Positions 1 through 64,000 of a DNA stretch of 64,000 bases are shown piece by piece. The notes under the pieces are model-generated. The model searched no databases, was not told where the DNA came from, and saw only the letters and a list, made by a program, of their open reading frames with translations. The stretch comes from Rhodoferax sp. AJA081-3 (GTDB lineage Bacteria; Pseudomonadota; Gammaproteobacteria; Burkholderiales; Burkholderiaceae_C). How positions within the stretch are numbered: position 1 is the stretch's first letter; every line of letters begins with the position of its first letter. Position numbers and translations under genes: made by a program. The stretch spans positions 2,914,001 through 2,978,000 of the forward strand of contig NZ_CP059068.1 of NCBI RefSeq assembly GCF_017798165.1, written 5' to 3'.

Positions 1-40
1 TGCCGAAGTCTTTGCTGACGTTGCGAATGGCAATGCTCAT
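1..40 (-). CDS. cysA: Sulfate/thiosulfate ABC importer ATP-binding subunit CysA (5' fragment, cut by window edge)
   Basis: Only the first 13 codons are present, reading [13 protein letters not shown], a typical CysA amino terminus. The ATG overlaps the cysW stop in an ATGA arrangement, so the two are translationally coupled. Assignment rests on this N-terminus and on position as the last gene of an sbp-cysT-cysW series. The nucleotide-binding domain lies outside the window. Confidence 0.8.
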
Positions 41-936
41 GGTGTTGTTACCTTGAAATTTTCAGGGGGGAGTGCAGCAGCGGCCTTCTGGTCACGCTCA
101 AACTGCCATTCCACAAAGGACTTGATGACCAACGTCACCAGGGCCAGCAGCGCCAACAGTGAGGCGATGGCAAACGCCGCGACCGACTGGTATTCGTTGT
201 ACAAAATTTCCACATGCAGGGGCATGGTGTTGGTCTGGCCGCGGATATGGCCCGACACCACCGACACCGCGCCAAACTCCCCCATGGCGCGTGCGTTGCA
301 CAAGATCACGCCGTAGATCAGGCCCCACTTGATGTTGGGCAGCGTCACATGCCAAAAGGTCTGCCAGCCACTGGCACCCAGCACCTGGGCGGCCTGCTCT
401 TCTTCGGTGCCTTGGGCTTGCATCAGCGGGATCAACTCACGGGCGATGAAGGGGAAGGTCACAAAGATGGTGGCCAGCACAATGCCGGGCACGGCAAACA
501 CGATCTTGATGTCATGCGCCTGCAGCCACGGCCCCATCCAGCCATGGGCGCCAAACAGCAGCACATAGATCAGGCCTGCCACCACGGGGGACACCGAAAA
601 CGGCAGGTCCACCAGCGTGGTCAGAAAGGCCTTGCCACGGAACTCGTATTTGGCAATCGCCCAGGCCGCGGCCACGCCAAACACCAGGTTCATGGGCACC
701 GCAATGGCGGCCACCAGCAAGGTGAGGCGTATGGCACTCCAGGCGTCGGGCTCCTTAAAAGCCTCCAGAAAAACGCCAAACCCCTTGCGCAGGGCTTCGG
801 TGAACACAGCGGCCAGCGGCAGCACCAGGAAGAGGAAGATAAAGCCCAGCGCAATGCTGATCAACGTCCATTTGACCCAGGTAGGTTCAGTGGTGCCGGC
901 CTTCGCGCGGCGAATGGTGCGGGAGTTTGTGCTCAT
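37..936 (-). CDS. cysW: Sulfate ABC transporter permease CysW
   Basis: 299-residue inner-membrane permease of the sulfate/thiosulfate importer, pairing with CysT and driven by CysA. It has about six hydrophobic segments, beginning with a strong one near residues 25-50, and the cytoplasmic coupling-loop region around [17 protein letters not shown] where the ATPase docks. A TTG two codons upstream is possible, but the ATG at 936 fits better. The start sits just past the cysT stop and the gene ends in an ATGA overlap with cysA, so it is a middle cistron of the sulfate operon. Family assignment is secure from sequence and gene order. Confidence 0.95.
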
Positions 937-938
937 GC

Positions 939-1820
939 TCAAGCCCCCGCGCGTTTGCGCTGCCAGGACTGCAGCGCGTTGATAACCAGCAGCATCAGGA
1001 ACGAAGCCAGCAGCATCACGGTGGCCACGGCGGTGGCACCGGCGTAGTCGTACTGCTCCAGCTTGCCGATGATGATGAGCGGTGTGATTTCAGACAACAT
1101 GGGCATGTTGCCGGCGATAAAGATCACGGACCCGTATTCACCGACGCCACGTGCAAAGGCCATCGCAAAACCGGTCAACAGCGCGGGGCCAATGGTGGGG
1201 AAAATCACGTACCGAAAGGTCTGCCAGCGGGTGGCGCCCAGGCAGGTGGCCGCTTCTTCCAGCTCTTTTTCGGCGTCTTCCAGCACCGGTTGCACGGTGC
1301 GCACGACAAAGGGCAGGCCGATGAAGATGAGCGCAATCACCACGCCATTGCGGTTGAACGCCAGCTGAATGCCGTAGGGCTCCAGCAGGCTGCCGATCCA
1401 GCCATTGCTGGCCAAGAGTGCGGTCAGCGAGATGCCGGCCACGGCCGTAGGCAGGGCAAACGGCAAATCCACCAGCGCGTCAATGATCTTCTTGCCCGGA
1501 AACTGGTAACGCACCAGCACCCAGGCCACCAGCAGGCCGAACACGGTGTTGACCAGGGCCGCCAGAAAGGATGCGCCGAAGGTCAGCTGGTACGACGCGA
1601 TGACCCGCGGGCTGGTCACGGCGCTGACAAACTGCTCCCAGCTCAAGCTGAAGGTCTTTAGGACCAGGGCCGACAGTGGGATCAGCACAATCAGGCTGAG
1701 GTAAAAAATCGTGAAGCCCAGGGTCAGCTTGAACCCGGGCAACACCCGTTTGGCCGGGCGTTTGGCAACAGGGGGGCCAGCGGGGCCAAGCAGCCCCGCT
1801 GTCGAAGCAACGGCTGTCAT
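939..1820 (-). CDS. cysT: Sulfate ABC transporter permease CysT (CysU)
   Basis: 293-residue membrane permease, partner of CysW. A cytoplasmic N-terminal extension of about 25 residues precedes the first membrane span ([21 protein letters not shown]), and the ATPase-docking loop [15 protein letters not shown] is present near residues 185-200. The start codon abuts the sbp stop with no gap, and the end meets the cysW start, so sbp, cysT, cysW and cysA form one compact transcription unit. Expected to be induced during sulfur limitation by a CysB-type activator; one such regulator gene lies in this window at 8690-9628. Confidence 0.95.
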
Positions 1821-2822
1821 TTATTTGACCGTGTAGAGCTTGTCGAACTGGCCGCCGTCGTTGAAGTGCACTTTTTGCGCTTCGGCAAACGAACCAAAAT
1901 AGTCTTCCACGCGGAACAGGCTGATGGGCTTGAACACATTGCTGTATTTCTTCAGCAGCGCCGCATTGGTGGGGCGAATGGCGTGTTGGGCGGCTATCTC
2001 CTGGCCTTCGTCGGAGTACAAGAAGTTTAGGTAAGCCTTGGCCTGCTCAGCCGTGCCCTTCTTGGCCACGGTGCGTTCGACCACGGCCACGGGGTTCTCG
2101 GCCACGATGGAGCTGCTGGGGTGGATCGCGTCTACCTTGCCAGCACCAAACTCCTTGTCCACCGACACCACTTCCGACTCAAAGGTGATCAACACGTCGC
2201 CAATATTGCGCTGCAGGAAGATGCTGGTGGCGTCGCGGCCGCCCTTGGCCAACACGGGTACGTTTTTGTACAGCTTGCCCACAAACTCCTGGGCCTGCGC
2301 GTCGGTGCCGCCCTTCTTGCGCACCTGCCCCCAGGCGGCCAGGTAGGCCATGCGGCCGTTGCCACCGGTCTTGGGGTTGACCACAATCACCTGCACGCCG
2401 GGCTTGACCAGGTCGTCCCAGTCCTTGATGCCCTTGGGATTGCCATTGCGCACCAGGAACAGCATGGTGGAGCTGGTGGGGGCGGCGTTTTGCGGGAACT
2501 TGGACCGCCAGTCCTTGGCCACAACACCCGTGCCGGCCAGAAAGTCCACATCCGTAGTGGTGTTCATGGTCACCACATCGGCCTCCAGGCCGTCGTTCAC
2601 CGCGCGGGCCTGGGCACTGGAGCCGGCGTGGCTTTGGTCGATTTTGATGTCCTTGCCGGTGGTTTTTTTGTAGTTGGCGATGAAGGCCGTGTTGATGTCC
2701 TTGTAGAACTCGCGGGCCACGTCGTAGGAGACGTTGAGCAAGGTGGTTTGCGCTGCTACCAAATTGCTAGCGGTTAAGGCAATGGCGGCGAGGGCTAAGG
2801 TGGCTTTTTGCTTGAAACGCAT
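1821..2822 (-). CDS. sbp: Periplasmic sulfate-binding protein Sbp (first copy)
   Basis: 333 residues with a cleavable signal peptide (hydrophobic AALALAAIALTASNLVAAQ, cleavage after the AQ region). The family signature LLNVSYDVAREFYKDIN follows, and conserved sulfate-site blocks such as SHAGSSAQARAV and NPKTGGNGR are present. It delivers sulfate to CysT/CysW. It is the first gene of the operon. Upstream (2872-2926) lies a sequence shared with the promoter region of the gene at 7330-7890. A second, diverged sulfate-binding protein is encoded at 23284-24312 without its own permeases, so both may feed this importer. Confidence 0.95.
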   Translation of the reverse strand: MRFKQKATLALAAIALTASNLVAAQTTLLNVSYDVAREFYKDINTAFIANYKKTTGKDIKIDQSHAGSSAQARAVNDGLEADVVTMNTTTDVDFLAGTGVVAKDWRSKFPQNAAPTSSTMLFLVRNGNPKGIKDWDDLVKPGVQVIVVNPKTGGNGRMAYLAAWGQVRKKGGTDAQAQEFVGKLYKNVPVLAKGGRDATSIFLQRNIGDVLITFESEVVSVDKEFGAGKVDAIHPSSSIVAENPVAVVERTVAKKGTAEQAKAYLNFLYSDEGQEIAAQHAIRPTNAALLKKYSNVFKPISLFRVEDYFGSFAEAQKVHFNDGGQFDKLYTVK

Positions 2823-2871
2823 GGTGGCTACTCCAAAAGAACGGTACGGGGCAGACAGGGCTGCAAGACCG

Positions 2872-2926
2872 CGATTCTGGGCGTAGATGCATCAAACCCA
2901 AACGAATAGTTTGTTGTTTGTTTATG
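2872..2926 (-). promoter_or_regulatory. Putative sulfur-regulon promoter/operator upstream of sbp
   Basis: Two blocks, CGATTCTG (2872-2879) and AACGAATAGTTTGTTG followed by TTTGTTTATG (2901-2926), recur at 7923-7977 with 25 of 26 identical bases in the long block and exactly the same 21-base gap. Read on the minus strand, CAGAAT could serve as a weak -10. A related AACGAATA block lies upstream of metY (11201-11229). CysB binding is an inference. Confidence 0.55.
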
Positions 2927-2937
2927 TGCTGGCGGGT

Positions 2938-4659
2938 CTAAGCCGTGCCAGGGCGGCTGAATGCTGCATGCACACTCTGGAACACGCGGCCCTGCAAGGC
3001 CAGGCCCAGCGCCGTGTGTTGCAGCCGGTCCATGACTGGGCCTTTAACCTCGGCCAGCTCCAGGGTGATGCCGCGTTTGGCCAGGCTGGTGTTCAGCTCG
3101 GTCAACACGCCCAGAGCAGTGGTGTCCACCTGGTTGACGGCCGAACACACCAGCAGCACGCGGCGCACCGTGGGGTCCTGGTGGATCAGGGCTTCGATGC
3201 GGTCTTCCAGCGCCGTGGCATTGGCGAAGAACAGGCTTTCGTCCACCCGCAGGGCCAAGAGGCCGGGCACGGTTTCCACGGTATGCCGTTCAACATTGCG
3301 AAAGTGCTCGGTGCCCGGCACGCGCCCTACCACCGCCATGTGCGGGCGGCTGCTACGCCACACCAGCACACCCAGCGACAAGGCCACACCCATCAAGATG
3401 CCCACTTCCACACCCATGGTGATGACACCCAGTGCGGTGGCGATCAGCGACAGGGCGTCGGCCCGGTCGTAGTGCCAGGCTTCTTTCAGCGTGTCAAAGT
3501 CCACAAGCGACACCACGGCCACAATGATGGTGGCGGCCAGTGCGGCATGGGGCAGGTAATAAAAGGCGCCGGTCATGGAGGCAATCACCACGGCCATCAG
3601 CGCGGCAGACACCACACCGGCCAGCGGCGTGTTGGCACCGGCCGCAAAGTTCACCACCGATCGGGCAAACCCACCGGTGACCGGATAACCACCGGACAAC
3701 GCACTGGCCACATTAGCAGCACCCAGGCCCAGCAGCTCCTTGTTGGGGGCAATACGTTGCTGGCGTTTGAGCGCCAAAGACTGTGCCACCGAGACACTCT
3801 CCACAAACCCCACCAGCGCAATCAACAAGGCGGGCAACCACAGCTGGCCGATCGTGGTGAAGCCGGGTAGCTCCAGCCCCAGCTGCGGCAGACCCTGGGG
3901 CACCACGCCCACGACGCTGACCTTGGCGTTGATGTCCAGCCGCCACAGGGCCACCACGGCGATGGACACCAAAACGGCCGCCATGGGCGCCAGCTTGGTC
4001 ACCAGGTCCGCCACCTTGGCGGGCAGGCCCACGCGCACCAGCCAGCCCGACAGGTAACGCCGCGCCAGCACCAGAAATACCAGACTGCCCAGGCCCAGTG
4101 CCAGCGTGGTCAGATTGGTCTGCGGCAGGGCATACACCAGGCCACGCAGCGTCTCCCAGGTGGAGGACGACGGCACCCGTACACCCAGCAGGTGTTTGAG
4201 CTGGCCGATGGCAATCACCACGGCCGATCCGGTGATAAAACCGCTGATCACCGGGTGGCTCAAAAAGTACGCCAAAAAGCCCAGGCGCAGCGCACCAAAG
4301 GCCAGCAGCATGGCGCCGGAGATCAGCGACAGCTGCACCGCAAGCGTCACATATTCGGTGGTGCCCGCCACCGCAAAGGGGGCCAGCGCACTGGCCGTCA
4401 TCAACGACGCCACCGCCACCGGCCCCACGGCCAGTGTCATGCTGGAGCCCAGCAGGGCGTAGGCCACGATGGGCAGGATGCTGGCATACAGCCCCACTTC
4501 GGGCGGCAAGCCGGCCAACAGCGCATAGGCCAGGCTTTGCGGAATCAGCATGACCGTGACGATCAGCCCTGCGGTTATGTCACCGGCCAGCCACGCCTTT
4601 TGGTAGTGGCGCAGCCACTGGGGCAAGGCAGACGCGGGCGAGAAGCTGGGTGTGGTCAT
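2938..4659 (-). CDS. SulP-family anion permease with STAS domain
   Basis: 573-residue inner-membrane transporter of the SulP/SLC26 family, which carries sulfate, sulfite, bicarbonate or other anions. The sequence has a multi-span N-terminal domain beginning with the typical LPQWLRHYQKAWLAGDITAG and VMLIPQSLAYALLAGLPPEVGLYA. A C-terminal cytoplasmic STAS domain starts near residue 455 and includes the segment VLLVCSAVNQVDTTALGVL. It is the last gene of the BigR-led minus-strand series, 18 bases after the DUF442 gene. That context suggests export of sulfite or sulfate produced by sulfide oxidation, though uptake is equally allowed by the family. The exact substrate cannot be read from sequence. 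Confidence 0.9.
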   Translation of the reverse strand: MTTPSFSPASALPQWLRHYQKAWLAGDITAGLIVTVMLIPQSLAYALLAGLPPEVGLYASILPIVAYALLGSSMTLAVGPVAVASLMTASALAPFAVAGTTEYVTLAVQLSLISGAMLLAFGALRLGFLAYFLSHPVISGFITGSAVVIAIGQLKHLLGVRVPSSSTWETLRGLVYALPQTNLTTLALGLGSLVFLVLARRYLSGWLVRVGLPAKVADLVTKLAPMAAVLVSIAVVALWRLDINAKVSVVGVVPQGLPQLGLELPGFTTIGQLWLPALLIALVGFVESVSVAQSLALKRQQRIAPNKELLGLGAANVASALSGGYPVTGGFARSVVNFAAGANTPLAGVVSAALMAVVIASMTGAFYYLPHAALAATIIVAVVSLVDFDTLKEAWHYDRADALSLIATALGVITMGVEVGILMGVALSLGVLVWRSSRPHMAVVGRVPGTEHFRNVERHTVETVPGLLALRVDESLFFANATALEDRIEALIHQDPTVRRVLLVCSAVNQVDTTALGVLTELNTSLAKRGITLELAEVKGPVMDRLQHTALGLALQGRVFQSVHAAFSRPGTA

Positions 4660-4677
4660 GGCATGCCTTGGTGTGTT

Positions 4678-5022
4678 TTAGCAGTCTGCCTGGGCCAGTG
4701 TGTAGAGCTGTGCCGAGCGCGCACCGGATCGGCAAAACGCCAGCACCGGTTGGGGTGCCGTCTGCAGCAGATCGCGCAGTGCCTGTGCTTGCGCGGGTGT
4801 GATGGCGCCACCCACCACGGGCAGATAGACGTAATGCAGGCCGTTGGCCTGGGCCGCGGCTGCAACGGCCTGGCTCAGGGGCTGGTCGGCTCCGCCTTCA
4901 CCGTCGGGACGGTTGTTGACCACGGTCTTGAAGCCCAGGGCCGCCACATCGGCCATCTGCTGGGCCGACAACTGGGCGGCCACGGCAAAGCCGGGTGCAA
5001 GTGTGTGTGGGGTGATGGCCAT
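4678..5022 (-). CDS. DUF442 / TIGR01244-type sulfurtransferase-like phosphatase-fold protein
   Basis: 114-residue cytoplasmic protein of the beta-lactamase-hydrolase-like (DUF442) family. It has the protein-tyrosine-phosphatase-like active loop CRSGARS (Cys then five residues then Arg) near residue 95 and a conserved VVNNRPDGE block at residues 29-37. In Xylella and Agrobacterium sulfide operons this domain is linked to a persulfide-dioxygenase domain; here it is a separate gene in the operon divergent from the dioxygenase. The ATG at 5022 has a good AGGAG ribosome site. Likely handles protein or glutathione persulfide sulfur (inferred from family and context). Confidence 0.85.
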   Translation of the reverse strand: MAITPHTLAPGFAVAAQLSAQQMADVAALGFKTVVNNRPDGEGGADQPLSQAVAAAAQANGLHYVYLPVVGGAITPAQAQALRDLLQTAPQPVLAFCRSGARSAQLYTLAQADC

Positions 5023-5023
5023 A

Positions 5024-5464
5024 TCAGTGGGCTCCTGCCGATTTACGCGCTTGTATACGCTCGATGGTTTCAAACACCGCCATACCCACCAGCATGGCGG
5101 CCACAAATGCAGCCGCCTTGGGCTGGCCCGCGCCCAGAGACACGATGGCAGGGCCAGGGCAAAAGCCCGCCAAGCCCCAACCTGCGCCAAACAACAAGCC
5201 GCCACCAATCAGGCGCTTGTCGATGTCGGTCGAGGTGGGCAGGTGCATTGCCCCGCCAAAAAAAGTGGTGGTGCGTTTTTTGGCCGTGGCAAAGGCGCCC
5301 AAGCCGACCAAAATGCCGCCGCCCATGACAAAGGCCAGGGAAGGGTCCCAGTTGCCAGCCAGGTCCAGAAAGCCCAGCACCTTGCTGGGGTCGGTCATGC
5401 CAGCCACGATCAGGCCCACACCAAACAGCAGGCCCACAAAAAATTCGGCAATACGGTGTTGCAT
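5024..5464 (-). CDS. YeeE/YedE (DUF395) membrane protein, second half-unit
   Basis: 146-residue integral membrane protein with about four hydrophobic spans and the family signature GAGWGLAGFCPGPA, whose cysteine corresponds to the sulfur-relay position in TsuA/YeeE thiosulfate transporters. It stops two bases before the DUF442 start. Together with the next gene (5492-5923) it forms a two-gene version of the usually single-chain YeeE. Paired half-units of this kind occur in BigR-controlled sulfide operons. It probably moves reduced sulfur (thiosulfate or sulfide-derived) across the inner membrane; direction is unknown. Confidence 0.85.
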   Translation of the reverse strand: MQHRIAEFFVGLLFGVGLIVAGMTDPSKVLGFLDLAGNWDPSLAFVMGGGILVGLGAFATAKKRTTTFFGGAMHLPTSTDIDKRLIGGGLLFGAGWGLAGFCPGPAIVSLGAGQPKAAAFVAAMLVGMAVFETIERIQARKSAGAH

Positions 5465-5491
5465 AGCAATATTCCTTAAGTAATAAAACGT

Positions 5492-5923
5492 TCAGGCCAG
5501 GATGTGGCGCATCACAAAAACCATGGCAAACCCCGCGCCCATAAAGGCCAGCGTGGCAGCCAGGGAACGTGGCGAGAGGCGCGAGAGTCCGCAAACGCCG
5601 TGGCCGCTGGTGCAGCCCGAGCCGTAGCGGGTGCCCACGCCCACCATCAGGCCGGCCAGCACCACGGTGCCCCAGCCGGCGTCAATCGTGGCGGGCACCG
5701 GGCCGGCCACCAGCACATACAGCAGCGGTGCCGCCAACATGCCCAGCACAAAGCTGATGCGCCAGCCTGCGTCACCCGCCTTGGGCCGTAGCAGGCCGCC
5801 CACAATGCCGCTGATGCCCAGGATGCGGCCATTTACCAGGATAAAAATGGCCGAGGCCAGGCCCAGCAAAATGCCGCCAGCCAGCGAGGCCCAGGGTGTG
5901 AAATGGTTCCAGTCAATCGTCAT
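5492..5923 (-). CDS. YeeE/YedE (DUF395) membrane protein, first half-unit
   Basis: 143-residue membrane protein with an N-terminal span (LAGGILLGLASAIFILVNG), the conserved GRILGISGIVGGLL segment and the cysteine-containing loop GCTSGHGVCGLSRLSPRS near residues 102-119, hallmark of YeeE/YedE. It lies 24 bases downstream of the BigR-like gene on the same strand and 27 bases ahead of its partner half-unit, consistent with one operon and a heteromeric transporter. In the characterised TsuA family the cysteines relay thiosulfate by hydrogen bonds; that role here is by family only. Confidence 0.85.
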   Translation of the reverse strand: MTIDWNHFTPWASLAGGILLGLASAIFILVNGRILGISGIVGGLLRPKAGDAGWRISFVLGMLAAPLLYVLVAGPVPATIDAGWGTVVLAGLMVGVGTRYGSGCTSGHGVCGLSRLSPRSLAATLAFMGAGFAMVFVMRHILA

Positions 5924-5947
5924 GGTTTTACTCCTCGTGTATGTGTT

Positions 5948-6280
5948 TCAGGATTTGCAGAACTGCGTGTACAAAACACCCATGACCGCCGTGGCCTGGG
6001 TGCTGTTGATGCAGTAGTAGATGTTTTTGCCTTCGCGGCGGGTGCTCACCAGACCTTCGTCGCGCAGCACGCCCAGCTGTTGCGAGAGTGTGGGCTGGGC
6101 AATACCCACTAGGGCTTCGAGCTCCCCCACATTCATCTCGCCCTGGCTGAGCTGGCACAACAACAGCAGGCGGTCGGGGTTGGACAGGGTCTTCATCAGG
6201 CGGCAGGCTGCGTTGGCAGATTGGCGCAGCACCTCCAGATCAAGGGGCGCGGGGGTTGAGACTGTCGGTTCGGCAAGCAT
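5948..6280 (-). CDS. bigR: BigR/SqrR-type ArsR-family persulfide-sensing repressor
   Basis: 110-residue winged-helix regulator. Residues 20-75 carry the ArsR fold with recognition region LEALVGIAQPTLSQQLGVLRDEGLV and wing RREGKNIYYCI. Cysteines fall at 42 (LLLLCQL) and 108 (QFCKS). As I recall, these are the positions of the redox pair in Xylella BigR, which forms a di- or tetrasulfide link when persulfides accumulate and then releases DNA. It heads the minus-strand sulfide operon and is divergent from the dioxygenase gene. A palindrome between them (6318-6344) is the likely operator, giving autorepression. Confidence 0.88.
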   Translation of the reverse strand: MLAEPTVSTPAPLDLEVLRQSANAACRLMKTLSNPDRLLLLCQLSQGEMNVGELEALVGIAQPTLSQQLGVLRDEGLVSTRREGKNIYYCINSTQATAVMGVLYTQFCKS

Positions 6281-6313
6281 GGTCAGCGGCTCCGGTTCGT
6301 TTTCGATGTTGAT

Positions 6314-6348
6314 ATTCTATTGACAAACAATCTATCTGTCAATAAACT
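6314..6348. promoter_or_regulatory. Overlapping divergent promoters with BigR operator palindrome
   Basis: TATTGACA (6318-6325) and TGTCAATA (6337-6344) form a perfect 8-base inverted repeat with an 11-base spacer. Each arm contains a consensus -35, TTGACA. Reading right, TTGACA at 6320 is followed after 17 bases by TAAACT (6343-6348). Reading left, TTGACA at 6342-6337 is followed after 17 bases by TAGAAT (6319-6314). One dimer on this site would cover both -35 elements and silence both the bigR operon and the dioxygenase. Confidence 0.7.
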
Positions 6349-6394
6349 ATCTGCATCTTAATTAAATAAACCTGCTTTTTTATAGGAGCTACCC

Positions 6395-7267
6395 ATGACC
6401 GCCCCCCAGCAAGCCCACGTGAAAGCCTTTTTCGACCCCGCCACCTGGACCGTGAGTTATGTGGTGTACGACCACGACGGCGGCCACTGCGCCATCGTTG
6501 ACTCCGTGCTGGACTACGACAGCAAGTCTGGCCGCACCAGCACCACATCCGCCGACGCCCTGATGGCCTTTGTCAAAGAAAAGGTGCTGACCGTGCAGTG
6601 GATTCTGGAAACCCACGCCCACGCCGACCACCTGTCCGCGGCCCATTACCTGCGCAAACAGCTGGGTGGCAAGATTGCGATTGGCGCTGCCATCACCGAT
6701 GTGCAAAACGTGTTCAAAGGCATCTTCAACCTGGAGCCCGAGTTCCACCCCGACGGCAGCCAGTTTGACCACCTGTTCCAACCCAATGAGACCTTCGCCA
6801 TTGGCGACCTGTCGGCCCAGGCCCTGCCCGTGCCCGGCCACACCCCGGCCTGTATGGCCTACCAGGTGGGCGAATCCGTGTTTGTCGGCGACACCCTGTT
6901 CATGCCCGACGTGGGTACCGCGCGTTGCGATTTCCCCGGTGGCAATGCCCACGACCTGTACCAGAGTGTGCGCAGGCTGATGGCCCTGCCCGGCGACACC
7001 CGCCTCTACATGTGCCATGACTACCCGCCCGATGACCGCGCGCCCGCTTGGGAGACCACCGTGGCCGAACAACGCGCCAGCAATATCCATATTCGTGACG
7101 GCGTGACCGAGGAGGCGTTTGTGGCCATGCGCAGCAAACGCGACGCCGGCCTGGCCATGCCCAACCTGATACTGCCTTCGGTGCAGATCAACATCCGCGG
7201 GGGGGCCATGCCACCGGCAGAACCCAACGGACGGGCCTATCTGAAGATACCCCTCAACGTGCTGTAG
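6395..7267 (+). CDS. Persulfide dioxygenase-type MBL-fold hydrolase (Blh/ETHE1-related)
   Basis: 290-residue cytoplasmic metallo-beta-lactamase-fold protein. Metal ligands visible are the THAHADH motif (His74, His76, Asp78, His79), the histidine in PVPGHTPACM and the aspartate in FVGDTLFMPDVG, followed by MCHDYPP. The large MRSKRDAGLAMPNLILPSVQINIRGG tail is characteristic of bacterial Blh/PDO proteins. Family members oxidise glutathione persulfide to sulfite. Strong AGGAG ribosome site at 6384-6388. It is divergent from bigR and shares its operator, so it should be induced by sulfide or persulfide. A glyoxalase-II role is less likely given the context. Confidence 0.88.
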   Translation: MTAPQQAHVKAFFDPATWTVSYVVYDHDGGHCAIVDSVLDYDSKSGRTSTTSADALMAFVKEKVLTVQWILETHAHADHLSAAHYLRKQLGGKIAIGAAITDVQNVFKGIFNLEPEFHPDGSQFDHLFQPNETFAIGDLSAQALPVPGHTPACMAYQVGESVFVGDTLFMPDVGTARCDFPGGNAHDLYQSVRRLMALPGDTRLYMCHDYPPDDRAPAWETTVAEQRASNIHIRDGVTEEAFVAMRSKRDAGLAMPNLILPSVQINIRGGAMPPAEPNGRAYLKIPLNVL

Positions 7268-7280
7268 CCAACATTACAAG

Positions 7281-7336
7281 CCAAATAGGCCTCTAGCCCC
7301 CGAGAATGCTCAGGGTAATGCTATTAACTTTATAGC
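7281..7336 (-). repeat. Dispersed hairpin-core intergenic repeat, copy A
   Basis: Minus orientation. The 17-nt hairpin GCTATAAAGTTAATAGC (7336-7320) is followed by the core CGGGGGCTAGAGGCC and TATTTGG. It lies between convergent genes. The TAA stop of the hydrolase gene 7330-7890 is formed by the hairpin's GCTATAA, so the element supplies that stop codon. Confidence 0.85.
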
Positions 7337-7890
7337 TCTGCCGAAACGGATACAGGGCTGGTGTGAACCGGCGCATCCATCAAGGAATGCAGCAAAGCCA
7401 TCCCCAGCGGCCAGGGGCCAAAGCCAGCCTCCACATTGATATGCCCCGCGTTCTGCAGGCGCACAAACTCGCTGCCCCAGGCCCGCGCATAAGCGCCTGC
7501 GGTGCGCACCGGGCAATAGGGGTCGTTGTTACTGGCCACCAGAATGCTGCGGTAAGGCAAGGCCTGGTAGGGCACGGGTGCAAAGTCGGCCAAGACACCA
7601 CGCCGTTCGGGGTCGGCAGGGGCCACCAACAAAGCGCCCTGTATGCGGGCTGCAGCTTGTGGCGGTAAATGGGTGGTGGCAATACAGCCCAGGCTGTGGG
7701 CAGCAACCACCACCGGGCCGGGCTGGGACAGTATGGTCTGGGTGATGGACGTGATCCAGGCCTGGCGCGACGGCGTGATCCAGTCGTCTTGCTGCACACG
7801 CACGGCACCCGGTATCTGTTCGGCCCACAGGCTTTGCCAGTGGCCGGGGCCGGAGTCGCGCCAGCCGGGAATGATGATCAAGGTGTGCAT
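7330..7890 (-). CDS. RBBP9/YdeN-family alpha/beta serine hydrolase
   Basis: 186 residues. The N-terminus HTLIIIPGWRDSGPGHWQS is typical of the RBBP9 family; the nucleophile elbow is AHSLGC with Ser66, and the likely catalytic acid and base are Asp in SNNDPYC and His in GHINVEAGFG. Physiological substrate is unknown; related proteins are small esterase-like hydrolases. The ATG at 7890 was chosen because homology begins at MHTL. Its stop codon is created by repeat copy A. Upstream (7923-7977) is a near copy of the sbp promoter region, which suggests membership of the same regulon, an unexpected link. Confidence 0.82.
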   Translation of the reverse strand: MHTLIIIPGWRDSGPGHWQSLWAEQIPGAVRVQQDDWITPSRQAWITSITQTILSQPGPVVVAAHSLGCIATTHLPPQAAARIQGALLVAPADPERRGVLADFAPVPYQALPYRSILVASNNDPYCPVRTAGAYARAWGSEFVRLQNAGHINVEAGFGPWPLGMALLHSLMDAPVHTSPVSVSAEL

Positions 7891-7922
7891 ACAAAAAACG
7901 AGCCCAGGTAAATCCAAGGGCC

Positions 7923-7977
7923 CGATTCTGTGCACTGCGGCTCAAATCTCCAACGAATACTTTGTTGTTTGTTTATG
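7923..7977 (-). promoter_or_regulatory. Second copy of the sbp-type promoter/operator
   Basis: CGATTCTG (7923-7930) and AACGAATACTTTGTTG followed by TTTGTTTATG (7952-7977) match the region upstream of sbp with the same spacing. It lies 33-87 bases upstream of the hydrolase start, and just beyond the stop of the preceding minus-strand gene. Probably a shared activator site; the regulator is not proven. Confidence 0.5.
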
Positions 7978-7989
7978 CCGAAAACGGGG

Positions 7990-8337
7990 TTAATGCGGCG
8001 CCATCGCGTCCCAGGCCTTGACGGTTTCTGCCGCATACATCAGGGCCGGGCCACCACCCATGTAGACACAGACGCTCAACATTTCGTCCAGCTCGGCGCG
8101 CGTGCATTGCAGCTTGTGCAGGGCTTTGACATGGAAGCCAATACAACCCGAGCAGTGCTGGGTGATGCCAATGGCCAGCGCCATCAGCTCCTTGTGTTTG
8201 GCGCTGATAGCACCCTCCGCCATGGCCGCACGCGCCAGTTGGCCAAAGGCCTGCAGGGCTTCGGGCTGCGCTTTTTTCAGGGGCAGCAGGCCCTCGTTGA
8301 TGTTCTGGATCAACCCCGTGTGGTCAAAGTTGCTCAT
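7990..8337 (-). CDS. Carboxymuconolactone decarboxylase/AhpD-like family protein
   Basis: 115-residue protein with the CMD-family redox pair HCSGC followed by IGFHVKAL near residues 60-71. This indicates an AhpD-like alkylhydroperoxidase or thiol-disulfide activity rather than a decarboxylase. The first four bases of its frame overlap the end of the upstream membrane protein gene (8334-8525), so the two are translationally coupled. The MSNFDHTGLIQNINEGL start at 8337 fits the family. A candidate FNR/Dnr-type site upstream of the pair suggests response to low oxygen or nitrosative stress. Confidence 0.8.
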   Translation of the reverse strand: MSNFDHTGLIQNINEGLLPLKKAQPEALQAFGQLARAAMAEGAISAKHKELMALAIGITQHCSGCIGFHVKALHKLQCTRAELDEMLSVCVYMGGGPALMYAAETVKAWDAMAPH

Positions 8338-8525
8338 GGTTTGGTGGAGCAAGAGTTGATGCCCAAGAGGGTGTATGCAGGGCACCAGCCAATGGCTGCG
8401 GTTGCCAATGGCACGATGCCCAGCCAACCCCAAACGCCCACCGTGCCGGTGGCCGCCAGCCCTATCAACACCAGACCCGCCACAACACGCGCGATGCGGT
8501 CCAACCCGCCTACATTGGTTTTCAT
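8334..8525 (-). CDS. YgaP-like DUF2892 small inner-membrane protein
   Basis: 63 residues: a short cytoplasmic lead MKTNVGGLDRIARVVAG, then two hydrophobic helices separated by a glycine-tryptophan turn (GVWGWLG), and a terminal GWCPAYTLLGINSC. This is the DUF2892 membrane module found at the C-terminus of the YgaP rhodanese, here without the rhodanese domain. The conserved Cys-Pro could carry sulfur or a redox group. It overlaps the AhpD-like gene by four bases, indicating joint expression. Confidence 0.85.
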   Translation of the reverse strand: MKTNVGGLDRIARVVAGLVLIGLAATGTVGVWGWLGIVPLATAAIGWCPAYTLLGINSCSTKP

Positions 8526-8596
8526 ACGGATTCCTCCAAATGGCGATCCACAGGGACGCCTTGGAGAAATGGTAGGCCTGGAGCGCCTCGGACGGG

Positions 8597-8622
8597 ATGA
8601 TCTAGGTCAAGGTCGGCCTAGA
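8597..8622. promoter_or_regulatory. Candidate FNR/Dnr-like box and overlapping inverted repeat
   Basis: ATGATCTAGGTCAA (8597-8610) matches TTGAT-N4-ATCAA at 8 of 10 defined positions. It overlaps the inverted repeat TCTAGG-N10-CCTAGA (8601-8622). It lies about 75 bases upstream of the DUF2892 gene and in the gap after the CysB-type gene (8526-8689), which contains nothing else recognised. Confidence 0.35.
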
Positions 8623-8689
8623 CTGATTCCACGAACACAAACGGTGCAAGAGCCATCTACGGTCAGCACAGATCGCTGCAGCATGCATG

Positions 8690-9628
8690 TCATGCTGGTG
8701 TTGTCAGCGGGGCCAACGCCTGCGCCACCACGGGCCGGGTCAGCGTGGGCACAAAGGTTTCAATGAAGCTGTACGCATAGCCCCGCAGCCAGGCGCCACG
8801 GCGCAGCCCCAGGCGGGTCACGTTCACCTGAAACAGATGGCCGGCGTCCAGGATGTGCAGGTTGCGGTCGCGCTCAGTATCCAACGCCACCGAGGCCACG
8901 ATGCCCACGCCCATGCCCAGCTCCACATAGGTCTTGATGACATCGGCGTCCATGGCGGTCAGCACCACATCGGGCTGCAGCTGGGCCGCGGCAAAGGCGT
9001 CGTCAATGTGTGAGCGCCCGGTGTAACCCGCCTGGTAGGTGATGATGGGGTAACGCGCCAGCTGCTGCAGCGTGACCGGCCCAGCCTGCCCCAGCAACGG
9101 GTGGCCCGGCGGCACGATGATGCTGTGCGTCCAGTGGTAGCAGGGCAAGGTGACCAGTTGCGGGTAATCGGCCAGGGCCTCGGTGGCCACACCTATATCG
9201 GCCTCACCCGACACCAGCATGGCCGCCACCTGCTTGGGCGAGCCCTGGTGCAGGTGCAGCGTGACCTTGGGGAACTTGTCGCGGAAATCTTTCACCACAT
9301 GCGGCAGTGCGTAACGCGCCTGCGAATGGGTGGCCGCCACGGAGAGTTGCCCCTCCATCTGCGCGCTGTATTCCTGGCCCGCACGTTTGAGGTTTTCGGC
9401 GTCCAGCAGCAAGCGCTCCACAATGGGCAACAGGTCCCGGCCCGGTGGGGTCAGCCCCGTGAGCCGTTTGCCCGCGCGGCCAAAGATGTCCACACCCAGC
9501 TCTTCTTCCAGCTCGCGGATCTGGCGGCTCACACCGGGTTGTGAGGTGTGCAGCATGCTGGCCACTTCCGTCAGGTTGTAGCCGCAGCGCACGGCCTCGC
9601 GAACCGATCGCAGTTGTTGGAAATTCAT
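8690..9628 (-). CDS. cysB: CysB/Cbl-type LysR transcriptional regulator
   Basis: 312 residues. The N-terminal winged helix NFQQLRSVREAVRCGYNLTEVA followed by SQPGVSRQIRELEEELG is diagnostic of the CysB/Cbl branch. The effector domain (about residues 90-300) contains THSQARYALPHVV and GSPKQVAAMLVSGEADIG, near-invariant in this group. CysB proteins activate sulfate uptake and assimilation genes with N-acetylserine as co-inducer, and repress in its absence. It lies between the sulfide/sulfate genes and metY on the same strand. Whether it is CysB itself or a Cbl/SsuR paralogue for organosulfur genes cannot be decided here. Confidence 0.9.
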   Translation of the reverse strand: MNFQQLRSVREAVRCGYNLTEVASMLHTSQPGVSRQIRELEEELGVDIFGRAGKRLTGLTPPGRDLLPIVERLLLDAENLKRAGQEYSAQMEGQLSVAATHSQARYALPHVVKDFRDKFPKVTLHLHQGSPKQVAAMLVSGEADIGVATEALADYPQLVTLPCYHWTHSIIVPPGHPLLGQAGPVTLQQLARYPIITYQAGYTGRSHIDDAFAAAQLQPDVVLTAMDADVIKTYVELGMGVGIVASVALDTERDRNLHILDAGHLFQVNVTRLGLRRGAWLRGYAYSFIETFVPTLTRPVVAQALAPLTTPA

Positions 9629-9656
9629 AAGAGCAAATGGAAGGGCAACATAACGA

Positions 9657-9735
9657 GCGCCGCAGGGCCGCCCCGAGGCGCGCGAGCCCCCTCGGGGGGC
9701 AGAGAGCCACACGCAGTGGGCGAACGTGGGGGCAA
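9657..9735. repeat. GC-rich double-hairpin intergenic repeat (second repeat type)
   Basis: The 80-base gap between metY and the CysB-type gene consists of stem-forming blocks: GCCCCCTC-GGGGGGC near 9688-9703 and GCCACACGCAGTGGGC near 9708-9723, ending in AACGTGGGGGCAAC. I recall the same arrangement as a common intergenic repeat in Comamonadaceae genomes (not verified). It probably acts as a terminator or RNA-stabilising element after metY. Confidence 0.6.
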
Positions 9736-9737
9736 CA

Positions 9738-11033
9738 TTAAACCGCAGCCAGTGCCTGCTCCAGGTCGGCCAGCAGGTCATCGATGTGTTCGATACCGAC
9801 CGACAGCCGCACCGCATCTTCGGGCACACCGGCCTTGGCCAGTTCTTCGGGCGACAGCTGGCGGTGTGTGGTGGAGGCCGGGTGGGTAGCCAGCGATTTG
9901 GCATCACCAATGTTCACCAGGCGGGTGAAGAGCTGCAGCGCATCCAGAAAACGGGCACCGGCTTCGCGACCCTGGCCGGACGCAGCCTTGACGCCAAAGG
10001 TCAGCAGACCAGAGGCCCTGCCGCCCAAGTATTTCTTGGCCAAGCCATGGTCCGGGTGGTCGGGCAAGGCAGCGTAGTTGACCCACGCCACCTTGCTGTG
10101 TTTTTGCAGAAACTGCGCGACCTTGAGCGCGTTGTCGGTGATGCGCTCCAGGCGCAGCGCCAGCGTCTCAATGCCCTGCAGGATCAAGAAGGCGTTGAAC
10201 GGCGAGATGGCCGCCCCCGTATTGCGCAGCGGCACCACGCGGGCGCGGCCAATGTAGGCGGCGGGGCCCAGCGCTTCGGTGTAGACCACGCCGTGGTAGC
10301 TGGGGTCGGGCTCGTTCAGGCGCTTGAAGCGCGCCTTGTGGTCGGCCCACGGAAATTTTCCGCTGTCGACAATCGCGCCGCCGATGGTCGTGCCGTGGCC
10401 GCCCAGGTATTTGGTCAGCGAGTGCACCACGATGTCAGCGCCGTGTTCGATGGGGCGCAGCAGGTAAGGCGTGGCGACTGTGTTGTCCACGATGAGCGGA
10501 ATGCCGTGCGCGTGTGCGATGTCGGCAATGCGGCGGATATCGGTCACATTGCCCTGCGGGTTGCCCAACGATTCGACAAAGATGGCCTTGGTGCGGTCGT
10601 CGATCAGCGGTGCAAAGCTGTCGGGGTTCTGGTGGTCGGCAAAACGTGTGGTGATGCCGAACTGCGGCAGCGTGTGGGCAAACAGGTTGTAGGTGCCGCC
10701 ATACAGCGCGGTGCTGCTGACGATGTTGTCACCCGCCTCGGCAATGGTCTGGATGGCATAGGTCACCGCCGCCTGGCCGGATGCCAAGGCCAGCGCGGCC
10801 AGGCCACCCTCCAGCGCTGCGACGCGCTTCTCCAGCACGTCTTGCGTGGGGTTCATGATGCGGGTGTAGATGTTGCCCGGCACCTTCAGGTCGAACAGAT
10901 CGGCACCGTGCTGGGCACTGTCAAAGGCGTAGGCGGCCGTCTGGTAGATGGGCACGGCCACCGCCTTGGTGGTCGGGTCTGGGCTGTAACCGGCGTGGAC
11001 GGATTGGGTTTCGAATTTCCAGTGGTCGGACAT
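9738..11033 (-). CDS. metY: O-acetylhomoserine sulfhydrylase MetY
   Basis: 431-residue PLP-dependent enzyme of the Cys/Met metabolism family. The family N-terminus [20 protein letters not shown] is present, then the tyrosine-rich motif [23 protein letters not shown], and the PLP lysine in [11 protein letters not shown] near residue 210. It converts O-acetylhomoserine and sulfide to homocysteine and can act on cysteine or thiols, so it joins sulfide from sulfate reduction to methionine synthesis. Long upstream region (about 200 bases) with repeat copy B and an AACGAATA block resembling that of sbp, suggesting common sulfur control. Confidence 0.93.
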
Positions 11034-11068
11034 GGGGCCTCTCCTGTTGGCTGATGGTGGTTTGAATT

Positions 11069-11125
11069 ACTATGCTTTTTATAGCGACTTGAGCATATTT
11101 CACGGGGGCTAGCGGCACTTTTGGC
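11069..11125 (+). repeat. Dispersed hairpin-core intergenic repeat, copy B
   Basis: Hairpin ACTATGCTTTTTATAGC (11069-11085), 16-base spacer, then ACGGGGGCTAGCGGC (11102-11116). It sits in the metY upstream region, between two minus-strand genes, so it is likely transcribed antisense or separates transcription units. Confidence 0.85.
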
Positions 11126-11200
11126 TTAAAGACATGCCGTGAAATGCGGTGTGGAGCTGCATACAAGCCGCTGTTGCCCTGCAACTCTAATGGCGGCTCA

Positions 11201-11229
11201 TCAAAACTCAAACGAATAAAAAGTTGATT
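11201..11229 (-). promoter_or_regulatory. Third AACGAATA-type site, upstream of metY
   Basis: TCAAAACTCAAACGAATA (11201-11218) continues with AAAAGTTGATT. The upstream sbp-type sites read TCAAA-N4/5-AACGAATA likewise, so the TCAAA and AACGAATA blocks are conserved although the TTTGTTTATG end is not. It is about 170 bases from the metY start. Confidence 0.4.
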
Positions 11230-11231
11230 CC

Positions 11232-12434
11232 TTAGATCGAAATGATCGTTGGACGCGCACGCTCGTGCAAAGCGCGCCAGCCCAGCCAGCCAAACACCGG
11301 CACGAACAGCAGGAACACCGCCTGCAGACCCACCACGGTGCCCAGCGTGCCCCCCAGCAGCCCACCGATAAACCCGCCGCAGGGACCGGCCAGCGCGCTC
11401 AGGCCCGACACGCGGCCCCGCCCCATGCGGGCGCCCACGTGGGCAAACTGGGTCAGGGTGTGGGTTTGCAGCAGCCCCAGGCCAGCGCCCAGCACGGCAC
11501 CACCCACCCACAGCCAGGCCGTGGTGCTGGCCCAGGCCAACAACAGTGCGGCCGCAATCACCGCGCCCACCGCCCACAACACCGTACGCAGCGGCCCCAG
11601 CCAGACCATCAGTGGCCCAAGAAAAATCAGCGTGCCCACAAAGGCACTGCCCTGCACCGCCACCAACGTGCCGGCGCCCAGCGCGGGCAGGCCCAGCTCC
11701 TGCACGGCGATCACCACCATATAGAAGGCGTAGTACATGTGGATGGCCTGGATGGCGCACTCCTGCATGGCCAGAGCCCGTATGTCGGGCTCGCGCCACA
11801 ACAACTGCACGGCCTGCCGCATGGGCGGGCGCACCGCACCGGCACGTGGCGGCGCTTGCTGGTGCTGGTGCTGGTGCTGGTTCAGCACCGACGCCGACAG
11901 TGGTGCTGCCGCGACAAACATTGCGGCAACCAGCCAGTAGCTGCCCGCGTAACCCAGCCACGCCACCACCGCAGCCGCCAGCAAGGGCCCCACCAGCAAC
12001 ATGCCGGCCATGTGGGCGCCGCGCTGCCAGCCGGCGCGCGCGTGGCCTATGCGCTCCAGCGCCGCCATGAAGACCGTGTTGAGCGACACAAAACGCAGCG
12101 GCATCACAAAACTGATGAGTGCGGTCAGCACCACCAGAAACAGCATCTGCGGCAGCAGGGGTATGGCGGCGTACACCGCCCCCATGACCAGGCTGCCCAG
12201 CACAAACAGCCGGGCGGGGCCAATACGCTCCACCCAGAAGCCCACCGGCAGGCTCATGAACAAAATGCCCACCGACTGCGCCCCGGCAATCGCTGCCAAC
12301 CACCAGCCCTGCGCGCCCAGGTGCAGCGCGTACAGGGTGGTGGTGAACTTGGCCAGGCCCACGCTGATGCCCATGAAAGAGGACAACAGCGCGAAACGCA
12401 GCAAAAACTGGTGTTGTTGCAGGAACCCGCGCAT
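11232..12434 (-). CDS. MFS-family transporter, coupled to TauD-like dioxygenase
   Basis: 400-residue inner-membrane carrier with about twelve hydrophobic segments and a basic cytoplasmic central loop. Its start ATG overlaps the dioxygenase stop in a TGATG arrangement, so translation is coupled. Hence it probably imports the dioxygenase substrate or exports its product, for example a sulfonate or sulfate-ester derivative (inference). Near residues 180-190 the loop contains an HQHQHQHQ run encoded by four exact GCTGGT units (11868-11891), which may be slippage-prone but keeps the frame. Substrate class not identifiable from sequence. Confidence 0.75.
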   Translation of the reverse strand: MRGFLQQHQFLLRFALLSSFMGISVGLAKFTTTLYALHLGAQGWWLAAIAGAQSVGILFMSLPVGFWVERIGPARLFVLGSLVMGAVYAAIPLLPQMLFLVVLTALISFVMPLRFVSLNTVFMAALERIGHARAGWQRGAHMAGMLLVGPLLAAAVVAWLGYAGSYWLVAAMFVAAAPLSASVLNQHQHQHQQAPPRAGAVRPPMRQAVQLLWREPDIRALAMQECAIQAIHMYYAFYMVVIAVQELGLPALGAGTLVAVQGSAFVGTLIFLGPLMVWLGPLRTVLWAVGAVIAAALLLAWASTTAWLWVGGAVLGAGLGLLQTHTLTQFAHVGARMGRGRVSGLSALAGPCGGFIGGLLGGTLGTVVGLQAVFLLFVPVFGWLGWRALHERARPTIISI

Positions 12435-13381
12435 CAGGCGGCCTGCGCCGCAGGTTGCACCGTGAGTTTGGCCGTTGGCTTGTCCACCGCAAAACTGCGC
12501 TGGCCCTGCACCGAGACCGGTACCTCACCCCGCACCGTCACCCGGCGCACCACACGGTGCTGGTCGCCATAGTCGTTGATGGCGTAGTGCTGAGTGGCAC
12601 GGTTGTCCCAGATGGCCACATCGCCTTCGGCCCAGTGCCAGCGCACCGTGTTCTCCAGCCGCGTGATGTGGTGCTGGAAGATCTCGAACAGGTGCTGCGA
12701 GTCGTGGGTGTTGTAGCCCACAAACCGTTTCAGGAAATGCCCAGCCACCAGCGTGCGCTCACCGGTCTCGGGGTGCACACGCACCAACGGGTGCTGGGCC
12801 TCGATCAGGCGCGAGGTGAACACCTCGCGGTAGTGTTTGGCGCCATGGTCGTCTGCCGACTCCACGCGTGTGGCCGCATAGTCGTAGTCGTTGCCGTGCA
12901 CCGCCCACAGGGTGTCGGCCAGGGCGCGTAGTTCCGCGGGAAGTTCGTTGTAGGCCGCAGCCGTGTTGGCCCACACCGTGTCACCACCGTGGTCGGGAAT
13001 CGTCAAGGCACGCAGTACAGACACCTTGGGGTAATCCGCATCAAAGGTCACATCGGTGTGCCAGGAGTTGGCCCGCCCGCCGTGTTGCGAGTCCAGCTCC
13101 AGGATGTCGGTGCCGTTGCGCGAAGGCACGGTGGGATGCGGCACCACATAGCCCCAACGCCCTGCAAAGGCCTGGTGGGCCGCATCGTCCAGGTGCTGCT
13201 GGCCGCGGAAGAACAGCACCTTGTGCTGGAGCAGCGCCGCGTGGATGGCGGCAAAGGTTTCAGGGGCCAACTGGCCCGACAGGCGTACGCCGTGGATGAC
13301 GGCGCCAATGCGGCCGGCCAGGGGGCGGACATCGAGTGCGGGAACGGCTTCGGTACGGGGAGGATTCAGAACAGCGGACAT
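12434..13381 (-). CDS. TauD/TfdA-family Fe(II)/2-oxoglutarate dioxygenase
   Basis: 315 residues. The iron facial triad is visible as His108-x-Asp110 (WHTD) and His265 (ATQHYA); Arg276 and Arg280 match the 2-oxoglutarate-binding arginines. The N-terminal [20 protein letters not shown] block is standard for the family. Family members release sulfite from taurine, other alkanesulfonates or alkyl sulfates. ATG at 13381 with AAGGAA upstream. It is divergent from a sulfonate-type ABC importer and coupled to an MFS carrier, so it belongs to an organosulfur-utilisation cluster. Taurine itself is not established as substrate. Confidence 0.88.
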
Positions 13382-13457
13382 GCGGGTTTCCTTTGCGTTG
13401 ATGAAAGTAGAAGGCCTGTTCATCGTAAGAAGCGCCGCGCCGTTTGCGAAGCGCGCA

Positions 13458-13496
13458 ATACGCATGTCGACATACGCTGCGCATATCCGCATATAC
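13458..13496. promoter_or_regulatory. ATACGC direct repeats in the divergent dioxygenase/ABC promoter region
   Basis: ATACGC occurs at 13458-13463 and 13472-13477 (period 14), around the palindrome ATGTCGACAT, followed by GCATATCCGCATATAC. This is the only structured sequence in the 192-base gap between the two divergent transcription units, and a plausible site for a LysR-type organosulfur activator. Confidence 0.4.
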
Positions 13497-13573
13497 AAGC
13501 GCGTTTTTCTTCGTTGTCGTCCTGGCGTGCTGTCCTTACGCTGCACTCCATAACCAACCCATAAGGACTTTGC

Positions 13574-14590
13574 ATGCGACAACTTTTCAAACGATTGACA
13601 ACGGCCACCGCGGTGGCACTGGGCTTTGCAGCCTCTGCGCTGGCGCAAGAGCCGCTGGAGGTGACCGACATCCGTTACCAGGGCAGCGTAGGCACCGTGG
13701 TGTGGATCGAGCTGGCCGACCATTTGGGCTACCTGGCTCCGCTCAAACCCAAGTGGGTGGGCAACACCATCAGCGGCCCGCAAGATGTGCAGGCCGTCGT
13801 CAGCAACGACACGGACATCGGTGGTGCCTTCAATGGCGCACTGGTCAAGCTGATTGCCAAGAAGGCACCGGTGAAGGCTGTGATTGGCTACTACGGGGTA
13901 GACGACAACACCTGGAGCGGCTACTACGTCAAGAACGACAGCCCCATCAAAACAGCCCGCGACCTGTTGGGTAAAAAAGTAGCGATGAACACATTGGGTG
14001 CCCACCATGACTTCATCGTGCGGGAGTACCTGGAGCGCAACCAGGTCAACGACGAAGAGGCCAAACAGGTTACCTTTGTCATCACCCCACCGGTAACAGG
14101 TGAGCAGGCCTTGCGCCAGAACCAGGTGGAGGTCAGCACGCTGGGCGGAATCCTGCGGGACAAGGCGTTGGAGCGTGGTGGCATTCGCCCCCTGTTTACC
14201 GACCGGGACCTGTTTGGCAACTTCACCGCAGGCTCTTATGTGCTGCGCAACAAGTTCATCGAACAAAATCCCAAGGCATCCAAACACCTGGTCAGCGCCA
14301 TTGCACGGGCCATTGAATGGGCGCGCACCACACCGGCACCCCAGGTCCGCAGCACGTTTGAATCCATCATCAAGGCCCGTGGCCGCGCAGAGAGTGCCGA
14401 TGCCATCCAGTACTGGAAGAGCACAGGCATTCCCTCCACCGGTGGGGTGGTGCTGGACAAGGACCTGCAGGTCTGGATCGACTGGCTGGTGAAGGAGCAG
14501 ATCGTCAAGCCAGGGCAGATCAAACCGGCCGATCTGTACACCAACGCCCTCAACCCTTATGCCACTGGCGCCAAGGTAGCTGCCAAATGA
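13574..14590 (+). CDS. Sulfonate/nitrate-type ABC transporter periplasmic binding protein
   Basis: 338 residues with signal peptide ([25 protein letters not shown]). The mature part begins [26 protein letters not shown] and contains [23 protein letters not shown], the layout of SsuA/TauA-type proteins of the NMT1 periplasmic family. It captures an alkanesulfonate, taurine or sulfate ester for the ATPase and permease immediately downstream (its stop overlaps the ATPase start by four bases). The ligand is inferred from the dioxygenase and flavin-monooxygenase neighbours. Confidence 0.85.
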
Positions 14591-15441
14591 GCGCCGCCAA
14601 GATACGCTTTGAGCATGTGCGCAAGGAGTTCACGGTGCGCGCCGAAGATGACGGTGCGGACCAGCGCTTTGTGGCCGTGGACGACGTGACGCTGGATGTG
14701 CGTGCCGGTGAGTTTCTGGTGCTGGTGGGACCCAGCGGCTGCGGCAAGTCCACGCTGCTGGACCTGCTGGCGGGCCTGACCCCGACCACCAGCGGGCGCG
14801 TGCTGATCGACGGCAAACCCATCACCGGCCCGGCACGGGACCGTGGGGTGGTGTTCCAGCAATACGCCCTGTTCCCCTGGCTCAACGCATTGGACAACGT
14901 GGCCTTTGGCCTGGAGATTGCGGGCCTGGGGCGCAGCGAGCGCCGTGCCAAGGCCGCTGCCTACCTGGACCTGGTGGGGCTGAGCGCGTTTGCACGCCAC
15001 TACCCGCACGAAATGTCCGGTGGCATGAAACAACGTGTAGCCATCGCCCGCAGCCTGGCGTATGAACCCGAGGTGCTGCTGATGGACGAACCCTTTGCCG
15101 CACTGGATGCGCAAACGCGCGAGACCCTGCAGGAAGAGCTGGTCGACATCTGGCACCGCACCGGCAAGACCATCGTGTTCATCACCCATGGCATCGACGA
15201 GGCTGTGGTGCTGGGCCAGCGGGTGGCGGTGATGACGTCACGCCCCGGGCGCATCAAACAGATCATCGACATACCCGACACGCTGCGTGCCGACACACCA
15301 GACGTGCGCTCGCTGCCCCTGTTTGGCGAACTGCGCCACCAGATCTGGTCCCTGCTGCACGACGAAGTGGCCGCTGCGCGCCAACAACGCCGTGCCCGTA
15401 TCGCAACCCTACCCGCCCGCAAGGAGAGTTTCCATGTCTGA
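14587..15441 (+). CDS. Sulfonate/nitrate-type ABC transporter ATP-binding protein
   Basis: 284-residue nucleotide-binding subunit of the SsuB/TauB/NrtD group. Walker A GPSGCGKS at residues 48-55; Q-loop in [11 protein letters not shown]; signature MSGGMKQR; Walker [13 protein letters not shown]; switch His in [13 protein letters not shown] overlap with the binding-protein stop, and the permease gene starts before its end, so the three are translationally coupled. Compared with many SsuB proteins it has an extended N-terminal strand ([16 protein letters not shown]). Confidence 0.9.
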
Positions 15442-16273
15442 TATTTCGTTGACTGCGGGCAACGCTCCGCTGGTGTTGACCCCTCCCGCCCCCTGGCTAC
15501 GCATACTGCGCCAGGTGCTACATCTTGGCTGGCGCTCTGCGCTGGTCGTTGCGCTGGCCGCGTGGTGGGAGTTGGCCCCGCGGCTGGAGCTGACCGACCC
15601 CGCCTTCTTTCCACCGCTGAGTGAAGTGTTGGCGGCCGGCTGGGCACTGGCCCTGAACGGCCAGCTGTGGCAACACACGTCGGCCAGCGTGGCGCGCGCA
15701 TTGGGTGGGTTTGGCATCGCCGTGTTGTATGCCGTGCCGCTGGGTCTGGCCATTGGCTGGTACCGCCGCCTGGGAGAGTTTCTGAACCCGCTGATTGAAC
15801 TGCTGCGCAACACGGCAGCGCTCGCCCTGTTGCCCGTGTTCATACTCTTGCTGGGCATTGGCGAGGTGTCCAAAGTGGCCATGGTGGTCTATGCCTGCTC
15901 CTGGCCGCTGCTGCTCAACACCATAGCCGCCGTCAAGCAGGTGGACCCGTTGCTCATCAAGTCGGCGCGCACCATGGGCGCCAGTGCCCGGCAGCTGTTC
16001 CTGAAGGTGATCCTGCCGGCCTCGGTGCCGACCATTTTCGTTGGCATACGCCTGGCCAGCGCCACGTCCATCCTGGTTCTGGTGGCCGCCGAAATGGTGG
16101 GCGCCAAGTCGGGCCTGGGCTACCTGATCATCTACGCGCAATACAGCTTTCTGATTGCCGACATGTATTTCGGAATCATCGCCATCACGCTGATTGGTGT
16201 GGCCTTTAACGCGCTGTTGCAGGTGGCCGAGCGCCGCCTGACCGCCTGGAAACCGGGCGCGAGCAACACCTGA
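15434..16273 (+). CDS. Sulfonate/nitrate-type ABC transporter permease
   Basis: 279-residue inner-membrane protein of the SsuC/TauC type. The first span is ALVVALAAWWELAPRL, and the ATPase-docking loop SARTMGASARQLFLKVILPASVPTIF is typical. The ATG at 15434 has GGAGAG upstream and overlaps the ATPase gene by eight bases. It completes the importer with the two preceding genes, and is followed 54 bases later by the flavin monooxygenase, consistent with uptake followed by desulfurisation. Confidence 0.9.
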   Translation: MSDISLTAGNAPLVLTPPAPWLRILRQVLHLGWRSALVVALAAWWELAPRLELTDPAFFPPLSEVLAAGWALALNGQLWQHTSASVARALGGFGIAVLYAVPLGLAIGWYRRLGEFLNPLIELLRNTAALALLPVFILLLGIGEVSKVAMVVYACSWPLLLNTIAAVKQVDPLLIKSARTMGASARQLFLKVILPASVPTIFVGIRLASATSILVLVAAEMVGAKSGLGYLIIYAQYSFLIADMYFGIIAITLIGVAFNALLQVAERRLTAWKPGASNT

Positions 16274-16327
16274 CCCCGGCACCACCGGCCCCTTCTTTTC
16301 ACATCTTCATACCTACAAGGAACTGTC

Positions 16328-17680
16328 ATGTCTCAACGCAAACTGCGCCTGGGCGCATTCATCATGGCCACCGGCCACCACATCGCTGCCTGGCGCCACC
16401 CGGGGTCGCAGATCGACTCGGGCACCAACATTGACCACTACATCGAGGTGGCCAAGACCGCCGAGCGCGGCCTGTTTGACCAGGTGTTTGTAGCCGACAG
16501 CCCGGGCCTGTGGTTTGAAGGTAGCGACGAAGCCTTCAGCCGCCAAGGCCGGGTGTCGCACTTCGAACCCGTCACGCTGTGGGCCGCACTGGCTGCAGTA
16601 ACCAAACACATTGGCTTTGTGGCCACCGCCTCCACCACCTACGAAGACCCTTACCTGCTGGCGCGCAAGTTTGCATCGCTGGACCATGTCAGCAAGGGCC
16701 GTGCGGCCTGGAACGTGGTGACCACCAGCGCTGAAAACGTGTACGGCAACTTTGGCCTGGACAAACATCCGGACCCTGAAACCCGCTACGAACGGTCGCA
16801 CGAATTTGTGGACGTGGTGAAGGGCCTGTGGGACAGTTTTGAAGACGATGCCTTCAGCCGCGACCCGGCCAGTGGTGTGTACTTCGACCCCGACAAGCTG
16901 CACACGCTGAACCACGTAGGCAAACACCTGAAGGTCAAAGGGCCGCTGAACATCGAACGCTCGCCCCAGGGCTACCCCGTCATCGTGCAGGCGGGTTCGT
17001 CCGAGCCCGGCAAGGAACTGGCCGCCGCAACGGCCGAGGCCATCTTCACCGCCTGGACCAGCCTGGCCGAAGCCCAGGCCTTCTACAGCGATGTCAAAGG
17101 TCGCCTGGCCAAGTACGGCCGCCGACCCGAGCAATTGCTGGTGCTGCCCGGCATCTCGCCAGTGGTGGGCCGCACGCAGGAGGAAGCCGATGCCAAGTGG
17201 GCCGCGCTGCAAAAGCTGATACACCCCAGCGTGGGTCTGAGCACCATCGCCCCCTTCTGGCCCGGCGAAGACCTCACCAAATGGGACCTGGACGCACCAC
17301 CACCCTATATTCCCCAGCCACCGATAGGCCGCAACAGCCGCGCCCACGTGGTGCTGGAACTGGCCCGCCGCGACAAACTCACCGTGCGCCAGCTCTACGA
17401 GTACCTGGCTGGTGCACGTGGCCACTGGGTGGTGGTGGGCACCCCCGAGAAGATTGCCGATGAGATCCAGAGCTGGTTCGAAAACGGTGCGGCCGACGGC
17501 TTCAACGTGATGCCCCCCGTGTTGCCCGAATCACTGGACGACTTTGTAGACCTGGTGATCCCCGAACTGCAGCGCCGCGGCCTGTTCCGCACGGAGTACG
17601 AAGGCAGCACGCTGCGCGAAAACCTGGGGCTGGAGCGGCCGGTGAACCAGTTCACAGTGCGCAAACAGAAAGCGGCTTGA
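16328..17680 (+). CDS. Flavin-dependent (luciferase-like) monooxygenase, NtaA/SnaA/DszA group
   Basis: 450 residues. The opening RKLRLGAFIMATGHHIAAWRHP, the segment FDQVFVADSPGLW and the VVTTSAENVYGNFG block are characteristic of the NtaA/SnaA/SoxA/DszA subgroup of bacterial luciferase-like enzymes. These need reduced FMN from a separate reductase. Such enzymes open aminopolycarboxylates, sulfones or alkanesulfonates; with an organosulfur importer directly upstream, C-S bond cleavage to release sulfite is the best guess. An SsuE-type reductase gene at 22645-23235 could supply FMNH2. Exact substrate unknown. Confidence 0.87.
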   Translation: MSQRKLRLGAFIMATGHHIAAWRHPGSQIDSGTNIDHYIEVAKTAERGLFDQVFVADSPGLWFEGSDEAFSRQGRVSHFEPVTLWAALAAVTKHIGFVATASTTYEDPYLLARKFASLDHVSKGRAAWNVVTTSAENVYGNFGLDKHPDPETRYERSHEFVDVVKGLWDSFEDDAFSRDPASGVYFDPDKLHTLNHVGKHLKVKGPLNIERSPQGYPVIVQAGSSEPGKELAAATAEAIFTAWTSLAEAQAFYSDVKGRLAKYGRRPEQLLVLPGISPVVGRTQEEADAKWAALQKLIHPSVGLSTIAPFWPGEDLTKWDLDAPPPYIPQPPIGRNSRAHVVLELARRDKLTVRQLYEYLAGARGHWVVVGTPEKIADEIQSWFENGAADGFNVMPPVLPESLDDFVDLVIPELQRRGLFRTEYEGSTLRENLGLERPVNQFTVRKQKAA

Positions 17681-17726
17681 ACACCGCGTCACCAATTTGC
17701 AGCAGCTCAGCCACCGCCTAGCCGGT

Positions 17727-18617
17727 TTACGCGAAACCGTAATCCAGCTCCAGCGCCTGGCCCACGCGCAGGGTGCGGCCTATGCTGGCGACGATGATCG
17801 CGTTCATGCCGAAGCTCACGGCGCCATTGACCCGTGCGTCGTGCCGGTAGGTGCCCAGGCAGTCGATCACATGCGGCGCGCTGTGTGCGGTGTCGGGGTC
17901 GATGTTGGGGATAGGGCAGCGTGGGCAGGGCTTGACCAGGCGCAGGTGGATGGGACCATGGCTGGAGTCGTCTGCAGACACCAGTAGTTCGGCGGCCAGG
18001 TCTTCCTCATGCTCCGGTACACCGTCGATGACGATGTTCGGGCGAAAGCGCTGTAATTGCGCTTCAGGCCAGCCCTGGGCCAGCAGCCGGCGATTCAGGC
18101 CGTCCAACGCAGATTGGCTGAGCACCAGCAACGGGAATCCATCGCTGAAGAGATTCAAGGCGGTGTCATCGCCCGTCCAATGGGTGTCAGAAGCGCGCCG
18201 GTGTGTGGGGTCGAAGCGCACCAAGCGCAGCCCATCTTGTTCCAAAAAGGCGCTGAACCAGGCCGCCACCTCGGCACCCACATCGAACGCCGGCATGTTA
18301 TGCCCCCAGAGCTGCACTGGAACGACGGTGGCGGTTGCTTCAGCAGGTGCGTCAAGGGTCAGCACAAGCTCGGCCATGCCCGGAGCATTAACCCGCAGCA
18401 GTGCGCTGTCGATCTCCGTGCGGATCAGCGCCATGCGGGCCAGCTCCCGCTGGCTGACAAAGCGCCCCTGCGCATCCACCAGCATGAACTGCCGGTCATG
18501 CGCCAACCCGGTGTCGGTCAGGCGCGCCTGTGGCAGTTCAATGCCGGCGCAGGACTTGATCGGGTAAATGAACAAGCGGGCGATATGGGGTTCGGTGTGG
18601 GTCGGGGTGGTGTTCAT
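17727..18617 (-). CDS. MOSC-domain protein (YcbX/MOSC_N family)
   Basis: 296 residues. N-terminal MOSC_N beta-barrel (IARLFIYPIKSCAGIEL, residues 13-29) followed by a MOSC domain with the conserved cysteine in LVKPCPRCPIPNID near residue 230, which binds the molybdenum cofactor. Family members such as YcbX and mARC reduce N-hydroxylated compounds. No [2Fe-2S] ferredoxin tail is present, so a separate electron donor is needed. Its placement after the organosulfur cluster has no obvious functional link. Confidence 0.85.
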   Translation of the reverse strand: MNTTPTHTEPHIARLFIYPIKSCAGIELPQARLTDTGLAHDRQFMLVDAQGRFVSQRELARMALIRTEIDSALLRVNAPGMAELVLTLDAPAEATATVVPVQLWGHNMPAFDVGAEVAAWFSAFLEQDGLRLVRFDPTHRRASDTHWTGDDTALNLFSDGFPLLVLSQSALDGLNRRLLAQGWPEAQLQRFRPNIVIDGVPEHEEDLAAELLVSADDSSHGPIHLRLVKPCPRCPIPNIDPDTAHSAPHVIDCLGTYRHDARVNGAVSFGMNAIIVASIGRTLRVGQALELDYGFA

Positions 18618-18644
18618 GGAGAAGGCTGCTCCGCAGCCGCTGGT

Positions 18645-19286
18645 TCATTGTTGACGGGACTTCAGGATTGTCTGCATTTCCTGCAGGAAGCGTGTGTTTG
18701 CAAGATCTGTAGTCCATGGCTCCCAGGGCACCCCACCGTAGACTGCAACCAATGGGTCGTCCACCAAAGGTGTCACTTGAATGTTCAACACAGAGCGAAC
18801 CTCTTCACGGCTCCAACCTGCCACGTGAATCGCCTCGCTGGCAGCGGCCAGCACATCGGCCTTCTTGTGTTTGGCTTTTTCTTCCTGGGTCCACCAGGAC
18901 AAGCCGTAGCTTGCAAAAAGCGCTTTCTGCATTTGGTCCAGCAAGGCTAGAAAGCCTTCACCCAGAATGGGCTTCAGCGGAGAAATGGGGTCAAAACCCA
19001 GCAAGCCCTCTTCGGCGTCATGCAGCAATTCGCGCAGCTGCGCATCAGGGTCTAGCTTGCACTGTGACCGCCGAATCTGCAGGACCAACAACGAATGCTG
19101 TGCAACCGACATGGGAAGTGGCCATACGGAATGGCCACCCCACCGGAAGGTGCGAGCGAGCCCTAGCGAGAGGTCGGTGTCATCCACATCAGCGAAAGTC
19201 GGATCATGCAGATCGATGCGCCGTCCGGAGGGGAGCCGCACCCACGCACGTTGGGCGCTGTGACGGGTTTGAACGGGCTTGGCCAT
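18645..19286 (-). CDS. HD-domain phosphohydrolase-like protein
   Basis: 213 residues. The core SVAQHSLLVLQI followed by ELLHDAEEGLLG supplies the His...His-Asp pattern of HD hydrolases, similar to YfbR-type 5'-nucleotidases and to HD proteins often carried by phages. The opening WVRLPSGRRIDLHDPTF is also typical of that group. Start is uncertain: ATG at 19286 is used, with ATG 19301 possible; neither has a clear ribosome site. Likely acts on nucleotides; no operon partners. Confidence 0.72.
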   Translation of the reverse strand: MAKPVQTRHSAQRAWVRLPSGRRIDLHDPTFADVDDTDLSLGLARTFRWGGHSVWPLPMSVAQHSLLVLQIRRSQCKLDPDAQLRELLHDAEEGLLGFDPISPLKPILGEGFLALLDQMQKALFASYGLSWWTQEEKAKHKKADVLAAASEAIHVAGWSREEVRSVLNIQVTPLVDDPLVAVYGGVPWEPWTTDLANTRFLQEMQTILKSRQQ

Positions 19287-19386
19287 GGCGACATTTTGCA
19301 TGCGTCGCACGGTAGCTGGAGCGCCTGCAGGTTCGGGCCATTGCGCGCATTGGCGGCTGGCCGCATTTCCCTAAAACACTGTGTGA

Positions 19387-19671
19387 CTACACCAGCTTCT
19401 TGGCACGCAACAGCCGCGCCAGGCCGCATTGACCCGACTGGCTCAGCACTTCATCCGCTTCCTTGCTGGGTAGCAGCTTTTCACGCAGATCGTTCGCGCG
19501 CTTTTCCCCATGGGATTGGCGCACGACCGCCACCACCTGCTCGAACTTGGACACATCGCTCTGGCAGGCGGCCGACACGTGGGTGGGGCTTGCAACCTGT
19601 GCCTGGCTTTGGGCGTTGGCTTGCATTGCGAGCAAACAGAGTACAGACAGTGAGAGGACATTGCGGTTCAT
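19387..19671 (-). CDS. Small secreted protein, function unknown
   Basis: 94 residues. MNRNVLSLSVLCLLAMQANA is a clear signal peptide with an ANA cleavage site, giving a mature protein of about 74 residues rich in Ser, Gln and Lys, with two cysteines (AACQSDV and SGQCGLA) that could form one disulfide. Upstream AGTCCTTCC contains only a weak ribosome site. I do not recognise a family. It is isolated, with a gene-free region upstream. Confidence 0.6.
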   Translation of the reverse strand: MNRNVLSLSVLCLLAMQANAQSQAQVASPTHVSAACQSDVSKFEQVVAVVRQSHGEKRANDLREKLLPSKEADEVLSQSGQCGLARLLRAKKLV

Positions 19672-20164
19672 GGAAGGACTCCAGAAAGGGTGTGGGGAAG
19701 TAGGAGGCGCTTTGTGGAAACAATCCACACAAAGCGATCTGTTCGGATGGGAAATTATGCGAACCGCACGTATCGCATTGATGTCAAAACCGCTCGACTT
19801 TGTATCGTTTGTACGCGCTACAAGCGATACAAAACCGCCCGTCGCGACACAGATGTGATACATCCAGTTCGCATACTACGCAGACCGAATCAGCCCCCGC
19901 GTAGAAAGAGGATGTCAAGCATGCAAGCGTCAGAAACTTCACCGATCCGTACAACGGCCCTGCCAAAGGCACCATTGGCAATGGTGCGTAGAAACCCGCA
20001 ATGGCCATTTCCGGTTGGGGCAGCGAATCGCCAAAATGGTGGTGTGGCTGCAACTGACCCGAGCGTCATTTCGACCACCGCGCGAGCCTATTTGGCTCAA
20101 CAATCCTCCCAATGAGTTCGGCCAAATACCGCAATGAATGAAACAACGTGGGCCAACACGGCGG
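19672..20164. other. Gene-free interval with a large palindrome
   Basis: About 490 bases without a convincing gene; the open frames here lack ribosome sites, family resemblance and normal codon bias. The one structured element is the 35-base inverted repeat at 19799-19833, listed separately, surrounded by further GTATC/GATAC motifs. Confidence 0.6.
19799..19833. promoter_or_regulatory. 35-base near-perfect palindrome, probable operator
   Basis: Left arm TTTGTATCGTTTGTA, centre CGCGC, right arm TACAAGCGATACAAA; the 15-base arms differ at one pair only. Each arm itself contains two TTTGTA-type steps. Extra copies of the GTATCG half (near 19770) and GATAC (near 19857) flank it. There is no T-run, so an operator is favoured over a terminator. 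The minus-strand start of the small secreted protein lies 130 bases to the left. Confidence 0.5.
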
Positions 20165-20191
20165 CCCGCCATGATCACCGGTCATGGCGGG
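20165..20191 (-). terminator. Hairpin downstream of the DUF4394 gene
   Basis: CCCGCCATGA (20165-20174) pairs perfectly with TCATGGCGGG (20182-20191) around a 7-base loop, starting 9 bases beyond the DUF4394 stop. There is no following U-tract, so it may protect the 3' end rather than terminate by itself. Confidence 0.5.
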
Positions 20192-20199
20192 GATTCTGA

Positions 20200-21081
20200 T
20201 CAAGGCTCCAGCGCAATACCGACCACAGGCTCGCCACCGCCGACCATGCCCAGAGACTTGGCTACGCCTGTTTTCAGGTCTATCGTCACCCAGCGACTTG
20301 CTGCGCCACCGTCGCTGTTCAAAGCAGCAAAGGCCACGTCGCTCAAGACTTGAATGTCAAAGGCGGCCGTCGCGAAAGGCATACCCAGAGAGCCCACGGT
20401 AAAAAACTGGCCCGTGTTGGGTGATACAGCGGGCAAAACGCCCTCACGCGAACCTTGTGTTACCAGGGCGCCAGTGGCCGCGTCGAGCGCAAAGTTGGTG
20501 GTGATTTTGGGATCGGCTTTGTTGTAGCTGTAAGCTGCACCAACAGCGCTGGGCAACTTGCCAAAGTTGGCATCACCCACTGCGTAAGTCAATTTGCCGT
20601 CGGTTTGCAGGCCTTCCAAAGCCGGGTTGCTGTCCACAACGGCCCCCGTGTCAGGGTGCAGGCGCAGGTTTTGCCCGTTGTTGCTGACCACCCGAATACG
20701 GTCCACTGTGGGGTTGAAGTCGAAGCCAAACTGCGTGCCTTCCAGCTTGATGGCAAACGGCACGCCCACCATGCTGACGGCACCGGTGTCTTCATTGACC
20801 GTGTAGAGCCGGCCACTGCTGCCCAGGGCGTAAAGCTGGTCCTTGGCGACACGGTAATCAATGCCCAGCAATGTCTCGCCTGCCTGCAAACCAGTGATGT
20901 TGAGCGTGGTCAAAATACGGCCAGGGCTGCCTGCATTGAACTTGAGAAGCTTGTTGGATGCAGTGACGGCTACTGCCTTTTCAGCACGCTCCGCGCCTTC
21001 AGGCGCCATGGTGGTGCATGCGGTGAGACTGGCCAGCGCGAGCGCAGCAAGGCTTAAAGACTTGTAGGAGAAGGTGTTCAT
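20200..21081 (-). CDS. DUF4394-domain secreted lipoprotein
   Basis: 293 residues. The N-terminus has a hydrophobic signal ending in LASLTAC, a lipobox, so the protein is probably lipid-anchored. The body matches DUF4394: repeated GIDYRVAKDQLYALGSSGRLYTV and FGFDFNPTVDRIRVVSNNGQNLRLHPDTG motifs, likely a beta-propeller-like fold. Function of the domain is not known; it is common in surface or extracellular proteins. It has its own promoter region and no operon partner. Confidence 0.85.
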   Translation of the reverse strand: MNTFSYKSLSLAALALASLTACTTMAPEGAERAEKAVAVTASNKLLKFNAGSPGRILTTLNITGLQAGETLLGIDYRVAKDQLYALGSSGRLYTVNEDTGAVSMVGVPFAIKLEGTQFGFDFNPTVDRIRVVSNNGQNLRLHPDTGAVVDSNPALEGLQTDGKLTYAVGDANFGKLPSAVGAAYSYNKADPKITTNFALDAATGALVTQGSREGVLPAVSPNTGQFFTVGSLGMPFATAAFDIQVLSDVAFAALNSDGGAASRWVTIDLKTGVAKSLGMVGGGEPVVGIALEP

Positions 21082-21204
21082 GAAGGTCCTTTAGGAGTGG
21101 TTTTTAGGATGAGCCTTTACATGTACGCAGAGTATTCTGAAATGGATTCAAAACCAGTAAAAAAAGTCGCTGTGCTCGTCAAATAACTCTCCGCCTAACG
21201 CTTT

Positions 21205-21262
21205 GCTATAAATACATGAGCGATATCGATAGATCCGACGGGGGCTAGAGACCAAAATGACT
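21205..21262 (+). repeat. Dispersed hairpin-core intergenic repeat, copy C
   Basis: GCTATAAATACATGAGC (21205-21221; a degenerate hairpin of the same 17-base length) is followed by spacer and CGGGGGCTAGAGACC with AAAATGA. It lies in the divergent gap between the DUF4394 and EamA genes, an unusual placement because most copies lie at gene ends. Confidence 0.75.
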
Positions 21263-21337
21263 CATGAGATGCCAGCGCAGGCCAGTGCGCTGAGCACCAA
21301 CATAAGGCGGCGTGAACGCGGCCCCTAAGATCGGAGC

Positions 21338-22231
21338 ATGCATTCCAACCCTGAAACCGTCCGCGCGCGCACGGCGGCCCTTTACCCCTTGTTGTTTGTA
21401 GCCCTGTGGAGCACCGGCTTCATAGGTGCCAAGTTTGGCCTGCCAGACGCCGAGCCCCTCACCTTTTTGAGCCTGCGGTATGCCATCGTGCTGGTGCTGA
21501 TGGGTGCCCTGGCCTGGCACCAGCGGGCCGCCTGGCCCCGCACGGTGCGGGAGTGGATACACATCGGCGTGTCCGGGGTGCTGGTGCATGGGGTGTACCT
21601 GGGCGGCGTGTTCATTGCCATTGGCCATGGCCTGCCCGCCGGGGTGACGGCGATTGTGGTGGGCTTGCAACCCGTGCTCACGGCCCTGGGTGCAGGCCTG
21701 TTGCTGGGCGAACGCGTGCGCCCCACACAATGGGCCGGGCTTGCCCTGGGCTTTGTGGGCGTGGCGCTGGTGGTGGCGCACAAGGTAGCGGTCAGCACCA
21801 GCGGTGGCGGCATGGTGCTCTCCATGCTGTTGCCCGCCTTCATAGCCTTGCTGGCGATCACGGCGGGCACCCTGTACCAGAAGCGCTTTTGCCCGTCTTT
21901 CGATCTGCGCACTGGGTCGGTCATCCAGTTCCTGCCCACCCTGGCTTTGACGGGATTGGCCGCCATGGCCACCGAGACCATGGTCGTGCATTGGACACCG
22001 TCGTTTGTGTTTGCGCTGGGCTGGCTGGTGCTGGTGTTGTCGCTGGGTGCCGTGACCCTGCTGAATGTGTTGATCCGCAATGGCAGCGCCGTCAACGTCG
22101 CCAGTTTGTTTTACCTGGTGCCACCGGCCACGGCCTTGGTTGCCTGGGCGCTGTTTGGCGAGACACTCACCGGCCTGGCTTTGCTGGGCATGGTGCTCAC
22201 GGTGCTGGGGGTGTGGCTGGCGCGCAAGTAA
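21338..22231 (+). CDS. EamA/DMT-family transporter
   Basis: 297-residue inner-membrane protein with ten hydrophobic segments in two EamA repeats. The first begins LYPLLFVALWSTGFIGAKFGLP, and the second starts near residue 160 (LLPAFIALLAITAGTLYQKRF). DMT exporters commonly extrude amino acids or metabolites such as threonine, homoserine or cysteine. No partner gene indicates a substrate; the upstream region carries repeat copy C. Confidence 0.85.
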   Translation: MHSNPETVRARTAALYPLLFVALWSTGFIGAKFGLPDAEPLTFLSLRYAIVLVLMGALAWHQRAAWPRTVREWIHIGVSGVLVHGVYLGGVFIAIGHGLPAGVTAIVVGLQPVLTALGAGLLLGERVRPTQWAGLALGFVGVALVVAHKVAVSTSGGGMVLSMLLPAFIALLAITAGTLYQKRFCPSFDLRTGSVIQFLPTLALTGLAAMATETMVVHWTPSFVFALGWLVLVLSLGAVTLLNVLIRNGSAVNVASLFYLVPPATALVAWALFGETLTGLALLGMVLTVLGVWLARK

Positions 22232-22260
22232 ACAAGCAAACGGCGTGCGTTACAGCTTGG

Positions 22261-22476
22261 CTACAACTTGGCAATCGACACTTCGGTCGACTTGACCAGC
22301 GCGACCACGTCGCTGCCGATCTTCAGCTCCAGCTGGTCCACCGAGCGGGTGGTGATGACGGAGGTGACGATGCCCCAGGGCGTTTCGACATCGATCTCGG
22401 AGACAACATCGCCGCGGATGATCTCCTTGACCTTGCCTTTGAATTGGTTGCGTACGTTGATGGCTTGGATGGACAT
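22261..22476 (-). CDS. mop: Molbindin-type TOBE protein (Mop)
   Basis: 71 residues forming one complete TOBE/Mop domain (SIQAINVRNQFKGKVKEIIRGDVVSEIDVETPWG and VTSVITTRSVDQLELKIGSDVVALVKSTEV). Such proteins oligomerise and bind molybdate or tungstate in the cytoplasm as storage or sensor. Length is standard for a single-domain molbindin. Possibly relevant to the molybdenum-cofactor-binding MOSC protein at 17727-18617, though not adjacent. Confidence 0.88.
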   Translation of the reverse strand: MSIQAINVRNQFKGKVKEIIRGDVVSEIDVETPWGIVTSVITTRSVDQLELKIGSDVVALVKSTEVSIAKL

Positions 22477-22569
22477 GGGGTGCTCCTAAAAAGTCCGTTG
22501 CAAAAATGAAGGGATGAGACTGCAACCGTGCTAGTTGCTGTCCTGCGTAGGGGTAATTGGTGAAAAAAT

Positions 22570-22619
22570 GACCATCCAGCCCCCGTGAAATTTGTACAGA
22601 TTGCTACTAAATGAATAGC
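22570..22619 (-). repeat. Dispersed hairpin-core intergenic repeat, copy D
   Basis: Minus orientation: hairpin GCTATTCATTTAGTAGC (22619-22603), then TTTCACGGGGGCTGGATGG. It lies between the ssuE-like gene (ends 22645) and mop (starts 22476), both on the minus strand. Confidence 0.85.
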
Positions 22620-22644
22620 AACTATTGCATTCCACCGAGGCCCT

Positions 22645-23235
22645 TCAGACGCTACATCGCACCTGGGCAAATGGGACAGGCGCAAAACGGCCAGCCACCG
22701 AAGGGATCTCGCGCAGGGCCTCGGCAATCAGCACGTTGACGCTTTCATCCAGGCGCACCGCAATTTCGGGCAGCACCTGGTAACCGCCTTCCGGCAAAAC
22801 CACCACCTGGGAATCGGTGGCATAGATGCCCGGCAGGATGTGGGCAGCGCCCAAGGCTTGCAGCACCGGCCGCAACGCATAGTCCAGCGCCAGCATGTGG
22901 TGCGGGCTACCCCCAGTGGCCAGCGGCAGCACATGTTTGGTCTTGAACGCGGTCTGCGGCAGCAGATCCAAAAAGACTTTGAGCACGCCGCTGTAGGCCG
23001 CCTTGTAGACCGGTGTGGCCACCACAATGGCCTTGGCACGCGCCACCAGGGCTGTGGCATGCACGACCGACGGGTGGCTGAAGTCTGCCAACAGCAGGGC
23101 CTGGGGCGACAGGTCACGGATGTGCAGGCGCTCCACCTCCACACCGCGCAGTTGCAGGCGCTGCTGCACGGCATCCAGCAGGGCCGCTGAGCGTGAGTGT
23201 TCGGACGGGCTGCCCGCTACCAATAGGACTGACAT
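22645..23235 (-). CDS. ssuE: NAD(P)H-dependent FMN reductase, SsuE family
   Basis: 196-residue flavodoxin-like enzyme. The flavin phosphate loop is VAGSPSEHSRSAALLD (residues 6-21), and the SsuE signature TPVYKAAYSGVLKVFLDLLPQTAF is present at about residues 94-117. It reduces FMN for two-component monooxygenases that release sulfite from organosulfur compounds; the flavin monooxygenase at 16328-17680 is a candidate partner. It follows the second sulfate-binding protein gene by 48 bases on the same strand, fitting a sulfur-starvation operon. Confidence 0.9.
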   Translation of the reverse strand: MSVLLVAGSPSEHSRSAALLDAVQQRLQLRGVEVERLHIRDLSPQALLLADFSHPSVVHATALVARAKAIVVATPVYKAAYSGVLKVFLDLLPQTAFKTKHVLPLATGGSPHHMLALDYALRPVLQALGAAHILPGIYATDSQVVVLPEGGYQVLPEIAVRLDESVNVLIAEALREIPSVAGRFAPVPFAQVRCSV

Positions 23236-23283
23236 GTTTTTATTCTCCCTTTGTGTGACAGCGTGTTGTTCTGGTGTTGGCGC

Positions 23284-24312
23284 TTATTTCTTCACGTAGA
23301 TCTGGTCGAAGCTGGCGCCATCGGCAAAGTGGTCCTTGGCCGCCTTGTCCCAGCCGCCAAAGGCCTGTTCGATGGTGAACAGCTTGAGCTTGGGGAACTG
23401 TTTGGCGTATTTGGCCGCGGCCTTTTCCGAGACTGCGGGGCGGTAGAAGTGTTTGCCCGCAATGTCCTGGCCCTCTTCGGTGTACAAATACTCCAGGTAG
23501 GCGGTTGCCACGGCGCGGGTGCCTTTTTTGTCCACGTTTTTGTCGACCACGGTGACCGCAGGCTCCGCCAGGATGCTCAGCGATGGGTAGACCACATCCA
23601 CCTTGCTGCCAAATTCTTTCTCCAGCAGGTAGGCTTCGTTCTCCCACGAGATAAACACATCACCCTGGTTGCGCTGGGCAAACGATATGGATGAGCCACG
23701 CGCACCCGTGTCCAGCACTGGCACATTCGCATACAGCTTGGCGATGAACTCCTTGGCCTTGGCATCACTGCCGAACTTGCGTTTGGCAAACTCCCAGGCT
23801 GCCAGGTAGTTCCAGCGCGCGCCACCCGATGTTTTGGGGTTGGGCGTGATGACGCTGATGCCGGGCTTGATCAGGTCATCCCAGTCCTTGATGCCCTTGG
23901 GGTTGCCCTGGCGCACGACGAGCACTATTGTTGACGTGTAGGGCGAGGCGTTGTGCGGCAGGCGGTTTTGCCAGTCCTTGGTGATCCAGCCGCCGTTGGC
24001 ATGCAGGGCGTCGGTATCACCCGCCAGGGCCAGTGTGGCCACATCGGCCTCCAGACCATCGATGATGCCGCGGGCCTGTTTGCCCGAGCCACCGTGGGAT
24101 TGTTTGATGGTCACGTCCTGGCCAGTCTTGGCCTTCCAGTGTTTGGCGAAGGCGGCGTTGAATTCAACATACAACTCGCGGGTGGGGTCGTAGGAGACGT
24201 TGAGCAGCTCTACCGGCTTGGGCTGCGCAAATGCGCCCAGACTGGCACCGGCCAGAGCGGTACTTATTGCCAATGCCGTGAAGAAGCGGCGGCTAGGAAG
24301 ATGGGTAACCAT
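23284..24312 (-). CDS. sbp: Periplasmic sulfate-binding protein, second copy
   Basis: 342 residues. Signal region [20 protein letters not shown]...AFAQ, then the family block [20 protein letters not shown] and [34 protein letters not shown]. The ATG at 24312 has GGAG upstream. It is clearly related to the protein at 1821-2822 but diverged. No permease or ATPase genes accompany it, so it would have to dock on the CysTWA importer. Located upstream of ssuE in the same orientation. Confidence 0.93.
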
Positions 24313-24493
24313 GTCGATAACTCCAGAAGAAAAGTGCAAGGCGTTAGTGCCATGGACTGGATTCTGGAAGCCCATCGTTAAAACTGGAACTACTGTATTT
24401 TTTGTTTCTAATTACTTAAACATCTATAGGGGTGTGTGAGGGACGCAAATGCAAGCGTCGCGGGTATGCTGCAAAGTTATGAAGGAAATGTTC

Positions 24494-25270
24494 ATGGTGC
24501 ATGTACTGCGCGCCGTTGTTTTGATGGCCTCGCTAGCCAGCGTGGCGACTTCCTGGGCGGCGGATATTGACGTTTTCGGCAGCGACTATTCCATCCCCAA
24601 GGCCTATGTCCAGAACGGCGAAAACAAGGGCATCTTGGTGGATATCCTGAAGTACATCGACGAAAGACTTCCCAACCACCAGTTCACGGTCAAGCTGGCA
24701 CCGTGGAGCCGGGCCTACAAAAGCGCAGTAGATGGCGAAGGGGGCATTGTTGGCATCTCCAAGACCGCGGAGCGCGAGGTCTTGTTTGACTATTCCGATT
24801 CTTTGTACAACGACAACGTGGTGATCGTTGTGCTGGCGGGCAAGGCGTTTGATTTCAAGACCATTGCCGACTTGCATGGCAAGACCATTGGCATTGGGCG
24901 GCGCGGCTCTTACGGCGACGCCTTCGACAGCGCGCACAAGGCGGGCCTGTTCCGCCTGGAGGAAGACAGCGGGCCTGACAGCCGCCTGCGCAAGCTGCTG
25001 GCCGGGCGTATGGACGGTGGGCTGTTCAACGGGGGCGCCGCTGGTTTTCAACAAGTGCTCCAGCAGGACCGGGAGCTGTACGCCCAGCGCGACAAGTTTG
25101 AGGTACTGCCGGTGCCGCTGAAGATTGATCCCAACTACCTGGCCTTCTCCAAAAACCTGCACCAGCAGGACCTGTTGAACGAGGTGAACCGCATCCTGCG
25201 CGCAGGCCACGCCAACGGTGACCTGGCCCGCATCACCGGTGCGGGCTTGAGTAAGGCTGCGGGGCGGTGA
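24494..25270 (+). CDS. Periplasmic solute-binding protein, family 3-like
   Basis: 258 residues from the ATG preceded by AAGGAA. Signal peptide VHVLRAVVLMASLASVATSWA is followed by a two-lobed binding-protein fold with segments LVDILKYIDERLPNHQFTVKLAPWSRAY and VGISKTAEREVLFDYSDSLY, as in polar amino-acid binding proteins (SBP_bac_3). No transporter genes accompany it, so it may be a stand-alone sensor or orphan binding protein. It is divergent from the second sulfate-binding protein. Confidence 0.78.
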   Translation: MVHVLRAVVLMASLASVATSWAADIDVFGSDYSIPKAYVQNGENKGILVDILKYIDERLPNHQFTVKLAPWSRAYKSAVDGEGGIVGISKTAEREVLFDYSDSLYNDNVVIVVLAGKAFDFKTIADLHGKTIGIGRRGSYGDAFDSAHKAGLFRLEEDSGPDSRLRKLLAGRMDGGLFNGGAAGFQQVLQQDRELYAQRDKFEVLPVPLKIDPNYLAFSKNLHQQDLLNEVNRILRAGHANGDLARITGAGLSKAAGR

Positions 25271-25290
25271 TCTGTACTACTCCGTAGTGA

Positions 25291-26184
25291 TCACCCAAAC
25301 AACTGACCGCGCGCCGCATCCGTAATCGCCACCACACACGGGTGGGTGATCCGCCGCTCCACCGAGACTGCAAAAAACTCGTCCACCAGTTCATCGGTGC
25401 GGCCAATCACCTCGACCCCAAACTGCTCCACGGTTTCATGCTCCATGACCGTTGGCGCCATGAAGGCGCCGCGCCCCTCGCGGCCAAAGGCGTTCATCAG
25501 CGCGCCGTCGTCAAACTCGCCAATGATGCGCGGGTGGATCTGGTGGCGGGTGAGCCAGCCTTCCAACTGCTGGCGCACCGAGGCATGGGGGCCCGGGATC
25601 AGCAGGGGAAAGTCGTTCAAGCAACGCGGAAAGGTGCCTGTGAGCCCTGCCTTTAACGACGGGGCGCAGAAGAAACTCATGGCGGTGCTCCCCAGCGGGT
25701 GGTTGAAGGCCTTCACATTGAGGCGCTTGGACATGGGCTCGTCCGCAATCACCAGATCCAGCCGGTTCAACGCCAATTGCGCCAGCAGATCGGGGAATTT
25801 ACCCTCGTGGCAGACCAGGCGCACCGGCTCGGCAATGGCCAGAGCGGGCTCCAGCAGCCGGTAGGCAATCGATTTTGTAACCGAGTCTGCCACGCCCACC
25901 TTGAAATCCAGCAGGCGCTGGCCGCCGTGGGCCTGTCGCACGGCCGTCTCTAGCTCGGTGCCCAGGGCGAAGATCTGGTCCGCATAACCCAGCGCCAGGT
26001 GGCCGTCTTCGGTCAGCTCCAGGTTGCGGCCGTTCTTGCGGAATAACTTGCGGCCCAGCCAGTCTTCCAGCAGTTTGATCTGGCCGGACAGGGTTTGCGG
26101 CGTGGTGTGCAGCTGCTCGCCCGCGCGCATGATGCCACCGGCCTTGGCGGTGACCCAGAAGTAATGCAGGTGTTTGAAGTTCAT
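25291..26184 (-). CDS. LysR-family regulator, NhaR-like
   Basis: 297 residues. The N-terminus NFKHLHYFWVTAKAGGIMRAGEQLHTTPQTLSGQIKLLEDWLG is the NhaR-type winged helix. NhaR activates the Na+/H+ antiporter gene in E. coli, but here no antiporter is near. It is divergent from an Rrf2 regulator gene, and the intergenic palindrome at 26199-26217 contains a T-N11-A core expected for LysR binding. Its target could therefore be the Rrf2 gene or itself. Confidence 0.85.
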   Translation of the reverse strand: MNFKHLHYFWVTAKAGGIMRAGEQLHTTPQTLSGQIKLLEDWLGRKLFRKNGRNLELTEDGHLALGYADQIFALGTELETAVRQAHGGQRLLDFKVGVADSVTKSIAYRLLEPALAIAEPVRLVCHEGKFPDLLAQLALNRLDLVIADEPMSKRLNVKAFNHPLGSTAMSFFCAPSLKAGLTGTFPRCLNDFPLLIPGPHASVRQQLEGWLTRHQIHPRIIGEFDDGALMNAFGREGRGAFMAPTVMEHETVEQFGVEVIGRTDELVDEFFAVSVERRITHPCVVAITDAARGQLFG

Positions 26185-26198
26185 AGCAGTTTTTAATT

Positions 26199-26217
26199 AC
26201 TTCGGATTAATCGAAGT
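26199..26217. promoter_or_regulatory. Palindrome between divergent LysR and Rrf2 genes
   Basis: ACTTCG (26199-26204), GATTAAT, CGAAGT (26212-26217): perfect 6-base arms. It contains T-N11-A (TCGGATTAATCGA), the usual LysR pattern, 15 bases from the LysR start codon. Confidence 0.5.
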
Positions 26218-26309
26218 GAAATTGTTACAAATACGAATTTACACGAAGCATTGTCGCGCCTACATTCACGCTTCACCAGCCACCTTTTGAGCTGGAAGGA
26301 GAAAGACCC

Positions 26310-26846
26310 ATGCGTTTGAGTACACGAGGCCGTTTTGCCATTACCGCGATGATTGACCTGGCCCTGCGCCAGACCACCACGCCGGTGCCGCTGCAAGACC
26401 TGGCGCAGCGCCACCGCATTTCCATGTCTTATCTGGAGCAGATGTTTGCCAAGCTGCGCCAGCACGGCCTGGTGGAGAGCACACGCGGCCCAGGAGGCGG
26501 CTACACCCTGGCCCGCACCGCCAAAACCATTTCGGTGGCCGACATCATTGGCGCCATAGAAGAAGGCGCCGATCCGCGCAGCGAAGGCACCCAGCGCGAG
26601 ACCTCGGCCAGCGCCCAGGCCATGACACAGGATTTGTGGGATGCGCTGCAGACCACCGTGGTGGCCTACCTGCAGACGGTCACGCTGCAAAGCCTTGCCG
26701 ACGAGCAAAAGGCCAAGGGTTTCCAGGTGCAGGAACGCCGGCCAGTGCAAAAAGGCGTGTTTGCCAAGCCCAAGCAAGACAAACCACGGCCCAGCACACC
26801 CAACTCGGTGTTTGCGCTGGCAAACGCCTGGTCCGTCAAGACCTGA
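26310..26846 (+). CDS. Rrf2/IscR-family regulator lacking Fe-S cysteines
   Basis: 178 residues. The first 80 match IscR closely (MRLSTRGRFAITAMIDLALRQ, then SMSYLEQMFAKLRQHGLVESTRGPGGGY). IscR holds a [2Fe-2S] cluster with three cysteines around residues 92-104; the corresponding segment here, RSEGTQRETSASAQAMTQDLW, has none, and the whole protein contains no cysteine. It cannot bind the cluster and must sense something else or be constitutive. Cysteine-free Rrf2 proteins include CymR, the cysteine-metabolism repressor of Bacillus, an attractive parallel given the sulfur genes nearby. Confidence 0.87.
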   Translation: MRLSTRGRFAITAMIDLALRQTTTPVPLQDLAQRHRISMSYLEQMFAKLRQHGLVESTRGPGGGYTLARTAKTISVADIIGAIEEGADPRSEGTQRETSASAQAMTQDLWDALQTTVVAYLQTVTLQSLADEQKAKGFQVQERRPVQKGVFAKPKQDKPRPSTPNSVFALANAWSVKT

Positions 26847-26870
26847 GTTGGGTGGAGCAATCCGCGGATT

Positions 26871-26926
26871 GCTATTATTTCAGTAGCGTAGTAAGCATAT
26901 TTCACGGGGGCTATAGGCCAATTCGG
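26871..26926 (+). repeat. Dispersed hairpin-core intergenic repeat, copy E
   Basis: Hairpin GCTATTATTTCAGTAGC (26871-26887), 16-base spacer, ACGGGGGCTATAGGCC (26904-26919), AATTCGGC. It fills the gap between convergent genes (Rrf2 end 26846, AraC end 26930). Confidence 0.9.
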
Positions 26927-26929
26927 CTG

Positions 26930-27739
26930 TTATTGCCTTGGCAAAACCGGCCCTGTGGCACCTTTGCGGTACTCGTCTGGCGTGGTGCCCACCAGTCGCT
27001 TGAACATGCTGATGAAGGCCGATGCGCTGCCATAACCCAGGTCCAGCGCGATGGTTTCCACGGTCTGGCCGGCCTCCAGCATCGGCATGGCCCTGACCAC
27101 GCGCAGGCGCTGGCGCCACTCGGCCACCGACATGCCCAGGTCGCGCTGGGCGCGGCGCATCAATGTGCGTTCGGTGCTGTGGGCGGCCTGCGCCAGTTCG
27201 GGCAAGGGGCGGTTGTCGCCCGGGTTGGCCTGCAACATGCGCAGCACCGCACCCAGCGCCGGATCGTCTGAGCCCGGCAGGTAACTGCCGGCGCGCGGGG
27301 CCTGCGCCAGTTGGTCCAGCAACACCTGCATCAGCCGGGCGCCCTGCGGGGTGGACAGGTCATCCGACGCCAACTGTCGCAAATGCTCCAGCAGCGCCCG
27401 CACCAGCGGGTTCACCGTTAGCGCACAGGGCGTGGCGGGCAGCACCACACAACCCGGACGTGCGATGTACAACGAGCAGTGGTGCGCCTCCAGCCGGTTC
27501 AGCCCCACATGCTCCAGATCGGGCGGCAGCCAGATGCCGTAGTGCGGCGGCGCCAGGTAGTGGTGGTCGGCCACCTTGACCTCCATAACCCCGCTGAACG
27601 AATACACAAACTCGCCCCAGGCATGCTGGTGCTGCGGGTACAGACCCTGAGCTGGCACAAAGGCGCTGCGGAACATGATGGGCGCCGGCAACCGCGGGCT
27701 GTGCAGCGGGACCTCCAGCTTGGGCGGCAGTATGGGCAT
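26930..27739 (-). CDS. AraC-family transcriptional regulator with cupin sensor domain
   Basis: 269 residues. N-terminal cupin-type domain (about residues 20-95: GLYPQHQHAWGEFVYSFSGVMEV and ADHHYLAPPHYGIWLPPDLEH), C-terminal double helix-turn-helix of about 100 residues with ETIALDLGYGSASAFISMFKRLVGTTPDEYRK. It is divergent from the EamA-type exporter at 27861, which it probably controls in response to a small ligand bound in the cupin barrel. This regulator/exporter pair is common; the ligand is unknown. Confidence 0.87.
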   Translation of the reverse strand: MPILPPKLEVPLHSPRLPAPIMFRSAFVPAQGLYPQHQHAWGEFVYSFSGVMEVKVADHHYLAPPHYGIWLPPDLEHVGLNRLEAHHCSLYIARPGCVVLPATPCALTVNPLVRALLEHLRQLASDDLSTPQGARLMQVLLDQLAQAPRAGSYLPGSDDPALGAVLRMLQANPGDNRPLPELAQAAHSTERTLMRRAQRDLGMSVAEWRQRLRVVRAMPMLEAGQTVETIALDLGYGSASAFISMFKRLVGTTPDEYRKGATGPVLPRQ

Positions 27740-27860
27740 GGCAATGGCTTGGTGGGCGTGATTGGCGGTTGGGCGCTATGGCTTGTCTGGTATTCACTAT
27801 ATCAAGCAAAGCCGTCAAATCAATAATCCATCCACTCTGACACAACACCGGGAAGTAGCC

Positions 27861-28949
27861 ATGGATACGCGCAAAGCGCTGGACGGACAAGCGATAGGCC
27901 TGATGTTGCTGCTGTGCCTGGTTTGGGGCCTGCAACAGGTGGCACTGAAAGCCACGGCGGCCGAGATTGCGCCCATCTTCCAGATCGCGCTGCGCTCGGG
28001 CGTGGCGGCGCTCCTGGTGGGGCTGGTCATGCTGGTGCGCGGCGAGCGCCTGCCACTGGCAGCAACCTGGCGAGCCGGCCTGGTGGTGGGCCTGTTGTTT
28101 GGCCTGGAGTTCCTCTTGGTAGGGGAAGGCCTGCGCCACACCAACGCATCACACATGGTGGTGTTTTTGTACACCGCACCGATTTTTGCGGCACTGGGCC
28201 TGCACTGGAAACTGCCCTGCGAACGGCTGGGTGCCGTGCAGTGGCTGGGCATCACACTGGCCTTTGGTGGCCTGGCGCTGGCATTTTTGGGCCGCAGCAC
28301 GGCGGGCGGCGGTGCGGCATCCGGCAATGTGTTGTGGGGTGACTTTCTGGGCCTGCTGGGGGGTGCGGCCTGGGGCGCCACCACCGTCGTGGTGCGCTGC
28401 TCGCGCCTGGCGGCTGCACCCGCCACACTGACACTGCTCTACCAGCTGCTGGCGGCATTTGTATTGCTGCTGTGCGCATCGTTTGCCACCGGCCAGGCCC
28501 ACTTCAAACCTACGCCCACCCTGTGGGCCAGTTTGCTGTTCCATTCGGTCGTGGTGTCGTTTGCCAGCTTTTTGTTGTGGTTCTGGTTGCTGCGCAAATA
28601 CCTGGCCTCGCGCCTGGGCGTGTTCTCGTTCATGACGCCGCTGTTTGGCATTGCACTGGGCGCATGGCTGCTGCAGGAGCCCCTCGAAGCCAGCTTTCTG
28701 GTCGGTGCGGTGCCCGTGTTGCTGGGCATTGTGCTGGTCAGTGTGGGGGGCCCAAATAAACCCCGCAGGGCATTTGCAATGGTGCAGAATCGGTTTACAA
28801 CCGACCCTCGCCAGGACCAGCGTTATGCAAAAAACCGAATTCCAAGCGGACCAAATCCCGACCATTCTCCAAGGCTCCGGGCTGTTCAAGGGGGTGGAGC
28901 TGGCGACCATCGCCTCCGAACTGCAGGACAGCCGTACCCAGACCATTGA
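27861..28949 (+). CDS. EamA/DMT-family transporter with probable frameshifted C-terminus
   Basis: 362 residues as read: ten hydrophobic segments from GLMLLLCLVWGLQQVALKA to PVLLGIVLVSVGG (about residue 297), then 65 residues of polar, Arg- and Pro-rich sequence with no family resemblance. That tail runs 125 bases into the following GGDEF gene. It starts just after a run of six G at 28745-28750; one additional G would put a TAA in frame directly (ending SVGGPK, about 299 residues, the normal family length). So the true gene may end near 28757. Divergent from and probably regulated by the AraC-type gene. Confidence 0.8.
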   Translation: MDTRKALDGQAIGLMLLLCLVWGLQQVALKATAAEIAPIFQIALRSGVAALLVGLVMLVRGERLPLAATWRAGLVVGLLFGLEFLLVGEGLRHTNASHMVVFLYTAPIFAALGLHWKLPCERLGAVQWLGITLAFGGLALAFLGRSTAGGGAASGNVLWGDFLGLLGGAAWGATTVVVRCSRLAAAPATLTLLYQLLAAFVLLLCASFATGQAHFKPTPTLWASLLFHSVVVSFASFLLWFWLLRKYLASRLGVFSFMTPLFGIALGAWLLQEPLEASFLVGAVPVLLGIVLVSVGGPNKPRRAFAMVQNRFTTDPRQDQRYAKNRIPSGPNPDHSPRLRAVQGGGAGDHRLRTAGQPYPDH

Positions 28950-29817
28950 AGCCGGCCAGGTGTTGCTGGACCCCAAACACATCAACACCCATATCTACCT
29001 CGTGCTCAGCGGCGAACTGCTGGTCTGCCTGGAACCCAAGATCGGCAACCCGCTGGTGCGCCTGGGCGTAGGCGACTGCGTGGGCGAGCTCTCCATCATC
29101 GACGCCAGTGCGCCGTCGGCCTATGTGGTGGCATCCGTGCCAACCCAACTGCTGGTGATTTCCAAACCGGTGCTGTGGCGCATGTTGGCCGTGCAACAGG
29201 TCATGGCCTTGAACCTACTGCATGTGCTGGCCCGGCGCATCCGCGAAAACAACACCGTACTACTGGGCAGCCTGGAGCTGCAGCGCCAGTACCGCAGTAA
29301 GGCCGAGACCGACGCCCTGACCGGCCTGCACAACCGGGCCTGGTTTGAAGAAGTCTTTCCCAAACAGCTGGAGCTGTGTGAACGCACCGGCCAGCATGTG
29401 TCGTTGCTGATGGTGGACATTGACCACTTCAAAAAGGTCAACGACCAGTACGGCCACACCTGTGGCGACGAGGCCCTGCGCCACATGGGCAACCTGCTGC
29501 GGCGCAATCTGCGCTCCACCGACCTGTGCGCTCGCTACGGCGGTGAGGAAATGATTGTGCTGATGCCTGGCACCGAGATCATCCACGCCCAACTGACGGC
29601 AGACCGCCTGCGCGAAAGCGTGGCCGACACCCCGTTGACGCTGCAGGACGGGCGGGAACTGACGATACAGGTATCAGGCGGCATCGCCCAGTGGCAGCCC
29701 GGCACCACGCTGAACGATCTGATACGCTCGGCAGACCAGGCGCTGTACCGCGCCAAAGAGGGTGGACGCAACCGGATTGCGGTGCACGCCCTGCCAACCC
29801 ATATGGATTTTTCGTAA
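28825..29817 (+). CDS. Cyclic-nucleotide-binding-domain GGDEF protein (diguanylate cyclase)
   Basis: 330 residues. N-terminal CNB/CRP-like beta-barrel, residues about 10-130 (LFKGVELATIASELQ and LGVGDCVGELSIIDASAPSAYVV), then a GGDEF domain from about residue 160 (TDALTGLHNRAWFEEV) with active site RYGGEEM at residues 237-243 and terminal ADQALYRAKEGGRNR. The active-site residues support c-di-GMP synthesis; Phe to Met at the fifth motif position is a mild variation. No obvious inhibitory RxxD five residues before GGEEM. The CNB domain suggests allosteric control by a nucleotide or other ligand. Confidence 0.88.
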   Translation: MQKTEFQADQIPTILQGSGLFKGVELATIASELQDSRTQTIEAGQVLLDPKHINTHIYLVLSGELLVCLEPKIGNPLVRLGVGDCVGELSIIDASAPSAYVVASVPTQLLVISKPVLWRMLAVQQVMALNLLHVLARRIRENNTVLLGSLELQRQYRSKAETDALTGLHNRAWFEEVFPKQLELCERTGQHVSLLMVDIDHFKKVNDQYGHTCGDEALRHMGNLLRRNLRSTDLCARYGGEEMIVLMPGTEIIHAQLTADRLRESVADTPLTLQDGRELTIQVSGGIAQWQPGTTLNDLIRSADQALYRAKEGGRNRIAVHALPTHMDFS

Positions 29818-30478
29818 TTTGCAGTTCTCACCCCACCCGCGCGCCCTGTGGCGCGTTTTGCTGACCGCGCTGTGTTTGGCGGCAGCGTCATCAGCCAGCT
29901 CCGCGGCCGAGGGCGAAGCCCCCAACAAGCCCGGACCCCGGATCTACAAGTACCTCAAGGGCGGCACACCGTCGTTCTCGGACGTGCCACCGGCCAGGAT
30001 TCCCTATGTGGTCTTCACGCCCTCGTGTTACGCCTGCAACGTGCACTCCAACATCAACTGGCACACCACACCCCTGCATCTGGAGGCCTATGCGGACGAC
30101 ATCGCCCAGGCCGCGCGCCAGTTCAGCGTGGACCCCGCGTTGGTGCGTGCACTGATCCATGCAGAGTCCGGCTTCAACCCGCGCGCGCGCTCGCAGAAGG
30201 GCGCCACGGGCCTGATGCAACTGATGCCAGGCACGGCCCGCATGCTGGGCGTGGCAGACCCCCTGGTGCCCAGCGACAACATCCGCGGTGGCACGCAGTA
30301 CCTGGCCGAGCAGTTGGCACGTTTCAAAGGCGATACCAGCTTGGCCGCAGCCGCCTACAACGCAGGCCCCGGGGCGGTTCAAAAATACGCGGGCATCCCG
30401 CCCTACGCTGAAACACAGGTCTATGTGCAGCGGATCAAGATACTGCACCAGCGGTACAAAAACAGCCCACGCGGTTGA
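29762..30478 (+). CDS. Periplasmic lytic transglycosylase (SLT domain)
   Basis: Up to 238 residues. A signal-like segment WRVLLTALCLAAASSASSA lies near residues 30-48. The SLT domain covers residues 115-230 with catalytic Glu135 in IHAESGFNPRARS, then GATGLMQLMPGTARMLGV and AAAAYNAGPGAVQKY. It cleaves peptidoglycan between MurNAc and GlcNAc. The ATG at 29762 lies inside the upstream GGDEF gene; a TTG at 29819, just past that gene's stop, would give a more normal signal peptide, so the start is uncertain. Confidence 0.88.
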   Translation: MDATGLRCTPCQPIWIFRNLQFSPHPRALWRVLLTALCLAAASSASSAAEGEAPNKPGPRIYKYLKGGTPSFSDVPPARIPYVVFTPSCYACNVHSNINWHTTPLHLEAYADDIAQAARQFSVDPALVRALIHAESGFNPRARSQKGATGLMQLMPGTARMLGVADPLVPSDNIRGGTQYLAEQLARFKGDTSLAAAAYNAGPGAVQKYAGIPPYAETQVYVQRIKILHQRYKNSPRG

Positions 30479-30484
30479 CACAAC

Positions 30485-31123
30485 ATGCTCACCACCCACA
30501 CCCTCTTTGGCTCCCAAGGCTCAGGCTCCGCCGCCGTAGAAATCGCGCTCAACATGTGCGCGCTGCCCTACCGCGCAGTGCGTGCGTCCAGTTGGGAGCC
30601 CGACTCGGCCATCGCCGAGCTGGCCGCCGTCAACCCGCTCTGCCAGATTCCCACCCTGGTGCTGCCCGACGGATCGGTGATGACCGAAAGTGCCGCCATC
30701 CTGATCCACCTGGGCCTGTATTACCCGCGCAGCGGCCTATTGCCGGCAGTGCCCAGTGCCCGCGCACAGGTGATACGCGGCCTGGTCTTCATCGCGGCCA
30801 ACTGCTACGCGGCGCTCAGCATCAACGACTACCCGGCACGTTGGACCACAGCCACCACCAAACCCGCGCAAGAGAAGGTGCGGCAGGGTGCGCGGGCGCA
30901 ACTCCATAAACATTGGGCCATCTTTGCCGACAGCTTTGCGGCCACGCCCTTCCTGTCGGGCACACAGCCCGGCGCATTGGACCTACTTGCCGCCGTGGTC
31001 AGCAAGTGGGCAGGCTCACGCGCCTACCTGCAGCAGCACCGGCCCGCGTTTGCAGCGTTGCTGCACCGCATCGAATCGGATGCACGTGTGGCATCCGTCT
31101 TTCACCAGCACTGGCCGGCCTGA
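30485..31123 (+). CDS. Glutathione S-transferase-like protein
   Basis: 212 residues. Thioredoxin-like N-terminal domain with FGSQGSGSAAVEIALNMCALPYRAV and the cis-proline/glutathione-binding block NPLCQIPTLVLPDGSVMTESAAILIHL (residues about 45-72), followed by an alpha-helical C-terminal domain. Starts 6 bases after the transglycosylase gene, possibly one transcript. The specific class and substrate cannot be told. Confidence 0.85.
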   Translation: MLTTHTLFGSQGSGSAAVEIALNMCALPYRAVRASSWEPDSAIAELAAVNPLCQIPTLVLPDGSVMTESAAILIHLGLYYPRSGLLPAVPSARAQVIRGLVFIAANCYAALSINDYPARWTTATTKPAQEKVRQGARAQLHKHWAIFADSFAATPFLSGTQPGALDLLAAVVSKWAGSRAYLQQHRPAFAALLHRIESDARVASVFHQHWPA

Positions 31124-31343
31124 GCCCTGCCACTGGCCGTGTTTTATGCTCGGCGCAGGTACAACCACACACTTTTCGGATAAAGATACTCCTTGGCTTT
31201 GCTGGGCCAGAGTTTTCTGTCAAAGTTCGATATGGCCATGTCCAAAGAGCAAATGGTTCTGAAGCCGCGCTAGTACCCGGCGGAACTTTCACGCCCCCTG
31301 GCGCTCCAATATTTTTACCACCGCCGCTTGAAACGGAATCCGG

Positions 31344-33458
31344 ATGAAACTGAAATTACTGGCACTCCTTTTTGCCTTTGTCACGGCAGCACAGGCCGCG
31401 GTGCTTGCACCCGCCGCCCAGGATGCCAAGGCAGCGACTCTGGCAGCAGAGGTGCTGTCCCGCTACCACTACAAGGCCCTGCCACTGGACGAATCCCTGT
31501 CCAGCCGCATTTTTGACCAGTACCTCAAAGCACTCGATCCAGAAAAGCTGTACTTCGTACAGACCGACATCGACCAGTTTGAAGGTTCCCGCACCAAGCT
31601 GGGTGTGGAGATGCAAAGTGGTGAGCTGGGTCGGCCCTTCGCCATCTTCAACCTGTATGTCAAACGCGCCAACGAGCGTTTTACCTACGCGCGCAGCCTG
31701 CTCAAAAAAGGCTTCAGCTTTGACAGCAACGAGACCTACCAGTTTGCGCGTGACAAACAAGGCTGGTCCAAGACCGAGGCAGATGCGCTGGATCTGTGGC
31801 GCAAGCGGGTCAAGAACGACTGGTTGCGCCTGAAGCTGGCCGGCAAGGACGATAAGAGCATTGCCGCCGTGCTGGACAAGCGGTATGAGAACAGCATCAA
31901 ACGCATCAGCCGCGCCAACAGCGAAGACGCCTTCAACGCCTACATGAACGCCTACACGATGGCGATCGAGCCCCACACCAACTACATGGCGCCCCGCACC
32001 GCGGCCAACTTCAACATCTCGATGAAGTTGTCTCTGGTCGGCATTGGCGCCGTGCTGACCGAGGTGGACGACTACACCACCATCCGTGAGCTGATGGCCG
32101 GCGGCCCCGCGGCCCTGTCGGGCAAGCTCAAGGTAGGTGACCGCATTGTGGGTGTGGGCCAAGGCGAAAAAGGCCCCATCACCGACATCATGGGTGCACG
32201 CCTGGATGATTCGGTGATGTTGATACGCGGTGCCGAAGACAGCGTGGTGAGATTGGAAGTGCTGCCCGCCGAAGCCGGACCGGACGGCAAACACGTCTTC
32301 ATCAACCTGGTGCGCAAGCCCATTTCGCTGCAGGACCAGTCGGCCAAATCATCCATACAAACGGTGACCGACGGCAAGCTCACACACACCATCGGCGTGA
32401 TTTCTCTGCCCTCGTTCTATGAAGACTTCGCGGCCAAACAAAAAGGCACGCCCGACTACAAAAGCACGACCCGCGACGTGGCCCTGCTGATCAAGGAACT
32501 CAAGGCCAAGAAGGTCGACGCCATTCTGATGGACCTGCGCAACAACGGCGGTGGCTCCTTGTCCGAGGCGGTAGAGCTCACCGGCCTGTTCATCGGCAAA
32601 GGCCCGGTGGTGCAGGTGCGCAATGCCAGCGGCCAGATCCGTGTGGAGTCTTCACGCCAGGCCGACGTGGCCTGGGACGGCCCGCTGGGTGTGCTGGTCA
32701 ACCGCAACTCGGCATCCGCATCGGAAATCTTTGCCGCCGCCATGCAGGACTACGGCCGCGGCCTGATCGTGGGTGAGCCCAGTTTTGGCAAAGGCACGGT
32801 GCAGACCATGATCAACCTGGACCGCATCGCCAAATCCGAGAAACCACAACTGGGCGAACTCAAATTGACCATTGCGCAATTTTTCCGCATCAACGGTGGC
32901 ACAACCCAGCTGCGCGGCGTGACGCCGGATGTGACCTTCCCGACGGTGCTGGATACGGGCGACTACGGTGAGTCCCGCTTTGACAACGCCCTGCCCTGGA
33001 CACAGATTGCGCCCGCCACCTACACGCCCAGGGGCTCGGTGCAAGAGGTTCTCCCCATTCTGGTGGCCCAGCACAAACAGCGCATCAAGAACGAAAAAGA
33101 CTTTCAGTACCTGCAGGAAGACATTGCCGAGTTCAACCGCATCCGCAAGCAAAACGCCGTGTCCTTGAACGAGGCCGAACGGCGCAAGGAAAAGGAAACC
33201 CAAGAAGCCAAGCTGGCGGCCCGCAAACCCGGCGCCAAGGGCAAAGATGCAGCCAAGAACGACGCTGACAAGGACGACGGCCTGCAAGCGGGTGAGCGTG
33301 ATCTGAATGCAGAACTGGCCGCCGAGAAGGCGCGCAAGAACGACAAAGACGTGTTGCTGATCGAAGCTGCCAACATCCTGGGCGACCAGGTGGACCTGCT
33401 CAAACCCGGCGTCAACCTGGCGGCACGTATGAAGCAGATCCCCCAGTTGGCCCAATAG
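31344..33458 (+). CDS. prc: Tail-specific (C-terminal processing) periplasmic protease Prc
   Basis: 704 residues with signal peptide (KLKLLALLFAFVTAAQA). Order of domains: N-terminal Tsp domain, PDZ at about residues 225-310 (SLVGIGAVLTEVDDYTTIRELMAGGPA), S41 peptidase core with NRNSASASEIFAAAMQDYG and GEPSFGKGTVQTM supplying the Ser and Lys of the catalytic dyad, and a charged DUF3340-type C-terminal region rich in Lys and Glu. It degrades misfolded periplasmic proteins and trims lipoprotein-associated enzymes such as peptidoglycan hydrolases; the transglycosylase gene upstream is a fitting neighbour. The 220 bases upstream contain no recognised gene. Confidence 0.93.
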   Translation: MKLKLLALLFAFVTAAQAAVLAPAAQDAKAATLAAEVLSRYHYKALPLDESLSSRIFDQYLKALDPEKLYFVQTDIDQFEGSRTKLGVEMQSGELGRPFAIFNLYVKRANERFTYARSLLKKGFSFDSNETYQFARDKQGWSKTEADALDLWRKRVKNDWLRLKLAGKDDKSIAAVLDKRYENSIKRISRANSEDAFNAYMNAYTMAIEPHTNYMAPRTAANFNISMKLSLVGIGAVLTEVDDYTTIRELMAGGPAALSGKLKVGDRIVGVGQGEKGPITDIMGARLDDSVMLIRGAEDSVVRLEVLPAEAGPDGKHVFINLVRKPISLQDQSAKSSIQTVTDGKLTHTIGVISLPSFYEDFAAKQKGTPDYKSTTRDVALLIKELKAKKVDAILMDLRNNGGGSLSEAVELTGLFIGKGPVVQVRNASGQIRVESSRQADVAWDGPLGVLVNRNSASASEIFAAAMQDYGRGLIVGEPSFGKGTVQTMINLDRIAKSEKPQLGELKLTIAQFFRINGGTTQLRGVTPDVTFPTVLDTGDYGESRFDNALPWTQIAPATYTPRGSVQEVLPILVAQHKQRIKNEKDFQYLQEDIAEFNRIRKQNAVSLNEAERRKEKETQEAKLAARKPGAKGKDAAKNDADKDDGLQAGERDLNAELAAEKARKNDKDVLLIEAANILGDQVDLLKPGVNLAARMKQIPQLAQ

Positions 33459-33480
33459 ACCGAAGAATGGGTGCCGCGGC

Positions 33481-34800
33481 TTAGCCCGGCAACCAGGTAT
33501 CCGGGTCCACCGTGCTTTGCTCGCCCGTTAGCAGGTTCTTCACCTGGTGGCTGGCGTTCTCGCCGATGAACCACACATACGGAATGCCACGTTTGGACGC
33601 AGCCTCGATCTGTTTCCCGTAGGCCTTGGGCAGATGGTAGAGGTCGGTGGCAATGCCGCGGCCCCGCAGGCGGTTGGCCAGGGCGTTTGCTGCGGGCCTG
33701 CTGGCGTCGTCGTTCAGCGCGACCAGCACATCGGTGGGGGTTTTGCGGGTGGGCTTGAGCAGGCCCTTGGCAAACAGCAAACCCAAAATACGTGTCAGCC
33801 CAATGGACATGCCCACGCCGGGCAGCTTGACCTTGGCGTCACCCGCCAGGTTGTCATACCGGCCACCGCCGCACACAGAGCCTGACGATTCAAAGCCCTG
33901 CATTTGCCCCTCACACACCATACCGGTGTAGTAGGCCAGGCCACGGGCAATGGCCAGGTCGGCGGATACGGAGGGTGGCAGGCCGGCAGCCTGGCGGGCA
34001 GCGTTGAGGTCGGCAGCGTTGTCCAGCACCTCGGTCAATTCGGTCAGGCCCTCGTCCAGCAAGGGGGAGCTGATGCCCAGCGCCCGCACGCGGTCCACAA
34101 ACGAGGTGTCGGCCGTCTTGATGCTGGCAATGGCCAGGCACTGGGCCGCTTGGGCGTCGGTCAGACCCAGTTCGGTCTGCAGCAGCCCGGAGACCTTGGG
34201 TGCGCCAATCTTGTCCAACTTGTCGACGACGCGCAGCACAGCGTTGGTGTCGGTTATCCCTAAGCCTTCGTAAAAGCCCTGCAGCAGCTTGCGGTTGTTG
34301 ACCCGTAGCGTGACGGGTGGAATGGGCAGCGTGCTGGTAACCACGGCCATCAGGCGCACCACCTCGGCGTCGTAGAAGCTGGGCAGGGTACCGTCGCCAA
34401 TGACGTCGATATCGCACTGCGTGAACTCGCGGTAACGGCCCTCTTGTGGGCGCTCGCCGCGCCAGACCTTTTGCATCTGGTAGCGCTTGAACGGGAAGCT
34501 GAGCTGGCCCTTGAACTGCTGCACGTAACGCGCCGTGGGCACGGTCAGGTCAAAGCGCAGTCCAAACTCGGGGGGCGCTTTGGGCGCTTCTGCATCCTCG
34601 TGCAGGCGCGCCAACACATAAATCTCTTTGTCGTCGCCATTGCCGCTGAGCACCTGCGTGGGCTCCACGCTGCGGGTTTCAATATTGGCAAAGCCGTACA
34701 GCTCGTACTGGCGGCGGATGGTGTCCATGCACTGCTGTTCCAGCAGGCGCTGCTCGGGCAGCCATTCGGGGAAGCCACTGATGGGTGCAAACTTGCTCAT
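33481..34800 (-). CDS. hisS: Histidyl-tRNA synthetase, atypical (probable second copy)
   Basis: 439 residues. Class II core with motif 2 region FKRYQMQKVWRGERPQEGRYREFTQCDIDVIG, the HisRS block ADLAIARGLAYYTGMVCE, motif 3 GVGMSIGLTRI, and a C-terminal anticodon-binding domain from about residue 340. It is therefore a full enzyme rather than HisZ. The N-terminus (KFAPISGFPEWLPEQRLLEQQCMDTIRRQYELYG) and RGLAYYTG in place of the usual RGLDYYTG mark it as the alternative HisRS lineage, not the standard proteobacterial form. It is also not beside ispG or der as in typical betaproteobacteria, so a housekeeping hisS may exist elsewhere. Confidence 0.9.
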   Translation of the reverse strand: MSKFAPISGFPEWLPEQRLLEQQCMDTIRRQYELYGFANIETRSVEPTQVLSGNGDDKEIYVLARLHEDAEAPKAPPEFGLRFDLTVPTARYVQQFKGQLSFPFKRYQMQKVWRGERPQEGRYREFTQCDIDVIGDGTLPSFYDAEVVRLMAVVTSTLPIPPVTLRVNNRKLLQGFYEGLGITDTNAVLRVVDKLDKIGAPKVSGLLQTELGLTDAQAAQCLAIASIKTADTSFVDRVRALGISSPLLDEGLTELTEVLDNAADLNAARQAAGLPPSVSADLAIARGLAYYTGMVCEGQMQGFESSGSVCGGGRYDNLAGDAKVKLPGVGMSIGLTRILGLLFAKGLLKPTRKTPTDVLVALNDDASRPAANALANRLRGRGIATDLYHLPKAYGKQIEAASKRGIPYVWFIGENASHQVKNLLTGEQSTVDPDTWLPG

Positions 34801-34904
34801 ATTCGGTAGGGGGTCTGGGGTGGGATGCGTGCCGGCTTGGCAGGGCTCAAGTGTAATTTGCCGGCATAGCCCGCCAGAAGGCTGGCACGCCTCGCACACA
34901 GGCC

Positions 34905-34973
34905 GCTACGTTTTTGATAGTGAACTAGTGATAGTTAACGGGGGCTAGAGGCCAAATTCGCATAGAAGACTCG
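34905..34973 (+). repeat. Dispersed hairpin-core intergenic repeat, copy F
   Basis: Hairpin GCTACGTTTTTGATAGT (34905-34921), spacer, ACGGGGGCTAGAGGCC near 34938, AAATTCGCAT. After the core, the sequence up to 34985 (GACTCGGCTAAGCCCA) resembles the same region of copy G (GACTTGGCTAACCCCA), so these two share a longer unit. Lies between minus-strand hisS and the ene-reductase gene. Confidence 0.88.
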
Positions 34974-34987
34974 GCTAAGCCCATTGA

Positions 34988-36088
34988 CTATCGCCCATCC
35001 AGCGTTGGGTAGGTCGTGTAGCCATTCGCACCCCCGCCATAAAACGTGCTGGCGTCTGGCGCGTTCCAAGCGGCGCCGCGTCGAATGCGCTCGGGCAAGT
35101 CGGGGTTGGCAATGAAGGCGCGGCCGAAGGCCACGGCGTCCATCAGGCCGGCTTCCATGCGCTGCACCGCTTCGGCGGCAGTGTAGTTGCCGGCTCCCAC
35201 GATCACCCCGGGAAAGGCGGCGCGCAGCGCGCGGCGGAAGTCATCGCTCAGCTCGGGCCCACCCGCCCAATCGGGCTCGGACACATGCAAAAACGCCAAA
35301 CGCCGCCGCGCCAATTCGCGCACCAAGTACAGCGCGTTGGCCTCGGGCGCGTCATCGGCCAGGTCGGGTGATGCCGGGCAGGGGTAGATGCGAATGCCCA
35401 CCCGCGCGGCACCCCACTCGGCCACCACCGCATCCACCACCTGCAGGCACAGCCGGGCGCGGTTTTCAATGGAGCCGCCGTAGTCGTCCGTGCGCTGGTT
35501 GCTGGCGGCGGCAAGAAACTGCTGCAGCAAGTAGCCGTGGGCGGCATGGATTTCGACCCCATCAAACCCTGCAGCACGCGCTCGCCGGGTTGCCATGGCG
35601 TAGCTGTCAATCAGGCCCGGCAGTTCGCAGCGCTCCAGCGCACGCGGCAGGCTGCAATCGGCGCGGTACACGCTGCCGTCCGCGTGCTTCAAGCTGACCC
35701 GACCGGGCACCGCAATGGCTGACGCCGACACCGGCGCTAACCCGCCCGGCTGCAGACTGCTGTGCGAGACGCGCCCCACATGCCAAAGCTGCAGCACGAT
35801 GCGCCCGCCTTGGCGGTGCACCGCATCGGTCACCGGCTGCCAAGCGGCCACTTGCTCGTCGGAGTAAATGCCCGGTGCCCCGGCATAGCCTTTGGCCTGC
35901 GGGCTGATGTGCGTGGCCTCCGAAACGATCAAGCCGGCCCCAGCACGCTGCTGGTAGTAGAGCGGCGCCAAGGGCCCGGGAATGTCCCCGGGTTCGAGCG
36001 AGCGCAGGCGCGTGAGCGGCGCCATCCAGATGCGGTTGGCAAGCGATAGCGCTCCGGCCTGAAGAGGTTCAAAGAGGATGTTGTTCAA
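34988..36088 (-). CDS. Old Yellow Enzyme family ene-reductase (NemA-like)
   Basis: 366-residue FMN-dependent NADPH dehydrogenase with TIM-barrel fold. Visible are the N-terminal LFEPLQAGALSLANRIWMAPLTRLRS, the FMN/substrate-site HISPQAKGYAGAPGIYSDEQVAAW, the VLQLWHVGRVSH segment and FDGVEIHAAHGYLLQQFL with the His pair. It reduces activated C=C bonds such as enals, maleimides or nitrate esters. The reading frame opens with TTG at 36088, required to include the conserved N-terminus. Flanked on both sides by repeat copies F and G. Confidence 0.9.
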   Translation of the reverse strand: MNNILFEPLQAGALSLANRIWMAPLTRLRSLEPGDIPGPLAPLYYQQRAGAGLIVSEATHISPQAKGYAGAPGIYSDEQVAAWQPVTDAVHRQGGRIVLQLWHVGRVSHSSLQPGGLAPVSASAIAVPGRVSLKHADGSVYRADCSLPRALERCELPGLIDSYAMATRRARAAGFDGVEIHAAHGYLLQQFLAAASNQRTDDYGGSIENRARLCLQVVDAVVAEWGAARVGIRIYPCPASPDLADDAPEANALYLVRELARRRLAFLHVSEPDWAGGPELSDDFRRALRAAFPGVIVGAGNYTAAEAVQRMEAGLMDAVAFGRAFIANPDLPERIRRGAAWNAPDASTFYGGGANGYTTYPTLDGR

Positions 36089-36120
36089 CTGAAATCATTC
36101 CGGTGGTCGCATCAGACGTT

Positions 36121-36180
36121 ACTATTTTTATAGTGCTTCAGCTTTATTTCACGGGGGCTAGAGGCCAATTTCGCATAAAT
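36121..36180 (+). repeat. Dispersed hairpin-core intergenic repeat, copy G
   Basis: Shortened hairpin ACTATTTTTATAGT (36121-36134), spacer, ACGGGGGCTAGAGGCC (36151-36166), AATTTCGCATAAAT, then a tail shared with copy F. It occupies most of the gap between the ene-reductase and prolyl-oligopeptidase genes, both minus strand. Confidence 0.9.
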
Positions 36181-36200
36181 GACTTGGCTAACCCCACCTA

Positions 36201-38342
36201 TTACCGCCCGCCCAGCGCACTCCAAAAGAAGGCAAAGCGTAGCGCCTGCAATTGCGCACGCTGCAGGTTGTCTGCTGCCCCGCCGTGGCCACCTTCCATG
36301 TTTTCGTAATACAGCACATCCTTGTGCCCCTGCTCCAGCATGCGGGCAACCATCTTGCGGGCGTGGGCGGGGTGGACGCGGTCATCCCGCGTGGACGTGG
36401 TGAAAAAAGCTTTGGGGTACTGCACGCCAGCCTTGACGTTTTGGTACGGGCTGTATTGGCTGATCCACGCCCATTCTTCAGCCACATCGGGGTTGCCGTA
36501 CTCGGCCATCCAGCTGTTGCCAGCCAGCATGTGGTGGTAGCGCCGCATGTCCAAAAGCGGCACGGCACTTACTACGGCGCCAAACAGCTCGGGGCGCTGC
36601 ACCATGACGGCGCCCACCAACAGGCCACCGTTGCTGCCGCCGTAAATGCCCAGGTGTTTGGCGCTGGTGGTCTTGCGGGCGATCAGGTCTTCGGCCACGG
36701 CGGCAAAGTCGTCATAACTGCGCTGCTTGTGGGCCTTGGTGGCGGAGGTATGCCAGGTGGGGCCAAACTCGCCACCGCCGCGGATATTGGCGATAACCAG
36801 CACACCGCCCTTGGCATGCCAGGCCACACCGTATTCACCGCTGTAGCTGGGCAGCTGCGAGATCTGGTAGCCGCCGTAGCCGTAGAGGATGGTGGGGTTG
36901 CTGCCATCGGCCTTGGCGCCCTTGGGCCAGACCACGAAGTACGGGATTTTGGTGCCGTCTTTGCTGGTGGCGAATTGCTGCTCGGCGCGCATGCCGTCGG
37001 CGTCATAAAAACGCGGGCGGCTCTTGAGCAGCGCGCGCTGGTCGCTGCCGGTCTGGCCCAGGTAGAGGCTGTCGGGCGTCAAGAAGTCGGCGTAGTTCAG
37101 CAGGTAGCTGTTGGCCAGCGGGTCGTCCTTGACAAACGGGTCGTGCAGGCTGCCCACGCTCAGTTTGCCGGGGAAGGGCGCGTCCACCACACGGCGCACC
37201 CACTGGCCCTTTTCGTAGCTGAGTTCTTCCACGCGGCCGGCCACGTTGTCCAGAATGCTCAGCAGCACATGGTCACGTGTCAGGCTGATGCCGCTGCGCG
37301 TGATCGAGCGGGAGGCGGTGGGTTCGAACAGCACGTCAAAGTTGCGATCACCCTGCAGCCAGGCATCGAACCGGATACCCAGCAGCGCACCGGCCTTGTA
37401 GGTCTTGGTGCCCACCGTGTAGTCGCTGCGCAGGTGCAAAAACGCCCAGTCGCGCTGCCACAGCAGCTTGGCGTCGGACGGTTTGTCCAGTTGTTTGCGT
37501 GCGCCGCCTTGCAGCAAAAATTCTTCGGTGTTGAAGAAGTCGGTGGCGCGGCCCACCACCACCCGCTCAAAGCCGGGTGTGCGGTCCACCGTGGCATAGG
37601 CTGACACATCGCTCTCCTGGGCCTCAAACACGGTGCGGGCCTCTGCCAGCGGCGTGCCACGCTTCCATTCCTTGACGGTGCGCGCATAACCGCTCTTGGT
37701 CATGGAGCCGGGGCCAAAGTCGGTGGACACCAGCACGGTGTTGGCATCCACCCAGTCGACGTTGGACTTGGCCTCAGGCAGTGCAAAACCGTCTTGGACG
37801 AAGCCGCGGGTCGCCAGGTCAAATTCACGCACCACGGTGGCATCAGCACCACCGCGTGACAGCGACACCAGGCAGCGGGTATAGGCCGGTGCCAGGCACT
37901 CGACGTTGGACCAGACCCAGTTTTCGTTCTCGGCCTTGGCCAAAGCGTCGACGTCCAGCAGCGTCTCCCACGCGGGCTGGGGCTTGCGGTACTCGGCCAG
38001 CGTGGTGCGGCGCCACAGGCCGCGTTTGTTGGTGGCGTCTTTCCAGAAATTCCACACATGGTCGCCACGGCGGGTGATGTAGGGGATCTGGTCGCGGTTG
38101 TCCATCACCTCCAGCAGTTTGCTGCGGGTCTGTGCGAAGCCGGGCACGGCCTCCAACACGGCTTGCGACTGCGCATTGCGCGCGCGGGCCCAGTCCAAGG
38201 CGCGTTCACCCTGCACGTCTTCGAGCCAGAGATAGGGGTCGTCGGATGGGGACACGGTTTGGGCTCCAATGGAAAACGAGAGGGCTGTGGCGCTACACAA
38301 CAGCAGCACCCAGCGGGTGGCAACAAACGCAGAAAAACGCAT
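36201..38342 (-). CDS. Periplasmic prolyl oligopeptidase (S9A)
   Basis: 713 residues with signal peptide (hydrophobic WVLLLCSATALSFSIGAQ). N-terminal beta-propeller from about residue 30 (SDDPYLWLEDVQGERALDWARARN) to about 420, C-terminal alpha/beta hydrolase with nucleophile motif GIYGGSNGGLLVGA, the DDRVHP loop supplying Asp, and His in NMEGGHGGAADN. It cuts short proline-containing peptides; the signal peptide indicates activity outside the cytoplasm. Length is typical of the family. Confidence 0.92.
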   Translation of the reverse strand: MRFSAFVATRWVLLLCSATALSFSIGAQTVSPSDDPYLWLEDVQGERALDWARARNAQSQAVLEAVPGFAQTRSKLLEVMDNRDQIPYITRRGDHVWNFWKDATNKRGLWRRTTLAEYRKPQPAWETLLDVDALAKAENENWVWSNVECLAPAYTRCLVSLSRGGADATVVREFDLATRGFVQDGFALPEAKSNVDWVDANTVLVSTDFGPGSMTKSGYARTVKEWKRGTPLAEARTVFEAQESDVSAYATVDRTPGFERVVVGRATDFFNTEEFLLQGGARKQLDKPSDAKLLWQRDWAFLHLRSDYTVGTKTYKAGALLGIRFDAWLQGDRNFDVLFEPTASRSITRSGISLTRDHVLLSILDNVAGRVEELSYEKGQWVRRVVDAPFPGKLSVGSLHDPFVKDDPLANSYLLNYADFLTPDSLYLGQTGSDQRALLKSRPRFYDADGMRAEQQFATSKDGTKIPYFVVWPKGAKADGSNPTILYGYGGYQISQLPSYSGEYGVAWHAKGGVLVIANIRGGGEFGPTWHTSATKAHKQRSYDDFAAVAEDLIARKTTSAKHLGIYGGSNGGLLVGAVMVQRPELFGAVVSAVPLLDMRRYHHMLAGNSWMAEYGNPDVAEEWAWISQYSPYQNVKAGVQYPKAFFTTSTRDDRVHPAHARKMVARMLEQGHKDVLYYENMEGGHGGAADNLQRAQLQALRFAFFWSALGGR

Positions 38343-38392
38343 GCGGGCTCCTGAGAAGAAGCGTGGATCATAGTGTGTGGATAATCGTTCGC

Positions 38393-39079
38393 ATGATCAC
38401 CGTACACCACTTGGAAACCTCCCGTTCACAACGCGTGTTGTGGTTGCTTGAAGAGCTGGGCCTGCCCTATGAGATCAAACGCTACCAGCGTGATCCCAAG
38501 ACCAAGCTGGCCCCCGCCGCGCTAAAGGCAGTGCACCCGCTGGGCAAGTCGCCGGTGATCACCGATGGGGATGAGACCATTGCCGAGTCGGGTGCGATTC
38601 TGGAATACATCGTGGAGCGTTATGGCGCGCAGGCCTCGGGTGACTTGGCCCAATTGCAACCGGCCCCGGGCACCCCAGCCCACCGCCAGTCGCGCTTCTG
38701 GATGCACTATGCCGAAGGCTCGTTGATGAACTGGCTGGTGATGAAGCTGGTGTTCATGACCATACCCACGCAGCCCATGCCATTCTTCGTGCGGCCCATT
38801 GCACGCAAGCTGTGCGGCACCGTGCAGGCCAAGCTGATAGACCCCAACCTGACCACGGCGCTGGCCTTCATCGAAGACCACCTGGGACGCAACACCTGGT
38901 TCGCCGGTGATGCCATCAGCATTGCCGACTTCCAGATGAGTTTTGCGGTGGAGGCGGCGATAGCCCGCAGCTCCAATGCCAGGCACTACACCAAGCTGGC
39001 CGCTTACCGCGACCGCATGGTGGCGCGTCCCGCGTATCAGCGGGCCATAGCCAAAGGTGGTCCCGTCGTGATGGGCTAG
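38393..39079 (+). CDS. Glutathione S-transferase, beta/theta-like
   Basis: 228 residues. The thioredoxin-like domain has HLETSRSQRVLWLLEELGLPYEIKRY, with Ser10/Arg11 positioned as glutathione ligands, and KSPVITDGDETIAESGAILEYIVERYG; the helical domain follows. Divergent from the prolyl oligopeptidase, with the two starts 50 bases apart. Ends two bases before a strong terminator hairpin. Substrate unknown. Confidence 0.9.
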   Translation: MITVHHLETSRSQRVLWLLEELGLPYEIKRYQRDPKTKLAPAALKAVHPLGKSPVITDGDETIAESGAILEYIVERYGAQASGDLAQLQPAPGTPAHRQSRFWMHYAEGSLMNWLVMKLVFMTIPTQPMPFFVRPIARKLCGTVQAKLIDPNLTTALAFIEDHLGRNTWFAGDAISIADFQMSFAVEAAIARSSNARHYTKLAAYRDRMVARPAYQRAIAKGGPVVMG

Positions 39080-39081
39080 GC

Positions 39082-39126
39082 AGAAGCCTGGGCGGCGGCG
39101 TGTTTTGCTCCGCCGCCCAGGCTTCT
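39082..39126. terminator. Bidirectional terminator between GST and LysR genes
   Basis: A perfect 17-base inverted repeat: AGAAGCCTGGGCGGCGG (39082-39098) and its complement (39110-39126) around an 11-base loop containing TTTT. It begins two bases after the GST stop and ends just at the LysR stop (39128), so it serves both convergent genes. Confidence 0.85.
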
Positions 39127-39127
39127 T

Positions 39128-40021
39128 CTATTCCAGCAACAGGTTCTGCGACAAATACCCATACACCGCGGAAACGCGCCGCAGGTGGCGCGATTCGTTA
39201 TGGGTCAACAACCACAACTCGGTCTGGCATTCGTCCAGCACCTCTGTTAGCTGGGTTAGATCCACTCGCCGCTGGGCCAGAAACACGGGCAGTAAACCAA
39301 TCCCCAAGCCCTGCGCCACCAGCTCGGCCACGGTCAGTATGCTGTTGACGCGGTAACGCGGCGCAACCTTGGGGAAATGTTTCTTGCGCCAGACCACGGA
39401 GGGGTGCTCGGGCAGCGCGTCATCGGGTGCGATCCAGCTGGCCTGTGCAGCGACCGTGTCGTCAAAGCGTTGGATACCACCCTTCTTTCCCGCATACAGC
39501 GCCACCCGTATCGGCCCAATGTGTTTGCCCACCAGGTGCTGGGGTGGACGCTTGGTGGCGCGCACGGCGATGTCGGCATCGCGGCGGGTCAGGCTGGCCA
39601 GTTCGTTGCCAGCATGTAAATCAAAACCGAGCAAAGGATGGCTGGCCTGCAGCGCCTTGAGCGCGGGTGCCACCAGGCCGTGCAGGACCGTGTCCGTGGT
39701 GGTGATGCGCAAGGTGCCTGACACCTGCTCAGGCTGCAATTGCAAAACTGAGCGCGCCGCCTCCAGCTGCGCCTCCACCTGCTCACCATGACCGGCCAGC
39801 TGCAGCGCCAGCTCTGACGGCAGATAACCCGCACGTGTGCGCTCGAACAGGCGCTGACCCAGCCCCTTCTCCACCTTCTGGATGGTTCTGAACACCGTGG
39901 ATGCATCCAGCGACAGGCGCTCTCCGGCATCGGCCAGCGTGCCGGTGCGGGCCAGGGCCAACACCACTTCCAAGTCGGCGGCGCTAAGTTTGTATTGCGT
40001 TTCTGCATTCATGCTTTGCAT
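39128..40021 (-). CDS. LysR-family transcriptional regulator
   Basis: 297 residues. Winged helix LSAADLEVVLALARTGTLADAGERLSLDASTVFRTIQKVEKGLG, then an effector domain beginning GTLRITTTDTVLHGLVAPAL. ATG 40021 or 40012 are both possible. It is divergent from the GST gene at 40091, with a TTTCA-N9-TGAAA inverted repeat in the 69-base gap, so control of that GST and perhaps of the transporter operon behind it is likely. Confidence 0.88.
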   Translation of the reverse strand: MQSMNAETQYKLSAADLEVVLALARTGTLADAGERLSLDASTVFRTIQKVEKGLGQRLFERTRAGYLPSELALQLAGHGEQVEAQLEAARSVLQLQPEQVSGTLRITTTDTVLHGLVAPALKALQASHPLLGFDLHAGNELASLTRRDADIAVRATKRPPQHLVGKHIGPIRVALYAGKKGGIQRFDDTVAAQASWIAPDDALPEHPSVVWRKKHFPKVAPRYRVNSILTVAELVAQGLGIGLLPVFLAQRRVDLTQLTEVLDECQTELWLLTHNESRHLRRVSAVYGYLSQNLLLE

Positions 40022-40031
40022 CTATGCCTAT

Positions 40032-40050
40032 TTTCATTGCAAACGTGAAA
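40032..40050. promoter_or_regulatory. Inverted repeat in the LysR/GST divergent gap
   Basis: TTTCA (40032-40036), nine bases, TGAAA (40046-40050). It is the only dyad in the gap and lies 41 bases ahead of the GST start, a suitable place for a LysR activator. Confidence 0.4.
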
Positions 40051-40090
40051 TCCTACATTACCTCCATCACTACCCCTTTGGAGATTTGCA

Positions 40091-40804
40091 ATGAACCCCA
40101 GCCCCACCCTTAAACAGAAACTCACCCTGGTGAGCCACCTTCTGTGCCCCTACGTGCAACGCGCGGCCATCGTTCTGGCCGAGAAGGGCATTGCCTTTGA
40201 ACGTATCGATATCGACCTGGCGAACAAGCCCGACTGGTTTTTGAAGATTTCGCCGCTGGGCAAGACACCCGTGCTGCTGGTCGACGGCCAAGCCATTTTT
40301 GAGTCCGCCGTCATCTGCGAATACCTAGAGGAGACTACAACGAGCCCTTTGCACCCACGCAACGCCATTACACGCGCACAGCACCGCGGCTGGATGGAGT
40401 TTGGCTCCACCGTGCTCAATGCCATTGCAGGCTTCTATGCCGCGCCCGATGACAAACAACTGGCGGCCAAGTCCGCGGAGATCGCTGCCAAGTTCCAGCA
40501 GGTGGAAGACGCGCTCACGACAACTGCGAAAGGCCCGTACTTTGCCGGCCAGCAGTTCTCCATGGTCGATGCAGTGTTCGGCCCCATCTTCCGTTACTTT
40601 GATGTGTTAGAGACCATAGACGACTTTGGCTTCTTTGCCCACACGCCCAAGGTACGCGCCTGGCGCGCGGCACTTGCGCAGCGCCCGTCTGTGTGCAAAG
40701 CAGTGCGCGCCGACTACCCAGAACTGCTACGGGATTTTCTGCTGGCACGGCAGTCCGCCCTGTCCCGGCGCATGGTGGACGCAGTACACATCGCACAGGT
40801 CTGA
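40091..40804 (+). CDS. Glutathione S-transferase, upstream of ABCC-like exporter
   Basis: 237 residues. Opening LTLVSHLLCPYVQRAAIVLAEKGIAFERIDIDLANKPDWF has the CPYV motif of omega/beta-like or DHAR-like GSTs, with Cys as probable catalytic residue, and KTPVLLVDGQAIFESAVICEYLEE forms the glutathione site. Helical C-terminal half follows. Same strand as, and about 1.1 kb ahead of, the ABCC-type exporter with only the zinc-ribbon gene between; this suggests conjugation followed by export. Divergent LysR gene probably regulates it. Confidence 0.9.
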   Translation: MNPSPTLKQKLTLVSHLLCPYVQRAAIVLAEKGIAFERIDIDLANKPDWFLKISPLGKTPVLLVDGQAIFESAVICEYLEETTTSPLHPRNAITRAQHRGWMEFGSTVLNAIAGFYAAPDDKQLAAKSAEIAAKFQQVEDALTTTAKGPYFAGQQFSMVDAVFGPIFRYFDVLETIDDFGFFAHTPKVRAWRAALAQRPSVCKAVRADYPELLRDFLLARQSALSRRMVDAVHIAQV

Positions 40805-40901
40805 GATTGATCGCTGGCACCACGGAAAGGAAAGGAGAACAGACGCGCAATAATCCCGCTTCCAACAAGGCGCACCAGAACCTCAAGACACGGGACGGGA
40901 T

Positions 40902-41891
40902 ATGGCAGAGAAAGAAATCTTTTACGAAATGCTGTGGGACTGCGACCAGTGCAACACCAAGGGGCTGCTGGGCGATTCACATCGCCACTGCCCCACCTGC
41001 GGTGCGGCGCAGGACCCCACCAAACGCTATTTCCCCGAACCCGGTACCGAGGTTGAGGCCCGCAACCACCAGTTTGTGGGTGCGGACTGGAGCTGTGCTT
41101 TCTGCAGCTCCCCCAACTCCGCGGCGGCCGCACATTGCACCAATTGTGGCGCGGGCCAGGATGGCACCAAACCGGTAGCACTGGTCACCGATACCGCGGC
41201 ACCCGCGCCGGAGCCCATAGCGAGCACTGCGCCTGCTGCGCCGCGTTCCGGCTGGTGGCGTTGGGTGCTGGCCCTCGTTGCATTGGTGGTGGTGGCGCTG
41301 GGCTTTATGTTCACCAGCAAACACGAAGCCACGGCTACTGTGTCGGCCAAAAGCTGGCAACGCGAAATACAAATCGAAAAATTCGGCCCCGTATCCGACT
41401 CCGCCTGGTGCGACAGCATGCCGGGTGATGCCTATGCCGTGAGCCAAAGCCGCGAGCAACGCTCCACCCGCAGCATCCCAGATGGCCAGGTCTGCCATGA
41501 CGAACGTATTGACAAGGGGGATGGCACCTTTGTAAAGCGCCGCGAATGCACGCCCCGCTACCGCGAGGAGCCGGTCTACGACAACCGCTGTCGCTACCAG
41601 GTCAACCGCTGGCGCAGCTACCGCACGGTGAAGGCCGGGCCGCAGACCGCGGCTGCACCGGCGTGGCCAAGCCTAAACAACATCGGCACGGGCAACAGCC
41701 TGGTGGGCAACACCATGGGGGCCGAACGCGCCGGAGCACGTAGTGAAAGTTATGTGTTGTCCCTGCAATCCGAAGGCAGGAGCTGGACCTGCAATGTGAG
41801 CGAAGCGGTGTGGAACAAATACGAACAAGGCACAACCGCACCGATACAGGTGCGCATGACTGGTGGTGCGGATTGCAGTAGCCTCAAATAG
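40902..41891 (+). CDS. Zinc-ribbon membrane-anchored protein, adjacent to ABC exporter
   Basis: 329 residues. Two Cys4 zinc-ribbon units at the N-terminus: WDCDQCNTKGLLGDSHRHCPTCG (residues about 12-34) and WSCAFCSSPNSAAAAHCTNCG (residues about 64-84), the second RanBP2-like. Then a Pro/Ala linker and one transmembrane helix at about residues 123-141 (WVLALVALVVVALGFMF). The rest (about 185 residues, several cysteines, probably periplasmic) matches no family I can name. Its TAG stop is directly followed by the exporter ATG, so expression is coupled. A regulatory or substrate-handling subunit of the exporter is conceivable. Confidence 0.75.
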   Translation: MAEKEIFYEMLWDCDQCNTKGLLGDSHRHCPTCGAAQDPTKRYFPEPGTEVEARNHQFVGADWSCAFCSSPNSAAAAHCTNCGAGQDGTKPVALVTDTAAPAPEPIASTAPAAPRSGWWRWVLALVALVVVALGFMFTSKHEATATVSAKSWQREIQIEKFGPVSDSAWCDSMPGDAYAVSQSREQRSTRSIPDGQVCHDERIDKGDGTFVKRRECTPRYREEPVYDNRCRYQVNRWRSYRTVKAGPQTAAAPAWPSLNNIGTGNSLVGNTMGAERAGARSESYVLSLQSEGRSWTCNVSEAVWNKYEQGTTAPIQVRMTGGADCSSLK

Positions 41892-44800
41892 ATGTTGTTG
41901 CACTACCCGCTTGCGTTCTTAAAGTCCCTGGTCCAAGACTACCAACGGCACCTGACACCCCAACTGCAAGGCATGGCCCGCGGCCAGCCTGCACCCGGCA
42001 TACACGACATGGACCCGGCCATAGAAGCCATGGAGCAGACCCATGGCCGCGCGCTGCTGCAGTTGGACACGGCCAATGGGTCCTGGGCGTTCATCCGCAG
42101 CATCATTCGGTCTACCCGGCCCCACCTGTGGTGGACCCTGGTCTACATGGCCATCACCACCATGGCAGCTGCAGCACCGGCGCTGCTGATCGAACAGGTC
42201 ATCACCCGATTCGACGCCATCAAGGCAGCGCCCTGGCTGCCCGAGCACGTGGCGCTGCTGCTGGCCTTTCCGCTGGTGATTTATGTCACTAATGTCACGT
42301 TTATCCGTTACCTGAAAGCCTTCTCGCAGGCGCACCTGTTGCAGCGCAGCGCGCTGATGCAAGCCTTTGCCCAAAAGTGGTTCCGGCTGGACCCGCGTGT
42401 GCGCCACGAGCTGCCGCAGGGCAATACCCAAAACCTGATGCACGTGGATGTGCCAGCGGTCAGCCACTGTGTGGAGCGCATTGTGGATGCCGGCATGGTG
42501 GTGGTCCATATCGCCATCGCGGGTCTCTTGTTGTGGCGCTACTTGGGGGTCACCGCACTGGTGGGCCTGGGCCTGATGGCGCTAAGCATGCCCGTGCTGA
42601 AATACATCGTGCGCGAAACCGGCCAGCGCCAGACCGACCTGCTGCGCGCCCGCGACCAGCGGCTGGATTTGTTGTCGCAGATTCTGACGGCCATCAAGGT
42701 CATCAAACTCTCGGGCTGGTCCGACATCTTTCTGGGCCGCACGCGGCGTGCGCGCAGTGCGGAGGTGGACCGCCTGATCTCGGTCATGCTGCTGCAGACC
42801 CGCTCATCCCTGGTGTTCTCTTGCACCGGCTTGGTGGTGGCTACTGCCACTTACGGCCTCTACATCTGGCGGGGTGGCGAGCTGAATGCGGCCATGTTGA
42901 TTCCCACGCTGTTGATTTTTCAGGGGCTCGAATTTCCGTTCGTGGTGCTCAGCGATGTGGCCGGCATCCTGGCACAGACCGATGTGTCAGCCAAGCGGCT
43001 GCTGGACTTTTTCAATCTGAAGGACGCCGAACCCGCCAAGCCCGCAGAGGCCGGGCCAGTGGGCCTGCAGATCAACGATGTCAGCTTCAGCGCCGTGGAA
43101 GGCCAGCCCATTCTGCGCGATATCACGCTGGACCTGCAGGCCGGCCAGAGCCTGGCCATCGTCGGGCCCGTGGGCGCCGGCAAGTCCGTGCTGCTGCGCC
43201 TGCTGCTATCGGAGTACGCGGCCAGCAGCGGTGTCGTCCGCTGGTGCGGCAGACCGCAGTTTGCCTACTGCCCGCAAGAGACTTTTATTGCCAGCGGCAC
43301 GCTGCGCGACAACCTGACGCTGTATGGCGAGGGCGAACACCTGAGCGACGCCCACATCCAGCGCGCCCTGCAACTGGCCAGCCTGTCGCACGAGGTCAAC
43401 CAATGGCCCGCCGGGCTTGACACCGAGATTGGCGAGCGCGGGCTCAACCTCTCGGGCGGGCAGAAACAACGCGTGTCGCTGGCACGCGCAGTGCTGCACC
43501 CGGCCAATGTGGTGATTCTGGATGACCCGCTGTCCGCGCTGGACGTAGGGACCGAGGGGCGCATTGCCGACGACTTGCTGTTTGGCGAGTGGAAAGACAC
43601 GCTGCGCATTTGCGTGACCCACCGCCTGGCACACCTGGACCGGTTTGACCGCATCCTGTTCATCGACACCGATGGCCGCGGTGAATTTGGCACGCTGGAC
43701 CAGTTGCGCACGGCCAATGCCCGCTTCTCCAACTTCTTGCGCATCGAGCTGGAAGGCCATGCCGACCATGCGGCTGTGTTGCAGCACCTTGGGGGCAACG
43801 CGGCATCGGTGTCCGAGAAAGAAGAAAGCCTGACCGCCGTAGAGGGTCAGGCCGTGGGCAAGGTGCGCGCTGCGATGTGGAAGAACCTGCTGCTGACGCT
43901 GGGTGAAAGTGGCTGGCAGGGCCATGCAGTCGGCGGTGCCGTACTCGTGCTGGGCCTGATGTTTGTGGCCAGTGCCCTGCCGATGTCACAGCAGTATTTG
44001 ATGTCACACATGGACGGCACCCACGCCATCACACCCTGGCAGTTTTTTGCCGCCTTCGCCGGCCTCACCCTCATCATCCTGCTGGTGAGTTACGTGGCGC
44101 AGGCCACCTTTCGCCGGGCTTGCGCCCACACCGCACAAAAGGCGCACGACAACATGCTGACCGGGGTGATGCAGTCCCCACTGCGCTTTTTTGAGACTAC
44201 GCCATCGGGCCGCATGCTGAACCGCTTCTCGGCCGACATCCAGCAGCTGGATGTGGAATTGGCCGCGCGGGGCTTTCGCTTTACCCATGGCGCGACCACT
44301 GCCCTGGCCTGTGCACTGGGCGTGGTGGCGGTGACTGCACTGGCCGCCCTGCCCTTCACGCTGGCCACCTATGTATCGGTGCGCGTGTCGCGCCTCTACG
44401 GTGTAGCGATCCGCGAGAACTCGCGCGTGTCATCGGTGGTGCGTTCACCGGTGTTCTCACTGTTCAACGACGGCCTGCGCGGCCACTCCACGCTGCGTGC
44501 CTTTGGCCGCGAGGCCAATCTGGTGGCGCGCTTCGACCAGGCCAACCACCTGCGGCTGAACACCGAGATGCGGGGCTGGAACCTGGCCTTCTGGCTGGGC
44601 ATGCGCCTGACCCTGGTCTCCTGTGTGTTGATGTGCTGCCTGGTCTTGCCCTTCTTCTGGTTAGGGCCACAGCCCTGGCTTCCCAGCTTTGGCGCGGGCA
44701 CGGTGGGCCTGCTGCTGGCCCTGACCTTTGGCCTGCTGGACCGCATAGACCGGCTGTGCCGCGACTTCTTTGCACTGGCCACCGTGTTGGTGCCGTGGGA

Positions 44801-45578
44801 GCGCTGCCAGCAGTGGGCCGAACTGCCAGCGGAGGCCGATGCGCACACGCAGGCAGCGGCACCCGCCCCGGTTCCCGATAACTGGCCCAGCGCCGGCCAC
44901 ATCGAGTTTCGCAATGCCTGCCTGCGGTATGCGCCTGAGCTGCCAGCCGTGGTGGAAGACGCCAGCTTTACGGTGGCAGCGCAGAGCCACGTGGCCCTGC
45001 TGGGCCGCACCGGGGCCGGTAAGTCAACCGTGCTGCTGGCCCTGCTGCGCACACTCAGCGTGGACAGGGGTGACATCTTGATTGACGGCATCAACATCAA
45101 CGACGTGCCCCATGCACGCCTGCGCCAGGCCATTGCCTATGTGCCGCAAGAGCCGGTGCTGTTCCTGGGGCCGCTGCGTGCGTCCATTGACGTGACCGGG
45201 GACTACAGCGACGACGACATCCAGGCCGCGCTGGTCCAGATTGGTCTGGCCGACTTTGTGGCCAACCTGCCCCTGGGCCTGGACACACCGCTGGAAGAAG
45301 GCGGCCGCAATATCAGCGCCGGCCAGCGCCAGTTGATCTGCCTGGCCCGCGCCCTGTTGTCCAAAGCGCGCATCGTGCTGATGGACGAGGCCACCGCCAG
45401 CGTGGATGTGGAAACCGATGAACTGATCCGCGCGGCTATCCAGAAACACCTGCGCGGCACCACCATTGTGCTGATTGCGCACCGGCCCAGCTCTTTGGCG
45501 CTGTGTGACCAGTGGATACACGTGGAGCATGGCCGCACCACGGTGGTGGACCGCACCGTCACGGCGCTGCAAGCGTGA
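41892..45578 (+). CDS. Full-length ABCC/MRP-like ABC exporter (TMD-NBD-TMD-NBD in one chain)
   Basis: 1228 residues with two membrane domains and two nucleotide-binding domains fused, rare in bacteria. NBD1: Walker A GPVGAGKS 425-432, LSGGQ 520-524, Walker B ending Asp544-Asp545 (ILDDPLSALD), so the catalytic Glu is Asp. NBD2: Walker A GRTGAGKS 1038-1045, ISAGQ 1141-1145, Walker B Asp1165-Glu1166. This asymmetry, plus TEIGERGLNLSGGQKQRVS, FFETTPSGRMLNRFSADI and GHIEFRNACLRYAPEL, mirrors eukaryotic ABCC (MRP) proteins. There is no N-terminal TMD0. ABCC pumps export glutathione and other anionic conjugates; the upstream GST gene supports such a role here (inference). Confidence 0.93.
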   Translation: MLLHYPLAFLKSLVQDYQRHLTPQLQGMARGQPAPGIHDMDPAIEAMEQTHGRALLQLDTANGSWAFIRSIIRSTRPHLWWTLVYMAITTMAAAAPALLIEQVITRFDAIKAAPWLPEHVALLLAFPLVIYVTNVTFIRYLKAFSQAHLLQRSALMQAFAQKWFRLDPRVRHELPQGNTQNLMHVDVPAVSHCVERIVDAGMVVVHIAIAGLLLWRYLGVTALVGLGLMALSMPVLKYIVRETGQRQTDLLRARDQRLDLLSQILTAIKVIKLSGWSDIFLGRTRRARSAEVDRLISVMLLQTRSSLVFSCTGLVVATATYGLYIWRGGELNAAMLIPTLLIFQGLEFPFVVLSDVAGILAQTDVSAKRLLDFFNLKDAEPAKPAEAGPVGLQINDVSFSAVEGQPILRDITLDLQAGQSLAIVGPVGAGKSVLLRLLLSEYAASSGVVRWCGRPQFAYCPQETFIASGTLRDNLTLYGEGEHLSDAHIQRALQLASLSHEVNQWPAGLDTEIGERGLNLSGGQKQRVSLARAVLHPANVVILDDPLSALDVGTEGRIADDLLFGEWKDTLRICVTHRLAHLDRFDRILFIDTDGRGEFGTLDQLRTANARFSNFLRIELEGHADHAAVLQHLGGNAASVSEKEESLTAVEGQAVGKVRAAMWKNLLLTLGESGWQGHAVGGAVLVLGLMFVASALPMSQQYLMSHMDGTHAITPWQFFAAFAGLTLIILLVSYVAQATFRRACAHTAQKAHDNMLTGVMQSPLRFFETTPSGRMLNRFSADIQQLDVELAARGFRFTHGATTALACALGVVAVTALAALPFTLATYVSVRVSRLYGVAIRENSRVSSVVRSPVFSLFNDGLRGHSTLRAFGREANLVARFDQANHLRLNTEMRGWNLAFWLGMRLTLVSCVLMCCLVLPFFWLGPQPWLPSFGAGTVGLLLALTFGLLDRIDRLCRDFFALATVLVPWERCQQWAELPAEADAHTQAAAPAPVPDNWPSAGHIEFRNACLRYAPELPAVVEDASFTVAAQSHVALLGRTGAGKSTVLLALLRTLSVDRGDILIDGININDVPHARLRQAIAYVPQEPVLFLGPLRASIDVTGDYSDDDIQAALVQIGLADFVANLPLGLDTPLEEGGRNISAGQRQLICLARALLSKARIVLMDEATASVDVETDELIRAAIQKHLRGTTIVLIAHRPSSLALCDQWIHVEHGRTTVVDRTVTALQA

Positions 45579-45681
45579 TAGCGTCTTGCAAACCGCTCGT
45601 ACAACTTTACATGGAGGGGCTTGAATCGCGTGGCGATCAGGACCATGATGATGTGGTGAGAACTTTCGAGGAGGCTGCCAG

Positions 45682-46308
45682 ATGGCAATCATGACAAGTA
45701 ACACCCTTTTGAAACGCCTGGCGCGTACGGCGTTGGTCGCAGCGGCCGTCGTGTTGGCCGGTTGCGCGACCGTGTCCACGGTCGAGAGCGATGTGCAGAG
45801 TTTTGCCACCACGCCCACCCCGGTACAGCCTGGCACGTTCCGCTTCGAGCGGTTGCCGTCGCAAGATGTAGACGCCGCACAAGCCGCATCGCTGGAAAAC
45901 ATGGCACAGGCAGCGTTGGCAAAGTTTGGCTTTAGCCGCAATGACACCGGTGCGCGCTACAGCGTGCAAATCGGCGCGGGCACGGTAGAGACCGTGTCGA
46001 CCTTCTCGGACCCCTTCTTCGGGCGCTCGGCGTGGTCACCGTTTGGCCGGCCCCGCATGTGGCCCGGCCGGCACTTCTACGGCTCCCCCTGGTTGATGGA
46101 CCGCGAAAGTTATGTGACCCGCGTGCGTATGGAGATCCGCGATCTGGGCACCGGCAAGGTGGTGTACGAGAGCACAGCCACCAATGAGGAGAGCTGGTTC
46201 AACCCCGCCCGGGTTTTGCCTGCCCTGTTTGAAGCGGCGATGGCGGACTTTCCCTCACCGCCCAAGGGTATACGCAAGGTTGTCGTGAAGCTGCCCGGTG
46301 CGCCGTAA
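45682..46308 (+). CDS. DUF4136-type outer-membrane lipoprotein
   Basis: 208 residues. Signal peptide with lipobox VLAGC (Cys about residue 28), then a DUF4136 domain: ATVSTVESDVQSF, PGTFRFERLPSQD, AQAALAKFGFSRNDTGARYSVQI and a Phe/Pro/Arg-rich loop (SAWSPFGRPRMWPGRHFYGSPW). Strong GAGGAGG ribosome site. Follows the exporter by about 100 bases on the same strand and may be its last cistron. Function of DUF4136 lipoproteins is not established. Confidence 0.82.
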   Translation: MAIMTSNTLLKRLARTALVAAAVVLAGCATVSTVESDVQSFATTPTPVQPGTFRFERLPSQDVDAAQAASLENMAQAALAKFGFSRNDTGARYSVQIGAGTVETVSTFSDPFFGRSAWSPFGRPRMWPGRHFYGSPWLMDRESYVTRVRMEIRDLGTGKVVYESTATNEESWFNPARVLPALFEAAMADFPSPPKGIRKVVVKLPGAP

Positions 46309-46332
46309 TACCTGCAGCGCGGGGCGTCGCCA

Positions 46333-46857
46333 CTAGCGAGCCCAAGTCGCGAACTCTGCCAGGAAATCGCTCCCCGGTGGGCTCACGAGCTTGCGCTTGG
46401 GCCCGCCATAGTTGCCGAAAAGCGCCTGGTGGGCCGACAACGAGAGATCACCCTGGCGCGTGTAGTACTCACGCACCCACGCCAGCAAAAACTCGAGCTT
46501 ACTATCTTGCTCTTCCTTGGATGGGTATTTATGAGGCTCCCATGGGCGAGCGCGGCAGTGGTCCAAGCACACGTCAACGCCTGGCTCGACAAACAGTAGC
46601 ATGGGGGAGTATTGAAGTGTTGCTGCAACCAGGTTGCCATAGCAACCTTCAACGACCCAGTGCGGGGCTGCTTCACAGAACGAGGTGACGGCAGAGGTGG
46701 CGACTGCGGCATCGCGAGCAACTGCAATCTTTCCCGGTTCCCAAGCGACCGTGTCCAGATCAAGCGTTGGCAGCGCATGCACGGCTGCTAGTGTTCTCGC
46801 TATCGTGGACTTGCCCGATCCGGAGTTTCCGATGATTGCGATGCGCATGCTTTTCAT
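46333..46857 (-). CDS. P-loop nucleotide kinase/ATPase-like protein (possible gene cassette)
   Basis: 174 residues. Walker A GNSGSGKST at residues 10-18 right after the first strand (MRIAIIGNSG), then LPTLDLDTVAWEPGK and HWVVEGCYG, a pattern of adenylate-kinase/topology-modulation-like small P-loop proteins (FlaR-like). No recognised phosphoacceptor. The ATG is preceded by GTTGGACATC, exactly the form of an integron cassette start. Base composition is lower in GC than neighbouring genes. Together with the next two genes it forms a minus-strand island. No attC is visible beyond its stop. Confidence 0.75.
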   Translation of the reverse strand: MKSMRIAIIGNSGSGKSTIARTLAAVHALPTLDLDTVAWEPGKIAVARDAAVATSAVTSFCEAAPHWVVEGCYGNLVAATLQYSPMLLFVEPGVDVCLDHCRARPWEPHKYPSKEEQDSKLEFLLAWVREYYTRQGDLSLSAHQALFGNYGGPKRKLVSPPGSDFLAEFATWAR

Positions 46858-46860
46858 GAT

Positions 46861-46914
46861 GTCCAACGTCACAGCTCAGCGGGCTAAGCCATCCGCTGTA
46901 GAGAAAAGTTAGCC
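46861..46914 (-). other. attC-like integron recombination site
   Basis: On the minus strand the 54-base segment starts GGCTAAC (46914-46908) and ends GTTGGAC (46867-46861), which fits the GTTRRRY core. Between them CAGCG pairs with CGCTG and inner GGC with GCC, leaving unpaired bases on one arm, as in attC folds. The R'' copy GGCTAAC is the exact complement of GTTAGCC at 47430-47424 in front of the gene this site follows, the relation expected for one cassette. Confidence 0.5.
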
Positions 46915-47417
46915 AGCATCTCCAAAACACGACGAGCTTCTTCAACGAGCGGCTGGCTATTTTCGTAGCTCCAAGTCGCGTCGCACCAATCACAGCAATT
47001 CCAGAGGTCGCCCAGCCAAGACGGCGACACATGACTCGTCGGTGCGTTGGTGAATCCATCGTTCTGCAACACTCCAAGGACATAGATCGTATCGAGATCG
47101 GACACCAACTCGCACAACGATTGAACCGTACGTTCTCGGACAAGGAACTGCCGAAGAGCCTTCCGTAGCGACCCAATCGCAAAGGGCAATGCTTCTTTTG
47201 AGTTTGGCCGAAACTTATTGAGATCCCATGCGATTTCTGCAAGGAGACGAGTCACCACTGAAACGTCGTCGACTGTCAAGACGTCCCAAACCAGCGAGTG
47301 AACCTCCCCTGTTGCCGCATTAGCAATGCCCGCCCAAGCCATAACTTCGGACAATTCGCCCACGCCGTAATGGAGTTCAACGGCAAGCCGATTCAAGTCG
47401 TTGCGCCAATCGTTCAT
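46884..47417 (-). CDS. Hypothetical protein on putative gene cassette
   Basis: 177 residues, no family recognised. Predominantly helical by appearance, acidic, no signal peptide or membrane span; N-terminus MNDWRNDLNRLAVELHYGVGE. The ATG comes 6 bases after GTTAGCC, and the stop lies inside the attC-like site, as in mobile cassettes where the gene nearly fills the unit. GC content is visibly lower than that of surrounding genes, suggesting transfer. Confidence 0.65.
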   Translation of the reverse strand: MNDWRNDLNRLAVELHYGVGELSEVMAWAGIANAATGEVHSLVWDVLTVDDVSVVTRLLAEIAWDLNKFRPNSKEALPFAIGSLRKALRQFLVRERTVQSLCELVSDLDTIYVLGVLQNDGFTNAPTSHVSPSWLGDLWNCCDWCDATWSYENSQPLVEEARRVLEMLANFSLQRMA

Positions 47418-47425
47418 GCCGCTGG

Positions 47426-47680
47426 CTAACGTGTTATCTCAGTGAAACCTGTCTTATCAACAAAGCAGTCTTGAACCATGATTTCACTCCCAATATTTTC
47501 AAGTGATTGGTTTATAGCTGAATTGCCAACAGGTCCCATCGTGACCCAGAACAAAATGGCGGCAACCCCTGCAAAACCGCCAATCGGGCGCAGAACAGAT
47601 GCAGCGTCAATGAATTTCAATTTGCTATCGTTTAAGTAGCATTGGAGTGATATTTCACCCGGGCTAGATGCCAATTTCAT
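47426..47680 (-). CDS. Short hypothetical protein, N-terminus overlapping repeat copy H
   Basis: 84 residues with one hydrophobic segment (IGGFAGVAAILFWVTMGPVG, residues 33-52) and no recognised family. The first 19 codons are the intergenic repeat itself, so the original 5' end may have been replaced, or the reading frame may not be expressed. AT-richer than the neighbourhood. Ends with CGT TAG overlapping the GTTAGCC cassette-like core. A remnant is as likely as a gene. Confidence 0.35.
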   Translation of the reverse strand: MKLASSPGEISLQCYLNDSKLKFIDAASVLRPIGGFAGVAAILFWVTMGPVGNSAINQSLENIGSEIMVQDCFVDKTGFTEITR

Positions 47681-47682
47681 TC
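47624..47682 (+). repeat. Dispersed hairpin-core intergenic repeat, copy H
   Basis: Hairpin GCTATCGTTTAAGTAGC (47624-47640), spacer with TATTTC, ACCCGGGCTAGATGCC (diverged core), AATTTC. It forms the right boundary of the low-GC island and overlaps the start of the short hypothetical gene. Confidence 0.82.
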
Positions 47683-47710
47683 AAGCGACCGAGAGTGGAC
47701 ACCGCACCGT

Positions 47711-48184
47711 TTAAAAGCTCAACGCCCCTGTGCGCTTGGCCGCGTCCAGCACGATATGGGTGGTGAAGCTACGCACATTCGCATCGTGCAGCAGGCAGGC
47801 CTTGCAGAACGCGTCGTACGCAGCCAGGTCTGCCACGATAACCACCAACACATAGTCGGCCGCACCGGTCACGCCGTAACACTGCTGCACCTCGCCACGC
47901 GCGGTCACCTTGTCGCGGAAGGCGCGGGTGGCGTGGGCGGATTCGTCGACCAGGTCCACATGCACGATGGCGGTCATGCCCAGGCCCAGGGGCTGGCAGT
48001 CCAGCACGGCCACCTCGGCCTGGATGACACCGGTCTCACGCATGCGTTTGAGGCGGCGCTGCACGGCGGCGGCAGACAAACCCACCTGCGCGCCGATCTG
48101 TTCGCCAGGCAAGCGGGTATTGCGTTGGTACAGGGCCAGTATCTGGCGGTCAAAACTGTCTAGCGGGACTGCGTCTGAAGGCAT
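47711..48184 (-). CDS. Lrp/AsnC-family transcriptional regulator
   Basis: 157 residues. N-terminal helix-turn-helix (LDSFDRQILALYQRNTRLPGEQIGAQVGLSAAAVQRRLKRMRETG) and a C-terminal ligand-binding RAM/ACT-like domain (VQQCYGVTGAADYVLVVIVADLAAYDAFC). ATG at 48184. It is divergent from a PLP enzyme gene starting at 48287, which it probably controls in response to an amino acid. Confidence 0.92.
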   Translation of the reverse strand: MPSDAVPLDSFDRQILALYQRNTRLPGEQIGAQVGLSAAAVQRRLKRMRETGVIQAEVAVLDCQPLGLGMTAIVHVDLVDESAHATRAFRDKVTARGEVQQCYGVTGAADYVLVVIVADLAAYDAFCKACLLHDANVRSFTTHIVLDAAKRTGALSF

Positions 48185-48286
48185 GTGACTTTTCGCCGCA
48201 TGGGCGGCACGGGCAATGCGGCCAAGCCGCAGCAAGGGGTGGGTAAAAGCGGCCGGGCGCAGCGCCAACGCGCCGACACTCTTGCC

Positions 48287-49267
48287 ATGCCTTCCATTAT
48301 CAACACTACTACTTCCCATCGCCTGTCGCTGGACCACATCGCGCACGCCGCTGCGGTGGTGGACCCGGCATTTCTGAACAGCCCGCAGTTTGACTGCGAG
48401 CCCCTGTCCCACGCATTGGGCGTTCCGTCGCTGACGCTCAAGGTCGAGTCGCTGAACCCACTGCGCTCGTTCAAAGGCCGGGGCGCTGACTTCTTCATGC
48501 ACCAGAATGCCGAGCGTCTGGCAGGCCGCACGCTGGTCTGCGCCACTGCCGGCAACTGGGGCCAGGCCATGGCCTACGTGTGCCGCGCCCGGCAGTGGCC
48601 GCTGGTGGTGTACTGCGCCACCACGGCCAATGCCTACAAGGTGGAGCGCATGCGTGCGCTGGGTGCCGAGGTGCGCCTGTACAGCGAGGACTTTGACAGC
48701 GCCAAGGAAGAGGCCAAACGCTTCTGCGCCAACAGCGGCGGGTATTTTGTGGAAGACGGTGCAGAGGCCAGCATTGCCGAAGGCGAAGGCACCATCGCCC
48801 GCGAGATGCTGGCGCGGCGCGTCTTTGACACCCTGCTGGTGCCGCTGGGCAACGGCGCGCTGTTGACCGGCATGGGCCGCTGGACCAAGGCCCATGCGCC
48901 CGATGTGCGCGTGATCGGCGTGTGTGCTGCAGGCGCGGACGCCATGGCCGCATCCTGGCACAAGGGCCGTGTGGTGAACCGCGGTGTGGCCAGCACGATT
49001 GCCGACGGCATCGCCGTACGTATGCCGGTACCCGAGGCGCAGGCCGACATGAAGGGCACCGTAGACGATGTGCTACTGGTCAGCGAAGCGGCGATTGAAC
49101 GCGCCATGCGCCTGGTCTTCCAACACGCAGGTCTGGTGGTGGAACCTGCCGGTGTGGTGGGTGTAGCTGCTGTGCTGGAGCAACCTGGGCTGCGCACGCA
49201 GCGCTTGGCCACGGTCTTGTGCGGCAGCAACCTGACCGGTGAGCAGGTGGCCCGTTGGCTGGTGTAG
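48287..49267 (+). CDS. PLP-dependent threonine dehydratase/synthase-like enzyme
   Basis: 326 residues of the tryptophan-synthase-beta superfamily (fold type II). The PLP lysine is in LRSFKGRGADF (near residue 64), CATAGNWGQAMAY corresponds to the phosphate/substrate loop, and PLGNGALLTGMG to the PLP-phosphate site. Closest in layout to catabolic threonine/serine dehydratases or diaminopropionate-lyase-like enzymes. The divergent Lrp regulator suggests amino-acid catabolism. No ACT domain, so no feedback regulation by isoleucine. Confidence 0.85.
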   Translation: MPSIINTTTSHRLSLDHIAHAAAVVDPAFLNSPQFDCEPLSHALGVPSLTLKVESLNPLRSFKGRGADFFMHQNAERLAGRTLVCATAGNWGQAMAYVCRARQWPLVVYCATTANAYKVERMRALGAEVRLYSEDFDSAKEEAKRFCANSGGYFVEDGAEASIAEGEGTIAREMLARRVFDTLLVPLGNGALLTGMGRWTKAHAPDVRVIGVCAAGADAMAASWHKGRVVNRGVASTIADGIAVRMPVPEAQADMKGTVDDVLLVSEAAIERAMRLVFQHAGLVVEPAGVVGVAAVLEQPGLRTQRLATVLCGSNLTGEQVARWLV

Positions 49268-49312
49268 CCCCCACGCTTCCCTGTGCATCCAAATGTTTTG
49301 AAGGAGAACACT

Positions 49313-49687
49313 GTGATTGACCATGTATCCCTGGGCACCCGCCACTATGCGCAAGCCGTTGCCTTTTACCAGCAGGCACTCAAGCCGCTGGGCCTGGCGC
49401 TGCAGCGTGACACCGGCGCAGAAGCCGCATTCGGCACCGCGTCGCAGTGGTCGTTTTTTCTGTACCCGGTGGAAGAAGACCAGCCCGTGACGGCAAAAGG
49501 CACACACGTCGCACTGGGTGCAGCATCGCGTGCGGTGGTGGCAGAGGCCCACGCCGCTGCGCTGGCTGCATCAGGCCAAGATATTTTTACGCCGCGCACC
49601 CGGCCCGACATCAGCCCCACCTACTTTGGCGCGATGTTTCATGACCTGGACGGCCACCGCATCGAGATGCTGACCAACGCGGCCTGA
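49313..49687 (+). CDS. VOC (glyoxalase/bleomycin-resistance fold) protein
   Basis: 124 residues from a GTG start preceded by AAGGAG at 49300-49305. One VOC module: IDHVSLGTRHYAQAVAFYQQALKPLGL at the N-terminus and YFGAMFHDLDGHRIEMLTN at the C-terminus, where His and Glu would be metal ligands. Function in this large family cannot be assigned. It follows the PLP enzyme by 45 bases and may share its transcript. Confidence 0.85.
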   Translation: MIDHVSLGTRHYAQAVAFYQQALKPLGLALQRDTGAEAAFGTASQWSFFLYPVEEDQPVTAKGTHVALGAASRAVVAEAHAAALAASGQDIFTPRTRPDISPTYFGAMFHDLDGHRIEMLTNAA

Positions 49688-49724
49688 GGCAAATGGACGG
49701 TGGTGGTGGTGTTCCAATAGCTGC

Positions 49725-50684
49725 ATGGACTTGTTATTTCTCGGTACCTCTTCGGGCACCCCCACCAAGCAACGCAACGTGACCGCACTGGCACTGGTGG
49801 CCGACAGCGGCAAGGGCTGGTACCTGGTGGATTGTGGCGAGGCCACACAACACCAGCTGCTGCACACCCCCCTGTCGCTCAGCGCCTTGCGTGCCATTTT
49901 CATCACCCATGTGCATGGCGACCATTGCTACGGCCTGCCCGGCCTGCTGGCCAGTGCCGCCATGTCGGGGCGCACCGCGCCACTGCCCATCATTGCACCG
50001 CAGGGGATAGAAACCTGGATACGGACGACCCTGGCGCTGACCACGGTGTACCTGCCGTTCACGCTGGAGTTCATCGCCACCGAAAGTTTTGGTGCGTGGC
50101 AAGACGCCGAGTGGCGCGTGCAAAGCGAGCCACTGTCCCACCGCGTGCCGTCGTATGCCTATAGCTTTGCCGAGTTGCATGTAGAGCCCAGCATGGACAC
50201 CGCAAAACTTGCTGCCGACGGCGTGCCGCAGGGTGCCATCTGGGGGCGCCTGAAAAATGGCGAGGATGTGGTTCATGCAGGGCGCACCTTGCACAGTGCC
50301 GACTACCTGTCGTACCCCAACCCGGTCCGCAAAATTGTCGTGGGTGGTGACAACGACACGCCTTCCCTGTTGCGCTCGCTGTGCGAGGGTGCGCAGGTGC
50401 TGGTGCATGAGGCCACGTACACACAAGCCGTGGCCGACAAGAATGGCGCGAGCTACCAACACAGCTCGGCGGCCAGCGTGGCGGCCTTCGCCCAGGCGGC
50501 AGGTGTTCCCAACCTGGTGCTGACCCATTTCAGCCCCCGCTACCAGTCGGATACCCGGCAATCCCCCTCCATCGCCGACATACAGGCCGAAGCAGCGGCT
50601 GGCTACACGGGGCAGCTTTTTCTGGCGGAAGACTTCGCGCGATTCCGGCTCAGCCGCTCGGGTCTGCTGGCGCGGGTAGTCTAG
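49725..50684 (+). CDS. RNase Z-like metallo-beta-lactamase-fold hydrolase (ElaC family)
   Basis: 319 residues. N-terminal DLLFLGTSSGTPTKQRN is the RNase Z start; metal motif THVHGDHCYGLPGLL (near residues 62-76), later VHEATYTQA and LTHFSPRY (near residues 265-272). RNase Z removes 3' trailers of tRNA precursors; related ElaC/arylsulfatase-type hydrolases have other substrates, and the EAATYTQ-type segment fits RNase Z or ElaC. Starts 38 bases after the VOC gene. Confidence 0.88.
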   Translation: MDLLFLGTSSGTPTKQRNVTALALVADSGKGWYLVDCGEATQHQLLHTPLSLSALRAIFITHVHGDHCYGLPGLLASAAMSGRTAPLPIIAPQGIETWIRTTLALTTVYLPFTLEFIATESFGAWQDAEWRVQSEPLSHRVPSYAYSFAELHVEPSMDTAKLAADGVPQGAIWGRLKNGEDVVHAGRTLHSADYLSYPNPVRKIVVGGDNDTPSLLRSLCEGAQVLVHEATYTQAVADKNGASYQHSSAASVAAFAQAAGVPNLVLTHFSPRYQSDTRQSPSIADIQAEAAAGYTGQLFLAEDFARFRLSRSGLLARVV

Positions 50685-50711
50685 CCGTGAGGCGGCATAA
50701 GCGCCTCATCT

Positions 50712-50769
50712 ACTACAGTTTTGATAGCGTTAGCGCTATATTTTTCGGGGGCTAGAGGCCGATTTGGCC
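50712..50769 (+). repeat. Dispersed hairpin-core intergenic repeat, copy I
   Basis: Hairpin ACTACAGTTTTGATAGC (50712-50728), spacer that includes a second small hairpin AGCGTTAGCGCT, then CGGGGGCTAGAGGCC (50746-50760), GATTTGG. Between convergent RNase Z-like and OmpA-like genes. Confidence 0.9.
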
Positions 50770-50774
50770 ACTAA

Positions 50775-51332
50775 CTACTTTTGAGGATAGGCCAGATCGC
50801 CGCGGCGGTTTTGGGCATGTGAAGCCTCGTCATGGCCGGTGGCCTGGGGCTTTTCCTTGCCAAAGCTCACCGCTTCCAACTGTGCGTCTCTTGCACCATA
50901 AATCTTCAGGGCCCGCACCACGGCCTCGGCTCGTTTTTGCCCCAGTGCCAGGTTGTATTCGGTGCCGCCCAGTTCGTCGGTATTGCCTTCGACCCGGATG
51001 CTGATGCCGGCATGGGCGGCCAGGTATTTGCCGTGCATCTCCAGCACCGGGGTGTATTCGGGCTTGACGGTGTACTGGTCAAAGTCGAAGTAGATGCTGC
51101 GTTTCTGGGACAGCGGGCTCTTGGGGTCCAGGTGTTCGGACAGTCGGCCTACGGGATCGGAAATGACGACCCCGTTGGTCACCGGCTGTTCCGCCTTGGT
51201 CACGGTCTGCGTAGTTGCGGTGTCGGTTGTAGTGGTGGTGTTGCTGGTGGCCATAGGCGTGCTGCTGCAGGCACCCAGCAGGATGGTGGTGGCGGTCGCT
51301 GCAAGCAGGGCCAGTCGGTGGATGGATGTCAT
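50775..51332 (-). CDS. OmpA/Pal-like peptidoglycan-associated lipoprotein
   Basis: 185 residues. Signal peptide with lipobox LLGAC, then a Thr-rich linker (TSNTTTTTDTATTQTVT), then an OmpA C-terminal domain (about residues 75-185) with SIYFDFDQYTVKPEY, VEGNTDELGGTEYNLALGQKRAEAV. It binds diaminopimelate of peptidoglycan and tethers the outer membrane. Not in a tol operon. Divergent from the response regulator; a PmrA-like box lies in between. Confidence 0.9.
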   Translation of the reverse strand: MTSIHRLALLAATATTILLGACSSTPMATSNTTTTTDTATTQTVTKAEQPVTNGVVISDPVGRLSEHLDPKSPLSQKRSIYFDFDQYTVKPEYTPVLEMHGKYLAAHAGISIRVEGNTDELGGTEYNLALGQKRAEAVVRALKIYGARDAQLEAVSFGKEKPQATGHDEASHAQNRRGDLAYPQK

Positions 51333-51405
51333 GGTGGTGTGCTCCTCGGTGGTGGTGTTTGCAAGGCTGGTCTGTTGTCTACGGTCTGGATTGTTCGGGT
51401 GCAGA

Positions 51406-51422
51406 CTTAGGTGAAACTTAAA
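51406..51422 (+). promoter_or_regulatory. PmrA/QseB-type direct repeat upstream of the response regulator gene
   Basis: CTTAGG (51406-51411), five bases, CTTAAA (51417-51422): two half-sites with 11-base period as in the YTTAAK-N5-YTTAAK box bound by PmrA/QseB regulators. It lies 50 bases before the regulator start, pointing to autoregulation, and 74 bases from the divergent lipoprotein start. Confidence 0.5.
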
Positions 51423-51471
51423 CCGCGCCGCAACAGCGTGAACACGTCTGCAAGTGGGCAAAATAGCCCTC

Positions 51472-52137
51472 ATGCGTTTGTTACTGGTTGAAGACGATCC
51501 GATGATTGGCGAGTCCGTGCTGGATCTGCTGCGTGCCGACGGGTATGCAGTGGACTGGGTCAGGGATGGCGAGATGGCCGACGTCACTCTGGACACCGAG
51601 ACCTATGACCTGGTGCTACTGGACCTGGGCCTGCCCAAGCGCGATGGCCTGGCCGTGTTGCGGCGGCTGCGCGCCCGCAAGAACCGCACGCCGGTGCTGA
51701 TTGCCACCGCACGCGACGCGCTGGAGCAAAGGGTACAGGGCCTGGACATGGGCGCGGACGACTACATCATCAAACCCTACGCGATAGACGAGCTGCTGGC
51801 CCGTATCCGCGCGCTGATACGCCGTGCATCGGGCCGGGCCGAACCCGTCTACGAACACATGGGCATCAGCATAGACCCCGCAACCCGGGAGGTGCTGGTG
51901 GAAGGCCAGCCCGTGACCCTGGTGGCACGCGAGTGGGCCATCCTGGAGCCCCTGTTGGCGCGCCCGGGCATGGTGCTGTCGCGCAAACAACTGGAGGACA
52001 AGCTCTACAGCTGGAAGGAGGAGGTCAGCAGCAATGCGGTGGAGGTCTATATCCACGGCCTGCGCAAGAAGCTGGGTGCCCACCTGATACAGAACGTGCG
52101 CGGCGTGGGCTACATGGTGCCCAAGGCAGAACCATGA
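51472..52137 (+). CDS. OmpR/PhoB-family response regulator (QseB/PmrA-like)
   Basis: 221 residues. Receiver domain (residues 1-115) with phospho-acceptor Asp51 in LLDLGLPKRDG and acidic pair EDD at 7-9; C-terminal winged helix (about 125-220) ending VEVYIHGLRKKLGAHLIQNVRGVGYMV. Overlaps the sensor kinase start (ATGA), typical of a translationally coupled two-component system. Confidence 0.93.
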   Translation: MRLLLVEDDPMIGESVLDLLRADGYAVDWVRDGEMADVTLDTETYDLVLLDLGLPKRDGLAVLRRLRARKNRTPVLIATARDALEQRVQGLDMGADDYIIKPYAIDELLARIRALIRRASGRAEPVYEHMGISIDPATREVLVEGQPVTLVAREWAILEPLLARPGMVLSRKQLEDKLYSWKEEVSSNAVEVYIHGLRKKLGAHLIQNVRGVGYMVPKAEP

Positions 52138-53501
52138 GCAACGCGTCTTCGTCCGGCATGGGGCATTCGCTGCGCGCGCGCCTGCTGGTGCTGCTCTTCA
52201 GCGTGGTGCTGCTCACGGCGGCGGTGCAGGCGTTTGTGGCCTACCGCACCTCGCTGGACCAGACCATCGAGATCTTTGACTACCAGATGGAGCAGATGGC
52301 CCTCTCGCTGCGCAAAGGTCTGCCTATAGGCGGCTACCTGGCCAATAGCTTCAGGGACAACACCGACACCAGTTTCGAGTTTTTGATCCAGGTGACCGGA
52401 GCGGGTGGCAAGACGATTTTCCAGTCATCCCCCGGCGCCGTGCTGCCGCTGGACGCTGCGCCCGGGCTCTCCCATTTCGATGCCGGTGGCAAGACCTACA
52501 AACTGTTTTCGCTGCAGTCGGGCGACCAGTTCATACAGGTGGCGCAAGACCTGTCGGCACGGCACGGTTTGGCCCGAAAGCTGGCCTTACAAGCGGTCAG
52601 CCCTGTGGTCGTCATGGTGCCGTTGTTGATACTGTTGGTGTGGTGGGTGGTCAGCGCGTCGCTGGCGCCTGCGGAGCGGGTGCGCAGCCAACTGGCCTTG
52701 CGACGCGCCGATGAACTGACCGAGGTCAATGAAGAGGGCCTTCCAGCAGAGATCGCTCCGCTGGTGCGTGAACTCAATCTGCTGCTGCACCGCGTGCGCA
52801 GTGCCTTCGAGGCGCAGAAACACTTCATTGCCGATGCGGCGCATGAACTGCGCTCGCCCCTCTCGGCACTCAAGCTGCAGGTGGAAGGCCTGCGCCGAGC
52901 CGGCGACGCAGTTGCGCGTGATGTGGCGATCGGCCGGCTGGCGGCAGGCATTGACCGTGCGACGCGGTTGGTGGAGCAGCTGCTGGTGCTGGCACGCCAG
53001 CAGGCTGCGCCCAGCGATCTGGCGATCAAAGCCCCGGTGCCCATAGCCCAGCTGGTGCAGAGTGTGGTGGGGGACCTGTGGGAGACCGCCAGCGCACGGC
53101 GCATCGACATGGGCCTGGTCGCCGCGCAAGACGGCACTGTGATGGGCCACAGCGACGCGCTGGCCATTCTGGTGCGCAACCTGCTGGACAACGCCATCAA
53201 GTTCACACCCGAGGGTGGCACGGTGAATGTGTCGGTGTTGGCGAACACCACCGGCATGCAGCTCGTGGTGGAAGACAGTGGCCCCGGCGTTCCGATAGCA
53301 GACCGGGCGCGCCTCTTTGACCGCTTCTACCGGGTCGCAGGGCCCCAGAGCGGAACGCTGGGTAGCGGCCTGGGTTTGGCGATTGTCAAAACGATTGTCG
53401 ACATGCATGGGGCCCGCATCACCCTGGACACGTCGGAATCCTTGGGCGGCCTAAAGGTCTGCGTTGCATTCGACACACCTGGCGTTCGGCCAGGCGATTA
53501 A
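52134..53501 (+). CDS. Two-component sensor histidine kinase (QseC/PmrB-like)
   Basis: 455 residues. Two transmembrane helices (about residues 14-36 and 158-180) enclose a periplasmic sensor of about 120 residues containing SLDQTIEIFDYQMEQMALSLRKG, then HAMP-like linker, phospho-acceptor His237 in FIADAAHELRSPLSALKLQ, N-box LLDNAIKFTPEGG and G-boxes DSGPGVP and GSGLGLAIVK. Partner of the preceding regulator. The last four bases overlap the convergent cytochrome gene. Signal not predictable. Confidence 0.92.
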   Translation: MSNASSSGMGHSLRARLLVLLFSVVLLTAAVQAFVAYRTSLDQTIEIFDYQMEQMALSLRKGLPIGGYLANSFRDNTDTSFEFLIQVTGAGGKTIFQSSPGAVLPLDAAPGLSHFDAGGKTYKLFSLQSGDQFIQVAQDLSARHGLARKLALQAVSPVVVMVPLLILLVWWVVSASLAPAERVRSQLALRRADELTEVNEEGLPAEIAPLVRELNLLLHRVRSAFEAQKHFIADAAHELRSPLSALKLQVEGLRRAGDAVARDVAIGRLAAGIDRATRLVEQLLVLARQQAAPSDLAIKAPVPIAQLVQSVVGDLWETASARRIDMGLVAAQDGTVMGHSDALAILVRNLLDNAIKFTPEGGTVNVSVLANTTGMQLVVEDSGPGVPIADRARLFDRFYRVAGPQSGTLGSGLGLAIVKTIVDMHGARITLDTSESLGGLKVCVAFDTPGVRPGD

Positions 53502-53980
53502 GGTGCCGGCCGGTCCGGGCCCTGCGTGCCCTGTGCGCGGGCGGCCAGGTAGGCATAGAGGTCGGCAATATGGGCATTCACGCGAGGCTCGGTCTGCCAA
53601 GCCGGCATGCTGAGCACGTAGGCCTTGCGTTGCACCAGATCGTCGACCAGGGCGTCCCTCGCAGCACCCTCGGGTTTGGTGGCTCCCAGTTGGGCGCTCC
53701 AGTCATACCGGTTGAGCACCAGGCCCACGAACTGGCGTGGCCCCATGTTGCGCACGGCGGGCAGCAGGTTGGGCGCACCGGCCGTGCCGGTGGCGGCCGG
53801 CCCGTGGCAGGCGGCACATTTGTCCTGAAAAACACGCCAACCGGCGTAGACCGAACCCGGGGGCTGGGCTTGCTGCTTCAGTGCCTGTGCGGGCTGGGTG
53901 TTTTGCACTTCTACGGCGCACCCTGCCAGCGCGACCAGGCAGGCTGCCGACAGTGTCGATAAAAGTCTTGGCATGTTCAT
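53498..53980 (-). CDS. Small c-type cytochrome lipoprotein
   Basis: 160 residues. The signal peptide ends in LVALAGC, a lipobox, so the protein is membrane-anchored. A single haem-binding CAACH motif (about residue 56) is followed by GPAATGTAGAPNLLPAV and a distal methionine in VLSMPAW. Likely a mobile or anchored electron carrier on the periplasmic side; the partner oxidase is not in this window. Confidence 0.88.
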   Translation of the reverse strand: MNMPRLLSTLSAACLVALAGCAVEVQNTQPAQALKQQAQPPGSVYAGWRVFQDKCAACHGPAATGTAGAPNLLPAVRNMGPRQFVGLVLNRYDWSAQLGATKPEGAARDALVDDLVQRKAYVLSMPAWQTEPRVNAHIADLYAYLAARAQGTQGPDRPAP

Positions 53981-54117
53981 CCCCTTTTAGTCACCTTGCC
54001 GACAAGGTGAATGCAAGGCCATTGTGGGCGGCGGGCGGGGTCCCGGTGTTGATACAGATCAACGACCGAGTCACCACACACCCAGAGTAGGATGGCACCC
54101 ATCTTTAGGGAGTGACC

Positions 54118-54402
54118 ATGTGCCGCAACATCAAAACCCTGTTCAACTTTGAGCCCCCCGCCACGGAGCTGGAGATACGCGACGCGTCGTTGCAGTTCGT
54201 GCGCAAGCTCAGCGGTTTCAATCTGCCGTCCAAGGCCAACGAGGCTGCGTTTGAACGGGCCATTGAAGACGTGGCTGCCGCGGCCCGTGTGCTGATTGCG
54301 TCCCTGGTGACCCACGCCGAGCCGCGCAACCGCGAGGTGGAAGCCGCCAAGGCACGCGCCGCATCGCTGGAGCGATTCAGTGCGCCCACAAAAGCTGTAT
54401 AA
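54118..54402 (+). CDS. DUF2277 family protein
   Basis: 94 residues starting MCRNIKTLFNFEPPATELEIRDASLQFVRKLSGF, the invariant DUF2277 N-terminus; helical, cytoplasmic. The ATG at 54118, with AGGGAG upstream, is preferred over an in-frame GTG two codons earlier because the family begins MCRNIK. Conserved Cys2 may be functional, but no activity is known for the family. Confidence 0.88.
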   Translation: MCRNIKTLFNFEPPATELEIRDASLQFVRKLSGFNLPSKANEAAFERAIEDVAAAARVLIASLVTHAEPRNREVEAAKARAASLERFSAPTKAV

Positions 54403-54439
54403 AGTGCCACCCACCCACAACCCCACGGAGACCCGCGCC

Positions 54440-54958
54440 ATGCACCCAGACACCATGAAACACAAAGCCAGCCTGTGGGAAGGTGAATTCGGCACCTCAC
54501 GCCACATCACCGATGTGCACTGGGAGGGAGACATCACCCAGCAGGAGCTGGCCGAAGTGGCAGAGCAGATTTCACCCGACTGGCAGACCGTAGACCTTGA
54601 ACTGGACCCGGCCCACCCCCAGCACGGCCAGACCTTCCGGTTGGTAAAAAGGCCCAGCGGGCCCAGCCTTGAAGACGAGGCCTTTGCACTGAGCGTGCTG
54701 GAGGCCGAAGACGAGCTGGAAGGCCACTATGTGTGGGTGCATTGCTGCCGCCACATTGACGACCCCGAGGGCGAACTGGAAGACGCCACCGGCCGCACCT
54801 ACCGCCAGCTGTTCAACACCATCATGTTCTGCGTGGAGTTCACCACGTTTGACGAGATTGCCGCGCAGTGCGACGAGCACTTTGGCACGGACGGCTGGGA
54901 CGAATACGAGCTGTACCTGGACGACGAACTGCCAGAGCCCGTCGCAACGTATGACTAG
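54440..54958 (+). CDS. Hypothetical acidic protein
   Basis: 172 residues, strongly acidic, cytoplasmic, no recognised domain. Segments of note: ASLWEGEFGTSRHITDVHW near the start and DELPEPVATYD at the end; HCCRHIDDPEG contains a Cys-Cys pair. It follows DUF2277 by 37 bases on the same strand, so the two may be co-transcribed. The stop overlaps the convergent gene by four bases. Confidence 0.65.
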   Translation: MHPDTMKHKASLWEGEFGTSRHITDVHWEGDITQQELAEVAEQISPDWQTVDLELDPAHPQHGQTFRLVKRPSGPSLEDEAFALSVLEAEDELEGHYVWVHCCRHIDDPEGELEDATGRTYRQLFNTIMFCVEFTTFDEIAAQCDEHFGTDGWDEYELYLDDELPEPVATYD

Positions 54959-55287
54959 TCCGTCGTTTTAGACGGTGTGGGTGCGCTCAATACCGAGCGC
55001 ACCTCATGTGCTTCCACATCCACAATGTCGGCGCTGTTGGTGTGTGAGCCACCGCTGGCACCAGGCCGAAAACCCGGGCGAAACTGCTGTGCGGTCTGGT
55101 TGAAGCGGGCAAAGGTGGTCACCACCGCGGGCTTGCGGCCGGTCACCAAAAACCGCAACACCAGCACGATAACCACCAGCAAGCCGGCCAACAAAACACT
55201 CAGCGCAAACACGGCTGCAAACACCAGCAGCACCAGTTTGACCACGCCCCGCAGCAGGCTGGCCACCGTATCAAAAATCAGATTCAT
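54955..55287 (-). CDS. Small membrane protein, function unknown
   Basis: 110 residues: two closely spaced N-terminal hydrophobic stretches (VVKLVLLVFAAVFALSVLL and LVVIVLVLRFLV, together about residues 16-48) then a polar Arg/Gln/Pro-rich tail (QQFRPGFRPGASGGSHTN). No family recognised. Convergent with the acidic hypothetical gene. Confidence 0.6.
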   Translation of the reverse strand: MNLIFDTVASLLRGVVKLVLLVFAAVFALSVLLAGLLVVIVLVLRFLVTGRKPAVVTTFARFNQTAQQFRPGFRPGASGGSHTNSADIVDVEAHEVRSVLSAPTPSKTTD

Positions 55288-55349
55288 GCTGGCATTTTGC
55301 CTCGGCTGCCCAAATCCACACGCTGGATTGTTGGTATCGGCGGCCCGTT

Positions 55350-55982
55350 TTACTCACGGGCGGTGGCCATCAGCGCGGCAAACCCGATGAATACACCGCC
55401 GGTCAGCCGGTTGAAGGCACGCATCACGTTGGCGCGCTGCAGGTAGACCGACAAGCGCTTGCCGCTGACCGCGTAAACCATGTACCAGCCCACTTCGATC
55501 ACCGTGAACGTGGCCAGCAGAATAGCGAACTGCGGAAACTGGGGCGCATCCGCGTGGATGAACTGCGGAAAAAATGCCGCGGCAAACAGGATGGCCTTGG
55601 GGTTGCTGGCGGCCACCAGAAAGGCCTGGCGGTAGATGGCGCCGGTATTCAAAGCAGGCATGACGACGGGCGATGTTTCGGCGGCGGTCTGGTCCTGCAC
55701 TGGCGAGCGCCACACCTTGATGCCCAGGTAAGCCAGGTAGGCGGCACCGGCCAAGCGCAATGCCTCGAACACCTGGGGCGAGGTCTGCAAGACCGCACCC
55801 AGACCAGCAGCAGAAATGCTCATCATCGCTAGCAAGGCGGTCATGCAGCCCAGCATGGCGACCACCGATGCACGCACGCCATGTTTGGCGCTGACACTCA
55901 TCACCATCAGCATATTGGGGCCAGGCGTGGCGGAGACTACAAATGTCATCAGGATAAAGAGCCACCAGGTGCTGAGGGTCAT
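55350..55982 (-). CDS. LysE/RhtB-family amino-acid exporter
   Basis: 210 residues, six hydrophobic segments, family signature [16 protein letters not shown] at residues 14-29 and [17 protein letters not shown] in the middle. RhtB-type exporters extrude homoserine, threonine, leucine or similar. ATG at 55982 is supported by the family start ([10 protein letters not shown]). Single gene. Confidence 0.9.
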
Positions 55983-56145
55983 GGGATGTTTCTCTGTAGG
56001 GGATTGGCACCCAAGGCTATCAGATTGCGCATGCGCACTGCCGTGCAACGTCAATCTCTTGAATCCATTTGCAGCCTGCCTGCGTATTCAGTACAGCCGC
56101 GACATTTCGGCTTATCTGTTACCAACCCCTCAGGAGTTAATTCAC

Positions 56146-56709
56146 ATGGCATCCCGTACTACTACCCGCACACTCGCATCCTTCAGCCTGGCCCTCATCA
56201 TGTCTGCCGTGTCCGTGGCCGCCATGGCCGACGTCATGGTGGGTGGTGCACCCATGCTGGCGTCCAAAGACATCATCGACAACGCCGTCAACTCCAAGGA
56301 CCACACCACGCTGGTGGCTGCGGTCAAGGCGGCTGGCTTGGTCGAGACGCTCAAGGGCCCTGGCCCCTTCACCGTGTTTGCGCCCACCAATGCGGCCTTT
56401 TCCGCGCTGCCCGCCGGCACCGTGGAGACGCTGCTCAAGCCCGACAACAAAGGCACGCTGACTACCATACTGACCTACCACGTGGTGGCCGGCAAGTGGG
56501 ACGCAGCGGCCATCAGCAAAATGATCATGGATGGCAAAGGCATGGCCACCATCAAGACCGTGAGCGGCGGCACGCTGACCGCCAAGGCCAGCGGCTCCAA
56601 AGTCATGGTGACCGATGAAAAAGGTGGCACCGCCACTGTGACTATTGCCGATGTTTACCAGTCCAACGGCGTGATCCACGTCATCGACAAGGTGCTGTTG
56701 CCCAAGTAA
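56146..56709 (+). CDS. Secreted fasciclin-domain protein
   Basis: 187 residues with signal peptide ([20 protein letters not shown]) and one complete FAS1 domain: [45 protein letters not shown] (H1 motif), [13 protein letters not shown], and [14 protein letters not shown] (H2 motif). FAS1 proteins mediate adhesion at cell surfaces; bacterial single-domain forms are often secreted and of unknown role. Confidence 0.92.
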
Positions 56710-56720
56710 AGCTGCCAGCC

Positions 56721-56748
56721 ATGCGGCGGTTCCTTAAAATCGCCGCAT
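56721..56748 (+). promoter_or_regulatory. Hairpin covering the MYG1 start codon
   Basis: ATGCGGCG (56721-56728) pairs perfectly with CGCCGCAT (56741-56748) around a 12-base loop. The last two paired bases are the A and T of the MYG1 ATG (56747-56749), and no Shine-Dalgarno sequence is visible between loop and start. It may limit translation, or act as a weak terminator for the fasciclin gene, whose stop is 12 bases upstream. Confidence 0.45.
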
Positions 56749-57718
56749 GACTGCACACACCACCCCCACCATCGCCACGCACAGTGGCAGCTTCCACGCC
56801 GACGACGTTTTCGGCGTTGGCATTCTGATGGGGGTTTTCCCATCACACACCTTGGTGCGCACACGCAAACAAGAGCTGATTGACGCTGCCGATTTCGCAG
56901 TGGATGTGGGCGGCAGCTGGAACGTTGCCACTGGCCGTTTTGACCACCACCAGCGCGGCTTTGACGGTGCACGGCCCACACAGGACGTGGACGGGCAAAC
57001 AGTACCCGGTGTGGGCTACGCCAGCGCTGGACTGTTGTGGGCTGCATTTGGCGCCGCCTATGTTGCCGCCTGGGCCAAAAACCACGGCCACAGCCTGAGC
57101 CCCGAGGCTACCGCGGAAGTGGTCCGCTCCATAGACCATTCGCTGGTGCAGTACCTGGACATTGTGGACACCGGCAAGGGCGACGTGTCGCCCGGCATCT
57201 TTGGCCTGTCGTCACTGATTGCCCAGCTCAACACGCATTGGATGGAAGAGCAGGGCCTGGACGGCACGGCCAAGGCCCAGTTGCAGGAGGAGCGCTTTCG
57301 CGAGGCCATCACCATCACGCGCAAGTTTCTGGACCATGCCATCAGCAAAAAGGTGGCGCAGATCCGCGCCATGGACACGGTACGCAACGCGCCGCGCCTG
57401 CTGGGCGGCCGTGTGCTGCATCTGAGCGAAGGTGGCATGCCGTGGACCCACGTGGTGCTGCACGAGATGCCCGAAGTGGTGTTTGTGATCTACCCGGACT
57501 CGGACGGCGACCAGTACCAGATCAAGACCGTGCCCGTGGAAGCCGGCTCTTTCACCGCCAAGCTGGACCTGCCCCGCAGCTGGGCCGGCCTGCGCGACCA
57601 GGAGCTGGCCGCCGTGACCGGCGTGGCCGACAGTGTTTTCTGCCACCTGAATGTGTTTATTGCCGGGGCGCGCAGCTTTGAAGGCGCGGTGAAACTGGCC
57701 GAACTGGCACTGGCATAG
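56747..57718 (+). CDS. MYG1 family (UPF0160) metal-dependent hydrolase-like protein
   Basis: 323 residues. Opening IATHSGSFHADDVFGVGILM and GGSWNVATGRFDHHQRGF supply the DHH-like metal ligands; family-specific SSLIAQLNTHWMEEQG and PRLLGGRVLHLSEGGMPW follow. The eukaryotic homologue MYG1 is an RNA 3'-exonuclease of nucleus and mitochondria; the bacterial function is not settled. The start codon lies in a hairpin. Confidence 0.9.
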   Translation: MTAHTTPTIATHSGSFHADDVFGVGILMGVFPSHTLVRTRKQELIDAADFAVDVGGSWNVATGRFDHHQRGFDGARPTQDVDGQTVPGVGYASAGLLWAAFGAAYVAAWAKNHGHSLSPEATAEVVRSIDHSLVQYLDIVDTGKGDVSPGIFGLSSLIAQLNTHWMEEQGLDGTAKAQLQEERFREAITITRKFLDHAISKKVAQIRAMDTVRNAPRLLGGRVLHLSEGGMPWTHVVLHEMPEVVFVIYPDSDGDQYQIKTVPVEAGSFTAKLDLPRSWAGLRDQELAAVTGVADSVFCHLNVFIAGARSFEGAVKLAELALA

Positions 57719-57737
57719 GCAACACCGCCCCTCAGAC

Positions 57738-57796
57738 GCTACATAATCAATAGCGTACTAGTGAGATTTTTCAGGGGCTAGAGGGCGATTTTCCAT
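57738..57796 (+). repeat. Dispersed hairpin-core intergenic repeat, copy J
   Basis: Hairpin GCTACATAATCAATAGC (57738-57754), spacer, CAGGGGCTAGAGGGC (diverged core), GATTTTCC. The DTW-protein gene ends inside it: read on the minus strand the element encodes MENRPLAPEKSH and the TAG stop. Confidence 0.88.
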
Positions 57797-58387
57797 AAAC
57801 CCCCTCTGCTGGGCCACAAATCCGTCAAACGCATCCAGCAAGGCTTGCCACTTGGCGCTGTTGCCTTCCAGCTGCGCCAGCGCTGCACAGGTGGCCTCTA
57901 ACGTAGACAGTTGCCCCGGCAGGTGTGCCTTGCGGATCGCGTACCGGCCCTCAGGCACTTCCTTCAGTGCCAACCGTGGCAAGCGTTGAAGCGCAGGGCT
58001 TAGGTGCAGCATCTTGCGGCTCTTGCGCCAGGTGGCGTCCAGCACAACCAGACGGACCAGCGATGGATCCAGCAGTTGTGTGGTGTCCAGCGCCGCCGGA
58101 GTCGCGTGGCCCTCGTACGCGGAAGGCGGGTACAGCAGCACGGTGTAGCGCGGCTCGGGCATCAGCACTTGCAATGCCGTGTCGTCAAACACTTCACCCA
58201 CCGCCATGCGGCTCTGCTGCAAGCTCAGATGCAGCAGGCGTGCACTGTTCTTGGCGTGGTGCTCTTCCAGCGGGTGCTGCAAGATCAGCACCGCGGAGGC
58301 ATGGGGCGTGGGTGTTGCGAAGCGGCAGATGCAGGTGGATTGCGGGCGCTGGCAGCGGGGGCAAATGGGGCGAACGGATCTGGTCAT
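57758..58387 (-). CDS. DTW-domain protein (tRNA aminocarboxypropyltransferase-like)
   Basis: 209 residues. Zinc-binding N-terminus CPRCQRPQSTCIC (about residues 9-21) and the DTW box in VVLDATWRKSRKML; HPLEEHHAKNSARLL is another family block. Relatives (TapT/YfiP) make acp3U in tRNA. The start ATG at 58387 matches the family. The last 10 or so residues (NRPLAPEKSH) and the stop are encoded by repeat copy J, so the original C-terminus was probably altered by insertion of the element. Confidence 0.88.
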   Translation of the reverse strand: MTRSVRPICPRCQRPQSTCICRFATPTPHASAVLILQHPLEEHHAKNSARLLHLSLQQSRMAVGEVFDDTALQVLMPEPRYTVLLYPPSAYEGHATPAALDTTQLLDPSLVRLVVLDATWRKSRKMLHLSPALQRLPRLALKEVPEGRYAIRKAHLPGQLSTLEATCAALAQLEGNSAKWQALLDAFDGFVAQQRGFMENRPLAPEKSH

Positions 58388-58481
58388 GCAATGGCGTGGG
58401 TACACCGCACATTGTAAAAAGCGGCTGGTGCTCGCCGCGACTCTGTTATTCTCAAACGCGTTGGAGCCCACCCCCATTCAA

Positions 58482-59678
58482 ATGACAAGTAAGTCACTGG
58501 GCCTCTTGGCCACTATCTTGCTCTCCTGCCTCGCCCATGCACAGAACGCTGCCGAGGGCCCGGCGGATGGATGGCGGGGTTTGTTGCTGAACAACGTCAC
58601 CCTGCAAACCAGCACGCAAGCAGCCTTACGCAACCGGCCCAGCCCCTTCCGTCCAAACCTTGTGACCGACAACGGCGCCCGCCTATTGAGCTTCGTTGCA
58701 CTGCAGTACACCCGTGGTGAATGGAGTTTTTCTGGCGCCTACTCCGACAACCGCACTCTCGGTGGCGATGGCAATGCCTATTCGTTGACCAATCCCATGG
58801 GATTTGGCGTCAACACCGTCGAGACCATTGGTTCCACCCGCGAGGCCGTCAACTTCAAATCCGGCTTGCAGGAGCTGGCAGCAACCTACCGCAAAAATGG
58901 CAGGCTGGTGATGGTGGGCAAGATAGACACCGCCAACTGGTATCTGGCCGATCCACTGTTCGGTGGTGACCTGACGACCGGCAACGACTATGGGAACGCC
59001 GCCACGCGCGCGGTGGCGCCACCTTTTCCGTCAGCGGCGGTGGTGGTCAAACAGGACTTGGGCCATGGGTTTTCGCTGACTGGCATCATGGGCGACGCGT
59101 TCGGCGACCGCGAGACCCTGAACGCCGGGCGCAATCTGGCGCAGGGTGATCTGGCCTACGTGCTGGAGCTTAACTTTCAGGACTCCAAACAGCACTACCA
59201 ATTAACCCTGAACCACATAGATGCGTTCCGCTACTACGACAAAGATGCCGTGTGGCCGGGGCCAGGCGACAAGGGGCCCAGCGTCGACGCGGTGATGGCA
59301 ACGGCCAGCTACCGGTTCAACCCGAACTGGGCGGGCTTTGCCCGGGCGAGTTACGCCAAGGGTGACGGGCAGATTGAAGACCTCAATTACCTTGCCGGGG
59401 TGCGCTACGATCTCGGCAAGTTCTATTTGCTGGTATCGCAATCGGCAACACGCGTGGCCACTGACAACACCCCCTACAAGCGTGGTGCCAGGGGCGACAC
59501 CACCTGGGTCAGCGAATGCACGCTCAACTACAAGTTACATCCGCAAGTCACCGTGGGTCTGACCTACGACCTCTACAACAGCAGCGGCAGTGCGCTGCTG
59601 GCTAAAGATGGCGGATGGAATGGCGCCAAACGCAACCAGGTGATAGGTTTGCGTGTCACATCCTTCTTGCCTTTTTGA
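58482..59678 (+). CDS. Outer-membrane porin-like beta-barrel protein
   Basis: 398 residues. Signal peptide (SLGLLATILLSCLAHAQ), then alternating amphipathic strands with many aromatic girdle residues and the terminal Phe (VTSFLPF), as in outer-membrane barrels. Segments ATYRKNGRLVMVGKIDTANW and DLAYVLELNFQDSKQHYQLTLNHID recall OprB-like or phosphate/sugar porins, though the family is not certain. Its stop overlaps the following cyclase ATG (TGATG), coupling the two. Confidence 0.72.
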   Translation: MTSKSLGLLATILLSCLAHAQNAAEGPADGWRGLLLNNVTLQTSTQAALRNRPSPFRPNLVTDNGARLLSFVALQYTRGEWSFSGAYSDNRTLGGDGNAYSLTNPMGFGVNTVETIGSTREAVNFKSGLQELAATYRKNGRLVMVGKIDTANWYLADPLFGGDLTTGNDYGNAATRAVAPPFPSAAVVVKQDLGHGFSLTGIMGDAFGDRETLNAGRNLAQGDLAYVLELNFQDSKQHYQLTLNHIDAFRYYDKDAVWPGPGDKGPSVDAVMATASYRFNPNWAGFARASYAKGDGQIEDLNYLAGVRYDLGKFYLLVSQSATRVATDNTPYKRGARGDTTWVSECTLNYKLHPQVTVGLTYDLYNSSGSALLAKDGGWNGAKRNQVIGLRVTSFLPF

Positions 59679-61213
59679 TGGATACGGACATGGCATATTC
59701 CAGTGGTTCCGCAGCGTCTTCTACGACCCGGGGGCAGCGGCTGACCATCTTGAAGCTAGCGGGCGCTATCTTGATCGGCTTCCTGCTGTTGGGCAGCTGG
59801 CTGGTACTCGACTTGCAGCGCGGTTACGACAAAGTCCTTGCCGACACCTCTTACCGGGCCATGCAACGGGCCCAGATCATCGGTCAGGCCTTCCGCACCG
59901 AAGTGCTGGCTGCCGACTATGTACTGCGCGATGTGCTGGGGCGCTTTCAGGAGGCGGATCTGGTGTACCCGGACCCCGATGCGGACCATGCGCGGCGCAT
60001 GACGATGCTCCTGAAGGAAAAGGCAGACACCGTGCCGGACTTCTTCAGCATGGTGATCTTCAACCGCGACTGTGTTTTCGCGGTAACACCTACAGGCAAG
60101 AACACGGGTGTTCAGTCGAAGGCCGAGTTGTGCACGGCCCGCAAGCTGCATGACGGGCCTGGCCCCATGGCCAGCTACGTTTCAGGCAAAAGCTCAGCAT
60201 CGGGACGCTCGGTGCTGGTGTTATCGCGCCACCTCAGGTCCGCTTCGGGAGATTTTTTGGGCGGCGTGATGGGTGTTATCGAGCTGGACCGGGCGCAGCG
60301 CCGGTTCGATGCACTCAGTATGGAGCACGGGGACTCTGTTGCACTATTGGATGAAGGGCAGGTACTCCTTGCGCGGCGTCCCCAGTTGCCCGATTTGCTT
60401 GAGAAGCGCGTAGCGTCCCCTGCATTTTCCGCAGAATTGCAGACACAGGCCTCTGCAGGCACAGTTGCAGCCCAAGCCGATGTAGATGGACACGAGCGCT
60501 TGTTCGGGTTCAGCAAAATCGACGGTTTCCCTTTCGTGATCGCCTACGGTTTTGATAAAACCCTGGCATTGCGCGAATGGCAGCGGCGCGCGGCGGAGCT
60601 TGGTGTCGGCTATTTTGTCTTGCTGGTGTTAGCAGTCTTTGCTGCCCGGGCGCACTGGGTCACGCTGCGTCAGCGTGACGCGCTGATGGCCAGCGAGACC
60701 GCCTTGCAGGAACTCGCCACACGAGATGGACTAACCGGTCTCTACAACCGCCGGTTCCTCGATGCCGTGTTGTCGCGTGAAATTGCCCGATCAGAACGTG
60801 AAAAGCAACAGCTGGCCATCATCATGCTCGATGTGGACCACTTCAAAAAGGTGAACGACCAATACGGGCATGCAGCGGGCGATGAAGTCTTGAAAGCCCT
60901 GGCAGCATTGCTCAAAACGGGCGCCCGTGAAAGTGATCTGATCTGCCGTTATGGCGGAGAAGAGTTTGTCGCGGTTATGCCCGACATGTCCGCAGAACAA
61001 GCCGTGGTGCGGGCAGAATCTTGGCGCAAACAACTGGAAGATTTGACACTGGTAGTGGGAGAGTTCCGCATCAAGACAACCGTGTCAGCCGGTATTGCAG
61101 TGTTCCCCGACCATGGCACCAGCCCGGATCGTCTGCTGAACCTGGCCGATGAAATGCCGTACCAGTCCAAGAATACTGGTCGGAACCGCACTTCATTAGC
61201 GCCGACCGCGTAG
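59678..61213 (+). CDS. Membrane diguanylate cyclase with periplasmic sensor domain
   Basis: 511 residues. Transmembrane helix at about 28-46 (AGAILIGFLLLGSWLVLDL), periplasmic Cache-like sensor (about 47-305), second helix (about 310-328), then GGDEF domain from about 350 (TRDGLTGLYNRRFLDAV) with active site GGEEF at 426-430. C-terminal block reads ADEMPYQSKNTGRNR instead of the usual ADxALYxAK, a deviation in a structural helix. c-di-GMP synthesis is likely. Coupled to the outer-membrane porin gene upstream, so the sensor may report on what the porin admits. Confidence 0.9.
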   Translation: MDTDMAYSSGSAASSTTRGQRLTILKLAGAILIGFLLLGSWLVLDLQRGYDKVLADTSYRAMQRAQIIGQAFRTEVLAADYVLRDVLGRFQEADLVYPDPDADHARRMTMLLKEKADTVPDFFSMVIFNRDCVFAVTPTGKNTGVQSKAELCTARKLHDGPGPMASYVSGKSSASGRSVLVLSRHLRSASGDFLGGVMGVIELDRAQRRFDALSMEHGDSVALLDEGQVLLARRPQLPDLLEKRVASPAFSAELQTQASAGTVAAQADVDGHERLFGFSKIDGFPFVIAYGFDKTLALREWQRRAAELGVGYFVLLVLAVFAARAHWVTLRQRDALMASETALQELATRDGLTGLYNRRFLDAVLSREIARSEREKQQLAIIMLDVDHFKKVNDQYGHAAGDEVLKALAALLKTGARESDLICRYGGEEFVAVMPDMSAEQAVVRAESWRKQLEDLTLVVGEFRIKTTVSAGIAVFPDHGTSPDRLLNLADEMPYQSKNTGRNRTSLAPTA

Positions 61214-61232
61214 CCAGTTCCCCTGCCAGGGT

Positions 61233-62138
61233 CTATGCCGCCATGTAGGCCTGCAGCCCCACCAGCAGCGCATCAAACGCCACCTTGCAGCGCGGACTGT
61301 TGCGCAGGTCCTCGTGCATGGTGAGCCAGGTTTCCAGCGCCAGCGGAGTGCTGCCGGGCAGCAGGTGCACCAGGTCGGGGTTGCGTGCAGCCAATGCCAC
61401 CTGGCAAATGCCGATGCCACTGCCGGCGCGGATCAGAGCCAGTTGCGCCAGGTCGCTGTCGGTGCGCACGGCAAAGGCATCACGGTTCCACACCGGAAAG
61501 GCCTTGGTAGCGGCACGCACAAATGGTGTCTCTTCGTCAAAGCCAATCAGGGCATGCTGCGCCAGATCGGTCAGCGACGTGGGAGTGCCACGCGTTTGCA
61601 AATAGCGTGTGTGTGCGTGCAAGCCCAGCTTTACGACGCCCACACGCCGGGCGATCAACAGCTCTTGCTTGGGTTGCGTCATGCGCACGGCAATATCGGC
61701 CTCGCGCTTGAGCAGGTCCTGCACGCGGTTGGTCAGCACCAGCTCCACCTTCAGATCGGGGTGGGCGCGCTGCAGTTCGGCAACGATGGGTGGCAACACT
61801 TCCACACCGATCACTTCGCTGGCCGTGACGCGCACCGTGCCCCGGATACCGGCACCGTGGCTCTCGGCGGCGCGCCGCAGTGCAGCGGCAGAACTGCCCA
61901 TGGCCTGCACAAAACTTTGTAGCTCCAGCGCCGCCTCGGTAGGCAGCAGCCCCAGTTGGGAACGGGTGAACAGCACCACCCCCAGTGACTTCTCCAGTGC
62001 TTCAATGTGGCGCCCCACCGTGGGTTGTGCAATGCCCATGGCGCGGGCGGCGCCCGAGAGCGAGCCCTCCTTGATCACGTTGAGATACGAGCGGTAGAGC
62101 TCCCAGTCAATGCCGTTGTCGTGCGGGTCTTTGGTCAT
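61233..62138 (-). CDS. LysR-family transcriptional regulator
   Basis: 301 residues. Winged helix IDWELYRSYLNVIKEGSLSGAARAMGIAQPTVGRHIEALEKSLGVVLF, then an effector domain with GTVRVTASEVIGVEVLPPIV. It is divergent from the NmrA/epimerase-like gene; a TATA-N8-TATA dyad at 62148-62163 in the 103-base gap is a possible binding site. Ligand unknown. Confidence 0.9.
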   Translation of the reverse strand: MTKDPHDNGIDWELYRSYLNVIKEGSLSGAARAMGIAQPTVGRHIEALEKSLGVVLFTRSQLGLLPTEAALELQSFVQAMGSSAAALRRAAESHGAGIRGTVRVTASEVIGVEVLPPIVAELQRAHPDLKVELVLTNRVQDLLKREADIAVRMTQPKQELLIARRVGVVKLGLHAHTRYLQTRGTPTSLTDLAQHALIGFDEETPFVRAATKAFPVWNRDAFAVRTDSDLAQLALIRAGSGIGICQVALAARNPDLVHLLPGSTPLALETWLTMHEDLRNSPRCKVAFDALLVGLQAYMAA

Positions 62139-62241
62139 GCATAAATGTATAGCTGCTGGTATATGTTGGTCAATTGCGTAACAGCGCCATCACTTCGACA
62201 CTTCATCCATCGCAACAACATTGTCTTCAAGGAGATTTGAC

Positions 62242-63282
62242 ATGGACAACAGCAACAGCAAAACAGCATTGGCCAAAACGGCGCTGGTACTCGGCGCAAC
62301 CGGCGGCATCGGTGGAGAGGTAGCCCGGCAGCTGCGTGACGCAGGCTGGACGGTGCGGGCCCTCTGCCGCGGTGGTGAACAAGCCCTGGAGCGGCGCGAC
62401 GGCATGGTGTGGATACGCGGCGACGCGATGAACCGCGCCGACGTGGTGTCTGCAGCCAGCGGCTGCCAGGTCATCGTGCATGCCGTCAACCCGCCCGGCT
62501 ACCTGCGCTGGGCCGAGCTGGTGCTGCCCATGCTGGACAACACCATAGCCGCGGCCCAGGCCAACGACGCCACCATCGTGTTGCCCGGCACGGTCTACAA
62601 CTTTGGCCCCAGCGCCTTCCCCTTGCTGCGCGAAGACTCGCCGCAAGAACCCGTGACCCGCAAGGGCGCGATTCGGGTCGAACTGGAACAACGCCTGCGC
62701 ACGGCCAGCGACAACGGTTGCCAAGTGATCGTGGTACGCGCAGGCGATTTCTTTGGCCCCAAGGTCGGCAACAGCTGGTTCTCGCAAGGGCTGGTCAAAC
62801 CGAACCTGCCGGTCAAGGCCGTGCAGCTGCCCGGCGCACACGGTGTGGGCCACCAATGGTCTTACCTGCCCGATGTGGCCCGCACCATGGTCGCGCTGGT
62901 GCAGCGCCGCGACACGCTGGAGCCGTTTGCCACCTTCCATATGCAGGGCCACTGGGATGCCGACGGCACCCAGATGGCGGCAGCCATTTGCCGCGTGGTC
63001 ACCAAACGCGGCGGCGCCAAGCCCGCGGTGCGCGCATTCCCTTGGTGGATGGTCGCGCTGGCATCACCCTTTGTGGCGACCCTGCGGGAACTGCGCGAGA
63101 TGCGGTATTTGTGGCATGTGCCGCTGGGCATGGACAACACCAAGCTGGTGGCGACGCTTGGGTATGAGCCGCACACACCACTGGACGAAGCGGTGGAGGC
63201 TGCGCTGGAAGGCATGGGTTGTTTTGCGGCTGAAGCCGCCGCCGCGATAAAGTCCGGCGTTGTGCGCATAGCCGCCCATTGA
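62242..63282 (+). CDS. NAD(P)-dependent epimerase/NmrA-like protein
   Basis: 346 residues. Rossmann fold with dinucleotide loop LVLGATGGIGGEVARQL (about residues 14-30), TIVLPGTVYNFGPSAFPLL corresponding to the Tyr-containing active-site region, and TRKGAIRVELEQRL. Extended short-chain dehydrogenase type. AAGGAG ribosome site. Divergent from the LysR regulator, which probably controls it. Substrate not predictable. Confidence 0.85.
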   Translation: MDNSNSKTALAKTALVLGATGGIGGEVARQLRDAGWTVRALCRGGEQALERRDGMVWIRGDAMNRADVVSAASGCQVIVHAVNPPGYLRWAELVLPMLDNTIAAAQANDATIVLPGTVYNFGPSAFPLLREDSPQEPVTRKGAIRVELEQRLRTASDNGCQVIVVRAGDFFGPKVGNSWFSQGLVKPNLPVKAVQLPGAHGVGHQWSYLPDVARTMVALVQRRDTLEPFATFHMQGHWDADGTQMAAAICRVVTKRGGAKPAVRAFPWWMVALASPFVATLRELREMRYLWHVPLGMDNTKLVATLGYEPHTPLDEAVEAALEGMGCFAAEAAAAIKSGVVRIAAH

Positions 63283-63356
63283 GCGATAACAATAGGGGCT
63301 GCACCGCAACAGTCAGGCAGACAGACACACAGCCCCCATCGCAAGGAGTTCTTTCC

Positions 63357-63581
63357 ATGGCAGCAACGGCATCCGAAAAAATCAAAGGCCCCGCGTCGTA
63401 TTTCCCATCCATCGAGAAAACCTACGGCCACCCCATGGACCATTGGTTTGGCCTGGTGCGTCAACAGCAACAGAGCATGAAACACATGGAGATCGTGAAC
63501 TGGCTCAAGGCGGAGCATGGCATGGGGCATGGGCATGCCAATGCGGTTGTGGCGTTTTGTTTGGCGAAGGGGAAGACCTGA
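63357..63581 (+). CDS. DUF4287-domain small protein
   Basis: 74 residues, one DUF4287 domain (YFPSIEKTYGHPMDHWFGLVR and MEIVNWLKAEHGMGHGHANAVV). Found in small cytoplasmic proteins of unknown role. AAGGAG ribosome site at about 63342. Follows the epimerase-like gene by 74 bases. Confidence 0.85.
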   Translation: MAATASEKIKGPASYFPSIEKTYGHPMDHWFGLVRQQQQSMKHMEIVNWLKAEHGMGHGHANAVVAFCLAKGKT

Positions 63582-63629
63582 GCTTGAATCGTTCAAGTAG
63601 ATAGCCCCAACAGATTCCCGCTTTGGACC

Positions 63630-63995
63630 TTACTCAAGCCCAAGAATACTGTTGACGGATTGCTCCAGCATTTCGACGAGCTCCGGGTCCATGTATTTGT
63701 ATTCATCTGGAATGTCCAGAACATGGATTGGCTTGTTGTCCAGCAGCCGGGTGAACTCGGCCTTGAGCCTGGATTTGTGCTTTTCTTCCATGACCATGAT
63801 CACGTTGGCCCATTGGATGTCCTCGGCAGACACTGTGTGGCGGGCGTTGGGGCTTGTCCCCGCTGAGCGCGCCGAGACAGTTGGGTGCTTTCGCCACAGT
63901 TGTTCAGCGGTTGGGCTGCGCCATTGATTTTTGCTGCAGATGAACAACACGTTGCGCTTCACGTCAGACTTTGGTCTAGTGGTTGTCTGCACCAT
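63630..63995 (-). CDS. Low-molecular-weight tyrosine phosphatase-like protein
   Basis: 121 residues. Phosphatase loop CSKNQWRSPTAEQLW (Cys, five residues, Arg) at about residues 20-34 after the strand RNVLFI, then SARSAGTSPNARHTVSAEDIQWANVIMVMEE and a DIPDEYKYMDPELVEML block that supplies the general-acid Asp region. It is shorter than typical LMW phosphatases (about 150). Start ATG at 63995 is close to the window edge; an upstream TTG is possible. Target unknown. Confidence 0.85.
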   Translation of the reverse strand: MVQTTTRPKSDVKRNVLFICSKNQWRSPTAEQLWRKHPTVSARSAGTSPNARHTVSAEDIQWANVIMVMEEKHKSRLKAEFTRLLDNKPIHVLDIPDEYKYMDPELVEMLEQSVNSILGLE

Positions 63996-64000
63996 CAACC

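What the first reader, a model, noticed from the sequence alone, without database searches (positions are those of the whole stretch)
40091..46308. Bacterial GST - zinc-ribbon - ABCC/MRP-like exporter - lipoprotein module
A glutathione transferase gene is followed on the same strand by a zinc-ribbon membrane protein, a full-length ABC exporter with strong ABCC (multidrug-resistance protein) character, and a DUF4136 lipoprotein; the zinc-ribbon stop touches the exporter start. In eukaryotes GST conjugation followed by ABCC export is the classical detoxification route. A single operon that could hold both steps in a bacterium would be notable. A divergent LysR regulator may make it inducible.
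Basis: partly seen in the sequence, partly recalled or inferred. Interest (0 to 1): 0.85.

Follow-up and report, generated by a model that had tools for sequence, protein, structure and literature searches.

The report
Bacterial MRP-like exporter near a GST
A betaproteobacterium related to Rhodoferax carries a complete export pump of the family that includes human MRP1 and CFTR, but the idea that it forms a glutathione detoxification operon with the neighbouring GST gene is not supported.

Summary
The four genes and the divergent LysR gene exist as described. The exporter (41892-45578, 1228 aa) is a genuine ABCC-type full-length pump: its best solved relatives are AtABCC2 and MRP1, it has ABCC-type asymmetric ATP sites, and the tree puts it with eukaryotic and other bacterial ABCC proteins, apart from bacterial half-transporters. 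The GST-conjugation/ABCC-export module is not supported. The GST is Cys-type (omega-like; recalled as thiol transfer rather than conjugation). It has no ortholog in 6 of the 7 other ABCC-bearing genomes of the genus (all drafts). In the seventh, two opposite-strand genes separate the zinc ribbon from the exporter. Six of eleven MRP1 TM15-17 positions compared are changed, among them several tied to glutathione. Best reading: a bacterial ABCC exporter of unknown, probably anionic, substrate that sits beside a LysR-GST-zinc-ribbon cassette in one Rhodoferax-like subclade. More novel: ABCC pumps form a bacterial family, the three eukaryotic sequences used fall among bacterial ones in the tree, and Bdellovibrionota-type members keep most of the MRP1 glutathione residues.

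The parts
39128..40021 (-). LysR-type regulator, divergent from the GST gene
   Evidence: Pfam HTH_1 + LysR_substrate; upstream of the GST also in G326 (93.9% identity) and G325 (89.4%)
40091..40804 (+). Cys-type (omega-like) glutathione transferase, Cys19 in a C-P-Y motif
   Evidence: Pfam GST_N/GST_C; best PDB matches GSTO1; Cys-Pro motif in 119 of 120 listed proteins, own one included
40902..41891 (+). double zinc-ribbon protein with one predicted long hydrophobic helix (119-138) and a beta-rich C-terminal part
   Evidence: invariant Cys pairs in 22 of 22 aligned rows; AlphaFold2 model pLDDT 77, pTM 0.43; no PDB fold match at E<=0.001
41892..45578 (+). ABCC-type full-length ABC exporter (TMD1-NBD1-TMD2-NBD2, 1228 aa)
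41892..42071 (+). residues 1-60: N-terminal helices that align with ABCC structures (L0/lasso region; name recalled) but not with ABCB ones
   Evidence: of the 50 rows listed, 34 of 38 ABCC rows align from model residue 20 or earlier; 12 of 12 ABCB rows start at 61-65
43056..43739 (+). NBD1: Walker A 425, signature LSGGQ 520, Walker B VVILDDP with Asp in place of the catalytic Glu
44568..44807 (+). TM16-TM17 equivalent of MRP1: W901, R905 and R957 kept (W1198, R1202, R1249); F900, T907, D953, R954, F960, A961 replace R1197, E1204, N1245, W1246, S1252, E1253
44892..45539 (+). NBD2: Walker A 1038, non-canonical signature ISAGQ 1141, Walker B LMDEA with catalytic Glu
45682..46308 (+). DUF4136 lipoprotein; also follows the exporter in G326 (73% identity)

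Best explanation
41892-45578 encodes a genuine bacterial ABCC-type exporter: one chain with two membrane halves and two unequal ATP sites (one degenerate, one hydrolytic), in the inner membrane, moving a cytoplasmic substrate outwards by alternating access. The substrate is probably an organic anion or amphipathic compound but is unknown. It belongs to a clade patchily present in Rhodoferax-like bacteria; in 6 of the 8 genomes of the genus that have it, no ortholog of the neighbouring GST exists. In one subclade it sits downstream of a LysR / Cys-type GST / zinc-ribbon cassette. That makes the apparent detoxification module a local arrangement, not a conserved GST-to-ABCC pathway; the GST is more likely a glutathione-dependent thiol oxidoreductase. 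Shown: ABCC membership, patchiness, variable context, changed glutathione-site residues, Cys-type GST. Inferred: membrane location, direction, substrate class, GST activity.
For: TIGR00957 (MRP) is the top NCBIfam model at 549.5 bits. All 60 listed PDB matches (of 402) are ABCC members (AtABCC2 507 bits, MRP1 493). Tested separately, both halves match ABCC first. C-half tree: ABCC rows apart from bacterial half-transporters at 99/97 with all 17 of these and 100/100 with the two longest rows left out; forcing the window clade with the half-transporters gives p-AU 0.02, with the eukaryotes alone 5e-5. NBD1 LDDP, NBD2 ISAGQ, 95 vs 103 residues from Walker A to signature. Foldseek: 50 of 50 listed PDB matches are ABCC. 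Patchy: 8 of 103 genus genomes, 1 of 299 in family, 1 of 399 in order; the 1 is the own genome. Variable neighbours: ispD/glgC, glycogen phosphorylase/lytic transglycosylase, ppnP/argG/ArsC-like. GST ortholog in 2 of 13 other zinc-ribbon genomes.
Against: TIGR00957 lies far below its curated cut-off (549.5 vs 1470), and the CydC model TIGR02868 is just above its own (336.1 vs 329.05), the score summed over two stretches. The AU test against grouping with half-transporters is only moderate (p 0.02), and long branches and odd letter make-up (the window protein's row among them) were flagged. GST, zinc ribbon and exporter do stay together in close relatives (8 of 22), so a functional link in that subclade is possible. 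The genomes lacking the GST are drafts. The pump keeps R841, R845, W901, R905 and R957 (MRP1 R1138, R1142, W1198, R1202, R1249), and AtABCC2 also lacks N1245/W1246, so glutathione-conjugate transport is not excluded.
Confidence: 0.72

Rival explanations
1. One reading: one LysR-controlled operon in which the GST conjugates electrophiles to glutathione and the ABCC pump exports the conjugates.
Against: No GST ortholog in 6 of 7 other ABCC genomes of the genus; opposite-strand genes intervene in G326; Cys-type GST; MRP1 R1197, N1245, W1246, S1252, E1253 replaced.
Confidence: 0.12
2. The functional pair is zinc-ribbon protein plus ABCC pump, the zinc-ribbon protein being a membrane partner or regulator of export, and the GST is incidental.
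For: A zinc-ribbon match is in 8 of 8 ABCC genomes (in G357 only a 48-residue piece) but in 6 of 95 others of the genus, even where on another contig; stop/start abutment here.
Against: On an rpoB tree of 26 genomes only 3 independent contrasts lie on well-supported branches, too few for significance; 6 genomes have the zinc-ribbon gene without the pump; in 6 of the 8 the two genes lie on different contigs.
Confidence: 0.12
3. The exporter reached these bacteria by recent transfer from a eukaryote.
For: Patchy presence in one bacterial genus; strong match to plant and animal ABCC.
Against: It groups with other bacterial-type ABCC proteins at 100/97, not with the three eukaryotic sequences; holding it with them is rejected, p-AU 5e-5.
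Confidence: 0.04

Closest known systems
Eukaryotic ABCC/MRP exporters (MRP1, MRP2, AtABCC2, YCF1)
   Same: Fused TMD-NBD-TMD-NBD chain, degenerate NBD1 catalytic residue, non-canonical NBD2 signature, N-terminal segment that aligns with theirs, best sequence and fold matches
   Different: No TMD0 (the chain starts at the level of the L0 region; names recalled); 22-28% identity in the structural alignments to ABCC rows; 6 of 11 MRP1 TM15-17 positions compared are changed; bacterial, beside a Cys-type GST
Bdellovibrionota-type bacterial ABCC proteins (P0083-P0120; three of the listed carry names Pseudobdellovibrio, Oligoflexia, Bdellovibrionota, the rest are unnamed)
   Same: Similar length, LDDP in NBD1 where the motif search found it, neighbouring clade in the tree
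   Different: 31-36% identity; the 16 rows compared keep MRP1 R1197 (16), N1245 (15), W1246 (15), R1249 (15); the window clade keeps only R1249 of these
NaAtm1 (Novosphingobium), a bacterial exporter crystallised with GSH or GSSG
   Same: A bacterial ABC exporter tied to glutathione (passages of PMC7203140 and PMC4156053 seen; the former calls it an MRP1 ortholog)
   Different: Aligned with the ATM/ABCB7 family in PMC4156053; a homodimeric half-transporter (recalled), not a fused ABCC
Omega-class and related Cys-type GSTs (GSTO1)
   Same: The GST gene product aligns its Cys19 with the Cys of the GSTO1 CPF motif
   Different: Bacterial, 237 aa; activity untested

Membership tests
ABCC subfamily | closest by sequence to ABCC rather than ABCB or bacterial exporters, each half on its own | tested here: met
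   60 of 60 listed PDB hits ABCC for the whole chain and for the N-half; C-half: first 53 rows ABCC, then Ste6 (237 bits) and BSEP (230), 55 of 60 listed rows ABCC
ABCC subfamily | groups with ABCC in a tree | tested here: met
   only three eukaryotic sequences, C-halves only, long branches flagged
ABCC subfamily | asymmetric ATP sites: Asp for catalytic Glu in NBD1, altered signature in NBD2, shorter NBD1 (features recalled) | tested here: met
   VVILDDP, ISAGQ, 95 vs 103 residues from Walker A to signature
ABCC subfamily | L0/lasso N-terminal segment (recalled) | tested here: met
   predicted model only; ABCC rows align from the N-terminal residues, ABCB rows from 61-65; pLDDT of residues 1-60 is 60-89 by blocks of ten
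MRP equivalog (NCBIfam TIGR00957) | score above the curated cut-off | tested here: not met
   549.5 against 1470 bits: subfamily member, not an MRP equivalog
MRP1-like glutathione-conjugate transporter | residues of TM15-17 linked to glutathione (R1138, R1142, N1245, R1249, S1252, E1253 per a passage of PMC7203140; R1197 recalled) | tested here: not met
   R1138, R1142, R1249 kept; R1197, N1245, S1252, E1253 replaced in the window protein
MRP1-like glutathione-conjugate transporter | transports glutathione conjugates | not testable with these tools
   needs vesicle or proteoliposome assay
CydDC (CydC) | NCBIfam TIGR02868 cut-off | tested here: inconclusive
   336.1 against 329.05 bits summed over two stretches; the MRP model scores 213 bits more
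Bacterial ABCB-type half-transporters | groups with them in a tree | tested here: not met
   separated at 99/97 and 100/100; p-AU 0.0216 when forced together
GST-ABCC detoxification operon | GST conserved next to the exporter | tested here: not met
   1 of 7 other genus genomes has the GST ortholog; linkage only in the >=79% subclade
GST-ABCC detoxification operon | conjugating (Tyr/Ser-type) GST | tested here: not met
   Cys19-Pro-Tyr aligned with the GSTO1 Cys; class chemistry recalled, activity untested
GST-ABCC detoxification operon | single transcript | not testable with these tools
   no terminator-like site in the gaps, which proves nothing

The most novel reading that the evidence does not exclude
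ABCC exporters are an old bacterial family: fused ABCC pumps in Rhodoferax-like, Bdellovibrionota-type, Myxococcota and cyanobacterial genomes surround the eukaryotic sequences in the tree. Bdellovibrionota-type members already carry most of the MRP1 glutathione residues, and a two-gene ABCC in Fluviispira may preserve the state before fusion. The window's clade would then be a bacterial branch that changed substrate, and eukaryotic MRP/CFTR/SUR proteins would descend from a bacterial exporter that already had a glutathione-type site.
Probability: 0.3. Interest if true: 0.78.

Novelty: new variant of a known kind. Interest (0 to 1): 0.52.

Why it matters
ABCC pumps are studied almost only in eukaryotes (drug resistance, cystic fibrosis, KATP channels; recalled). 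Short, TMD0-less bacterial members of about 1,230 residues would be simple experimental models of asymmetric ABCC pumps, and they bear on where the family came from. Showing that the GST neighbour is probably not a conserved partner guards against a tempting but weakly founded detoxification annotation.

Tried and rejected
Plasmid origin: no match to the exporter among 72,556 plasmid records at E<=1e-80. Zinc-ribbon/ABCC co-occurrence as proof of a functional link: 8 of 8 against 6 of 95, but only 3 independent contrasts on well-supported branches of the rpoB tree (5 on all branches), so inconclusive (26 of the 30 chosen genomes used: G334 gave no rpoB match, G287 was lost in my ORF extraction, G311 and G324 had only fragments and were left out; G326 and G336 went in with about 30% of the columns). 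Fold of the zinc-ribbon protein: no PDB match at E<=0.001, with a modest model, pTM 0.43. Literature: no paper describing ABCC exporters in bacteria was seen among the titles and abstract beginnings listed (one search listed all 17 papers found, the others only the top 10-15 of 91-354; Rhodoferax, GST, ABC transporter, operon) gave one paper, on Polaromonas plasmids. This is an open-licence library. PMC4111409, PMC7203140 and PMC4156053 were seen as passages only. One Pseudomonadota genome (G887) has a weak match (28%, E 1.9e-68) that was not classified.

The thresholds (1e-120; 1e-75; 1e-65) would miss diverged ABCC proteins, and the genome sets overlap. The motif search was too narrow for many rows (printed as noSig1), so its LDDP result covers only the rows printed.
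Full report
What is there. Pfam confirms the LysR, GST, exporter and DUF4136 products; the zinc-ribbon protein has no family above cut-off, only a sub-threshold double-zinc-ribbon hit. The stop of the zinc-ribbon gene abuts the exporter start. The window lies in a single-contig 5.17 Mb genome, where the exporter gene itself is the only match over the whole query (95 matches listed). Several named relatives are called Rhodoferax, so I call the genus Rhodoferax-like; the genome itself is unnamed.

The exporter is ABCC. The best NCBIfam model is MRP (TIGR00957, 549.5 bits), ahead of CFTR (372.8) and of bacterial models at 361.2 or less. It is below the MRP equivalog cut-off of 1470, and the CydC model just passes its own cut-off (336.1 vs 329.05) by adding two stretches. 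All 60 listed PDB matches of 402 are ABCC members. The N-half alone gives 60 ABCC rows of 60 listed. With the C-half alone the first 53 rows are ABCC, then Ste6, four BSEP rows and two more CFTR rows. NBD1 has Asp where the catalytic Glu should be and NBD2 has ISAGQ; the Walker A-to-signature distance is 95 residues in NBD1 and 103 in NBD2. The AlphaFold2 model of residues 1-1200 (pLDDT 82.7, pTM 0.78) matches ABCC structures in 50 of 50 listed Foldseek rows. In the second alignment (50 rows listed), 34 of 38 ABCC rows align from model residue 20 or earlier and 4 from 40-45, while 12 of 12 ABCB rows start at residues 61-65, so the first 60 residues correspond to a segment that ABCC structures have and these ABCB structures lack. 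Z differs little between the groups (39.0 best ABCC, 36.6 best ABCB1).

Tree. C-halves of 55 sequences. All 17 rows that I labelled half-transporters lie on one side of a 99/97 branch; 16 of them are together at 100/100, the seventeenth (L029) is a very long branch next to ABCC. The ABCC side holds the window clade (11 rows, 100/100), joined at 100/99 by P0080-P0082 and at 100/97 by Bdellovibrionota-type proteins. Eukaryotic MRP1, AtABCC2 and ABCC5 sit with cyanobacterial (L012), delta/Myxococcota (L013, L014) and Silvanigrellales (L015) proteins at 98/92. With the two longest rows left out, half-transporters and window clade are each one side of a 100/100 branch and the eukaryotes of a 92/78 branch. 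Holding the window clade with the eukaryotes alone is rejected (p-AU 5e-5), with the half-transporters less strongly (p-AU 0.02). Only three eukaryotic sequences were used; long branches and, for a few rows including the window protein, odd composition were flagged.

Distribution and context. The exporter is found in 8 of 103 genomes of the genus (E<=1e-60). The own genome was the only hit among 299 of the family (E<=1e-120) and 399 of the order (E<=1e-75); 2 of 398 of the phylum hit (E<=1e-65). In the 88%-identical relative G326 the order is S9 peptidase, second GST, LysR, DoxX, GST, zinc ribbon, then on the other strand a short-chain dehydrogenase and an acetoacetate decarboxylase, then exporter and DUF4136. 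In the other exporter loci (L009, L095, L097-L101) no GST or zinc ribbon was found at E<=1e-5 in the 3.9-19.9 kb held; in L009 and L101 the exporter lies at a contig edge, so its upstream side is unseen. Neighbours differ where examined: ispD and glgC (L097); glycogen phosphorylase and a lytic transglycosylase (L098, and by eye L099); ppnP, argG and an ArsC-like gene (L100). The GST ortholog is absent (E<=1e-40) from 6 of the 7 other ABCC genomes; these six are drafts of 66-93% completeness. Against this, contig lengths coincide between exporter and GST and/or zinc-ribbon hits for 8 of 22 relatives at 79% identity or more (0.14 expected by jittered lengths) and for 0 of 43 at 63-77%. So the cassette is a real feature of one subclade.

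The GST. It is closest to GSTO1 among solved structures and aligns Cys19 with the GSTO1 Cys. The Cys-Pro motif is in 119 of 120 listed proteins, own one included. Cys-type GSTs are known (recalled) mainly for thiol transfer, deglutathionylation and dehydroascorbate reduction, not for the classical conjugation step.

The glutathione site. A passage of PMC7203140 names R1138, R1142, S1252 and E1253 of MRP1 for GSH binding or transport and R1249 and N1245 for the GSH moiety of LTC4; another says that W1246C loses drug resistance but keeps verapamil-stimulated GSH transport, so W1246 is a drug-site rather than a GSH residue. R1197, W1198, R1202 and E1204 were added from recall. Of these 11 positions the window protein keeps five, R1138, R1142, W1198, R1202, R1249 (R841, R845, W901, R905, R957), and changes six, with F900, T907, D953, R954, F960, A961 for R1197, E1204, N1245, W1246, S1252, E1253. 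In the 11 window-clade rows W1246 is R in 11 and R1197 is F in 10 and L in 1. The 16 Bdellovibrionota-type rows keep R1197 in 16, N1245, W1246 and R1249 in 15 each, S1252 in 10 and E1253 in 8 (D in 7) (similar on a second alignment). AtABCC2 has T and G at N1245 and W1246, so the change argues for a different site, not for inability to carry conjugates.

How it probably works. As an ABCC pump: substrate binds in the cytoplasm-facing cavity, two ATP bind, one site (NBD2 Glu with the NBD1 signature) hydrolyses and the other mostly holds ATP, and the substrate is released to the periplasm. This is inferred from the family. The substrate is unknown; the retained arginines suggest an anion. The zinc-ribbon protein co-occurs with the pump in 8 of 8 genomes but is also in 6 of 95 without it, and with 3 independent contrasts the tree cannot separate a functional link from shared descent.

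Verdict. Family assignment confirmed; detoxification module not supported; interest rests on the bacterial ABCC family itself.

Noticed in passing
L021:8566-12391 (Fluviispira multicolorata): An ABCC-like exporter encoded as two ORFs overlapping by 23 bp (N-half, C-half); the C-half branches beside the fused ABCC C-halves on a long branch and keeps several MRP1 residues. A possible heterodimeric, pre-fusion ABCC.
   Followed up: partly
P0083-P0120 (three of the listed named Pseudobdellovibrio, Oligoflexia, Bdellovibrionota): Bacterial-type full-length ABCC proteins that keep the MRP1 residues R1197, N1245, W1246, R1249 in 15-16 of 16 rows compared.
   Followed up: partly
window 38363-39079: A second GST gene (no Cys-Pro motif in its first 40 residues) on the far side of the LysR gene; also next to LysR in G326 at 89% identity.
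   Followed up: no
window 40902-41891: A zinc-ribbon membrane protein family mostly without a Pfam match above cut-off: 694 homologs at E<=1e-5, with further invariant cysteines in the C-terminal part.
   Followed up: partly
L096:6016-9851: Relative to the window, G326 has a DoxX gene between LysR and GST and a dehydrogenase plus acetoacetate decarboxylase between zinc ribbon and exporter: the locus is a site of gene gain or loss.
   Followed up: partly
L012 (Aphanothece), L013-L014 (delta/Myxococcota), L015 (Silvanigrellales): Fused ABCC exporters in further phyla, the closest bacterial rows to the three eukaryotic ABCC sequences in the tree.
   Followed up: partly
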